A stretch of DNA of 42,600 nt, from NCBI GenBank assembly GCA_020629695.1, contig JAHDCV010000016.1, positions 25,882 through 68,481 on the forward strand, in the 5' to 3' direction. The position numbers and the translations under genes are program-made. The notes beneath the pieces are model-generated. The model was given only the letters and a program-made list of their open reading frames with translations. It searched no databases and was not told the DNA's origin. The number at the start of each line of letters is the position of its first letter. The stretch's first letter is position 1. Positions 1-42,600 of this stretch are shown here, piece after piece. Source of the DNA: Acidimicrobiales bacterium (GTDB lineage: Bacteria; Actinomycetota; Acidimicrobiia; Acidimicrobiales; SZUA-35).

Positions 1-224
1 AGCGCCAGCGGGGGCGACGGCCGCGCCGGAATCGACGGCGGCGCCACTCGATCGGCCGGCGGCAGTGGCGGCACTCGCCGTGCCGGCGACGCTGGCCCGG
101 TCGGCTCGGCCAGGTCGATGGTCGGTTCATCGGCGCGCACGTCGAGCACCGGACCGTCGCCGAGCAGGAAGGCGGCGAGGGCAGCGGCGGCGTCAGCGCT
201 GATCGAGGGAGGCGTGGAGGTCAT
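1..224 (-). CDS. Partial hypothetical protein, N-terminal part only
   Basis: An open frame starts at ATG 222-224 on the minus strand and runs off the left edge without a stop (74 codons seen). It opens MTSTPPSISADAAAALAAF and then becomes rich in Pro, Ala and Arg, which suggests a flexible or low-complexity segment. I see no signal peptide and no catalytic motif. It lies divergent to the dinG-type helicase gene, with 115 bp between the start codons. No convincing Shine-Dalgarno sequence is visible. The function cannot be told from this fragment. Confidence 0.5.
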   Translation of the reverse strand, partial: MTSTPPSISADAAAALAAFLLGDGPVLDVRADEPTIDLAEPTGPASPARRVPPLPPADRVAPPSIPARPSPPLA

Positions 225-327
225 CGAAAGGGGGTGTGTTCGTCGGGCTGCCCTCGGGCCACGCAGACGCGCGGCAACGAGAACAACCGTGGAAGGATGC
301 CCGAGCCCCGTCGGAGAGACTACTCGT

Positions 328-333
328 TACGGT
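328..333 (+). promoter_or_regulatory. Leaderless -10 box of the dinG-type gene
   Basis: TACGGT fits the TANNNT -10 pattern and sits 6 nt before the GTG at 340. Transcription would begin on or next to the start codon. There is no Shine-Dalgarno sequence, which fits a leaderless message. No clear -35 box is visible. Confidence 0.55.
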
Positions 334-339
334 GACCGG

Positions 340-2235
340 GTGCCTGATGTGATCGACCTGCTCACGCAGGTGACCGGGTCGATGTCCGATGGGGAGATCC
401 GCCCGGGACAGCTCGAGATGGCCCGCGTCATCGCGTCGGCGGTCTCGGCCGGCGAGACGGTGCTGGTCCAGGCCGGCACCGGCACCGGCAAGTCGCTTGC
501 GTATCTGACGCCGACGATCACCGGCGCCGACCGTGTCGTGGTCGCCACGGCGACGATCGCCCTGCAGTCCCAGCTCATGGAGCACGACCTCCCCGCGCTG
601 GCCGAGGCGCTCGGACGCCCCATCGACGCCGTCCTGCTGAAAGGGAGATCGAACTATCTCTGCCAGCAGCGGCTCGACGAGTTGACGGCCGCGACCCTCA
701 CCGAGCAGCTCCAGCTCACCGCCGGCCGGAACCGTTCCGACGAGATCGGCGAGATCCGTGCCTGGTCCGAGGAGACCGAGACCGGGGATCGGGAGGAGCT
801 GGACCCGTCGCCCAGTTCCGAACTCTGGAGCGCCGTGTCGGTCGGTCCGGACGAGTGCCCGGGTGCCGCACGCTGCCCGGCCGGCGGGCGGTGCTTCGCG
901 GAGCGTGCCCGCGAGGCGGCCGCCGAGGCCGACGTGATCGTGACCAACCACCACTACTACGGGCTGGACATCGACAACGGTGGCACCCTGTTGCCCGAGC
1001 ACGACGTCGTCGTTTTCGACGAGGCGCATCACCTCCCCGAGACCTTCGGGGCGACCTGCGGCACCGAGTTGTCCGGCACCCGGCTCCGCTCGCTGGCCCG
1101 TCGGCTCCGCGCGGTGCTCGCCGGCACCGATCTGCCCGATCATCTCGATGCCTCCGCCATCGCACTCGACGACGGGCTCCGGGCACATGTCGGCGAACGC
1201 CTCGACCTCGACGCACAACTCCTGGCGACCATCGTGACCGCGCGGGACCGTGCCGACACCGGGCTCGCGGCGCTTCGCAAGATCGACCGCGCCGACCCCG
1301 ACGGCGACGACACGACGGCGGCCCGACTCCGTCGCGCGGTCACGTCCTGCACCGCGGTGATCGGCGCCATCGACCTCCTGTTCGCCGCCGACGACGACGA
1401 CGTCACCTGGGTCGACGGGTCGCCGTCCAACCCCGTCTTGCGCCTCACCCCGCTCGACCTCGGCGACATCCTCACCGAACGCCTCTGGGGTGCGCGAGCC
1501 GCGATCCTGACGTCGGCGACCCTGGCGGACGATGTTCCCGGCCAGCTCGGGCTCGATGACGTCGAGGTCACCCGGGTCGAGTCCCCCTTCGACTACCCGG
1601 CTCAGGCGTTGCTCTACTGCGCCGCAGACCTCCCCGAGCCGCGCAACGACCCCGACCGGACCGCGATGCTGGGACGCCTCACCGACCTCGTCGACGCAGC
1701 CGGTGGGCGGGCGCTCATCCTCTGCACGGCCTCGCGAGCCATGCAGGCCGCGGCGGACCACCTCCGGGACAACACCGGGTTCACGGTCCTGATGCAGGGA
1801 GATGCGTCCAAGGCGGTGCTCGTGGAGCAGTTCCGCTCGGAACCGAGCTCGGTGCTCGTGGCCACCATGTCGTTCTGGCAAGGCATCGACCTGCCCGGCC
1901 CGACGCTCTCCCTCGTCGTCATCGATCGGCTGCCGTTCCCACGGCCGGACGAACCGGTCACACAGGCCCGACGTGACCGTGCCGGGCGGTTCGCCTTCCG
2001 TGACGTCGACCTCCCGCGCGCCCAGACACTGCTCGCCCAGGGGGTCGGACGGCTGATCCGACGTCGGACCGATCGGGGGGTCGTGGCCATCCTCGACTCC
2101 CGGCTCGCGACGAAGCGCAGTTACCGGTGGGAACTCATCCAGGCGCTCCCGCCGATGCGCCGTACCGGCGAGCTCGACGAGGTGCGAACCGAGCTCCGCG
2201 CACTCGATGCGGCGGCGTCGGCGGAGGGTCGCTGA
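340..2235 (+). CDS. dinG: DinG/XPD-type ATP-dependent DNA helicase
   Basis: This is a superfamily 2 DNA helicase of the DinG/YoaA/XPD group (631 aa), expected to unwind DNA 5'-3' during repair and to resolve D-loops or R-loops. Walker A (AGTGTGKS) is near residues 45-52 and the DEAH box near 227-230. Between them lie four cysteines (NYLC, ECPGAARC, GRC), the arrangement of the family's iron-sulfur cluster domain. The C-terminal helicase lobe carries QGVGRLIRR, the motif VI region. An in-frame upstream start at 118 exists, but GTG 340 is preferred: the homologous sequence begins there and a -10 box lies 6 nt before it. The next gene follows with no gap, so the two are probably co-transcribed. 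No exonuclease domain is present. Confidence 0.9.
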   Translation: MPDVIDLLTQVTGSMSDGEIRPGQLEMARVIASAVSAGETVLVQAGTGTGKSLAYLTPTITGADRVVVATATIALQSQLMEHDLPALAEALGRPIDAVLLKGRSNYLCQQRLDELTAATLTEQLQLTAGRNRSDEIGEIRAWSEETETGDREELDPSPSSELWSAVSVGPDECPGAARCPAGGRCFAERAREAAAEADVIVTNHHYYGLDIDNGGTLLPEHDVVVFDEAHHLPETFGATCGTELSGTRLRSLARRLRAVLAGTDLPDHLDASAIALDDGLRAHVGERLDLDAQLLATIVTARDRADTGLAALRKIDRADPDGDDTTAARLRRAVTSCTAVIGAIDLLFAADDDDVTWVDGSPSNPVLRLTPLDLGDILTERLWGARAAILTSATLADDVPGQLGLDDVEVTRVESPFDYPAQALLYCAADLPEPRNDPDRTAMLGRLTDLVDAAGGRALILCTASRAMQAAADHLRDNTGFTVLMQGDASKAVLVEQFRSEPSSVLVATMSFWQGIDLPGPTLSLVVIDRLPFPRPDEPVTQARRDRAGRFAFRDVDLPRAQTLLAQGVGRLIRRRTDRGVVAILDSRLATKRSYRWELIQALPPMRRTGELDEVRTELRALDAAASAEGR

Positions 2236-2856
2236 GTGCTCCGCGGGGTCGAACTCGTCACCGCCCTCAGTGGCCCGCTCGTGCTCGCCTCGTTCACGAC
2301 CGGCGTCATCGTGCAGGACCAGGCCGTCCGTCGGTTGCGCTCCGCCGATGCCCGGGCGTTGGCCGTGACAGCCGCCACCCTGGCCGTCTCGTTGACGGTG
2401 TGGACCGCGGTCGACGCGCTCGCACCCGGCAGCAGCGAGTTCACTCAGAGCTCCGGCGTCGGGTTCCTGAGTTCCCAGGTCCTCCGGGTCTGGGAGTCGT
2501 TGGCCCTGTGGGCGGGCGCTGCGGTCACCGTCGGCACGATGGTGCGTGTCGTGCGCGGCCACGAACGCCGACTCGGCCTCGGCGGGACCGGGCTCGCACC
2601 GGCCGCAGGTCTGGCGCTGCTCTACGTGCCGTTGATCGGACTGCCGACGACGGTTGCGTGGGCGGTCATCCGGCCGCGGTCACCCGATCGGATCTGGGCG
2701 ACGGCGGCGACCATCATCAGCGCGGTCGGGGCCGCTTGGGTGTTCTCGGTCCTCGATCCGGCGAACCCGTGGGGCCTCGTCCACGGTCCGGAAACCGCGC
2801 TCTGGGCCGCAGTGCTCGGTGGCGCACTGCTGGCTCGGCTCGCCGCCGATCAGTAG
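2236..2856 (+). CDS. Small multi-pass membrane protein, possibly a divergent PlsY relative
   Basis: The 206-residue protein starts at a GTG directly after the dinG stop codon, so translation is probably coupled. It has about five hydrophobic segments (roughly 8-28, 40-60, 90-110, 120-150 and 155-200). The stretch GLGGTGLAPAAG, after a Gly-His pair, recalls the glycine-rich loop of PlsY acyl-phosphate glycerol-3-phosphate acyltransferase (GGRGLAPALG-like in actinobacteria). The N-terminal PlsY signature GS(I/L)PFG is absent, however. It may be a diverged, possibly inactive, PlsY relative or simply an unknown membrane protein. Its 3' end overlaps the convergent era gene by 7 bp. Confidence 0.7.
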   Translation: MLRGVELVTALSGPLVLASFTTGVIVQDQAVRRLRSADARALAVTAATLAVSLTVWTAVDALAPGSSEFTQSSGVGFLSSQVLRVWESLALWAGAAVTVGTMVRVVRGHERRLGLGGTGLAPAAGLALLYVPLIGLPTTVAWAVIRPRSPDRIWATAATIISAVGAAWVFSVLDPANPWGLVHGPETALWAAVLGGALLARLAADQ

Positions 2857-3752
2857 CCGAGGCGTTCGACCGCTTCCGCGTTGTGCTGCCAGCCGTCGTC
2901 GACGGTGACCACGAGCTCGAGGAAGGTGCCCTTCGGCAGCGACGCCCGCGCCTTGGTGCCGACGTCTTTGAGGACCTGGCCACCCTTGCCGATCACGATG
3001 CCCTTCTGGGATTCACGCTCCACGAGGATCTCGACACGAATGCGATCACCGATCCATTCCGTCACGCGGGTGGCAATCGAGTGCGGGAGTTCCTGCCGGG
3101 TCACCCGGAGCAGCTGCTCACGGACCAGTTCGGCGACCCACTGCTCATCGGCGGTGTCGGTGGTCATGTCGGTGGGATACCACGGCGGTCCCTCCGGCAT
3201 CCGGCTCCGGAGGTGGTCCATGAGCTCGGGAACGCCGGTGCCCCGACGGGCCGAGACCGGGAAGTAGGCCGAGGCGTCGAGCGGCGCCACCTCGGTCAGC
3301 TGTGCGAGGACGGCCTCGGCGTCCATGTGGTCGATCTTGTTCACGATGATCACGGTGCGAACCGGATCGAGCCGCTCGGCCAGCATGCGATCGCCACGGC
3401 CGAACCCCGATCGACCGTCGATGAGGAGGCACTGCACGTCGACATCGCGACTCGCCGAGGTCGCCGTCTCGTTCAGGCGATGCCCGAGTGCGGACCGGGG
3501 CTTGTGGATCCCGGGCGTGTCGACGAACACGATCTGGACCCCGTCGCCGTGATGCACTCCCCGGATCTGATGGCGGGTCGTCTGGGGTTTGTTGGAGGTG
3601 ATGGTCACCTTGGTGCCGAGCAACCGGTTGAGCAACGTCGACTTGCCGACGTTCGGGCGTCCCAGGAGGGCGACGAACCCGGACCGGAAGCCGTCCACGG
3701 GGGTGAGCGGCGGGGGGACCGCTTCGGTGTCGGATCGAGCGTCGTTCATCAT
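2850..3752 (-). CDS. era: GTPase Era, 30S ribosome assembly factor
   Basis: Era (300 aa) is an essential GTPase that binds the 3' end of 16S rRNA and helps mature the 30S subunit. G1 is GRPNVGKS (31-38), G2 lies around the TTR near 58-60, G3 is DTPG (78-81) and G4 is NKID (138-141). A C-terminal KH domain follows, with the KGIVIGKGGQVLK motif. The start at ATG 3752 overlaps the stop of the upstream CNNM gene as ATGA, so the two genes are translationally coupled; a second Met follows at once. It ends the phoH-ybeY-corC-era operon, the usual actinobacterial order, and converges on the small membrane protein gene. Confidence 0.97.
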   Translation of the reverse strand: MMNDARSDTEAVPPPLTPVDGFRSGFVALLGRPNVGKSTLLNRLLGTKVTITSNKPQTTRHQIRGVHHGDGVQIVFVDTPGIHKPRSALGHRLNETATSASRDVDVQCLLIDGRSGFGRGDRMLAERLDPVRTVIIVNKIDHMDAEAVLAQLTEVAPLDASAYFPVSARRGTGVPELMDHLRSRMPEGPPWYPTDMTTDTADEQWVAELVREQLLRVTRQELPHSIATRVTEWIGDRIRVEILVERESQKGIVIGKGGQVLKDVGTKARASLPKGTFLELVVTVDDGWQHNAEAVERLGY

Positions 3753-5026
3753 GCGTCCTCGGAGTCGTCGTCGGCCGGCTTCGGCTGCTGGCTGATCGTG
3801 ACCTTCGTGATCCGCCGGCCCTGCACTCGGGCGACACGGAGCACGAGGTCGGCTTCGGTGACCGTCACACCGACGACGGGCAGCGTCCCCAGTCGATCGA
3901 GGATGAGCCCGGCCACGGTGTCGAAGTCGCCCTCGGGCAGGTCCCAACCCATCAGGTCGTTGGCCTCGTCGATGAGGAGCCGGCCATCGACCTGGACCGA
4001 ACCGTCGGCCAGTCGCTGCACCAGCGGATCCTCGACGTCGTACTCGTCGACGATCTCGCCCACGATCTCCTCGATCAGGTCCTCGAGTGTGACGAGGCCG
4101 GCGATCCCGCCGTATTCGTCGACGACGACGGCCATGTGGAAGGTCTCGGTCTGCATCTCCCGCAGGAGCTGGGCGACCTTCTTCGTCTCGGGCACGAAGT
4201 GCGACGACCGGAACAGGCCGGAGATGGCGTCGTCGGCTCCATCGGCCAGCTCGGCTCGGATCAGGTCCTTCACGTAGACCAGCCCGAGCACGTCGTCGAT
4301 GTCGTCGCCGACGGCCGGCACTCGGGAGAACCCGGCGGCCGACGTGACTGCGAGTGCCTCGTCGACGGTCGCGGTGGCGGGGATGGTGGTCATGTCGGGA
4401 CGGGGCACCATGACCTCACGAACGATCGTGGAGCCGAACTCCAGCACGGATTCGATGAGATCCCGACCGTCGGAGTCGATCACCTCGTCGGCGACGGCGG
4501 CGTCGGCGAGTGCGACGAACTCCTCCGGACTCGCGAAGGGCCCCGAGCGGAGGCCCTCACCGGGCAGTACGACATTCGAGAAGCGGATGAGTGCCCGGGC
4601 GACGAGGCCGACGAACGGCGAGCGCACCAGTGCGGCGACGGGACGGCTCGCGGCCAGACCGACCCGATCCGTGTGCAGGATCGCGAACGTCCGTGGCATC
4701 ACCTCGATCGCCACGTACAGCACGGCGACGTTGAGGACCGAGATCCCGAGCAGGGCCCACGAGCTGTCGAGCCGACGGGCCAACACGGTCACGACGACGA
4801 CCTCGGCGACGAGGAACACCAACCCGACGAGGCGGAGGGGGTTGAGCGTGGTCTCGGGTTCGGCGAGCAGTTGACCGAGCCGTTCGGCTCGCACCGGGTG
4901 ATCGTCCTCGAGGTACTCGGCCCTCGCTTCGCTCGAACGGCTGAGGGCGGTCTCGGCGAGCGTCACGAGCGCACCGAGGAGGACGAGCACGACCGCCGCC
5001 ACGATGCCGATGGCGAGCGTGGTCAC
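3749..5026 (-). CDS. CNNM/CorC-type membrane protein with CBS domains (hemolysin C family)
   Basis: A 425-aa protein with the usual order: an N-terminal CNNM/DUF21 membrane domain with about four helices (residues 1-150), a CBS pair (about 190-330; the VMVPRPDM motif marks its start) and a C-terminal CorC/HlyC domain (about 345-410). The family is linked to Mg2+ or Co2+ export or homeostasis; the substrate cannot be read from sequence. In many actinobacteria this gene sits between ybeY and era, as here. The GTG start overlaps the ybeY stop as GTGA and the ATGA at the other end couples it to era. Confidence 0.93.
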   Translation of the reverse strand: MTTLAIGIVAAVVLVLLGALVTLAETALSRSSEARAEYLEDDHPVRAERLGQLLAEPETTLNPLRLVGLVFLVAEVVVVTVLARRLDSSWALLGISVLNVAVLYVAIEVMPRTFAILHTDRVGLAASRPVAALVRSPFVGLVARALIRFSNVVLPGEGLRSGPFASPEEFVALADAAVADEVIDSDGRDLIESVLEFGSTIVREVMVPRPDMTTIPATATVDEALAVTSAAGFSRVPAVGDDIDDVLGLVYVKDLIRAELADGADDAISGLFRSSHFVPETKKVAQLLREMQTETFHMAVVVDEYGGIAGLVTLEDLIEEIVGEIVDEYDVEDPLVQRLADGSVQVDGRLLIDEANDLMGWDLPEGDFDTVAGLILDRLGTLPVVGVTVTEADLVLRVARVQGRRITKVTISQQPKPADDDSEDA

Positions 5027-5553
5027 GGCGCCTGATCCCCGGGATGAGCCACGCCGTGGCGTTCGAGGTGCCGTCGTTCGATCGCCTGCATCTCGACCCG
5101 CTCGTCGTCGCTGACGTGGTCATGGCCGAGCAGGTGCAGCGCGGCGTGGATCCCCATCAACAACCGCTCCCCCATCACGTCACCGACATGGCCGGTGGCT
5201 TGGGCGACGACGACCTCGTCGCAGATGAGGATCGATCCGATGACCGGGCCGCCCGTGTCGAGTCCGGCGAACGGGTCGTCCGTGATGTCCTCGGCGTCGA
5301 GCGGGAACGACAACACGTCGGTCGCGCCGACCCCACCCAGGTGCTGTTCGTTCATCTCGGTGATCGTCGCCCGGTCGACGAACGACAACTCGACGAGACC
5401 GGACCGGTCCGACTCGGCTTCGATCACCTCGATGACGACCCCGGCGACGGTCTCGGCGATCGACGAGGAGGGTCCGATCGGACCGCCGTCATCCAGCTCG
5501 ACCTCGACCCGTTCACCGGCGATCGTCGCCGGTTCGCCGAAGTCAGCCGTCAT
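5023..5553 (-). CDS. ybeY: Endoribonuclease YbeY, rRNA maturation factor
   Basis: A 176-aa YbeY/UPF0054 metalloprotein involved in 16S rRNA 3'-end processing and late 30S quality control. The zinc site H-x3-H-x5-H is visible as HAALHLLGHDH (His136, His140, His146), followed by the typical DDER. ATG 5553 is chosen because family homology begins at MTADFG; the open frame extends 31 codons upstream but only into phoH coding sequence. With this start the gene overlaps phoH by 11 bp. It overlaps the downstream CNNM gene by 4 bp. Tight coupling of phoH, ybeY, corC and era suggests a single transcript. Confidence 0.95.
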   Translation of the reverse strand: MTADFGEPATIAGERVEVELDDGGPIGPSSSIAETVAGVVIEVIEAESDRSGLVELSFVDRATITEMNEQHLGGVGATDVLSFPLDAEDITDDPFAGLDTGGPVIGSILICDEVVVAQATGHVGDVMGERLLMGIHAALHLLGHDHVSDDERVEMQAIERRHLERHGVAHPGDQAP

Positions 5554-6493
5554 TCGACAGCTCGGACCGTTCATACGCATCGACGATGTCCTGCACGATC
5601 CGGTGCCGGACGACGTCGCGCGAACCCAGGTGCACGAACGACACACCGTCGACGCCGCCGAGGATCGGCTCGAGCCTGGACAGTCCCGACCGGCCGCCGC
5701 CGAGATCGACCTGGGTGCGGTCGCCGGTGATCACACACTTCGACCCGAAGCCGATGCGGGTCAGGAACATCTTCATCTGCTCCGGCGTGGTGTTCTGGGC
5801 CTCGTCGAGGATGATGAAGCTGTCGTTCAGGGTCCGACCACGCATGAAGGCCAACGGGGCGACCTCGACGGCATCGCGCTCCATGAACTTCGCCATGCCG
5901 TCGGCGCCGACCATGTCGTGCAATGCGTCGTAGAGCGGCCGGAGGTACGGATCGACCTTGGCCATCAGATCGCCGGGAAGGAACCCCAGCCGCTCGCCCG
6001 CTTCGACCGCCGGTCGGGTGAGGATGATCCGCTGGACCTCCTTGGCCTGCAGGGCCCGCACGGCGGCGGCCACGGCGAGCCAGGACTTCCCGGTTCCGGC
6101 CGGACCGATCCCGAAGGTCACGGTGTTGGTCCGGATCGCGTCGAGGTAGCGCTTCTGACCGGCCGTCTTCGGCCGGACCGATTTGCCGCGTGCGGTGGTC
6201 AGCAACCGGTCGGTGAGGATGTCGGCCGCGGAGGTGTCGTCGCGCACCATGTCGATCGCACGAGCGACGACCGCCGGCTCGATGACCTGGCCCGACTCCA
6301 GCACGACCACGAGATCCTCGATCACACGGGCGGCGGTCGCGGCGTCGTCGCCCTCGACCGAGATCTCGTTGCCACGCACGTGGATCTCGGCATCGAACGC
6401 GTCTTCGACCACGCGCATGTACCGGTCGCGCTCACCGAGAAGCCCGACCATGAGGTGATTGCCCGGCACGAGGATCTTCACGGCAGACGACAT
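5543..6493 (-). CDS. phoH: PhoH-like ATPase (PhoL type)
   Basis: A 316-aa PhoH-family P-loop ATPase, thought to work in RNA metabolism and ribosome maturation with YbeY. Residues 1-100 form the small N-terminal nucleic-acid-binding-like domain. Walker A is GPAGTGKS (130-137), Walker B is the FIILDEAQN segment, and ITGDRTQVDL matches the conserved motif III. ATG 6493 is preferred over an upstream start 30 codons earlier because family homology begins at MSSAVKILV. A -10-like TACGAT on the minus strand (6503-6508) lies 9 nt upstream, so the leader would be nearly absent. This is the first gene of the ybeY-corC-era operon. Confidence 0.94.
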   Translation of the reverse strand: MSSAVKILVPGNHLMVGLLGERDRYMRVVEDAFDAEIHVRGNEISVEGDDAATAARVIEDLVVVLESGQVIEPAVVARAIDMVRDDTSAADILTDRLLTTARGKSVRPKTAGQKRYLDAIRTNTVTFGIGPAGTGKSWLAVAAAVRALQAKEVQRIILTRPAVEAGERLGFLPGDLMAKVDPYLRPLYDALHDMVGADGMAKFMERDAVEVAPLAFMRGRTLNDSFIILDEAQNTTPEQMKMFLTRIGFGSKCVITGDRTQVDLGGGRSGLSRLEPILGGVDGVSFVHLGSRDVVRHRIVQDIVDAYERSELSNDG

Positions 6494-6632
6494 GAGGACC
6501 ACATCGTACCGCTGCCGGTCGTCCGGTCGCCGCTCGATAGTCTGATCGCCGGCGACCGCTGGCCGGTCACCACTCGGGCCCACGGCCTCGACGATCCCGC
6601 CTCATGCCGAGGCTCGTTCCCGAGGAGCCGAC

Positions 6633-7604
6633 ATGGCCCGACTCCACACCCGACCCGATGGCTCCGTCGCGAGGGAAGCACCGCCCGATCCTGCCCTCGG
6701 CGCTCCGGCGGAGCGGGCGGCCTGGCTGGCCCGCCACGGCGGCGACGGCGTCGAGCGGCCGCTCGACCATGATCTGCCCGCCGGGGTGATCCGTACGGCG
6801 CCGAGCCCCGGTCGGTCGCTGCGATCACTCGACCTGGCACCGCCCGAGGCCGCGGCCGTGCTCGTCGCGACCCTGCGGATCCTGGAACGACTCGATGCCG
6901 ACGGCGCCGACCACGGCGCGCTCTGTGCGGAGGTCATCGTCGTCGACGACGAGGTCCGGCCGCCGACCGTCACGTTGCGCGACCCGACGGCCGACGACGA
7001 TCCCGGCAGCGGGCGAGACGCGCTCGCGATCGCGACGATCGTCGACGAGCTCCTCACCGGATGGCGGACGTCCTCACCGGTTCGACAGCCCGATCCGGCC
7101 TGGCTCCGCCTGGGCGACACCGATCAGCCGCTCCCGCTCCGGCGGGCACGAACGCTGGCCGAACGGCTCGCCCCCGATGACCGCGAAACGCGGCCGACGA
7201 ACCCGACCGACGACCGCGCCCCGAGCGGCGCACCGGCCTGGCGTGGTCTGCTCCTGGCGGCGACGACGGCACTCGTCGGATTCGCCGCCCTGCCGCTCCT
7301 CGACCGGGCCGGACCGCGCCCGATCGACGGACCGGAGATCGTGGTCGAGGGGATCCGCTATCGGGTCGGACGAACCGGCGATCTCGCCGTCAGTCCGAGG
7401 GACTGCGCCACACCGATCATCGTGGTGCTCCGACCGTCGTCCGGCCACATCTGGTGGACGGAGCTCCCGACCGGCGGGCACGACGCGCCACTCGTGCACG
7501 CCGCCGCGATCGTGCCCGGTGCGAGCGGACTCGAGATGGTCGACTGCGCCCGTGTCCGAGCAACCGGGGTCGCGGGCTCGGTCGAGGTGCCGCTCAGCTC
7601 TTGA
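6633..7604 (+). CDS. Membrane-anchored pseudokinase-like protein
   Basis: The 323-aa protein has three parts. Residues 20-175 resemble a degraded Ser/Thr kinase fold: GRSLRSLDL is followed by a helix ending LERLDADGADHGAL, which resembles the LHxxGxxHGDL catalytic region, and then by GRDALAIATIVDELL, resembling the DVYALGALLYELL helix. The HRD catalytic Asp, DFG and the Gly loop are missing. A single transmembrane helix spans about 208-228. The C-terminal roughly 95 residues, predicted outside, contain two Cys that could form a disulfide. The start is well supported by GAGGAG 5 nt before the ATG. It converges on bldD with an 11-bp overlap. The kinase link is inferred from pattern only. Confidence 0.72.
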   Translation: MARLHTRPDGSVAREAPPDPALGAPAERAAWLARHGGDGVERPLDHDLPAGVIRTAPSPGRSLRSLDLAPPEAAAVLVATLRILERLDADGADHGALCAEVIVVDDEVRPPTVTLRDPTADDDPGSGRDALAIATIVDELLTGWRTSSPVRQPDPAWLRLGDTDQPLPLRRARTLAERLAPDDRETRPTNPTDDRAPSGAPAWRGLLLAATTALVGFAALPLLDRAGPRPIDGPEIVVEGIRYRVGRTGDLAVSPRDCATPIIVVLRPSSGHIWWTELPTGGHDAPLVHAAAIVPGASGLEMVDCARVRATGVAGSVEVPLSS

Positions 7605-8112
7605 GCTGGGCCAGACCGAGATCGTGGAGCCGGTCGACGGTGTCGTCGATCACGGTGCCGAGGATGCAGGCGATCGCCCGGAGGTCGTCCTGACGAACGG
7701 TCAGGACCCGACCGTTGAAGTCCTGGCGCTGGACCTGGATCATCGACAGGTACCGGCCGAGCATCTCGCCTTCGGGCCCGACGACCTGGTCGAGCCGGGT
7801 CAGATCGAGCGTGACCCCGGCGGCACGACCCGTGCGATCGGTGAGATCGACGACGCCGTCGGCCGTGGGTGAGGACCGGGGCAGCAGCTGGTCCACCGGC
7901 ACCGTGTAGAAGCGTGCGAGCCGCTCGAGCCGTGGCACCGAGATCGCCCGCTCACCACGCTCGTACGCGCCGAGGACGGAGGCCTTGAACTCCTGGCTCG
8001 ACTGCGCCTCGACGTCCTGCAGGGACAGTTTCTTCTGACGTCGGATCACACGCAGCCGGTCGCCGACCCGGCGTGCGTACGCCTGGGCAGCTTCATTCAG
8101 TTCTTCGGCCAT
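7594..8112 (-). CDS. bldD: BldD-type transcriptional regulator with c-di-GMP-binding C-terminal domain
   Basis: A 172-aa protein with an XRE-type helix-turn-helix (about 14-75; KKLSLQDVEAQSSQ then VLGAYERGERAISVPRLERLA) and a BldD-type C-terminal domain. In Streptomyces, BldD dimerises on tetrameric c-di-GMP through RGD-x8-RQDD and represses developmental genes. Here the motif reads RQD-x8-RQDD (129-131 and 140-143), with Gly replaced by Gln. ATG 8112 is chosen because GGAGGG lies 7 nt upstream; a TTG five codons earlier would place that Shine-Dalgarno sequence inside the gene. A good promoter and an inverted repeat lie just upstream, suggesting autoregulation. It sits between rsmE and phoH, which are adjacent in many relatives. 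Confidence 0.93.
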   Translation of the reverse strand: MAEELNEAAQAYARRVGDRLRVIRRQKKLSLQDVEAQSSQEFKASVLGAYERGERAISVPRLERLARFYTVPVDQLLPRSSPTADGVVDLTDRTGRAAGVTLDLTRLDQVVGPEGEMLGRYLSMIQVQRQDFNGRVLTVRQDDLRAIACILGTVIDDTVDRLHDLGLAQLKS

Positions 8113-8130
8113 GCGGGAACCCTCCAACAG

Positions 8131-8151
8131 ACGTCGGCGCCCGTCCGACGT
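8131..8151. promoter_or_regulatory. Inverted repeat at the bldD transcription start
   Basis: Perfect 7-bp arms, ACGTCGG and CCGACGT, flank a 7-bp spacer. The element begins a few bases after the predicted transcription start of bldD and ends 6 bp before its Shine-Dalgarno sequence. It may be an operator, possibly for BldD itself, or a hairpin in the leader RNA. Confidence 0.5.
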
Positions 8152-8160
8152 GGGAAGGCC

Positions 8161-8189
8161 ACGCTAGGCGTCGATGATGAGGACTTCAA
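8161..8189 (-). promoter_or_regulatory. Sigma-70-type promoter of bldD
   Basis: On the minus strand a -35 box TTGAAG (8189-8184) and a -10 box TAGCGT (8166-8161) are separated by 17 bp. The start site would fall near 8155, giving a leader of about 43 nt that holds an inverted repeat and a GGAGGG ribosome binding site. Confidence 0.6.
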
Positions 8190-8280
8190 CCACGAAGGGC
8201 GGTCGATTCCTGAAGGGCCGCCGACAACGGCTGAACGATGCGGGATTCGGGGCCGCGGTCCGACAGATCGGTTCCGACCG

Positions 8281-8955
8281 TCAGCGAATGGTCAGAAGGG
8301 CCGCGGCGGCGAGACAGGCGGTCTCGGCCCGCAACACCGACCCGCCGAGACCGATCACGCGGCTTCCGTCGAGCTCGCCGGGGCTCCAACCACCCTCGGG
8401 GCCGATCGCGATGGCGCGAACCCCTCCACGGTCCCGGCCGGGGGACGGCGCGCCGATCTCCGCGAGATGCAACGCCGGAAGGTGGCGTCGGGCCTCATCC
8501 AGCGACCAGGGTCCGTCGAGGACCGGCAGTCGGAGGCGTCGACTCTGCGCGCCCGCCGTCCGGATCGTCGTGAGGAGCTTCCGTTCCTGTTTCGACCAAC
8601 GGACGTCGTCCCAGCGAACGACCGAGCGTTCCGTCTCGAGGATCACGATCCTGTCGACGCCGAGCTCGGTCAGCTTCTGCACCACCCACTCGGGCCGGTC
8701 GCCCTTCACCGGGGCGAAGGCGATCGCAACCTCGTCGTCGATCTCCGCGGTGTGCTCGATCGGACCGACGTCCTCGAGATGGGCGTCGCCGAGTCGCGCC
8801 ACTCGGAGACGACCGACACCGTCGGCGAGTGTGACGGGTGCCCCGGCATCGAGCCGACGGACCCGTTGGAGATGTCGCCGGTCGCGGTCGGGCAACACCG
8901 GATGGTCCAGGTCGTCGACATAGACCAGGGGGCGATCTCGGAGCCCGGGGTCCAC
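8281..8955 (-). CDS. rsmE: 16S rRNA (uracil-1498-N3)-methyltransferase RsmE
   Basis: A 224-aa SPOUT-class methyltransferase that methylates N3 of U1498 in 16S rRNA. The N-terminal PUA-like domain holds RRHLQRVRRLDAG (about 26-38). The trefoil-knot motifs are present: QKLTELGVDRI, then IGPEGGW, then LGGSVLRAETA near the C-terminus, which form the S-adenosylmethionine pocket. The GTG start lies 6 bp after the dnaJ stop, so it is co-transcribed with hrcA-dnaJ, the usual actinobacterial order. About 170 bp without coding potential separate it from bldD downstream; that gap holds the bldD promoter and inverted repeat. Confidence 0.95.
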   Translation of the reverse strand: MDPGLRDRPLVYVDDLDHPVLPDRDRRHLQRVRRLDAGAPVTLADGVGRLRVARLGDAHLEDVGPIEHTAEIDDEVAIAFAPVKGDRPEWVVQKLTELGVDRIVILETERSVVRWDDVRWSKQERKLLTTIRTAGAQSRRLRLPVLDGPWSLDEARRHLPALHLAEIGAPSPGRDRGGVRAIAIGPEGGWSPGELDGSRVIGLGGSVLRAETACLAAAALLTIR

Positions 8956-8961
8956 GTCCGC

Positions 8962-10071
8962 TCAGCTGAACTTGTTCCGCAGACGTGACGCGAAGCCCGC
9001 CTTCGGTTCGTCCACCTGCTCGCCGCGGAGTTCGGCGAGCTGTCGCAGCAGCGCATCCTGTGCGTCGTCGAGGTCACGCGGGGTGTCCACGACGACGTTG
9101 AGCCGCAGGTCTCCCCGACCCCGGCCCTGGAGCCGTGGGACCCCGAGATCGCGCAGCCGGATGTTGTGCCCGGAACGCACACCCGACGGCACCTCGACCT
9201 CGACCGGGCCGTCGAACGTCTCGAACTCGATCGTGGCACCGAGCGCCGCCTGGGTCATGGCCACGTGGAGATCGGCGTGGAGGTGCTCGTTCCGCCGTTC
9301 GAAGACGGGATGATCAGCGATCCGGACCTGGACGTACAGGTCACCCGGCTCGCCGCCACGCACGCCGACCGCACCACGCCCGCCGAGGCGGAGCGTCGTC
9401 CCCGTCCCCACGCCGGCCGGGATCGACGCGGTGTAGGTGCGCTCCTCGATCGTCCGCCCCTCGCCATTGCAGGTCCGACAGGGATCGGTGACGATCTGGC
9501 CCTCACCTCGACAGCGCGGGCAGGCCGCGGTGGTCACCATCTGACCGAGGATGCTCTGGCGCACCTGTCGGACCTGGCCGGCCCCCGCGCACTGGGCACA
9601 GGTCTGCACGGTCGCACCTTCGGCGGCACCGGTGGCGTCGCAGGTCTCGCAACCGACGGCGGTCCGCACGGTCACGTCGGTGTCGGTTCCGGTGATCGCG
9701 TCCGCCAGATCCAGGTCTGCCACGACCTCCAGGTCGAGGCCGCGGGTCGCCGACGCGGCGCCACCGCCGGCGCCGCCCGCCATGTTGAAGAACTGCTCGA
9801 AGATGTCGCCGAGGCCGCCACCGCCGAACGGATCGCCGAAACCGCCGCCGCCCGGCCCGGATGCCGAGCCGAAGCGGTCGTAGTTCGCACGCTTGGTGTC
9901 GTCGGACAACACCTCGTAGGCCTCGGCCACCTCCTTGAACTTGGACTCGGCCGCGGCGTCGTCGGGATTCGCGTCCGGGTGGTACTGGCGGGCCAGCTTC
10001 CGGTACGCCTTCTTGATCTCGTCCGCGCTGGCGCCGCGGTCGACCCCGAGGGTCTGGTAGTGATCACTCAC
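8962..10071 (-). CDS. dnaJ: Chaperone protein DnaJ
   Basis: A full-length type I DnaJ (369 aa), the Hsp40 co-chaperone that stimulates DnaK ATPase. The J domain has HPD at 31-33, then comes a Gly/Phe-rich linker (about 70-105), a zinc-binding region with four CxxC repeats (CETC, CAQC, CPRC, CRTC) and the two C-terminal substrate-binding beta domains. In the first zinc repeat the usual Gly after the second Cys is Ala, a small deviation. The start is GTG 10071. It lies 29 bp after hrcA and 6 bp before rsmE. No dnaK or grpE is in the window, so this is the hrcA-linked copy; actinobacteria often have a second one by dnaK. Confidence 0.97.
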
Positions 10072-10100
10072 GGGTTGGTGGTCATCCTTCGGTCAGGCAC

Positions 10101-11117
10101 TCAGCCGTCGGTCAGACGCTGGGAGAGCTGTCGGCTCACGACGGCCACGGCGGCCATCGCCTGCGGGTAGTTCATTCGGGTCGGACCGAGCACGGCGATC
10201 GAGCCGGCCGCCGCGCCGTCGACCTCATAGGGTGCCACCACGATCGAGCAGTCCGCGAGCGGCTCGAGCCCGGTCTCGTTGCCGATCGCGACGCCGAGAC
10301 CGCGTTCGACGACGTCGGAGAGCAGCGACACGACCACGAGCTGCTGTTCGAGGATCGACAGCACGGTCGAGACCGTCTCGATGGCCTCGAACGATTCGGC
10401 GACCTTCGAGGTGCCGTCGATGTAGACGCGGTCCGGCTCGACCGCCCTCACCAGCTCGGCCGCAGCTCGGACGACGAGTGCCTCGACGGCCGCGTCGTCC
10501 ACCCCCGACCGGGACGACCGGTCGATCGGCCCGGGTGCGCCGTAGGTCCGGCCTTCGTGGACCGCGGCGAGCGCGGCCGATGCTGCGGCCACCTCGTCCG
10601 CGTCGACGTCGCGCTCCCACTCGATCGTCTGCTTGTGCACCGCACCGTTGGACAACACCGACACGGCGAGAGCCTGTCGATCACCCAGATGGACGAGCTG
10701 GAAGGACCGCACGTCAGCGACGTCGTCGACCCGGTCGACGACCACGGCGGCGTAGTCGGTCAAGCCGGACAACAGGCCGGCCGTGGAACGGACGAGATCC
10801 TCGATCTCGCCGCGGACGTTGGTGAAGAACTCCTGGACCTGGAGTCGATCGGAGGGTTGGAGACGAGCCCGATCGATCTGGTCGACGAAGTACCGGTAGC
10901 CCTTCTCCGACGGGACACGCCCTGCGCTGGTGTGCGGTTGGAGGAGATATCCCTCGGCCTCGAGCGTGGCCATGTCGTTCCGGACGGTCGCAGGTGACAC
11001 GTTCAACGAGGCACTCCGGGCCGCGGCCGTCGAGCCGACGGGCATGGCCGTCTCGACGTACTCCTGCACCACGGCACGGAGAATCGCTGCTTTTCGGTCG
11101 TCCAGGGTCTCGGTCAT
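10101..11117 (-). CDS. hrcA: Heat-inducible transcription repressor HrcA
   Basis: HrcA (338 aa) represses class I heat-shock genes by binding the CIRCE inverted repeat, with folding aided by GroEL. The N-terminal winged helix holds the family's SPATVRNDMATLEAEGYL recognition segment (about 41-58), followed by HTSAGRVPSEKGYRYFVD. The GAF-like and insertion domains follow, and the C-terminus carries MNYPQAMAAV. It is the gene before dnaJ, the common actinobacterial arrangement. I found no CIRCE element (TTAGCACTC-N9-GAGTGCTAA) upstream of hrcA or elsewhere here, so its targets probably lie outside the window. Only 27 bp separate it from the photolyase gene. Confidence 0.96.
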   Translation of the reverse strand: MTETLDDRKAAILRAVVQEYVETAMPVGSTAAARSASLNVSPATVRNDMATLEAEGYLLQPHTSAGRVPSEKGYRYFVDQIDRARLQPSDRLQVQEFFTNVRGEIEDLVRSTAGLLSGLTDYAAVVVDRVDDVADVRSFQLVHLGDRQALAVSVLSNGAVHKQTIEWERDVDADEVAAASAALAAVHEGRTYGAPGPIDRSSRSGVDDAAVEALVVRAAAELVRAVEPDRVYIDGTSKVAESFEAIETVSTVLSILEQQLVVVSLLSDVVERGLGVAIGNETGLEPLADCSIVVAPYEVDGAAAGSIAVLGPTRMNYPQAMAAVAVVSRQLSQRLTDG

Positions 11118-11144
11118 GACTGCGGGAGAGCCTACCGACCCGGC

Positions 11145-12536
11145 CTAGCCGGGTGTGAGCTCCTTCAGACGGGCGAGCGACTCGGCCCGCTCGACCGCGT
11201 GATCGACCAGCGGGCCGGGATACCCGGCCGGTGCGCCGGCCCTGCTGCTCCACGGCTCGTGGAGGTCCCGGTCCGACAGGTGGGCGATCTCGGGAACCCA
11301 TCGCCGCACGTAGACACCGCCAGGGTCGAACTTCTTGCCCTGCGACACCGGGTTGAAGATCCGGAAGTAGGGCGCCGCATCGGTGCCGGTGCCGGCGACC
11401 CATTGCCAGCCGTGCTGGTTCGACGCGAGGTCACCGTCGACGAGGTGTTCCATGAAGAACCGGGCGCCTCGGGTCCAGTCCAGGTGGAGGTCCTTCACGA
11501 GGAACGACGCCACGATCATCCGGACCCGGTTGTGCATCCACCCCTCGGCGACGAGTTGGCGCATGCCGGCGTCGACGATCGGATAGCCGGTGCGACCTTC
11601 GCACCATGCGGCGAAGCGTTCGTCGGCGACGGGTCCCTCGTCGATCCGCATCGCCGCCATCTTCGGCGACACCGCGTGCCGGGCGGTCTCGGGTCGATGC
11701 CAGAGGACTTCGGCGTAGAACTCCCGCCAGGCGAGTTCGGACCGCCAGACATCATGGGCGACCCGCCGGTCGGGGAACGCATCGTCGAGTTCGTCGAGTC
11801 GGGCGAGGAGTTGCCGTGGATGCACCTGGCCGTACTTCAGGTAGGGCGACAGCCGGCTCGTGCGGTCGGCGCCGGGGTCGTTGCGAGCCTCGTCGTACTC
11901 GGCGACATCGTCGGCGAGGAATGCCTCGAGCCGGTCCCACGCGGCCCGCTCCCCCGCCACCGGGAGGAGGCCCGAGGTCGGCGCGGGCTCGGGCAGGGCG
12001 GCACTCGGCAACTCGCCGGTGTCGAACCACTCGACCTCGGCGGGGCCCGACGCGCCGGGCCAGCCATGCGCCTTCCAGGCGCGGAAGAACGGCGTGAAGA
12101 CGCGATACGGCGTGCCACCACCGGTCACGACCGTGCCGGGCGGGATCGCGTAGGGCGAGTCGACGAAGTCGACGGCCATGCCGAGCCCACTCAGGTGCTC
12201 GCCGACGGCGGTGTCGCGTCGGCGCCCGTAGGGCCCGAGATCGTCGGTGGCCACGACCCGATTCGCTCCGACCTCGGCAGCGAGCTCGTGCAGCCGGGTC
12301 GCCGGGTCGCCTCGTCGGATGATCAGCCGCGTGCCCTGCTCGGCGAGGTCGGCATCGAGCGCTCGCAACGAGTCCGCGAGGAACGCGGTGCGGTTCGCCC
12401 CGGACGGGCCGAGCAGGGACGGGTCGAGCACAAAAACCGGGACGACGGGTCCGTGCGCGGCCGCTGCCTCCAACGCCGGATGGTCGGCCAGCCGCAGATC
12501 ACGACGAAACCAGAAGACGACGGGTGCGTTGCTCAC
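11145..12536 (-). CDS. phr: Deoxyribodipyrimidine photolyase (class I)
   Basis: A 463-aa member of the photolyase/cryptochrome family that uses FAD and light to split cyclobutane pyrimidine dimers. The N-terminal alpha/beta antenna domain opens VVFWFRRDLRLADHPAL (about 6-22). The helical FAD domain holds SELAWREFYAEVLW, the GYPIVDAGMRQL segment, HNRVRMIVASFLVKDL and WQWVAGTGTDAAPYFRIFNP, all hallmarks of class I enzymes. The GTG start lies 5 bp after the lepA stop, and hrcA follows 27 bp after its own stop, so it sits inside the lepA-hrcA chaperone/translation cluster. That position is unusual and suggests insertion into a conserved operon. A cryptochrome role cannot be excluded. Confidence 0.95.
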   Translation of the reverse strand: MSNAPVVFWFRRDLRLADHPALEAAAAHGPVVPVFVLDPSLLGPSGANRTAFLADSLRALDADLAEQGTRLIIRRGDPATRLHELAAEVGANRVVATDDLGPYGRRRDTAVGEHLSGLGMAVDFVDSPYAIPPGTVVTGGGTPYRVFTPFFRAWKAHGWPGASGPAEVEWFDTGELPSAALPEPAPTSGLLPVAGERAAWDRLEAFLADDVAEYDEARNDPGADRTSRLSPYLKYGQVHPRQLLARLDELDDAFPDRRVAHDVWRSELAWREFYAEVLWHRPETARHAVSPKMAAMRIDEGPVADERFAAWCEGRTGYPIVDAGMRQLVAEGWMHNRVRMIVASFLVKDLHLDWTRGARFFMEHLVDGDLASNQHGWQWVAGTGTDAAPYFRIFNPVSQGKKFDPGGVYVRRWVPEIAHLSDRDLHEPWSSRAGAPAGYPGPLVDHAVERAESLARLKELTPG

Positions 12537-12541
12537 GGGCG

Positions 12542-14356
12542 TCAGTCGGAGTCGAGGCGGAGGGCCCGGATGAAGGCGTCGGGCGGGATCTCGACCCGGC
12601 CGATGGCCTTCATCTTCTTCTTGCCCTCTTTCTGCTTCTTGAGCAGCTTGTTCTTCCGCGTGACGTCGCCGCCGTAGAGCTTCGCCGTGACGTCCTTGCG
12701 GAACGCCTTGACGGTCTGGCGGGCGATGATCTTGCCGCCGATGGCGGCCTGGATCGGGACCTCGAAGTTCTGCCTCGGGATGATGTCCTTCAGCTTCTCG
12801 GTCATGGCCTTGCCGTACTCGTAGGCCTTGTCCTTGTGGGTGATCGAGCTGAAGGCGTCGACCTGTTCCCCGCCGAGCAGGATGTCGACGCGCACGAGGT
12901 TCGCCGCCTCATAGCCCGCCGCCTCGTAGTCGAGGGAGGCATATCCCTGTGTCCGGGACTTCATCTGATCGAAGAAGTCCACGACCACCTCGGCGAGCGG
13001 CAACGTGTAGGAGATCTCGAGCCGGTCGGTCGAGAGGTACTCCATCTTCTCCATCCGCCCACGGCGCGCCTGGCAGAGTTCCATGAGGGTGCCGGTGTAG
13101 TCCGACGGTGTGATGATCGAGGCCTTGAGCATCGGCTCCCGGATCTCGGTCCAGTCCCCGGACACCGGCAGCATCGAGGGGTTGTCGACGACGATGTCCT
13201 CGCCGTTGTTGAGCGTGATCTCGTACTGCACCGAGGGGCTCGTCGCGATCAGGTTGAGGTCGAACTCGCGCTGGAGGCGCTCGCGGACGATCTCCATGTG
13301 GAGCAGACCGAGGAAGCCGCAACGGAACCCGAAGCCCAACGCCGTCGACGTCTCGGGTTCGAACGTGAACGAGCCGTCGTCGAGCCGGAGCTTGTCGAGG
13401 GCGTCGCGGAAGTTCTCGTAGTCGTCGCCGTCGACCGGGTAGAGGCCGGTGAAGACCATCGGCTGCGGCTCGCGGTAGCCGTCGAGCACGACGTCGGCCG
13501 AGTTCGACGCGGTCGTCACGGTCTCACCCGAGCGGGCCTCGCGGACGTCCTTGATGCCGGCGATCAGGTAGCCCACCTCGCCGGGCCCGAGCGAGTCGAC
13601 CGGGCTGTTGGCCGGCCGACGCACCCCGACCTCCTCGGCGGGATGGGTCGCCCCGGCCTGCATGAACGAGAGTTTCTCGTTGGTGGTCAGCCGACCGTTG
13701 ACGACGCGGATCGACGAGATCACACCCCGGTAGTTGTCGAAGTGCGAGTCGAAGATCAACGCCTGGAGCGGCTCGTCGGCGTCACCGATCGGCGCCGGGA
13801 TGCGCTCGACGATGGCGTCGAGCAGCGAGTCGACACCGACGCCGGTCTTCGCCGAGATCCGCAGCACGTCCTCGGCGGGAATGCCGAGCACGTTCTCGAT
13901 CTCCTGGGCGTACTTGTCGGGTTCGGCCGCAGGGAGGTCGATCTTGTTCAGCACCGCGACGATCTCGAGGTCGTTCTCCATCGCCAGGTAGGTGTTGGCG
14001 AGTGTCTGAGCCTCGATGCCCTGCGCGGCATCGACGACGAGCACGACGCCTTCACACGCGGCGAGCGATCGTGAGACCTCGTAGCCGAAGTCCACGTGCC
14101 CCGGCGTGTCGATCAGGTTGATCACGTGGTCGCGCCAGTCGAGGCGGACCGACTGCAGCTTGATCGTGATCCCGCGCTCGCGCTCGAGGTCCATCGAGTC
14201 GAGATACTGCGCGCGCATGTCGCGGGCTTCGACCGCCCCACAGAGTTCGAGCATGCGATCCGCGAGGGTCGACTTGCCGTGGTCGATGTGGGCGATGATC
14301 GACAGATTGCGGATGCGATCGATCGACGGCGACTTCGAGGCTTTTCCGGAGGCCAT
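12542..14356 (-). CDS. lepA: Elongation factor 4 (LepA)
   Basis: LepA/EF4 (604 aa) is a ribosome-dependent translational GTPase linked to back-translocation and 30S biogenesis. G1 is AHIDHGKST near residue 19, G3 is DTPGHVDF and G4 is NKIDLP. Domains II, III and V follow, and the LepA-specific C-terminal domain ends with [19 protein letters not shown] and the basic [19 protein letters not shown] 14356 is chosen because family homology begins there; the open frame runs 110 codons further upstream, across rpsT on the other strand. A minus-strand -10-like TAGCGT lies 10 nt before the ATG, so the leader is very short. It is divergent from rpsT and first in the lepA-phr-hrcA-dnaJ-rsmE set. Confidence 0.97.
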
Positions 14357-14430
14357 GACCCGCGAAACGCTACCGCTGGTGAACCCGCGTGAGACCGACC
14401 GGAAGCGGTGGCGACGGCCCGAGTGCCCTC

Positions 14431-14436
14431 TACACT
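14431..14436 (+). promoter_or_regulatory. Possible -10 box of rpsT
   Basis: TACACT fits TANNNT in the lepA/rpsT divergent gap. Transcription from it would leave a leader of about 50 nt before the rpsT start. No good -35 box is visible, so support is weak. Confidence 0.35.
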
Positions 14437-14491
14437 CTGATGGCTGCGGCCACTCCGGCCGAACTCCGATCGACCAGTCCAGGATCTCCCG

Positions 14492-14755
14492 ATGGCAAAC
14501 ATCAAGAGCCAGATCAAGCGCAACAAGCAGAACGAGAAGGCTCGTCTGCGGAACCGCGCCGTGCGCTCCGAAATGAAGACCCGTGAAAAGACCGCTCTCG
14601 AGGCCGCCGGCACCGAGAACGAGGCCGAGGCCCTCGGGGCCGCCCTCAAGCGGATCGACAAGGCCACCCAGAAGGGTGTGCTCCACAAGAACACCGCGGC
14701 ACGCAAGAAGTCTCGGCTGGTCAAGGCCGTGAAAGCGGCATCCGCCGAGAGCTGA
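14492..14755 (+). CDS. rpsT: 30S ribosomal protein S20
   Basis: An 87-aa, Lys/Arg-rich helical protein with the S20 opening [20 protein letters not shown] and the closing [12 protein letters not shown] segment. S20 binds 16S rRNA early in 30S assembly. AGGA lies 7 nt before the ATG. It is a single-gene unit, divergent from lepA and facing holA, the standard actinobacterial arrangement, and ends with a strong double hairpin terminator. Confidence 0.98.
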
Positions 14756-14757
14756 AC

Positions 14758-14825
14758 GCTCCCGCTCCGGCAGGGAGCGGACTCGGATCGACGCCCGGCT
14801 CCGGCCGGGCGTTCGTCGTTTTCGG
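14758..14825 (+). terminator. rpsT terminator with two hairpins
   Basis: Right after the rpsT stop, GCTCCC/GGGAGC (14758-14778) forms a first stem. A second stem, CGCCCGG/CCGGGCG (14792-14811), is followed by a T-rich TTCGTCGTTTT. The second is a convincing intrinsic terminator. It also separates rpsT from the convergent holA gene. Confidence 0.8.
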
Positions 14826-14826
14826 A

Positions 14827-15831
14827 CTAGGCGGACAGACGGGCAAGCCGGGCGATCAGCACCTGGAGTGTCGCGGCATCGGGCACGCCCGATCCACCAC
14901 GCACCGCCAGGTCGGCGTCGGCGAGCAAGCCGATGATCCGTCGCAGCCGGTCCGAGCCGAGCCGCCGGCTGAGGGTGAGCGCCTTCTTCGCCGGAAACGT
15001 CGAACCCTTCATGCCGAGATGTGCCGCGGCGTCACGATCGTTCGACACCGGCGCACCATCGAGGGCGAAGGCGCGCTGGTAGTGGCCGTGCAGCGTCGCG
15101 AGCACCTGGAGCGCATGACGTTCCCCGCCGTGCATCATGCGGTCGAGCTTCTCGAGGGCACCGGCGACGTCGCCCCGGTCGAGTGCGTCGGTGAGTTCCC
15201 ACGGCGGCACGTCCGCCGCCTGTCCGACGAACGGCTCGACCTCGACGGGGCCGAGGCGGGCGCCCTCGCCATAGGTCGAGACGAGCAGCTCCAGGAGCGG
15301 ATCGATCCGCCCGACGTCATCACCGACGACGTCGGAGATGAGACGCTTGGCCGATCCGTCGAGGCGCACGGGCGCCGACATCAGCTTCTCGTCGAGGAGG
15401 GTGCGACGGCCCTTGCCCGAGGGAGCCGCGTCGATCGTCGTCCCTCCGGCCGCCGTGAGCGCTTCCTTCAGTGACTTCGGGAGCGCACCGAGGCGTTGTT
15501 GCCCGGTCGCCTTCTCCCAGACCAGGACGAGGTCGGTCGTCGGCATCGGATCCCCGAGGTAGGCCACGAGCTCGGCCACCTGGTCGGCCCGGGTGAAGAG
15601 ACCGAGGTGTCGTCCGACGACGATCCGCCGATCGGTGAGGAACGGCGGCGTGTGCGCGGCCGAGACCAGGGCGGCGAGCGTCGGCTCGCTGGCGGCCCCG
15701 TGATGTTGGGTCTCGGTGACCTCGTCGACGACGAGTGTCCGATCGCCGTCCCCGAGCAACTCGTCGACCGTGGTCTTGACGGCCTGGGCCACGAGCGTGA
15801 GGTCGTCGCCCCGGATGACGGTGATGCTCAT
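14827..15831 (-). CDS. holA: DNA polymerase III subunit delta
   Basis: HolA (334 aa) is the clamp-loader subunit that opens the beta clamp. It has an N-terminal RecA-like fold (about 1-140, with [17 protein letters not shown]), a middle helical domain, and a C-terminal collar domain with [19 protein letters not shown] and [18 protein letters not shown]; the closing [10 protein letters not shown] is typical. The start could be ATG 15831 or the GTG immediately before it (15834). A -10-like TAACGT (15840-15845, minus strand) lies 8 or 5 nt upstream, suggesting a leaderless or nearly leaderless message. Canonically it follows comEC directly; here a GH16 gene lies between them. Confidence 0.92.
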
Positions 15832-15891
15832 CACCCCCGACGTTACCGGCGTGCTCCGACAGCGAACGTGGCACCTGTTCGGCTCGGCGTG

Positions 15892-17154
15892 TCAGCCCCG
15901 ATACACCCGGACCCAGTCGACCTCCATGGTCGCCGGGAAGTCCGTCGTGGCGTTCGGCGCCTGTGGCCAACCACCCCCGACGGCGAGCGAGAGCACGAGA
16001 TGGAAGCGCTGATCGAACGGGGCGCCGGCACCACCGACGACGCTGTTCCAGTCCGAGACCTCGTGGTAGGCGACCCCGTCGACCGACCAGACCAGACGTC
16101 GAGGGGACCACTCGAGGGTGTAGGTGTGCCAGTCGGCGATGTACTCCCCGCCCCCGACGTACCAGCCGTTCGACATCTGCGCCCCGTCCGGGCCGAGCCA
16201 ATGGGCGGTGCCGACCACGTGGTCGGGGCTCCGCCCGATGGCCTCGACGATGTCCATCTCACCCGAGTTGGGCCACGGGCCGAAGGTCCGGTCGGTCGGA
16301 AGCATCCAGATGGCGGGCCAGAGACCGAACTCGGCCGGGAAGCGTGCGCGCACCTCGAAGCGACCATACGTCCACGAGGCGTTGCCGTCGGTCGTGATCA
16401 GACCCGAGGTGTAGGCCCGCGGTCCGGCGTCACAGTTGACCTGCTGGTCGCGCGCGGTCAAGTGCAGCACACCGTCACGGACTCTCACGTTCTCCTGCCG
16501 GAAGCACTGCAACTCACCGTTGTGGCCGCCGAGCACACCGGTGCCGACGGACCAGCGATCGGTCCGGAGACCGGCCCAACCGTCCCCGCCCCCGTCGAAC
16601 TCCTCCGACCAGATCGGAGCGACCGGGTTCGGCGCCGTCGAGGTCCGGAGCCTGAACTCCAGCGAGTCCGAGAACGCCAGCATCAACGAACCTCGCGTGA
16701 CACCACGGCGCAGTTCGGACCGCCAGAAGGTCCGGCCGGCGGCATCGGGGCGGCGGCACAAGACGTGGGCGTACACCAGCTCGACGAACGCGTCGTCGCC
16801 GAGCCGACCGAACCGCTGACGGAACTCCTCGCTGTCGGCGAAGGCATCGGCGATCGCTTCGCCGCCGAGGACGCGATGCTGCCCTCGCCAGAAGTCGAAG
16901 CCCGCCGGGTCCGGTTGACGCTGGAAGTACGCGGCGTAGAGCCGCCAGATCTGGGCGGCCTGTTCATCGTCGTCGACCGTCGCCCGGAATGCCGAGGCGG
17001 GCGCGCCGACCCCGCATGCCCCGTCGGCTCCGGCGACCGGCGCGGCGGCCACGAGCCCGGAGGCCGCCGAGCCGGAGACCACGGCGGCGGTGAGGCAGAC
17101 GAGCGCGAGCAACGATCGACCCGCCCGACGGTACGAACATCGTCGGCGATCCAC
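15892..17154 (-). CDS. Secreted glycoside hydrolase family 16 enzyme with N-terminal DUF4214 domain
   Basis: About 420 aa. A basic N-terminus and a hydrophobic stretch (about 13-42) form a secretion signal. Residues about 50-165 are a DUF4214 module with repeated signatures (AAQIWRLYAAYFQRQPD, ADSEEFRQRFG, FSDSLEFRLR). Residues about 180-420 are a GH16 beta-jelly-roll domain with catalytic GEMDIVEAIG (nucleophile Glu299, Asp301, acid/base Glu304) and LWPAIWML; the C-terminus MEVDWVRVYRG is typical. GH16 enzymes cleave beta-1,3 or beta-1,4 glucans and galactans; the substrate is not evident. GTG 17154 is preferred since AAGGAG is 6 nt upstream, whereas for ATG 17160 it abuts the start. It lies between comEC and holA. 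Another gene at 23600-24841 shares the N-terminal module. Confidence 0.9.
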   Translation of the reverse strand: MDRRRCSYRRAGRSLLALVCLTAAVVSGSAASGLVAAAPVAGADGACGVGAPASAFRATVDDDEQAAQIWRLYAAYFQRQPDPAGFDFWRGQHRVLGGEAIADAFADSEEFRQRFGRLGDDAFVELVYAHVLCRRPDAAGRTFWRSELRRGVTRGSLMLAFSDSLEFRLRTSTAPNPVAPIWSEEFDGGGDGWAGLRTDRWSVGTGVLGGHNGELQCFRQENVRVRDGVLHLTARDQQVNCDAGPRAYTSGLITTDGNASWTYGRFEVRARFPAEFGLWPAIWMLPTDRTFGPWPNSGEMDIVEAIGRSPDHVVGTAHWLGPDGAQMSNGWYVGGGEYIADWHTYTLEWSPRRLVWSVDGVAYHEVSDWNSVVGGAGAPFDQRFHLVLSLAVGGGWPQAPNATTDFPATMEVDWVRVYRG

Positions 17155-17226
17155 CAGCATCTCCTTCGCCACCCCAACAGGGTGCCACTGAGAGTGCACA
17201 CCCACCACCGTGGGAGGTCAGATGGC

Positions 17227-19104
17227 TCAATCGTCGGGCAATTTTCCCCAACCCTCGGTGATGACATGGGCCGAGCGACCTGTGACGACCACCTCGAGTC
17301 GGTCTCCCGCCGCCGGCTGCATCAGCAGGCCCGTCGGGCCGTCGCCGAGCACCACCGGCGCCTGGATCCGGACCGCGCCGGGAATCCGATGCTGAGCCGG
17401 GGCGAGCACGAGCGGATTCGCTGCCACGCCGCGCACCGCGGCGACGACATCCCGGGTCGCTCGCCCACCGTGGAGGGCGATCAGCAGGTCGATGTGACCC
17501 GTCTGCCTCGAGACCAGGGCGTCGACCAGATCGACCATCGCCGGCCGGTCGAGCACCAACACCGTCAGATCGTCGTCGCCATCGGTGAGCCGGACCAGCT
17601 CGGCCCCGGGCGTCAGCTCGATCCACGGTGGCGGCGGCGTCGGCGCCCGGACGATCGCGACGGCCGACGCGACGGCGACGATCACCAGCAGTGGCCGACG
17701 ACCTCGCGGCCCGACGACCAGGCTGATGAGCCCCCACAACCCGCCGGCGACCAACAGTGCAGGCACGTCGATGCCGGGCAGCGGCAGATCGGCCGAGAAC
17801 GCCGCGACACCGTCGAGCCACCGGAGCGCGAGTCGGACGGGCAGCTCGGCCAGCCGGCGGATCGCCGGGGCAGGACCGAACAACCCGAGCAGTGGACCGA
17901 CGGTCATCCCCCATGTCATGACCGCCCCCGCCGCCGGCCCGGCGAGCACGTTGGCCGGCAGCGAGGCGAGCGGCACCGGTCCGAAGGTGCGATCGAGCAA
18001 CGGGAGCACCCCGAGTTGTGCGGACACCGTGACCGCCACGGCCGCCCGCAACCAGCTCGGGCCGCGGAGTCGCGCCAGACACAGCGGGCCGAGCACCAGG
18101 ATGCCGAGCGTCGCCGCCACGGACAGCCGGAACCCCAGGGACAGCCGGAGCGACGGATCGACGAGCAGGACGAGCGAGACCGCGGCGGACACCGTGGTGA
18201 CACCCGTGGAGGCTCGGCCGGTGAGCAGCGCCCAGGTGGCGACCGCTGCCGTCCATGTCGCACGCAGCACCGAGGGTTCGAGCCGGGTCACCACGGCGAA
18301 CACGATGAGCACGAGCGCCACGGCGCCGAGTCGCGAGCGCCGGCCGAGACGTCGGATGACCGGAGACACGGCGGCCAACACGAACGCGACGTTCTGACCC
18401 GACACCGCGAGCAGATGGGTCAGTCCCGCGGCGCGGAACCTGGATCGTTGCACCACATCCTGCGCCCGGTCGTCGCCGACCACGAGCCCGAGATACAGCG
18501 CCGCGGCCGCCTCGTCGTGGATCGGCGCCCCGTCGACGACCACCTGACGGACCCACTCGACCGGTCGGCGCCAACCAGCCGGCCCGAGCCGTTGATGCAA
18601 CGTGTTGATCGAGGCGCGACCGACGAGGTGGCGAGACCGGTGGTGGGCGGTGTCGTCGATCGGCGCCAGATCGGCGTCGATCCGGAGCCGGTCCCCGGCC
18701 GAGGCCGACTCCAGCGCCGACGCGACCTCGGCCGTGCCCCGGACCTCGACCCGTCGACCATCGGCGAGTGTCCCCTCGGCCCACACGACCGGCCAACCAC
18801 CGCGCGGATCGGTCGACAACACCACCTCGCCGACGTAGGGCTCGCGCTCCACCGGCACCCATCGCCGATCGGCGGCCGCACCGGCGGCGATCATGATCGA
18901 CGCCACCACCAGCAACCAACGATGCGGGCGCCCGAGACCTCCACGTCCGAGCGCGACCACCGCACCCATGGCCAGCAGCGCCATCTGACCCACACGATCG
19001 ATGTGCGCCGATGCGGCGGCGCCGAACGAGGCGGCGAGCCAGACCGTGGCGAGGGTGCCGAGCGCCAACCACTCGACGCTCCCGGGATCGCTCCGCACGG
19101 TCAT
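17227..19104 (-). CDS. comEC: ComEC/Rec2-type DNA uptake channel with degenerate nuclease domain
   Basis: A 625-aa polytopic membrane protein of the ComEC/Rec2 family, the channel that carries single-stranded DNA across the inner membrane in transformation. After N-terminal helices and an OB-like DUF4131 region (about 85-170), the Competence domain begins with ALYLGLVVGDDRAQ and GLTHLLAVSGQNVAFVL (about 205-245), followed by several helices. The C-terminal region (about 495-625) sits where the metallo-beta-lactamase domain should be, but the HxHxDH metal motif is replaced by ALHGGRATRDV and the DVGQGDA motif is absent. Its start overlaps the comEA stop as ATGA, so the two are coupled. Confidence 0.9.
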   Translation of the reverse strand: MTVRSDPGSVEWLALGTLATVWLAASFGAAASAHIDRVGQMALLAMGAVVALGRGGLGRPHRWLLVVASIMIAAGAAADRRWVPVEREPYVGEVVLSTDPRGGWPVVWAEGTLADGRRVEVRGTAEVASALESASAGDRLRIDADLAPIDDTAHHRSRHLVGRASINTLHQRLGPAGWRRPVEWVRQVVVDGAPIHDEAAAALYLGLVVGDDRAQDVVQRSRFRAAGLTHLLAVSGQNVAFVLAAVSPVIRRLGRRSRLGAVALVLIVFAVVTRLEPSVLRATWTAAVATWALLTGRASTGVTTVSAAVSLVLLVDPSLRLSLGFRLSVAATLGILVLGPLCLARLRGPSWLRAAVAVTVSAQLGVLPLLDRTFGPVPLASLPANVLAGPAAGAVMTWGMTVGPLLGLFGPAPAIRRLAELPVRLALRWLDGVAAFSADLPLPGIDVPALLVAGGLWGLISLVVGPRGRRPLLVIVAVASAVAIVRAPTPPPPWIELTPGAELVRLTDGDDDLTVLVLDRPAMVDLVDALVSRQTGHIDLLIALHGGRATRDVVAAVRGVAANPLVLAPAQHRIPGAVRIQAPVVLGDGPTGLLMQPAAGDRLEVVVTGRSAHVITEGWGKLPDD

Positions 19105-19787
19105 CGCACGATGACCTCGTCGACCAGGGCCGCCAACTTCGCCGGACCGATGCCGGGAACCGACAGCAGGTCGTCGACGGCGCGGAACGGACCCGACGTC
19201 TCACGCCAGGTGAGAATGTTCGCCGCGGTCGCCGGACCGATGCCCGGCAAGCGCTCGAGATCGGCAGCGGTGGCCAGATTCAGATCGACCGGTCCCGCCG
19301 GCGAGCCGTCGGCGTCGCCGGCCGGTCCGATCGTCACCACCGGGACGTGGAATCGATCGTCACCCACACGTCCGACCACGATCTGGGATCCGTCGACGAG
19401 TGGCGCCGCGAGATTCAACCCCGCCAGATCAGCGTCGTCGGCCGCTCCCCCCGCGGCCTCGATCGCGTCGGCGATCCGTCGATCGGCATCCAGCTCGACC
19501 ACGCCCGGACGGGCGACCGCTCCGACCACGTGCACGAGCACCGCCTGCGGCGCCGCCGAGGTGGTGGTGACGTCGAGTCCGATGATCGGAATCCGTTCGG
19601 CGACGTCGACGGCGGCCGGCGCCGGACGGAACGATCGCCACCCGACGACTCCGACGAGGACGACCGCACCCACCGCGGCGAGGAGCCGCACGACCGGCGG
19701 CGGCGCGGATCGGAACTGATCCCAACGATCGAGCAGGCCATGGAGACGTGCCGAGACACCGTCGCCGTCATCGTGGAAGTCGAGCAT
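19101..19787 (-). CDS. comEA: ComEA-type DNA-binding protein (SLBB plus helix-hairpin-helix)
   Basis: A 228-aa protein with one transmembrane helix (about 33-50), an SLBB domain (about 80-130: VLVHVVGAVARPGVVEL) and a C-terminal ComEA-type pair of helix-hairpin-helix motifs (about 167-228; LNLATAADLERLPGIGPATA and LLSVPGIGPAKLAAL). ComEA binds incoming double-stranded DNA at the cell surface and passes it to ComEC. The ATG at 19787 has GGAG 7 nt upstream. It is coupled to comEC by a 4-bp overlap. About 98 bp separate it from the thioredoxin gene; I see no strong terminator there. No pilus or comF-type genes are in the window. Confidence 0.93.
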   Translation of the reverse strand: MLDFHDDGDGVSARLHGLLDRWDQFRSAPPPVVRLLAAVGAVVLVGVVGWRSFRPAPAAVDVAERIPIIGLDVTTTSAAPQAVLVHVVGAVARPGVVELDADRRIADAIEAAGGAADDADLAGLNLAAPLVDGSQIVVGRVGDDRFHVPVVTIGPAGDADGSPAGPVDLNLATAADLERLPGIGPATAANILTWRETSGPFRAVDDLLSVPGIGPAKLAALVDEVIVR

Positions 19788-19885
19788 CGCCGAACTCCGT
19801 GGTCATCCGGCCGCAGCCGTGCACGTGTTTCGGGGGAAGCCGAGGTTGATGCGGCCCGATGTCGGGCGAGTCGAGCCGGGTCGGC

Positions 19886-20623
19886 TCAGTAGAGCTGGGT
19901 CGACAGCTTTCGACGCCAGAGCCCGGTGTTCGGGTGGTCGGAACCGAGCACCTCGAGCAGGTCGACGAACTCCTGGCGAGCCTCGTCGTCGGCCTTCACC
20001 AGCGGCAACAGGGCGTCGAGCCGGGCCTCGGTCTCGGCGTGCTCGGATGCGGCCGCCTCGATGCCGAGACGGGCCTGCGCGGCGAGTGGGCGCGTCAGCT
20101 CGGTCTCGGGGATCTTCTCGAGCATGGCGAGGGCCTCGTCGAAACGGCTCGTCTCGACATAGAGCGCCGCCAACATCGTGATCACGTCCACGTTGCCGGG
20201 AGATGCTTCGAGCGCCTGGAGCAACGACGCCTCGTCGCCCGCAGCCATCAGCTCGGCGATCGCGAGGTCGTCCGGGGACGGGAGCAGCGTGGCGACGAAC
20301 TCGCGGATGGCGTCCTCACCCTGGGCTCCCATGAACCCGTCGACCACCTGACCCTTGTCGATGGCGTAGACCGCCGGGATCGACTGGACTCGGAACGCCT
20401 GGGAGGCCCCGGGGTTCTCGTCGACATTGATCTTGGCGAGAACGACCCGACCCTCGGTCTCGTCGACGACCTTCTCGATGATCGGCCCGAGCGTCTTGCA
20501 CGGCCCACACCACGGCGCCCACAGGTCGACCACCACGGGGGTGTCCATCGACCGCTGGAGTACGTCGGTCTCGAAAGTGGCGTCGGTGACATCGATCATC
20601 ATCGGGTTCGAGGGTACGGCCAT
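19886..20623 (-). CDS. Thioredoxin-domain protein with TPR region (YbbN/CnoX-like co-chaperone)
   Basis: A 245-aa cytoplasmic protein. Residues about 10-110 are a thioredoxin fold with the active site WCGPC (38-42) and the cis-Pro in VQSIPAVYAI. Residues about 125-245 are helical repeats of the TPR type (LLQALEASPGNVDVITMLA, FDEALAMLEKIPE), matching CnoX/YbbN, a holdase-type chaperone that works with GroEL or DnaK under oxidative stress. Unlike E. coli YbbN (SxxC), both active-site Cys are kept, so disulfide reduction is possible. ATG 20623 is chosen; the open frame begins 14 codons earlier and a Met pair at 8-9 is a further alternative. Divergent from the oxidoreductase gene. Confidence 0.88.
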   Translation of the reverse strand: MAVPSNPMMIDVTDATFETDVLQRSMDTPVVVDLWAPWCGPCKTLGPIIEKVVDETEGRVVLAKINVDENPGASQAFRVQSIPAVYAIDKGQVVDGFMGAQGEDAIREFVATLLPSPDDLAIAELMAAGDEASLLQALEASPGNVDVITMLAALYVETSRFDEALAMLEKIPETELTRPLAAQARLGIEAAASEHAETEARLDALLPLVKADDEARQEFVDLLEVLGSDHPNTGLWRRKLSTQLY

Positions 20624-20723
20624 GGATCCGAGAAACGAAGCCGGCGTGCTTCGGCTCCGGGCCATCGGACGAGTCCTCGCGGCTCTGCTGCCCGCCGCAT
20701 CGCCCCGACCCGCCCGGCAGGTC

Positions 20724-20729
20724 TAGGTT
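20724..20729 (+). promoter_or_regulatory. Possible -10 box for the LLM-class oxidoreductase gene
   Basis: TAGGTT fits TANNNT and lies 30 bp before the ATG at 20760, leaving a short leader that contains the AGGGAG ribosome binding site. No recognisable -35 box accompanies it. Confidence 0.35.
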
Positions 20730-20759
20730 CGCTGGAAGGACACCACCAGGGAGCACAGC

Positions 20760-21803
20760 ATGAAGATCGACGGGGGATTCGGACTCGGAGGGGGCCTCCA
20801 CAAGGTCGCCGAGTCAGCGAAGGCACAGGAAGCCACCGGCTATGCCGGCTTCTGGACCGCCGAGACCAGCCACGACCCGTTCCTCCCGTTGTTGCTCGCC
20901 GCGGAGCACACCGAGACCATCGAGCTCGGCACGTCGATCGCCGTTGCGTTCGCCCGCAACCCGATGACCCTCGCCAACACCGCCTACGACCTCCAGGCCT
21001 ACTCCGGCGGCCGTTTCATCCTCGGCCTGGGCTCGCAGATCAAACCACACATCACCAAGCGGTTCTCCATGGAGTGGTCGAAGCCGGCCGCCCGGATGCG
21101 GGAGTTCGTCCAGGCGCTGCACGCCATCTGGGACTGCTGGGAGACCGGGGACCGCCTCCAGTTCCGCGGCGAGTTCTACACCCACACCCTGATGACCCCG
21201 TTCTTCGATCCCGGCCCGAATCCCGCGGGCAAGCCGAAGGTCTTCCTCGCCGGTGTCGGCGAACTCATGACCGAGGTCGCCGGCGAGGTGTGCGACGGCT
21301 TCATCTGCCACGGCTTCACCACCGAGCGGTATCTCCGTGAAGTCACGATCCCCGCCCTCAACCGGGGCCGGGCGAAGGCGGGCAGACCCTCGATCGACGA
21401 TGCGGGCGCAGACGGTGAACACGCCTTCGAGATCGTCGGGCCGTCGTTCGTGGTGACCGGCAACGACGAGGCCGAGATGGCGAAGAACAATCAGGCGACG
21501 CGCCAACAGATCGCCTTCTACGGCTCGACGCCCGCCTACCGGGCGGTGCTCGACCTCCACGGATGGGGTGGGCTCCAGGAGCAGCTCAACGGCCTGTCGA
21601 AGCAGGGCAAATGGGTCGAGATGGCCGAGTTGATCGAGCCGGAGATCCTCGATGCGTTCGCCGTCGTCGGTGAACCGGAACACCTCGCACCCGAACTCAC
21701 CACGCGCTTCGGCGACATCGTCCAGCGCCTGAGCTTCTATGCGCCGTACGACGCCGCGCCCGAGCGCTGGGGGCCCATCATGAAGGCCCTTCAGGAGGTC
21801 TGA
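20760..21803 (+). CDS. LLM-class (probably F420-dependent) oxidoreductase
   Basis: A 347-aa luciferase-like monooxygenase-superfamily TIM barrel. Family features include TGYAGFWTAETSHDPFLPLLLAAEHTE split over residues 26-52, ELGTSIAVAFARNP, FILGLGSQIKPH and the late GVGELMTEVAGEVCDGF. In actinobacteria such proteins mostly use reduced coenzyme F420; the substrate here is unknown. AGGGAG lies 6 nt before the ATG, a good ribosome binding site. It is divergent from the thioredoxin gene and convergent with the acyl-AMP ligase-like gene, with a GCCGGC-TCAG-GCCGGC hairpin (21808-21823) at the junction. A joint pathway with the neighbouring ligase is possible but not shown. Confidence 0.88.
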   Translation: MKIDGGFGLGGGLHKVAESAKAQEATGYAGFWTAETSHDPFLPLLLAAEHTETIELGTSIAVAFARNPMTLANTAYDLQAYSGGRFILGLGSQIKPHITKRFSMEWSKPAARMREFVQALHAIWDCWETGDRLQFRGEFYTHTLMTPFFDPGPNPAGKPKVFLAGVGELMTEVAGEVCDGFICHGFTTERYLREVTIPALNRGRAKAGRPSIDDAGADGEHAFEIVGPSFVVTGNDEAEMAKNNQATRQQIAFYGSTPAYRAVLDLHGWGGLQEQLNGLSKQGKWVEMAELIEPEILDAFAVVGEPEHLAPELTTRFGDIVQRLSFYAPYDAAPERWGPIMKALQEV

Positions 21804-21807
21804 CTCG

Positions 21808-21823
21808 GCCGGCTCAGGCCGGC
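21808..21823. terminator. Symmetric hairpin between convergent genes
   Basis: GCCGGC-TCAG-GCCGGC forms a 6-bp GC-only stem with a 4-nt loop and overlaps the stop codon of the ligase gene. It could stop transcription from both sides, although neither side has a T tract. Confidence 0.35.
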
Positions 21824-23508
21824 GTCAGCACCTGGCTCAGGTACTGCTCCTTGCAGAGCGCTCGTTGGAGTTTGCCGGAGCTCGTCTTCGGAAGCGTTCC
21901 GGGACGGACCAGCACGATGTCCTTCGCCGGGACGCCGACGGCGTCGACGACCGCGCCGGAGAGGGTGTCGCTGAGGTCGCCGGCGTCGTCGAGGCGGGTC
22001 TCGGCCACGACGACCACGCCCTCCTTGCCCGACTTGCCCGGCACACCGAAGGCGATGACGTTGCCGGCACGGATGCCGTCGACCTCGCCGACCGCCCGCT
22101 CGATGTCCTGCGGATAGACGTTGCGGCCACCGACGATGATGAGGTCCTTGATCCGCCCGCACATGACCATCTCGCCGTCGACCATGTAGGCGAGGTCGCC
22201 GGTGCGGAGCCAGTCGCCGTCGAACAGTTCGAGATTCGCGTCGGGACGCTGGTAGTAGCCCGTGGTGACCGAGGTCCCCCGGATCTGGAGCTCACCGACC
22301 TCACGCTCGGCCATCTCCCGACCCGTCTTCGGGTCGGTGATCCGGAACTCGAGCCCGGGCACGGGCTTGCCGAGACGAACGAGTGCCCGGGCGTTGGCAT
22401 GATCGCCGGCCACGGGCACGGCCATCCGCTCCAGTTCGAGGAGTTCCGCGTCCACCGTGTCGGTGACGAGGCCGGTGAGTGGCTTCGGGAACGACCCGGC
22501 GATGGCCACCTCGGCCATACCGAACGCCGGGAACACCGCCCCGGGGCGCATGCCGTGACGCTCGCCGGCCTCGACGAAGGCCGAGACCGACGCGGGGTCG
22601 ACCGGCTCCGCACCGTTCAGCGCGATCCGCAGGCGTGACAGATCGAGGGTCTCCTTCGATCGTTTCAGCGCCCGCGTCGCGAGCACGTAGGAGAAGTTCG
22701 GGCCGGCCGTCGCGGTGCCGCCGTAGGTGGAGATCCACTCCATCCAACGGCCCGGCTTCGCGAGGAAGTCCTGCGGGGCGCCGAGGACGAGGTTGAGCCC
22801 GGCAGACAGCGGCAGGATGCAGAACCCGACCAGGCCCATGTCGTGGTACAGCGGCAGCCACGAGACCATGACCTCGTCGTCCGGATCGACCTCGGCGGCG
22901 CCGATGATGGCGTCGAGGTTCGCGGCCACGACGTGGTTCGGCAGCATCACGCCCTTCGGTTCGGACGTGGAGCCGGACGTGAACTGGAGGACGAAGAGGT
23001 CGTCGGCCGAGACCTCGGGACGCACGTAGTCCGCCGCCGAGCGCTGCGAGGCGCCCGGCATGAGCTCGCTCATGTTGTGCAGCGCCGGATCGTCGGGACC
23101 GGCCTCGACGAAGGGTGCGAGATCGGAGTCCACGAGCACCGCAGCGCACTCGGCCAGGCGGATCCGGGTCTTGGTGGCGTTGGCGAACTCCTCGATCGAG
23201 GCGAGTCGCATCGGCAGGGGCAGGACGACGAGGGTCGCCCCCGCGAGCCACACGGCCTGGATGCAGGTGACGAGTTCGAGTGTCGTCGGGCCGAGCAGGG
23301 CGACGCGGTCACCCTTCTGGATGCCGCGGGCCTGGAGCTCGGCGGCGGTGGCCTTGGCCCGCTCGTGGAGCTCGGCATAGGTCATCGTGACGGGTGCTTC
23401 CCCGGTGACGAAGGTGATGGTGCGCCCCGATTGGGCCGCTGCTTCGATCCGCTCGAGCACCACCGACGAGGTGGCACCGGGCGCGCTGGGAAAGGAACTC
23501 GCGTTCAT
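21814..23508 (-). CDS. Fatty-acyl-AMP ligase-like enzyme (FAAL / acyl-CoA synthetase family)
   Basis: A 564-aa ANL-superfamily adenylating enzyme. P-loop LQFTSGSTSEPKGV lies near residue 180, followed by SWLPLYHDMGLVG. The segment PGRWMEWISTYGGTATAGPNF, seen in two parts around residues 245-265, and LNGAEPVDP resemble FAALs such as mycobacterial FadD32, which activate fatty acids as acyl-AMP for polyketide synthases rather than CoA. A5/A8 motifs are GDWLRTGDLAYM and GRIKDLIIVGGRNVYP, and the catalytic Lys is in PKTSSGKLQRAL. No PKS gene is in the window. The start ATG 23508 is chosen from homology; the open frame goes 19 codons further. A 10-bp direct repeat lies 50-80 bp upstream. Confidence 0.87.
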   Translation of the reverse strand: MNASSFPSAPGATSSVVLERIEAAAQSGRTITFVTGEAPVTMTYAELHERAKATAAELQARGIQKGDRVALLGPTTLELVTCIQAVWLAGATLVVLPLPMRLASIEEFANATKTRIRLAECAAVLVDSDLAPFVEAGPDDPALHNMSELMPGASQRSAADYVRPEVSADDLFVLQFTSGSTSEPKGVMLPNHVVAANLDAIIGAAEVDPDDEVMVSWLPLYHDMGLVGFCILPLSAGLNLVLGAPQDFLAKPGRWMEWISTYGGTATAGPNFSYVLATRALKRSKETLDLSRLRIALNGAEPVDPASVSAFVEAGERHGMRPGAVFPAFGMAEVAIAGSFPKPLTGLVTDTVDAELLELERMAVPVAGDHANARALVRLGKPVPGLEFRITDPKTGREMAEREVGELQIRGTSVTTGYYQRPDANLELFDGDWLRTGDLAYMVDGEMVMCGRIKDLIIVGGRNVYPQDIERAVGEVDGIRAGNVIAFGVPGKSGKEGVVVVAETRLDDAGDLSDTLSGAVVDAVGVPAKDIVLVRPGTLPKTSSGKLQRALCKEQYLSQVLTPA

Positions 23509-23553
23509 GGTCCCAGTAGACCGGGAAACTCGTCCGTTGGTTACGCCACCTTC

Positions 23554-23587
23554 AAAAAATCTCACTCCGAGCGCGAGATCTCACTCC
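23554..23587 (-). terminator. Possible terminator and direct repeat downstream of the DUF4214-glycosidase gene
   Basis: On the minus strand, ATCTC and GAGAT can pair across an 11-nt loop, followed by T5-6 (23559-23554). The stem is short, so this is a weak intrinsic terminator for the gene ending at 23600. The same stretch holds a direct repeat of ATCTCACTCC at 23559-23568 and 23578-23587. Confidence 0.35.
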
Positions 23588-23599
23588 TCGCGTTGGGCG

Positions 23600-24841
23600 T
23601 CAGCAGCCCACACCCAGCCAGACCGGGATGGCCCGTGGTGTGCCGGCCACGACGACCTGGCCACCGATGTTGAACTCGACCGAACCACCGCCGTCGAACT
23701 TGATCAGTTCCGAGAAACCGCTCGCCTGTGCGTAGTCGATGAGGTCCCACGACGTCATGCCCGTCGTCGAGCCCAACATCATGACGCCGGTGTCGGGATT
23801 CATCATCAGGAAGCTGTGGCGAGACGTGCCGTGGGTGTAGTCCGAGCGGGGGATGTCGACGAGGCCGTGCCACACCTCACCGTCGAGGATCAGCGGCAAC
23901 CCGGCGGCGGCCCACTGCCACTCCGAGGCGACGGCGAACTCGCCGAAGTTCGGGTGCACCCACATGGCCCACGACTCGAGTTGCCCGCCCTGCATCGACC
24001 CCAGCCGGGCGTTCATGGGGAACAGTCCCTGATAGTCCCAGATGAAGTTCTCGCTGGCGGCGTGTTGGCTCTTCCGCACACCGAACACGCCCCGGTCGTG
24101 TCGATCGGCCGAGCCGGGCACGTGCACACCGTCGATCACGGCGAGTCCGATCGGCGTCGGGTTCGCGGCGTCCGCCGGCGTCAACCAGTTCGCGTTGATC
24201 GAAGCGACCCCACACCTGGTGGCCGAGGTCTTGACCTCCACCATCGACGAGTCGAGTCGGATGGCCTGGCCACCCGGCACGGAGACGATCTCGTAGCCGT
24301 CGGCACCGAACGTCGCATCACTCGGCGAAGCGGTGGCGGAGAACCGCGTGCCGGTGCGGTTCAGATATTCCTCCGACTCCGAGAAGTACAGGAGCATGCC
24401 GGGTCGCGACAGGCCCGAGCCGAGCTCCCCGACCCAGTAGTTGCGGCCCGCTTCGTCATACGCGCGACACATCACGTTGTCGTAGATCAGGTTGACGAAG
24501 CCGAGATCGGACAGCGAGCCGTAGCGCAGCTGGAACTCCTCGGACTCCTGGAACAGGCGTGCCATCGAGGTGAGGTCCATGCCCGAGTCCTTCAGGCCCA
24601 GCCAATAGGCGAAGCCCACATCGTCGGGCTGCCGGAGGAAGTGGGCCTGATAGAGGCGCCAGATCTGGGCGGCGTCGGGGTCGGCGTCGACGACCGACTC
24701 GAACGCGCTGTCCGGCGGCGCACCACAGGTCGCCGCCTGTGCCTCGTCGGGCTGCACGGCGACCGACACCATCGCGGTGGCGAGGAGGCCGGCGACGACG
24801 CCGAGCGTTCGAAGGACACCGAGATTCCGGAAACGGACCAT
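23600..24841 (-). CDS. Secreted DUF4214 protein with phosphodiester glycosidase (NAGPA-like) domain
   Basis: A 413-aa protein with a clear signal peptide (1-36, cleavage after DEAQA), an N-terminal DUF4214 module (about 38-155: AAQIWRLYQAHFLRQPD, FQESEEFQLRYG, YFSESEEYLNRTG) and a C-terminal domain of the phosphodiester glycosidase/DUF2233 family (about 175-413), with SINANWLTP, HSFLMMNPDTGVMMLGSTTG and FDGGGSVEFNIGG near the end. Related enzymes remove GlcNAc from phosphodiester-linked sugars; in bacteria they are thought to act on cell-wall polymers. Start uncertain: MVRFRNLG (24841) suits the signal peptide, but the frame opens at GTG 24901 and no Shine-Dalgarno is visible. The N-terminal module closely resembles that of the GH16 protein at 15892-17154. 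Confidence 0.85.
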   Translation of the reverse strand: MVRFRNLGVLRTLGVVAGLLATAMVSVAVQPDEAQAATCGAPPDSAFESVVDADPDAAQIWRLYQAHFLRQPDDVGFAYWLGLKDSGMDLTSMARLFQESEEFQLRYGSLSDLGFVNLIYDNVMCRAYDEAGRNYWVGELGSGLSRPGMLLYFSESEEYLNRTGTRFSATASPSDATFGADGYEIVSVPGGQAIRLDSSMVEVKTSATRCGVASINANWLTPADAANPTPIGLAVIDGVHVPGSADRHDRGVFGVRKSQHAASENFIWDYQGLFPMNARLGSMQGGQLESWAMWVHPNFGEFAVASEWQWAAAGLPLILDGEVWHGLVDIPRSDYTHGTSRHSFLMMNPDTGVMMLGSTTGMTSWDLIDYAQASGFSELIKFDGGGSVEFNIGGQVVVAGTPRAIPVWLGVGC

Positions 24842-24916
24842 GCCAGGAGAGATCGGCGAGCGGGATGCTCCAACTGAAGCCATCCGACCATGAAACCCCA
24901 CGGAGGAGGCGGTCGG

Positions 24917-26563
24917 TCATCGGGTGCCGGGATCGGTTCCGCCGTCCAGCGCCAGGCGCTCGGAAGCGACGGCGCCCAGGCGGCCGCGCGCCAGCGAGGA
25001 GACGCTGAAGGCATCGCCGATGTCGTGCGACCGGAACCCGACGAGCGAGGCCCCTTCGGCACCCGCCGCCGCGTCCGCGGTCCGTCGGCCGTCGCCGACG
25101 ACCGCGATCTCGCCGAAGCTCTCCCCTGCGGCCATGGGAACGACCCGCCCGTCAGCGGTCCGGATCTCGACCTCACCGTCGAGCACCACCCAGATCCGTT
25201 CGCCGTGGTCGCCCCGCCGGAACAGGATCTCGCCCGAGCTCAACCTCCGTCGCTCGGCCCGCGACTGGAGGACCCGGACGCTGACTGCCGGTAGCGGCGC
25301 CAGGACGGGCACGGTCCGGAGCACGGCCAGCTCGTGCCGATCCACCGTGGAGCGCCCCTCGTCGAGGGCGGCGATCCGCGGGGCCCCGAGGGCTGCCGCG
25401 AGCACCGCCAACCCCCCGAGGCCGATGAGGGTCGCCGTCGGACCGAGACGGTCGACGGAGACCGCGAAACCGAGCGCACCGACGGCGACGGAGGCGATGA
25501 TGGCGCCTTCCATGGCCCCGACCACCCGTCCGAGGACCTCATCGGCGACCGTGGCCTGGACCAGGATCCGGCCGAGCATCTCGGCCACCACCGTCGCCGC
25601 ACTCGAGATGGCGAACAGCACCATCACGAGCACGAACGAACGTGTCGCCGGCACGATCGCCAGGGCCGACCCGCTCCACGCAACCGTCGCGATCAACCAT
25701 CGTCCGAGGCGGGCATCGACCAGACCGAGTGACGCCACCGTTCCGATGACCCCTCCGAAGCCGAGTGCGCCGGCCATCAGACCGGCGTCGGTCGCATCCC
25801 GACCGAGGTGGTCGACCAGCACGGCGAAGGTCGCGACGTCGTGGGCGCCACCGATGAGGCCGACGACGACGGCGAACGCCAGCAACCATCGGACCGGCCC
25901 GCGCTCCACCACGGCCCGCACTCCTTCTCGCACGAAGCCGAGGTCGGGAGCGAGCTCGTGGGGATCGACCACCCGCCGGACCCGGCCGGCCCCACCCCGG
26001 ACGACGACGACCGCAGCGACCGCCCCGAGTCCGGCACCGAGCAGCAGGACCGGCGACACACCGATCGTGGCCAGGCCCACACCGACGGCGACGGGACCCA
26101 CGAGATACCCGACGGCATCGGCGACCCCGATACCCACATTGACCGCCGACAGTTCCTGCTCGTCGGCGACGAGGCCCGGCACGATCGACTCGACCAACGG
26201 TCGGGTCGCGCCTTCGGCGAGTGCCCCGACCGCGGCGGACCCATAGACGACGCCGCTCGGGAGGTCGGCCCACACCGCGATCGCGGTCGCCGCCATGGCC
26301 ACGCATCGGATCACGAACACACCGGTCAGAAGCGGACCCCTGGGGCGTCGATCGGCGACGCCGAGGACGAGCGGAGCGAGGACGGCCGCCGGGACCAACA
26401 CCAAGGACGCCACGAGACCGGTCTCGGTCAGACCGCCCCGCTCGAAGGCGATGAACATCAACGCGAGCCAGCCGCCGTGTTCCATCACCGCGGCGAGCCC
26501 GGACGCCGCCATCAGCGCACGCACGTCGGGCCCGGCCCGCCGGAGGTGTCTCACCGCTTCCAT
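24917..26563 (-). CDS. MFS transporter fused to a cyclic-nucleotide-binding domain
   Basis: A 548-aa protein. Residues about 1-400 form a major facilitator-type membrane domain of roughly 12 helices with a loop-2/3 motif (GVADRRPRGP) and an MFS_3-like layout. Residues about 415-535 form a cyclic-nucleotide-binding (CNB/Crp-type) domain: SSGEILFRRGDHGERIWVVL, DGEVEI, and a phosphate-binding cassette AAGESFGEIAVVGDGRRTA with the Glu and Arg that normally hold the cyclic nucleotide. Such fusions occur in actinobacteria and suggest export or import gated by cAMP or cGMP; the cargo is unknown. ATG 26563 opens the frame; no good ribosome binding site is visible. The next gene upstream is tRNA-Ala, separated by a terminator. 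Confidence 0.88.
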   Translation of the reverse strand: MEAVRHLRRAGPDVRALMAASGLAAVMEHGGWLALMFIAFERGGLTETGLVASLVLVPAAVLAPLVLGVADRRPRGPLLTGVFVIRCVAMAATAIAVWADLPSGVVYGSAAVGALAEGATRPLVESIVPGLVADEQELSAVNVGIGVADAVGYLVGPVAVGVGLATIGVSPVLLLGAGLGAVAAVVVVRGGAGRVRRVVDPHELAPDLGFVREGVRAVVERGPVRWLLAFAVVVGLIGGAHDVATFAVLVDHLGRDATDAGLMAGALGFGGVIGTVASLGLVDARLGRWLIATVAWSGSALAIVPATRSFVLVMVLFAISSAATVVAEMLGRILVQATVADEVLGRVVGAMEGAIIASVAVGALGFAVSVDRLGPTATLIGLGGLAVLAAALGAPRIAALDEGRSTVDRHELAVLRTVPVLAPLPAVSVRVLQSRAERRRLSSGEILFRRGDHGERIWVVLDGEVEIRTADGRVVPMAAGESFGEIAVVGDGRRTADAAAGAEGASLVGFRSHDIGDAFSVSSLARGRLGAVASERLALDGGTDPGTR

Positions 26564-26610
26564 GGCGCATCATCGCGCGGCTCCCACGAGCGCCGTGTGC
26601 TCGTCGTCGC

Positions 26611-26645
26611 AAAACGACGAAACCCCGCTCGTGGTGAGCGGGGTT
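26611..26645 (-). terminator. Terminator of tRNA-Ala
   Basis: On the minus strand, AACCCCGCTC and GAGCGGGGTT form a 10-bp stem with a 5-nt loop, followed by TCGTCGTTTT. It begins about 9 nt after the tRNA 3' end and is a strong intrinsic terminator. Confidence 0.85.
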
Positions 26646-26653
26646 CGAGACCG

Positions 26654-26726
26654 TGGAGCTAAGGAGAATCGAACTCCTGACCTCTTCCATGCCATGGAAG
26701 CGCTCTACCAACTGAGCTATAGCCCC
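26654..26726 (-). tRNA. tRNA-Ala (anticodon GGC)
   Basis: A 73-nt gene folds into a full cloverleaf: acceptor GGGGCTA/TAGCTCC, D-stem GCTC/GAGC, anticodon stem CTTCC/GGAAG with loop ATGGCAT, T-stem AGGAG/CTCCT with loop TTCGAAT, and discriminator A. The anticodon GGC (26691-26693) reads GCC, the favoured Ala codon in this GC-rich genome. The third acceptor pair is G3-U70, the identity mark for alanyl-tRNA synthetase. CCA is not encoded. It has its own promoter and terminator. Confidence 0.98.
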
Positions 26727-26758
26727 GAACCGTCGGCGAGCCGACGGGCGGACCACAG

Positions 26759-26786
26759 AGACTAGCGACAACACACGGGGTCACAA
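26759..26786 (-). promoter_or_regulatory. Promoter of tRNA-Ala
   Basis: On the minus strand, TTGTGA (26786-26781) and TAGTCT (26764-26759) form -35 and -10 boxes with a 16-bp spacer. The start would fall near 26752. The short 5' leader of the precursor contains a perfect hairpin, CCGTCGG-CGAG-CCGACGG (26730-26747), just before the mature 5' end. Confidence 0.55.
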
Positions 26787-26799
26787 CCTCGTGATTCGT

Positions 26800-26805
26800 T
26801 ACCCT
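26800..26805 (+). promoter_or_regulatory. Leaderless -10 box of leuS
   Basis: TACCCT fits TANNNT and lies 7 nt before the leuS ATG at 26813. No Shine-Dalgarno sequence is present, which fits a leaderless message. It lies within the tRNA-Ala/leuS divergent gap. Confidence 0.55.
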
Positions 26806-26812
26806 TCGCCCC

Positions 26813-29299
26813 ATGACTGCGGCCTACCGCCCCGACGAGATCGAGCCCCGCTGGCAGGCGGACTGGCGCGACTCGGGCCTCTACCAGATCGACAACGACG
26901 ACCCGCGCGAGAGCCGGTACGTACTGTCGATGTACCCGTACCCGTCGGGACCGGCACACATCGGCCATGTGCGGAACTACACCTTCGGCGACCTCCTCGT
27001 CCGCTTCCACACGATGAACGGCCGAGGGGTGCTGTCCCCCATCGGGTACGACTCGTTCGGGCTCCCCGCCGAGAACGCGGCGATCAAGTCCGGCGTGCAT
27101 CCCCGTGAGTACACCGCGGCCCGCATGGAGGAGCTCTCGGCGTCGTTGACCCGGATCGGAGCGGTCTACGACTGGCGCCGCATCGTCTCGTCGCACGACC
27201 CGGACTACATCCGGTGGTCGCAGTGGATCTTCCTCCGCTTCCACGAGGCCGGACTCGCCTACCGCGACACCGCACCCGTGAACTGGTGCCCCGGTTGCCA
27301 GACCGTGCTCGCCAACGAACAGGTCGTCGACGGTCGATGCGAGCGGTCCGACGACCCGGTCGAGCGGCGGGACATGACGCAGTGGTTCTACAAGATCACC
27401 GACTACGCCCAGGAGCTGCTGGACAACCTCGACGGCCTCGACTGGCCCGACCGGGTCAAGACGATGCAGCGCAACTGGATCGGTCGCTCGGAGGGTGCCG
27501 AGTTCGGGCTGCCGATCGCCGATGACGACGGCACTGCCCGCAACGACGTCGAGCCGTTGGCGGTCTACACGACGCGGCCCGACACGAGCTTCGGCATGAC
27601 GTTCGCCGTGATGGCGCCGGAACATGCGCGCGTCGACGAGCTGACGACACCGGACCAGGCCGAGGCCGTCGCTGCGTTCCGAGCGGAGGTCTCGACCCGC
27701 TCGGAGATCGATCGCCTGTCGACCGAAGGTGCCTCCGACAAACGAGGGGTCTTCACCGGATCCCACGTCGTCAATCCCTTCACCGGCACGACGATCCCGC
27801 TGTATCTCGCGGACTACGTGCTGACCACCTACGGCACCGGGGCGATCATGGCCGTGCCGGGCCAGGACCAGCGCGACTGGGACTTCGCCACCGCCCACGG
27901 TCTCGAGATCATCCGCACCGTCGCCCCGCCGGAGGACTTCGATGGTGAGGCCTTCACCGGCGACGGACCGGCCATCAACTCCGCGTCCATGACCCTCGAT
28001 CTCAACGGCATGGGTGTGGCCGAGGCGAAGGCCACGGCGATCGAGTGGCTGGTCCAGAGGGAACTCGGCGACCGCAAGGTCAACTTCCGCATCCGTGACT
28101 GGCTGCTCTCTCGCCAGCGCTTCTGGGGCTGCCCGATTCCGATGGTCTACTGCGAGACCTGCGGCCTGCGTCCGGTACCCGACGACCAGCTGCCGATCGT
28201 CGCGCCCGACGACGTCGAGTTCCGGCCGACCGGCGAATCTCCGCTGACCTACCACCAGGGCTTCCTCAACACGACCTGCCCGGACTGCGACGGGCCGGCC
28301 AAGCGCGAGACCGACACGATGGACACCTTCGTCGACTCCTCCTGGTACTTCCTGCGCTACTGCCAGGACGATCGGTCGGTCGATGTGCCGTTCACGCTGG
28401 ACGCCGTCCGGAAGTTCATGCCGGTCGACCAGTACATCGGTGGGGTCGAACACGCCGTGCTCCACCTGCTGTACGCCCGATTCTTCACCATGGCGCTGTC
28501 GGACCTGGGCCATGTTCCGGGTGATCTCCGTGAGCCGTTCGAGCGACTGTTCACCCAGGGCATGGTGCGTCTCGGCGGCGGCAAGATGTCGAAGTCGAAG
28601 GGCAACCTGGTGGCGCCCGAGGCGATCGTCGCCGAACACGGTGCCGATGCCCTCCGGCTCGCGATCCTGCAGGTGAAGCCGCCGGCCGAAGACGTCGACT
28701 TCGAAGACTTCCAGCTGGACGGCTGCGAGCGGTTCCTGAAGCGGGTGTGGCGGTTGGCCGTCCCCGACTCCGAGCTGCTCACCGGGATGCGTTCCGGCGA
28801 GCCGACCGATGCCGACCGCGGCATCGAACGAGCCCGCCACGTGCTGATCGACCGGATCACCGGGGAGTTCGAGCGCTGGGCCTACAACACCGCCGTCGCC
28901 GGCTTCATGAGCTACGTCAACGACCTCTACAAGTACGTCCAGTCCGACGACGGCCCGCACGGTCCCACGCTCGCGGCAGCGATCGACACCCTGCTCGAGC
29001 TCATGGCTCCGACGACGCCGCACATCGCGGCCGAGCTCTGGGCCCGCCGCCACGACGGTGCCCACGTGCACGAGCGCACCTGGCCGGTCGCCGACCCCGC
29101 GATGCTCGTGGTCGATCAGATCACGATGGTCGTGCAGGTCAACGGCAAGGTCCGGGCCAAGGTCGAGGTCGCTCCCGACATCGACGAGGCGGCGGCCGAG
29201 ACGGCGGCTCGTGCGGCCCTGGCCGACTCCGGGCAGCTCGACGCCGGCACCCGCAAGGTGATCGTGCGCCAGCCGAAGCTCGTCAACTTCGTCGTCTGA
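26813..29299 (+). CDS. leuS: Leucyl-tRNA synthetase
   Basis: LeuRS (828 aa) charges tRNA-Leu. The class I signatures are present: [10 protein letters not shown] (HIGH at 49-52) and GKMSKSKGN (near 591). The CP1 editing domain has [16 protein letters not shown] and [20 protein letters not shown], including the Thr-rich pocket [10 protein letters not shown]. Zinc-type Cys pairs appear (CPGC; CETC and CPDC). The C-terminal [11 protein letters not shown] is typical of the bacterial form. The ATG opens 7 nt after a -10 box. Usually leuS is close to comEA in actinobacteria; here a block of accessory genes separates them. It converges on rsfS, 48 bp away. Confidence 0.98.
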
Positions 29300-29347
29300 G
29301 GTCGACCGCTCCCCGTTCTCGATCGGCCATCCCGTCGATCGGCTCGC

Positions 29348-29797
29348 TCAGGAGCGGTCGAACAGCGGCATGTCCTTGAAGAGCCGATCGATGTCGTAGT
29401 ACTCGCGTGCGGTCTCGGAGAAGACGTGGACGACGATGTCGCCGTAGTCCATGAGCACCCAGCTCGCATCCTCCAGCCCCTCGACCCGAATCGGCTTCGG
29501 CCCGCCACGGCGTCCGACCTGGAACTCGACGTCATCGGCGATCGCGCGGACCTGACGTTCGTTCCGTCCGGTCGTGATCACGAACCACTCGACGATGCCC
29601 ATGACCTCGCCGACCCGATAGGCGACCGTCCGCTCGCCGAGCTTGTCCTCGGCGGCGTCCATCGCCACCGAGACCCAGGCATCGGGATCGTCCCGGTCGA
29701 TGGACGCGGCGGCCTCGTCCGGCATGACGGCGTCCGGGGACAGGGTCGACGTGGTGATGAGGGTGCGGCCCCGCTTGGGCCGGTCGGCAGGTGACAT
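29348..29797 (-). CDS. rsfS: Ribosome silencing factor RsfS (Iojap)
   Basis: A 149-aa RsfS/Iojap protein, which binds ribosomal protein L14 and prevents subunit joining in starvation or stationary phase. The family core spans about 45-140: EDKLGERTVAYRV, WFVITTGRNERQVRAIADDV, GPKPIRVEG and ASWVLMDYGDIVVHVFSETAREYYDIDRLF. It has about 35 extra, probably flexible, N-terminal residues compared with the usual 105-120 aa. ATG 29797 is chosen because the protein-like sequence begins there (MSPADRPKRG), although the open frame continues upstream. It lies 37 bp after the membrane protein gene and belongs to the nadD unit. Confidence 0.94.
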   Translation of the reverse strand: MSPADRPKRGRTLITTSTLSPDAVMPDEAAASIDRDDPDAWVSVAMDAAEDKLGERTVAYRVGEVMGIVEWFVITTGRNERQVRAIADDVEFQVGRRGGPKPIRVEGLEDASWVLMDYGDIVVHVFSETAREYYDIDRLFKDMPLFDRS

Positions 29798-29834
29798 TCG
29801 ATCTCTCTCGGCACGAGCTCCCGATGGGAGCGGA

Positions 29835-30959
29835 TCAGCCGAGCGACGGCGCGGCCAGCGACAAGCGTACGAGCGGAGCGGAGAGGGACCGCAGCCCGGC
29901 CTCGGATGCCGCTTCTCCGTCGTCGACGACCGACACCGCCGGCCCGAGCCGTGCCGCCACCTCGGCGGCCGCTTCGAGATCGTCGCCGGCCACGACCTCA
30001 CGCCCGTCTCCGGCCGGACGGTCCTCGATCTCGACCCGTCGCACGGCGAGACCCGCGGCGGTCATCTCGGACAGCGCCGCATCGACCGACACGACGCCAG
30101 CGGGAAGCGTCACGATCACCGCCGGGTGCTGCGCCGACGGTGCCAGCACACCGAGCGACGACCGCCAGAGCGACGCTCTCGCCTCGTCTCCGTCCGGCAG
30201 GTCGACCAACACCGTGCCCGGGGCATCGGTCGACCCGGCCGCCATCGCTGTGGTGTCGAGCGCCGCCGCGAGCACCGGACTGACGACCGCAGGCCGCGCC
30301 AGGCCGTCCTCGAGCAGCGCGGACCAGAACAGGCGATGACGAAACGCCTCGGCGCCGGCCGTCGCAGCCGCTGCTCCCGGTGCACCGAGCGGCCCGGCCA
30401 GATACGGCCCGATCGCCGCGGCATCCAGTTCGACGGTCCCGACCGCGAAGGCGAGCACACCTTCGGCGTCGAGCACCGGGTCGGGATTGTCCAACGTGAT
30501 GGTGCCACTCCCCATCGCCTGGGCCCAGACGACCGCATCGAGCACGTCGATCTCGCCGAAGGTCCAGCCGAGCTCGGCTGCCAGCTCCGGCCCGGCCCGA
30601 ACGGGCGAGAGGTCGCCGAGGCGCACGCCGCCCACCGGTGTGCTCGGTGGAAGCAGGATCATCGTGCCGCCGCTCGTGTCCGAACCGAGCGCCGCGACGG
30701 CGACCGCCCCGACGACCACGCCGTTCTCGACCACGAGAGCCAGAGCGGTCGGGGTCGGATCGACATCGGCGATCCAGCCGGGCTCACCGGGCAGCGGCTG
30801 CTCGACGAAACGCCCGTCGCGAGACTGGAGCACGCTGTTCGCTCCGACCCACGAGAGCACCGGGATGGCGGCGAGCAACACGAGCTGCACGGCCGCGAAG
30901 ATCATCATCGGTGATCGGTCGGCGGGCTCGTCGACCGTGGTGACGAGCGGCCGGATCAC
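29835..30959 (-). CDS. Membrane-anchored protein, probable degenerate LytR-CpsA-Psr (LCP) relative
   Basis: A 374-aa protein with one N-terminal transmembrane helix (about 19-40) and a long extracytoplasmic part. I do not recognise it with certainty. Its place between nadD and rsfS is where many actinobacteria carry an LCP wall-polymer ligase. The pattern GGTMILLPPSTPV, then LGWTFGEIDVLDAVVWAQAMG and a pro-rich end, follows the LCP layout (SIPRDTxV ... IDYYVxVDxxGFxxLVDALGG). The catalytic Arg residues, including RDT, are missing. A last domain (about 270-374) resembles the LytR C-terminal domain. GTG 30959 overlaps the nadD stop as GTGA, so translation is coupled. Confidence 0.68.
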   Translation of the reverse strand: MIRPLVTTVDEPADRSPMMIFAAVQLVLLAAIPVLSWVGANSVLQSRDGRFVEQPLPGEPGWIADVDPTPTALALVVENGVVVGAVAVAALGSDTSGGTMILLPPSTPVGGVRLGDLSPVRAGPELAAELGWTFGEIDVLDAVVWAQAMGSGTITLDNPDPVLDAEGVLAFAVGTVELDAAAIGPYLAGPLGAPGAAAATAGAEAFRHRLFWSALLEDGLARPAVVSPVLAAALDTTAMAAGSTDAPGTVLVDLPDGDEARASLWRSSLGVLAPSAQHPAVIVTLPAGVVSVDAALSEMTAAGLAVRRVEIEDRPAGDGREVVAGDDLEAAAEVAARLGPAVSVVDDGEAASEAGLRSLSAPLVRLSLAAPSLG

Positions 30960-31540
30960 GCTGCCCGAAGATAGAGCCCGCGTCGATCGATATCGGCGAT
31001 GACCGCATCAGGGGTGAGCAGCCGGATGCCGACGCCGTCGGCGACCCGACCGCGGAGCAACGTCGAGGAGATGTCGATACCGGGAATGCTGAGGCGAACA
31101 CTGCGCCATCCGGCCGGGGCGTCGCGTTCGTCGTCGCCCCGGTTGACCACGACGAACTCCGCCCGGTGACGCAACTCGTCGGCACGGTGCCACGTCTCGA
31201 GCCCTGCGGCCGCGTCGGCGCCGACGATGACCGACCATGACGTGTCGGGCTCGACCGAGGTGAGTCGCTCCAGGGTGTCGATCGTGTAGGTGGCACCGCC
31301 TCGCTCGATTTCGACGTCGCTCGCCACGACCCCGGACAACCCCTCGACCGCGCGCTCGACCAACGCGAACCGCACATCGGCGGGGGTCACGCGGCGCTCG
31401 TCGGACTTCTGCCACGGATCGTTCGCGACGACGAGCCTCACTTCGTCGAGGCCGAGCTGGTCCAGAGCCTCGACGGCCACCACCAGATGGCCGAGGTGAG
31501 GTGGATCGAAGGTGCCACCGAGCAGGCCGACCCGCTTCAT
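30956..31540 (-). CDS. nadD: Nicotinate-nucleotide adenylyltransferase
   Basis: NadD (194 aa) makes deamido-NAD from nicotinate mononucleotide and ATP. The nucleotidyltransferase motif GGTFDPPHLGH is at 8-18; WSVIVGADAAAGLETWHRADEL and IDISSTLLR (about 153-161) match the substrate and phosphate-binding regions. It heads the nadD-LCP-rsfS operon, with a GTGA overlap to the next gene. A 314-bp gap lies upstream, shared with the divergent sigma-factor gene, which occupies most of it with its own promoter and leader. I see no clear promoter for nadD itself. Confidence 0.97.
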   Translation of the reverse strand: MKRVGLLGGTFDPPHLGHLVVAVEALDQLGLDEVRLVVANDPWQKSDERRVTPADVRFALVERAVEGLSGVVASDVEIERGGATYTIDTLERLTSVEPDTSWSVIVGADAAAGLETWHRADELRHRAEFVVVNRGDDERDAPAGWRSVRLSIPGIDISSTLLRGRVADGVGIRLLTPDAVIADIDRRGLYLRAA

Positions 31541-31605
31541 CGGCCGAAACCGGGCGAGCTACCAGGAGTCGCAGCGAAAAACCACCCCGACGTGACGAGT
31601 TTCAC

Positions 31606-31635
31606 TTGAACGCCCTGGGCCATTCGGTCTAATGT
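31606..31635 (+). promoter_or_regulatory. Promoter of the sigma-70-family gene
   Basis: TTGAAC (31606-31611) and TAATGT (31630-31635) form -35 and -10 boxes with an 18-bp spacer. Transcription should begin near 31642, leaving a leader of about 213 nt, long for this window, where most leaders are absent. Confidence 0.6.
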
Positions 31636-31726
31636 CGAAAGTCGGATTGCCGAGCCACGCCAGCGCCAAGGTCGCACAGACACAACTGCACACGATTCGC
31701 CCTCACCACATACTCGTGAGGTAGTG

Positions 31727-31771
31727 ATGTCACTGCTTGCCGTCATCGTCGCAATGATGCACCGAGGCTAG
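31727..31771 (+). CDS. Putative 14-residue leader peptide upstream of the sigma factor
   Basis: A short frame ATG-to-TAG encodes MSLLAVIVAMMHRG. GAGG (31718-31721) lies 5 nt before the ATG, a good ribosome binding site. An inverted repeat AGTGA-TG-TCACT (31723-31734) covers the start codon and could modulate access. It lies about 85 nt after the predicted transcription start and about 80 nt before the sigma-factor gene. Directly after its stop begins a C-rich, G-poor stretch. The arrangement is that of a translated leader controlling downstream expression. Whether it is translated is unproven. Confidence 0.42.
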   Translation: MSLLAVIVAMMHRG

Positions 31772-31780
31772 CTGCCCTGC

Positions 31781-31840
31781 CCGGGTCCCACTCCCCCCCC
31801 GAATCCCCCCTGCCCCTGTTCCCACCTGAACCCACCACTT
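31781..31840 (+). other. C-rich, G-poor leader segment (possible Rho-utilisation site)
   Basis: By direct count this 60-nt segment has 35 C and only 7 G, with runs of eight and six C. Elsewhere the window has similar amounts of G and C. Such unstructured C-rich RNA is what Rho factor binds. It lies between the leader-ORF stop and the sigma-factor start. Confidence 0.5.
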
Positions 31841-31854
31841 TCGAGGCGCGTCCC

Positions 31855-32694
31855 ATGAGTGATTCCGTAGGCCAGTACCTGAACGAGATCGGTCTCGTTC
31901 CCCTGCTCACCGCAGACGAAGAGCGCGAGCTCTCCCAGATCATCGAGCGAGGCCGCGATGCGCAGGAGCGCATCGACGCCGGCGAGAACTCCGCTGCCAA
32001 CCGGCGTGCGGTCCGCCAGGCCGCCCGAGCGAAGGACCGGTTCATCCGGGCCAACCTCCGCCTGGTCGTCTCCGTCGCCCGCCGCTATCCGCTGCCCCCG
32101 TCGATGGAGCTCCTGGACCTGATCCAGGAAGGCAACCTCGGCCTCGAGCACGCCGTCGACAAGTTCGACTGGCGGAAGGGCTTCAAGTTCTCCACCTACG
32201 CCACCTTCTGGATCCGCCAGGCCATCGGCCGGGCGCTCGACCAGAAGGCCAGCCTGGTTCGCCTGCCCGGCGATCGCTCGGCCTCGCTGCGTGCCGCCCT
32301 CCGTGCGGTGTCGGGCGACGGCGACGAGTTGGACGACGAGCACGCTCGGCTCCACCGTCTCACCACCCCGACCTCGCTCGACCGCACCATCGGCGACGAC
32401 GACTCCAACGAGCTGGTCGACCTCCTCCCCGATTCCAACCCCGGCCCCGAGGCCGAGGTCATGCACCGGGCCGAGGAGTCCATGGTCACCGGTCTGCTCG
32501 AGATCCTCGATCCCCGGGCCCGCTACGCCGTCGAGCAGCGCTTCGGCCTCAACGACGGCCGCAAGCGCTCCTACCGTGAGGTCGGGGAAGAGCTGGGAGT
32601 CACCGCCGAGGCGGCGCGCCGCCTCGTCAAGCGTGCCGTGAGTGCCGTGCGCGACCAGGCCGGCTCGACCGTCACGGACTTCGACGCCGCCTGA
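31855..32694 (+). CDS. Sigma-70-family RNA polymerase sigma factor, atypical (RpoD-like, shortened region 3)
   Basis: A 279-aa sigma factor. Region 1.2 is DSVGQYLNEIGLVPLLTADEE split over 3-23; region 2 runs about 55-130, with FIRANLRLVVSVARRY, LLDLIQEGNLGLEHAVDKFD and FKFSTYATFWIRQAIGRAL. Region 4 spans about 205-268. Two departures from housekeeping sigma factors: residues 131-195 are too short for a full region 3 and lack the LGREPTPEE-type helix; and region 4.2 reads VTAEAARRLVKRAV rather than VTRERIRQIE. It is therefore a group 2-like or alternative factor, target promoters unknown. No Shine-Dalgarno precedes the ATG. A strong hairpin follows the gene, then DAHP synthase. Confidence 0.88.
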   Translation: MSDSVGQYLNEIGLVPLLTADEERELSQIIERGRDAQERIDAGENSAANRRAVRQAARAKDRFIRANLRLVVSVARRYPLPPSMELLDLIQEGNLGLEHAVDKFDWRKGFKFSTYATFWIRQAIGRALDQKASLVRLPGDRSASLRAALRAVSGDGDELDDEHARLHRLTTPTSLDRTIGDDDSNELVDLLPDSNPGPEAEVMHRAEESMVTGLLEILDPRARYAVEQRFGLNDGRKRSYREVGEELGVTAEAARRLVKRAVSAVRDQAGSTVTDFDAA

Positions 32695-32723
32695 TCGGCT
32701 CCGACAACCGAACGTTCCGGCTC

Positions 32724-32756
32724 GACGCCGCCTGCGGATTCCGTAGGCGGCGTCGC
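32724..32756 (+). terminator. Strong hairpin after the sigma-factor gene
   Basis: CGACGCCGCCT (32724-32734) pairs perfectly with AGGCGGCGTCG (32746-32756), extended by a G-U pair and CGG/CCG around an ATT loop. No T tract follows, as is common in actinobacteria. The left arm is also present at the end of the sigma-factor gene (32682-32693). Confidence 0.6.
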
Positions 32757-32824
32757 CGCGTCCGGGTCGGGGTTCGACACATAACACGTTGCCGGTTCCG
32801 CCGTGGGGAGGCCAGACTCTCCGG

Positions 32825-34165
32825 ATGCAGCAGTGGGATCCCGGTTCATGGCGTTCGAAGACGGCACTCCATCAGCCGGTCTGGCCGGATTCGAGTGACC
32901 TCGAGCGTGTCGAGAAGGAACTGAGCCTTCTCCCACCGCTGGTCTTCGCCGGTGAGGCCCGGGATCTGAAGGCACGACTGGCCCGCGTCGCCAACGGAGA
33001 GGCGTTCCTCCTGCAGGCCGGCGACTGTGCGGAGTCATTCGACGGCTTCCGAGCCGACGCCATCCGCGACCGGCTCAAGGTCATCCTCCAGATGGCCGTC
33101 GTCCTCACCTACTCCTCAGGGGTGCCCGCGGTGAAGGTCGGCCGCATCGCCGGTCAGTTCGCCAAACCACGGTCTCAGCCGACCGAGACCATCGACGGCA
33201 CCGAGCTTCCCTCGTTCCTCGGCCACATGGTGAACGACCTGCCGTTCTCCCCCGGCGACCGCCGCCCCGACCCGGGTCGCCTGCTGCGGGCCTACCACCA
33301 GTCGGCGTCCACGCTGAATCTGCTGCGGGCGTTCACCAAGGGCGGGTTCGCCGATCTGCACCAGGTCCAGACCTGGAACCAGGAGTTCGTCGCCGAGTCC
33401 GCTCAGGGGCAGCGTTACGCCGATCTCGCCACCGAGATCTCCCGGGCGCTCCGCTTCATGGAGGCATGCGGTGTCTCGTCGAATCATCCCGAGATCCACG
33501 AGGCGGATTTCTTCACCAGTCACGAGGCGCTGCTCCTGCCCTACGAGGAAGCACTCACCCGCAAGGACTCACTCACCGGCGAGTGGTACGACTGCTCGGC
33601 CCACATGGTCTGGATCGGTGAGCGCACCCGGCAGCTCGACGGCGCACACGTGGAGTTCTTCCGCGGCATCAAGAACCCGATCGGCTGCAAGATCGGCCCG
33701 ACGGCCACAGCCGACGACGTCATCGGCCTCTGCGAGGCACTCAACGCCGACCGCGAACCGGGTCGCCTGACCCTGATCGTCCGGATGGGCGCCGACAACG
33801 TCGTCGACGGGCTGCCGCCGATCCTCGAGGCCGTCAAGGCCGAGGGTCACCCCGTGGTGTGGGCATCGGACCCGATGCACGGCAACACGTTCACCTCCGA
33901 GAGCGGCCACAAGACCCGCCACTTCGACGCGGTGTTGCGCGAGGTCCAGGGGTTCTTCGCTGCGCACCAGGCGGCGGGAACCTGGGCAGGCGGTGTGCAT
34001 GTCGAGCTCACCGGCGAGGACGTCACCGAGTGCCTCGGGGGCACCACCCCGGTCGAGACCGCCGACCTCGGCAAGCGCTACGAGACGATGTGTGATCCCC
34101 GCCTCAATGGCCGCCAGGGTCTCGATCTCGCGTTCCAGGTCTCCGAGCTCCTCCGGAGCGACTGA
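32825..34165 (+). CDS. aroG: 3-deoxy-7-phosphoheptulonate synthase, class II
   Basis: The first enzyme of the shikimate pathway (446 aa), joining phosphoenolpyruvate and erythrose 4-phosphate to DAHP. It is of the class II (plant/mycobacterial) type: EAFLLQAGDCAESFDGF (about 58-74), VKVGRIAGQFAKPRS, SSNHPEIHEADFFTSHEAL split by turns, GIKNPIGCKIGPT, VVWASDPMHGNTF and HVELTGEDVTECLGG. Metal ligands Cys, His, Glu and Asp of the family are all in place. The N-terminal extension that regulates the Mycobacterium enzyme is present in short form. ATG 32825 is chosen since homology starts at MQQWDPGSW. GGGGAGG lies 13 nt upstream, rather far. It converges on the anti-sigma gene with a 5-bp gap. Confidence 0.96.
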   Translation: MQQWDPGSWRSKTALHQPVWPDSSDLERVEKELSLLPPLVFAGEARDLKARLARVANGEAFLLQAGDCAESFDGFRADAIRDRLKVILQMAVVLTYSSGVPAVKVGRIAGQFAKPRSQPTETIDGTELPSFLGHMVNDLPFSPGDRRPDPGRLLRAYHQSASTLNLLRAFTKGGFADLHQVQTWNQEFVAESAQGQRYADLATEISRALRFMEACGVSSNHPEIHEADFFTSHEALLLPYEEALTRKDSLTGEWYDCSAHMVWIGERTRQLDGAHVEFFRGIKNPIGCKIGPTATADDVIGLCEALNADREPGRLTLIVRMGADNVVDGLPPILEAVKAEGHPVVWASDPMHGNTFTSESGHKTRHFDAVLREVQGFFAAHQAAGTWAGGVHVELTGEDVTECLGGTTPVETADLGKRYETMCDPRLNGRQGLDLAFQVSELLRSD

Positions 34166-34170
34166 GACCG

Positions 34171-34821
34171 TCAGGCGAGTTCGCCCCGCACGAGGCTGAC
34201 CCCGGAGTGGGAGGGGTCACCGTCGTCCGGTTCGGCCGAGATGTCCACGACGTCGAAGCGACTGAGGTCGAGGTCGTCCGGGACGTCGTAGCTCCCGGAG
34301 CCGTCGACGACGCCGAGCGAGATCAGGTCGACCAGCTCCCCGTCGTCGGAGATGTCGAGCAGCCAGAGTTCGAGGAATTCGCCGCCACCAGCGGCGAGGC
34401 CGGTGTCGATGTCGAGCGAGACGTCGCCGCCGTCGTCGAGCAGCGTGGCCGACGAGACCGCGCCAGGAGCTGCTTCGAGCACGGCCAGATCGGCCGAGGC
34501 GAGTTCCACGGGGTCGTCTCCGCCGCCGAGCGCCAGGCCCAGCGGCACGGCCACCAGGAGGAGGATCCCGGCCACCAGGGTGGCGATGGCGACCGGACCA
34601 CCGAAGCGCCGCCGGCTCGAGAGGTCGATGACCGGCGCGAGCTGCTCGTCGGTCGCCACCGTCACCTCGGATTCAGGCGCACCATCGGCATCGAGGCCGA
34701 GTTCGCCCCGGATCGAGGCGAACAGCGCCGCCGAGCCGGGCGTCGTGTCGAGGTCGGGCGCACCCGCTCGAAGCAGGTCGGCGAGCTCGGCGTCGAAGGC
34801 GGGTTCATCGAAGTTCGTCAC
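34171..34821 (-). CDS. RskA-type membrane anti-sigma factor
   Basis: A 216-aa single-pass protein. The N-terminal about 72 residues are cytoplasmic and acidic (probably the sigma-binding part, without the HxxxCxxC zinc motif). A transmembrane helix spans about 74-99. The outer domain (about 105-216) has the RskA C-terminal pattern: FLELWLLDISDDGELVDL, DVVDISAEPDDGDPSHSG and SLVRGEL. Such proteins hold an ECF sigma factor at the membrane until cleaved by proteases after an envelope signal. GTG 34821 overlaps the sigma gene by 17 bp, so production of the two is coupled. Converges on aroG. Confidence 0.88.
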   Translation of the reverse strand: MTNFDEPAFDAELADLLRAGAPDLDTTPGSAALFASIRGELGLDADGAPESEVTVATDEQLAPVIDLSSRRRFGGPVAIATLVAGILLLVAVPLGLALGGGDDPVELASADLAVLEAAPGAVSSATLLDDGGDVSLDIDTGLAAGGGEFLELWLLDISDDGELVDLISLGVVDGSGSYDVPDDLDLSRFDVVDISAEPDDGDPSHSGVSLVRGELA

Positions 34822-35344
34822 GGCTCACCTCCAGTTCGGTTCGCAGCGCCGCGAGCCCTCGTCGGGCATGGCTCTTCACGGTGCCGAGCGGGAGTCCGGT
34901 CCGCTCGGCGATTTCATGGTGCGTGAGATCATTGTAGAACGCAAGTTCCACCACGATCCGCCGTTCTTCCGGCAGGCACGCCAGGGCTTCGGCGAGCACC
35001 AGCCGATCGGCGAGATGTTCGGCGGCCTGCGTCGGCTCGACGGGCTCGGGTCCGTCGTCGACGACCGGAGTCGGCCGCCGACCGGCGGCACGGAGATGGT
35101 CGACGACCTTGAATCGGGTGATGCCGATCAGCCAGGAGCGGAGCGAACCCCGCTCGGCATCGAAGCGGTGACGGGACTTCCAAGCAGCGACGAAGACCTG
35201 TTGTGCGACGTCGTCGGCCTCGGCACCCACCGACTTCCGGGCGAGGCCGAGGACGATGCCGGAGTGCTCGGCGAAGACCTCGGCCAGCGCTCGCTCGTCA
35301 CCTGCGACGAAGCGCTGCTCGAGCGTCTGTTCGGTCGCTGGCAT
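34805..35344 (-). CDS. ECF-type RNA polymerase sigma factor (SigK-like pair with RskA)
   Basis: A 179-aa sigma factor with only regions 2 and 4. Region 2 (about 10-80) has ADDVAQQVFVAAWKSRHRFD and GSLRSWLIGITRFKVVDHLR; region 4 (about 118-172) has LPEERRIVVELAFYNDLTHH and EIAERTGLPLGTVKSHARRG. With an RskA-type anti-sigma gene overlapping its 3' end, it resembles the SigK/ECF19 group. ATG 35344 is favoured over an upstream start 31 codons earlier, because family homology begins near MPATEQTLEQRF and TATCCT lies 6 nt before this ATG, fitting leaderless transcription. I do not recognise a typical ECF -35/-10 pair upstream, so autoregulation is not evident. Confidence 0.92.
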   Translation of the reverse strand: MPATEQTLEQRFVAGDERALAEVFAEHSGIVLGLARKSVGAEADDVAQQVFVAAWKSRHRFDAERGSLRSWLIGITRFKVVDHLRAAGRRPTPVVDDGPEPVEPTQAAEHLADRLVLAEALACLPEERRIVVELAFYNDLTHHEIAERTGLPLGTVKSHARRGLAALRTELEVSRDELR

Positions 35345-35350
35345 CGCTGC

Positions 35351-35356
35351 AGGATA
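35351..35356 (-). promoter_or_regulatory. Leaderless -10 box of the ECF sigma gene
   Basis: TATCCT on the minus strand lies 6 nt before the ATG at 35344, with no Shine-Dalgarno sequence. It matches the same spacing seen before dinG, the phosphatase-like gene and the CbxX gene. Confidence 0.5.
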
Positions 35357-35475
35357 CCCAGCCGGGCGCGCCTCGTTCGGGACCCCGTGGCCCCGGCGAA
35401 CCGGGGGCGGCAGCGTGATCTCGAGCAGCGTCATCACCCGGGGATTCGCACCTCACCCCGGGGATGGATGCACGA

Positions 35476-35492
35476 CGCAAGGAAATCTTGCG
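35476..35492 (-). terminator. Short hairpin downstream of the VWA gene
   Basis: CGCAAG/CTTGCG (6-bp stem, 5-nt loop) lies about 20 bp after the VWA-protein stop, on the way to the ECF sigma gene. No T tract is present, so a terminator role is only possible. Confidence 0.3.
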
Positions 35493-35511
35493 CGTCAGGT
35501 CAGGCGCTGCG

Positions 35512-37023
35512 TCAGACCAGATTGTCGACGAATCGCTCGAGCTGGCGGAGATTCCGCACCTCGAACACACCATCGCAGTGAGAGCCGTACTCGCCGATGA
35601 TCGAATCGCCGGTGTCCCAGTACGCCTTCGGCTCCGGGTTCAGCCAGAAGAGCTTCCGTGCCCGATGCTCGATCTCTTTGAGGATCCACGCCTGCGAGGC
35701 GTGGTAGTTGTTCCGGGCGTCACCGAGGATCAACACGGTCGTCTTCGAGTTGATCTCGTTGCCGTAGTTCTCCCAGAACACCTCGAACGCGTGGCCGTAG
35801 TCGGAATGGCCGTCCACCCACACGACATCGGCCTCGGTGTTCACCCGATGCACGGCCTCGGCGATGTCCTCGACGCCATCGAAGTAACTCGTGACCTCGT
35901 CGAGCCCATCGATGAACACGAACGCTCGCACCTTCGAGAACTGGCCGGAGATCGCGTACACCAGGTGGAGCGTGAAGCGAGCGAAGGCGGCGACCGAACC
36001 CGAGATGTCGGCGATCACCATGATCTCGGGCTTCGACGGCCTCGGGTACTTGAACTTCGGCTCGGCCGGCACGCCGCCGTAGGACAACGAGTGCCGCACG
36101 GTGCTGCGGAAGTCGAGCGGACCCTTCCGCCCGTGGCGTCGCTTGCGAGCCAGGCGAACGGCGAGCTTGCGGGTCAGCGGATAGATCGCCCGGCGGAGAT
36201 TCGTCATCTCCTCCCGGGACGCGTGCATGAAGTCGACGTCTTCGGGCAGCGGCTTGCGAAGCGTCTTCGCCATGGCCTCCGCGCCACGATCGGCGACGAG
36301 CCGGCGTCGGATCTCGGCTTCGATCTCCTTGCGGAGCGCGTCCATCCGGGTCTCGTACTCATCGCGCTCGAGGCGTTCCTCGAGCGGCGTGAGCCCGCCG
36401 GAGTCCTCACGGGCCTCGTTCATCAGCCGCTCGAGCATCGCGTCGAGGTCGAGGTTCCGCAGTGTGCGGTACAGGTAGTAGGTACCTCCGACCGGCCTCC
36501 CCGGTTCCATCCCGGCGTAGCGCTTCACCGCCTGGCGTGCGAGTGCGCGCTGCAGCGCCTGGTCGTTGTTCTTCATCGCCTGGAAGAGCATCTCGGCGAG
36601 TTCTTCGGGCGTGAGGCCATCGCCGCCACCGCCGCCCTGGCCCTGCCCCTCGGCGCCCGGCGGACCGTCCTGGTCGTCCATGTCCATGTCGCCGAACGGG
36701 TCATCGCTGTCGCCGTCGAGGGCGTACTCGGCGCCGCGGAGGGAGAAGAACACCTCGAACAACGTCTCGAAGGAGCGCCAGTGTGTGTGGTTCTTGACGA
36801 GGGTGGCAGCCAGGGCCGCCTTGAACGCCGAGCGGTCCTCCAGCGGGATGTGGCGCACGGCCTCGATCGCGTCGAGGTTCTCCGACAGCGAGACCGGCAG
36901 CCCCGCATTGCGGAGCTCGGTCACGAAGCCGTTGAGCAACTCGAAGATGGGCGAGGCAGCGGCCACCGCTGCCTTCTCCGACTCCAGGTCGTCGACCGCT
37001 CCGTTGCTGACCGTGTCGCTCAT
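35512..37023 (-). CDS. VWA-domain protein of the CoxE/MoxR-partner type
   Basis: A 503-aa soluble protein. Residues about 20-110 are helical, then a Gly/Asp-rich linker (about 105-135), a basic helical region (RRHGRKGPLDFRST) and a von Willebrand A domain from about 330 to 503. The MIDAS metal site is visible as DISGS (Asp339-Ser343), with a second Thr/Asp set further on (WVDGHSDYG, LGDARNNY). This is the CoxE-like layout. Such proteins work with a MoxR AAA+ ATPase, encoded directly upstream with a 16-bp gap, as a chaperone or metal-insertion pair acting on protein complexes. No CO dehydrogenase or other known client gene is nearby, so its target is unknown. Confidence 0.9.
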   Translation of the reverse strand: MSDTVSNGAVDDLESEKAAVAAASPIFELLNGFVTELRNAGLPVSLSENLDAIEAVRHIPLEDRSAFKAALAATLVKNHTHWRSFETLFEVFFSLRGAEYALDGDSDDPFGDMDMDDQDGPPGAEGQGQGGGGGDGLTPEELAEMLFQAMKNNDQALQRALARQAVKRYAGMEPGRPVGGTYYLYRTLRNLDLDAMLERLMNEAREDSGGLTPLEERLERDEYETRMDALRKEIEAEIRRRLVADRGAEAMAKTLRKPLPEDVDFMHASREEMTNLRRAIYPLTRKLAVRLARKRRHGRKGPLDFRSTVRHSLSYGGVPAEPKFKYPRPSKPEIMVIADISGSVAAFARFTLHLVYAISGQFSKVRAFVFIDGLDEVTSYFDGVEDIAEAVHRVNTEADVVWVDGHSDYGHAFEVFWENYGNEINSKTTVLILGDARNNYHASQAWILKEIEHRARKLFWLNPEPKAYWDTGDSIIGEYGSHCDGVFEVRNLRQLERFVDNLV

Positions 37024-37039
37024 CGCGGGTCCGAGCCCC

Positions 37040-37933
37040 TCAGCTCGCCGGGGTGAACACCTGGGCGGAGTTCGTCTTGAACTCCTTCAGGGCCTTCTCG
37101 ATGTCCGAGCGGTACTTCAGCAGGATGTTGATCGTCTCCGATGCCACCGCCTCGTCGACCTGCTCGATGCCGAGCAGGATCAGCGTGCGGGCCCAGTCGA
37201 TCGTCTCCGACACCGACGGATGCTTCTTCAGCTCGAGCGAACGGATCGATCGAACGATGCGGGCGACCTGGTCGGCGAGGTGCTCGTTGATGTCGGGCAC
37301 CTTGGTGAGCACGATCTCCTTCTCCCGTTCCATCGTCGGGTAGTCGAGATGGAGGAAGAGGCAGCGCCGCTTGAGGGCTTCGGAGAGCTCCCGCGTGTTG
37401 TTCGACGTGAGGAACACGAGCGGGATCTGCTTGGCCTCGAGCGTGCCGAGCTCGGGGATCGAGACCTGGTAGTCCGAGAGGACCTCCAGCAGCAGCGCTT
37501 CGGTCTCGATCTCGACCCGGTCGACCTCGTCGATCAGCAGCACCACACGATCGTCGGCACGGATGGCCTCGAGCAGCGGCCGGGTCAGCAGGAACTCGTC
37601 GGAGAAGATGTCCTCCTGGATGTCGGTCCAGGATTCGTCCTCGCCCGACTCGGTCTGGATCCGGAGGAGCTGCTTCTTGTAGTTCCACTCGTACAGCGCC
37701 TTGGACTCGTCGAGGCCCTCGTAGCACTGCAGGCGGATCAGGCGGCTGTCCGACATCTCGGCCACCGACTTCGCGAGCTGGGTCTTGCCGGTGCCGGCAG
37801 GCCCCTCGATGAGGATGGGCTTGCCGAGGCGATCGGCGAGGTAGACGATGCCGGCGATGGCGTCATCGGCGAGATAGTCGACCTTGGCGAGATCGCCACG
37901 GACCTCGTCGACGGTTTCGAAGCGGTGGCTCAT
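37040..37933 (-). CDS. MoxR-family AAA+ ATPase
   Basis: A 297-aa AAA+ ATPase of the MoxR group. Walker A is GPAGTGKT (44-51), Walker B VVLLIDEVDR (about 132-141), sensor 1 VFLTSNNTRELSEALKRRC, and a C-terminal lid domain follows. With the VWA protein it forms a typical MoxR/CoxE pair. ATG 37933 is chosen from homology (MSHRFETVDEVRGDLAK). A minus-strand -10-like TATCGT (37942-37947) lies 8 nt upstream, and a perfect palindrome lies over the -35 region, so the pair is probably under a repressor. It is divergent from a histidine-phosphatase-like gene. Confidence 0.93.
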   Translation of the reverse strand: MSHRFETVDEVRGDLAKVDYLADDAIAGIVYLADRLGKPILIEGPAGTGKTQLAKSVAEMSDSRLIRLQCYEGLDESKALYEWNYKKQLLRIQTESGEDESWTDIQEDIFSDEFLLTRPLLEAIRADDRVVLLIDEVDRVEIETEALLLEVLSDYQVSIPELGTLEAKQIPLVFLTSNNTRELSEALKRRCLFLHLDYPTMEREKEIVLTKVPDINEHLADQVARIVRSIRSLELKKHPSVSETIDWARTLILLGIEQVDEAVASETINILLKYRSDIEKALKEFKTNSAQVFTPAS

Positions 37934-37956
37934 GGCGGCCGACGATACCCACCGAC

Positions 37957-37972
37957 TTGACCGGTCGGTCAA
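37957..37972. promoter_or_regulatory. Perfect 16-bp palindrome, TetR-like operator
   Basis: TTGACCG-GT-CGGTCAA has 7-bp perfect arms and a 2-bp centre. It lies 23-38 bp before the moxR start, covering its -35 region, and 40-56 bp before the divergent phosphatase-like gene. Size and sequence resemble TetR-family operators. No TetR gene is in the window. Confidence 0.6.
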
Positions 37973-38000
37973 ATGCGTTCGTGCGGCCGCGGTGCGGATC

Positions 38001-38006
38001 TACCGT
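38001..38006 (+). promoter_or_regulatory. Leaderless -10 box of the phosphatase-like gene
   Basis: TACCGT lies 6 nt before the ATG at 38013. A TTCGTG (37978-37983) 17 bp upstream could be a weak -35. No Shine-Dalgarno sequence is present. Confidence 0.5.
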
Positions 38007-38012
38007 GGCGAC

Positions 38013-38591
38013 ATGGCCTGGATCCGCTATCTGTCGCACCCCGAGGTCGTGATCGATCCGTCCGTCCCGGTTCCCGAATGGTCGCTGCGAGGCGAGGCGG
38101 TCGCGCGGATCGAGCGGTTGGTGTCGAACCCGCCGACGTGGTTCGACGAGGTCCGGGTCGTGATCACCTCGGCGGAGACCAAGGCTCGGGAGGCCGCCGA
38201 TCCGATCGGGCGCGCGCTCGGTCTCGAACCGCTGGTGATCACCGAGACCGGCGAGATCGATCGATCGGCCACCGGCTTCGTGCCCCATGAACGACACGAG
38301 GAACTGACCGATCGCCTCTTCGCCGAACCCGAGCGCTCGGCGGAGGGTTGGGAGCCGGCGTTCGACGCGCAGCGGCGGATGCTCGACGCCGTCCGGCCCT
38401 GGTGGCCGCCCACCGCCGTCGACGAGCCGGGCGGGGTGCTGATGATCGGCCACGGCGGTGTCGGCACGTTGCTGTGGTGTGCTCTCACCGGCACCGACAT
38501 CGCTCGACGACACGACCAACCCGGCCAGGGCCACGTGTGGTGTGTCGACACGGCGGACCCGAAGCGAAACCACCCCTGGCGCCGCTTCTGA
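38013..38591 (+). CDS. Histidine phosphatase superfamily protein (phosphoglycerate mutase-like)
   Basis: A 192-aa protein with the histidine phosphatase fold pattern. The usual RHG near the N-terminus is RYLSHPEV (His9), a known variant in which the catalytic His is followed by Pro. The second Arg region is SAETKAREAA, then ERSAEGWEPA, and the second His is in IGHGGVGTLLWCAL. Substrate unknown: the family covers sugar phosphates, phosphoproteins and small phosphate esters. It starts 6 nt after a -10 box and is divergent from moxR. The 61 bp before the CbxX-type gene hold that gene's own -10 box. Confidence 0.85.
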   Translation: MAWIRYLSHPEVVIDPSVPVPEWSLRGEAVARIERLVSNPPTWFDEVRVVITSAETKAREAADPIGRALGLEPLVITETGEIDRSATGFVPHERHEELTDRLFAEPERSAEGWEPAFDAQRRMLDAVRPWWPPTAVDEPGGVLMIGHGGVGTLLWCALTGTDIARRHDQPGQGHVWCVDTADPKRNHPWRRF

Positions 38592-38640
38592 CCCCGGATT
38601 CGACGCCTCGGCCGTCCCCGGGGAACCGACCCCCGAGAGC

Positions 38641-38646
38641 TAGCCT
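38641..38646 (+). promoter_or_regulatory. Leaderless -10 box of the CbxX-type gene
   Basis: TAGCCT lies 6 nt before GTG 38653, supporting GTG over the ATG next to it as the start codon. No Shine-Dalgarno sequence is present. Confidence 0.5.
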
Positions 38647-38652
38647 GCCCCG

Positions 38653-40089
38653 GTGATGGATCGAGGTCTCGCCGCTGCCGTGGAGCGTTTCGCCGACGCG
38701 GTCGGTGGCGCACTCATCATCGCCGCCCGGGGCACGTCGGTGCCGAGCGGGCAGCTCCGCCGCGACGCCGCACTCGAGGCCTTCCACCTGTGCACCTCGG
38801 TGATCGACGTGGACCGCGCCCACTCCGACGAGGAGCTGTGGGCCCTCGCCGCCACGTTCGGTCGCTACGACATGGTCCCGGCCGCCGCGCTCCCCCGGGA
38901 CCTCCGGGTGTCCGGCTTCGTCGACGGCAAGGCCGCCTGGCTCCAGCGACCGTCCGAGATGTTCACGACCCTGGCCGACCTCGACCGCCGGCGGGGCGGC
39001 TCCCTCGCCCGCACCTACGCCGACGAGGCCGTCCGGCTCGCCCACGTCGTCACGGCCCTGGACCCCTACGCCACCTCGTCGAAGATGCGGGCGGTCGCCG
39101 ACTACGGCCGGCGGCTCCGAGCCGATCTGCCCGCCCAGCCCGAACCTCGGGCCGCCGATGCCGGCGGACCTCGTCGGCCGACCGACGCCACCACCGATGC
39201 CGAATCGTCGACCGGGGCCGATGCCACCGTGGAGGTCGAGCTCCCGCCGGCCGAACCGGTGGAGGACGTGCTCGCCGAGCTCGATCGCCTCATCGGACTC
39301 GATGCGGTCAAGGAGCAGGTCCGACTCCTCACGGCGATGCTGCGGGTGCAGGCACTGCGGGCCGAGCGCGGCTTCGCCACGGTCGAGCGAAATCGTCACC
39401 TGGTCTTCTCCGGCAACCCCGGCACCGGGAAAACGACCGTCGCCCGGCTGCTCGCCCGGCTGTATCGCTCCCTCGGCATCCTCGAACGTGGCCACCTCAC
39501 CGAGGTCGACCGATCGGGTCTCGTGGCGGGGTTCGTGGGCCAGACCGCCACGAAGGTCGCCGAGGTCTTCGATCGGGCCGACGGCGGCGTGCTTCTGATC
39601 GACGAGGCCTATTCCCTCATCCGCGGCGGCGAGAAGGACTTCGGACGCGAGGCGATCGATGCGATCGTGAAGCAGGTCGAGGACCGCCGGGACTCCCTCA
39701 TCGTGATCCTGGCGGGATACCCGGCCGAGATGGCCGAGCTCGTGGCGGCCAATCCCGGCTTCTCCAGCCGGTTCCCGACCACGATCAACTTCCCCGACTA
39801 CGACGACGACGAACTCGTCGCCATTCTCCAACTCCTGGCCGCCGCGGCCGAGTACGACCTCGACGATGCGACCCGGGACGCCGCCCGGGCGTGGTTCTCC
39901 GATCAGGCCCGTGGAGTCGGGTTCGGCAACGGCCGCCTGGCCCGCAACCTGTTCGAGCAGTCCGTCGCCCGACATGCGACCCGGGTCACCGAGATCGCCG
40001 AACCCACCGACCACGACCTCCGCACGTTGCGGCCCGAGGATCTGCCCGCCGAGGCAACGGCGGACGTCGACGAGCCGACCTCGCCATGA
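38653..40089 (+). CDS. CbxX/CfxQ-type AAA+ ATPase
   Basis: A 478-aa protein. Residues about 1-165 are a helical N-terminal domain I cannot assign (it has a TerB-like look). A Pro/Ala-rich linker (about 160-205) leads into a CbxX/CfxQ AAA+ domain (about 205-460): IGLDAVKEQVRLL, Walker A GNPGTGKTT (254-262), pore-loop region RSGLVAGFVGQTA, Walker B GVLLIDEAYSL (about 312-322), GREAIDAIVKQVEDRR and LAGYPAEMAELVAANPGFSS, and the C-terminal lid GNGRLARNLFEQSVARHA. CbbX remodels Rubisco and relatives such as EccA serve type VII secretion; neither system is in the window. GTG 38653 is taken as start. Its stop overlaps the murJ-like start as ATGA. Confidence 0.88.
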   Translation: MMDRGLAAAVERFADAVGGALIIAARGTSVPSGQLRRDAALEAFHLCTSVIDVDRAHSDEELWALAATFGRYDMVPAAALPRDLRVSGFVDGKAAWLQRPSEMFTTLADLDRRRGGSLARTYADEAVRLAHVVTALDPYATSSKMRAVADYGRRLRADLPAQPEPRAADAGGPRRPTDATTDAESSTGADATVEVELPPAEPVEDVLAELDRLIGLDAVKEQVRLLTAMLRVQALRAERGFATVERNRHLVFSGNPGTGKTTVARLLARLYRSLGILERGHLTEVDRSGLVAGFVGQTATKVAEVFDRADGGVLLIDEAYSLIRGGEKDFGREAIDAIVKQVEDRRDSLIVILAGYPAEMAELVAANPGFSSRFPTTINFPDYDDDELVAILQLLAAAAEYDLDDATRDAARAWFSDQARGVGFGNGRLARNLFEQSVARHATRVTEIAEPTDHDLRTLRPEDLPAEATADVDEPTSP

Positions 40090-41735
40090 GCGGCTCGCGT
40101 CCCGCTGCGGCCGGTATCGGCCTGAGCCGGGTCGTCGGACTCGTGCGGGAGGTGGCCATCGGGGCCGTGTTGGGCGCCGGCGTACACGGCGACGCCTTCC
40201 GGGCGGCGATGCGGGTCCCGAACCTGCTGCAGAACCTGCTGGGCGAGGGCGCCCTCAGCGCCTCGTTCGTGCCCGTCTATGCGAAGTTGATCGAGGATCG
40301 TGCCGAGGTCGACGCCCGACGCGTGGCCAACGGCGTGCTCGGCCTGCTGGGGCTCCTCATCGTGGCGATCGCGCTCGTCTTCATCGTGGCGGCCCGACCG
40401 ATCGCGATCGTCCTGACCTTCGGCGGCATGACCGGTGAGCGGCTCGATCTGACCGTGTCACTCATGCGGCTCACGACCGTCGGCATCGCCTTCCTCGCGG
40501 TGTCGGCCTGGTGCATCGGCATCCTCAACGCCCACCGGGAGTACTTCCGGGCCTACGTCGCGCCGGTGGTGTGGTCGCTCGCACAGATCCTCGCTCTGGC
40601 CGTGGCCGCCATCGGCGGATTCGACAACGGGCGGACCGTGTGGTTCCTCGCCGGTGCGATGGTGATCGGCTCGATCGGGCAGGTCGCCGTGCAGTGGCCG
40701 GTGGTGTCGAGCCTCGTCGGTGGGGTGGTTCCCCACACCCGTCGAGACGGCGACGTGCGTCGGGTCCTCGATCGCTTCGGTCCGGCCGTGGGGGCTCGAG
40801 GGGTGATCCAGCTCAGCTCCTGGATCGACCTCGGCCTCGCAGCGCTGCTGACGACCGGTTCGATCGCGTTGCTCGCCCTCGCCGCTCCGCTCCACATCCT
40901 CCCGGTCTCGGTCTTCGGGTTCTCGATCGCTGCCGCCGAGCTCACCGAGATGAGCCGGGCGTCGGACCGCATCAACGTCGTACGCGGCCGCGTCCGGCTG
41001 GGACTCCGCAAGACGGTGCTGCCCGCAGGCCTGTGCGCAGCGGCGTTGATCGCCGGCGGTTCGGCGATCGCCGGCACGCTGTATGCGGTGCCGAACGACC
41101 TGATCGGACGGAGCTCGCTGTCTTCGGACCAGAGCATCGTGATCGGTTGGACGCTCGCAGCCTTCGCATTCGGGCTTCCGGCGACCATGCGGGCGCGGAT
41201 CTCGCAGAACGCGCTGTACGCGCTCGCCGACGTCCGCGGTCCGGCACAGATCGCCGCCGTCCGACTCGGCGTGAGTGTCGTGGTCTCGGTGCTGGTGATG
41301 TTCCCGCTCGATCATCTCCAGTGGATCGACGGCTCCCTGGTGGGGCTCGGCGATCTGGGGTTCGGCCACTTCTTCGACCGGTTGCCCGACGACGTCCGGA
41401 CCGTCGAGGGCCAGGCCCGCATGGGCATCGTCGGGCTCGGGATCGGGTCGACCGTGGCCGCATGGGTCGAGTTCTTCCTCCTCCAACGTCGACTCGAGCG
41501 CAAGCTCGGTGGCACCGTCGCCTCGGGATACGGCCTCGGCGTCGGCTCCTCGATGTTGCTGGCGATCGTCGTCACGATCGCGGTGCGGGTGCTCACCGAT
41601 CTGCCGGTCGTGCTCGACGGCATCGTTGCCGGTGTCTCGGTGATCGTGCTCTACGTCGGGGCGCTCCGCTTCCAGGGGTTCCGCCCGAGATCGGGGCGTC
41701 GGCGGCACCCGGCTGCGGTCGGGCCACGGACCTGA
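40086..41735 (+). CDS. MurJ-family (MVF/MOP) membrane flippase-like protein
   Basis: A 549-aa polytopic protein of the MurJ/MviN family, with about 14 hydrophobic segments. MurJ flips lipid II across the membrane. The N-terminal motif GLSRVVGLVREVAIG keeps the two arginines equivalent to R18 and R24 of E. coli MurJ. But PNLLQNLLGEGALSASFVPVY has Gln-Asn where E. coli has Arg52-Arg53, and the region aligned with ADRLMEFP (Arg270) reads AAPLHILP. Two cavity arginines needed in E. coli are therefore absent, so it may be a relative with other cargo. It is translationally coupled to the CbxX-type ATPase (ATGA overlap). Confidence 0.88.
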   Translation: MSGSRPAAAGIGLSRVVGLVREVAIGAVLGAGVHGDAFRAAMRVPNLLQNLLGEGALSASFVPVYAKLIEDRAEVDARRVANGVLGLLGLLIVAIALVFIVAARPIAIVLTFGGMTGERLDLTVSLMRLTTVGIAFLAVSAWCIGILNAHREYFRAYVAPVVWSLAQILALAVAAIGGFDNGRTVWFLAGAMVIGSIGQVAVQWPVVSSLVGGVVPHTRRDGDVRRVLDRFGPAVGARGVIQLSSWIDLGLAALLTTGSIALLALAAPLHILPVSVFGFSIAAAELTEMSRASDRINVVRGRVRLGLRKTVLPAGLCAAALIAGGSAIAGTLYAVPNDLIGRSSLSSDQSIVIGWTLAAFAFGLPATMRARISQNALYALADVRGPAQIAAVRLGVSVVVSVLVMFPLDHLQWIDGSLVGLGDLGFGHFFDRLPDDVRTVEGQARMGIVGLGIGSTVAAWVEFFLLQRRLERKLGGTVASGYGLGVGSSMLLAIVVTIAVRVLTDLPVVLDGIVAGVSVIVLYVGALRFQGFRPRSGRRRHPAAVGPRT

Positions 41736-41767
41736 CGGGGCTGTCCGATCAGCGGCGCTCCGGGCGT

Positions 41768-41773
41768 TAGGAT
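41768..41773 (+). promoter_or_regulatory. Leaderless -10 box of pspA
   Basis: TAGGAT lies 7 nt before the ATG at 41781, with no Shine-Dalgarno sequence between. This gives pspA its own promoter in the 45-bp gap after the murJ-like gene. Confidence 0.5.
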
Positions 41774-41780
41774 CCCCCGC

Positions 41781-42563
41781 ATGATCAAGCTGATCCGTCG
41801 TTCCTGGAAGTACCTGACCGCAAGGCTCACCGGTCAGTTCAACGAGATGGCCGACCCCAAGGTCCAGCTCGAGCAGGCCATCGCCGAGGCCCAGGATCAA
41901 CACCGCCGACTCAAGGAGCAGGCGGCGAACGTCATCGCCAACCAGAAGCAGACCGAGATCCGCCTCAATCGCACGATGGAGGACTACGAGAAGGTCGCCA
42001 ACAACGCACGCCAGGCCGTGAAGATGGCCGACGACGCCCAGAAGCGGGGCGACACGGCCAAGGTGACCGAGTACACCCAGGCCGCCGAGGCGTTCGCCAA
42101 TCGTATGATCGCGATGGAGCGTGAGATCGAGGATCTGAAGGCGCTGCACCTGCAGTCGACCCAGGCGTCCGACCAGGCCAAGTCGGCCGTGAACCAGAAC
42201 TCGGCGATGCTGCAGAAGAAGCTCGCCGAGAAGCAGAAGCTCATGGGCCAGCTCGATCAGGCGAAGATGCAGGAGCAGCTGAACGACGCCATGTCGTCGC
42301 TCTCCGAGACCGTCGGCGACGATGTGCCGACCTTCAACGAGGTCCGCGACAAGGTCGAAGCCCGATACGCCAAGGCCAAGGGTGCCGCCGAGCTCCAGGA
42401 GGCGTCGGTCGAGACCCGCATGCTCGAGGTCGAGCAGGCGTCGGTGAACATCGAGGCGCAGGCTCGTCTGTCAGAGCTGCGTGACCAGCTCGGGCTCAAC
42501 ACCGATGACGCGACCGAGACCGCCCCCGCCGGCGAGACGGCCACCGCCGAAGGCGAAGCCTGA
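41781..42563 (+). CDS. pspA: PspA/IM30-family envelope stress protein
   Basis: A 260-aa, almost wholly helical protein of the PspA/IM30/Vipp1 family, which forms rods or rings on damaged inner membranes. The amphipathic N-terminal helix MIKLIRRSWKYLTARL is followed by NEMADPKVQLEQAIAEAQDQ, the conserved start of the coiled-coil core (about 20-220), rich in Gln, Lys, Glu and Ala. The C-terminal about 20 residues (TDDATETAPAGETATAEGEA) are acidic and low-complexity; a 32-bp tandem repeat begins in this part and includes the stop codon. It has its own -10 box. As an envelope-stress protein it fits with the neighbouring MurJ-like and AAA+ genes. Confidence 0.93.
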   Translation: MIKLIRRSWKYLTARLTGQFNEMADPKVQLEQAIAEAQDQHRRLKEQAANVIANQKQTEIRLNRTMEDYEKVANNARQAVKMADDAQKRGDTAKVTEYTQAAEAFANRMIAMEREIEDLKALHLQSTQASDQAKSAVNQNSAMLQKKLAEKQKLMGQLDQAKMQEQLNDAMSSLSETVGDDVPTFNEVRDKVEARYAKAKGAAELQEASVETRMLEVEQASVNIEAQARLSELRDQLGLNTDDATETAPAGETATAEGEA

Positions 42564-42600
42564 GGCGCAACAGCCCAGCCGAAGGCGAAGCCTGAGGCGC
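42546..42600 (+). repeat. Tandem direct repeat over the 3' end of pspA
   Basis: A 23-bp unit (GCCGAAGGCGAAGCCTGAGG plus CGC) occurs at 42546-42568 and again at 42578-42600, with a 32-bp period. The first copy holds the last codons and stop of pspA. The window ends on the second copy, so more units may follow. Confidence 0.85.

Follow-up and report, generated by a model that had tools for sequence, protein, structure and literature searches.

Rho-dependent premature termination in leaders has been documented in Mycobacterium tuberculosis (PMC12810186), an organism in which leaders have a median length of just about 48 nt (PMC13236596). In this species, the Mbox leaders of rv1535 and pe20 (PMC12810186) resemble the sigma-gene leader described here in that they belong to an actinobacterium, are long, and carry a predicted rut-like C-rich stretch 5' of the ORF, and the mechanism proposed for them couples translation and Rho. 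The Mbox, however, is a known riboswitch with a conserved and expressed uORF, and the action of Rho was tested there, whereas the sigma leader belongs to no known RNA family, has no conserved uORF, and has a predicted role for Rho. The ilvB1 leader of M. tuberculosis (PMC13236596) is likewise long and has a short ORF before the gene, but that uORF is conserved, contains branched-chain codons and is combined with an intrinsic terminator in uORF-controlled transcription attenuation; the uORF in the sigma leader is unconserved and has no run of branched-chain codons. C-run loops also occur in another actinobacterial RNA, the 6C/B11 sRNA of mycobacteria and other actinobacteria (RF01066; PMC10470900). 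In contrast to this free sRNA with two C-loop hairpins, the C runs of the sigma gene sit in an mRNA leader that gives no 6C match.

The sigma gene lies in a 42,600-nt stretch of DNA (the window, to which all positions refer) of an Acidimicrobiales bacterium (GTDB lineage Actinomycetota; Acidimicrobiia; Acidimicrobiales; SZUA-35), corresponding to positions 25,882-68,481 of the forward strand of contig JAHDCV010000016.1 in assembly GCA_020629695.1. The sigma factor can fairly be called atypical, as the earlier note had it, because alignment with two paralogs of its own genome reveals that region 1.1 is absent and region 3 is shortened. It is highly conserved across Acidimicrobiia, and its identity to full-length homologs of other genera in the family is 87-95%. 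A limited search of the open-access literature found nothing on the control of this sigma factor. Where homologous loci extend over 2 kb of flanking sequence, the neighbours are nadD, in divergent orientation (59/62), and a downstream gene for class-II DAHP synthase (58/62). In the window, nadD, the sigma gene and the class-II DAHP synthase gene occupy positions 30956-34165, a grouping preserved at almost every homologous locus in the class. The features of the leader region are collected in Table 1.

Table 1. Features of the sigma gene and its upstream region, in window positions.
Feature	Position	Strand	Remarks
Palindrome GTGACGAGTTTCAC, CRP/FNR-like by shape	31592..31605	+	Directly 5' of the -35-like TTGAAC
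Promoter	31606..31635	+	-35-like TTGAAC at 31606-31611 (not conserved); -10-like TCTAAT/TAATGT (position conserved)
Leader RNA of the sigma gene, about 213 nt	31642..31854	+	Predicted start
Predicted local hairpin CCTCAC...GTGAGG	~31701..31721	+	Minimum-energy fold; unconserved in the same-genus genome
14-codon ORF MSLLAVIVAMMHRG, ATG...TAG	31727..31771	+	Judged a chance feature of the window genome
C-rich, G-poor tract	31782..31841	+	C8 at 31793-31800, C6 at 31805-31810
Shine-Dalgarno GAGG of the sigma gene	31843..31846	+	From sequence; GAGGCGCGTCCC kept in the same-genus genome
Sigma-70 family gene	31855..32694	+	279 aa; regions 1.2, 2 and 4; Pfam and paralog alignment

A promoter with -35 and -10 boxes, followed by a leader of about 213 nt, had been proposed for this gene. 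Both boxes are present, and the position of the -10-like element is conserved among relatives; the -35-like hexamer is not. The -10-like element can be read as TAATGT at 31630-31635 (spacer 18) or as TCTAAT at 31628-31633 (spacer 16). Across the family, the layout consists of the palindrome, a -10-like motif about 20 nt downstream and, close to where transcription is expected to begin, a TTTGG/TCGG-type motif, with near-constant spacing, which backs the proposed leader length. In relatives, leaders measured between the start-region motif and the ATG are 150-213 nt long. Since the promoter layout is conserved and the leaders of relatives fall in this range, the transcript very probably starts near 31642.

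The palindrome in the window matches GTGAC-N4-GTCAC at 9/10 positions and is also kept in the same-genus genome. Among the 104 distinct upstream regions of the sigma gene in our sample, which include related genomes, so that counts over them are not independent events, 43 match at 10/10 positions, compared with 0 shuffles. The GTGAC-N4-GTCAC palindrome overlaps the sigma promoter in most family members. Proteins with the HTH_Crp_2 domain are encoded in the same genome, and the shape of the palindrome suggests a putative CRP/FNR-type site, although other regulators with similar sites may bind it. No regulon can be drawn for this motif because its exact form is present at just three other places in the genome (L180-L182).

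The C-rich tract upstream of the sigma gene exceeds chance in its own genome. The best 60-nt window of the tract holds 36 C and 7 G; the earlier note counted 35 and 7. As a control, we took 212 gene starts with 60 nt or more of intergenic sequence from about 421 kb of the same genome after rough gene calling; in C minus G per 60 nt, the sigma leader ranks first of the 212 with a value of 29, the runner-up reaching 21. The 4.17 Mb genome contains a single pair of C runs of the form C6-N(2-20)-C6, that of the sigma leader. When rut-like sequences were scored by a RhoTermPredict-like rule (78-nt window, regularly spaced C), the best C/G ratio of the leader was 3.5, the highest of the 94 starts with at least 150 nt. 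The tract is also the least paired part of the window leader, with a predicted unpaired fraction of 0.61-0.74 over its whole length.

The C-bias is kept among relatives. A run of at least five C (C5+) is found in the last 230 nt of 79 of the 104 homologous upstream regions and is absent from the other 25, whereas a G5+ run is found in 11. In all 11 genera of the family a C5+ run is present in one or more members, and the same-genus genome retains its C runs. Beyond the family, C5+ runs appear in the last 140 nt of 48/68 leaders, where dinucleotide shuffles average 23 and never exceed 31; inside the family the margin is modest, with 25/33 leaders compared with a shuffle mean of 16 and maximum of 25. 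A rut-like C/G ratio of at least 2 is reached on the sense strand in 25/32 family leaders and on the antisense strand in none. In the AT-rich marine genomes, paired C runs are not confined to this leader; each genome has them at a few places, and a reversed-pattern control is equally common. The recurrence of the C-run leader in GC-rich and AT-rich relatives with a common promoter layout makes it a definite, testable element, and its conserved C runs probably provide a point at which Rho, or some other RNA-binding regulator, attaches.

The earlier note placed the control of this leader in a 14-codon ORF, whose translation would govern the access of Rho. The ORF is indeed present with its own GAGG (31718-31721). 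However, the one same-genus genome available for comparison (L119), with 99% identity of the sigma protein across the 98 residues that could be compared, lacks the ATG of the uORF, its GAGG and the AGTGATGTCACT repeat, but retains the palindrome, the -10 region, a TCGGATTGCCGAGC segment and the C runs. Counting uORFs of 5-45 codons that have both ATG and a Shine-Dalgarno sequence (SD), we observed no enrichment: they are present in 2 of the 32 family leaders, whereas block shuffles give 2.5. ATG is as scarce in the leaders as at the bottom of the dinucleotide-shuffle range, or scarcer. In addition, the GAGG of the uORF sits within the predicted CCTCAC...GTGAGG stem. From these comparisons we conclude that the 14-codon ORF is a chance feature of this genome, and the proposed control by a leader peptide is not sustained. 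The earlier note had named lack of conservation of the short ORF or of the C-bias among relatives as grounds for refutation; such a lack is observed for the ORF and not for the C-bias. The stop codon of the ORF falls in a CTAGC segment (31768-31772) similar to the GAGCCTAGC segment that recurs in other genera. A persuasive uORF story built on one genome can thus collapse on a single same-genus comparison.

The same comparison bears on the inverted repeat AGTGATGTCACT at 31723-31734, which had been put forward as an additional control point. Apart from its loss in the same genus, AGTGA-N2-TCACT with at most one mismatch yields 2 matches against 0.53 expected, and 10 of 100 shuffles also reach 2, a signal that is marginal at best. 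We therefore discarded the repeat as a control point.

Structure in the leader was evaluated as well. In genera g10 and g3, the 5' end of the leader (GGAC/GGGC, then TAG-GCTC) can pair with GAGC-CTA and GUCC/GCCC located directly upstream of the C-rich part. With this long-range helix drawn by hand, 86% of cells pair, compared with 17-49% when the partner is slid. Compensatory change is limited to two pairs and does not exceed shuffles, most pairs being invariant, and a partner-swap test of the 5'-end pairing is marginal (p 0.02 to 0.07 in three versions). A covariance model built from eight leaders matches further g10 members as well as a single leader from another genus (L024, E 0.012), with no match to the window or its nearest relative. 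Minimum-energy folds of other genera give different long-range helices, and MAFFT with RNAalifold on 12 leaders yields almost no consensus structure. Ahead of the start codon, family leaders show a mild tendency to form local hairpins (mean z -0.93). For the window leader, structure is thus a lead and not a result, the modelled long-range helix being supported only in other genera.

No known riboswitch or other leader family accounts for the region, as no curated Rfam covariance model matches it. The window region has no match at E up to 1, and the 14 homologous loci searched have none above threshold and only two sub-threshold, implausible ones. The 6C RNA (RF01066) was found in 0 of 13 Acidimicrobiia genomes and was not among the Rfam matches of the window or its homologs. 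The leaders of the AT-rich marine genomes (L087, L090, L100, L105, L106, L116, L117) contain a GATC-CCCCC-GATC C-loop hairpin, a TCTGG-NNNN-CCAGA hairpin and then a CCCCCAACCCCC segment, and resemble a structured RNA without an Rfam match.

A conserved tract that is rich in C, poor in G and untranslated would fit Rho loading, as had been supposed, and Rho is the most likely reader of the leader. The rho gene is encoded in the same genome (TIGR00767 match above the cut-off, 510 bits). The reading we favour, although we hold it with slightly less than even confidence, is that the sigma gene is transcribed, by way of a long untranslated leader, from a promoter with an overlapping CRP/FNR-like site, and that the C tract is an entry site for Rho gated by translation initiation or by leader structure, with no conserved part for a leader peptide. 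Rho would load on the single-stranded C tract within the last 60 nt or so before the SD. If the sigma ORF is translated promptly, ribosomes would shield the RNA and transcription would go on; if initiation is slowed by leader structure or by a bound regulator, Rho would stop transcription within the first part of the sigma gene. With the tract lying right beside the start codon, release would take place inside the early coding region and would be blocked by prompt sigma translation, and the gate on which a signal acts would therefore be initiation or leader structure, and a leader peptide would have no conserved part in it. Against a plain Rho reading, Rho does not require anything as specific as runs of five to eight C, 25 homologs have no C5+ run, and release is needed within the coding region.

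The specificity of the runs leads to a reading in which they act in trans, by pairing with a G-rich RNA, by binding a protein specific for C runs, or by exposing loops that act on other mRNAs in the manner of 6C/B11. We consider it unlikely, although it is a real rival because the B11/6C sRNA uses C-rich loops to pair with G tracts, B11 repressing a target whose 5' UTR contains a G6 tract (PMC10470900). The enrichment of homopolymeric C runs beyond dinucleotide content outside the family points in this direction, as does the C run of the AT-rich marine relatives, which lies in a conserved GATCCCCCCGATC hairpin and is accompanied by another after the TCTGG-CCAGA hairpin; the Rfam searches and the failure to find 6C RNA in the Acidimicrobiia genomes speak against it. 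Also unlikely, and ranked next, is that the tract is a mere unstructured spacer that keeps the ribosome-binding site open and has no specific reader. Its low pairing and its position beside the SD are what such a spacer would offer, but an A-rich spacer would be equally good, and yet C runs recur, even in AT-rich genomes. Less probable again is that the leader is an unrecognised cis-regulatory RNA of Acidimicrobiia, in which the 5'-end helix would be switched by a ligand, a protein or a partner RNA so as to expose or hide the C runs that set sigma expression; the pairing in g10 and g3 would suit this, whereas the covariance model does not extend to the window.

Two further possibilities seem very improbable. 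Translation of the 14-codon ORF might control the access of Rho in this species only, given its good SD and spacing and its place just 5' of the C tract; in addition to its loss within the genus, its shuffle-like frequency and its SD in a predicted stem, the ORF contains no single-amino-acid or aromatic-codon run to suggest a sensor. The least credible is a signal at the DNA level, in which RNA polymerase would be slowed by a template-strand G-quadruplex that the C runs mark. The window tract does have at least four closely spaced C3+ runs, but such a four-run motif is present in only 5/33 family leaders and 2/68 others, and it is therefore not the conserved feature. The template-strand G-quadruplex was rejected on this rarity.

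Two minor observations concern the surroundings of the system. The probable start of the rho gene (L176 about 6803, G000:C62, in frame with the rho match) is among the 15 most C-over-G leaders sampled, and its bias is far milder than that of the sigma leader. On the minus strand of the window, positions 34171-35437 carry an ECF-type sigma gene (Sigma70_r2, Sigma70_r4_2) with an RskA_C-type anti-sigma gene directly after it, a pair that constitutes a further sigma system, lying 1.5 kb from the first.
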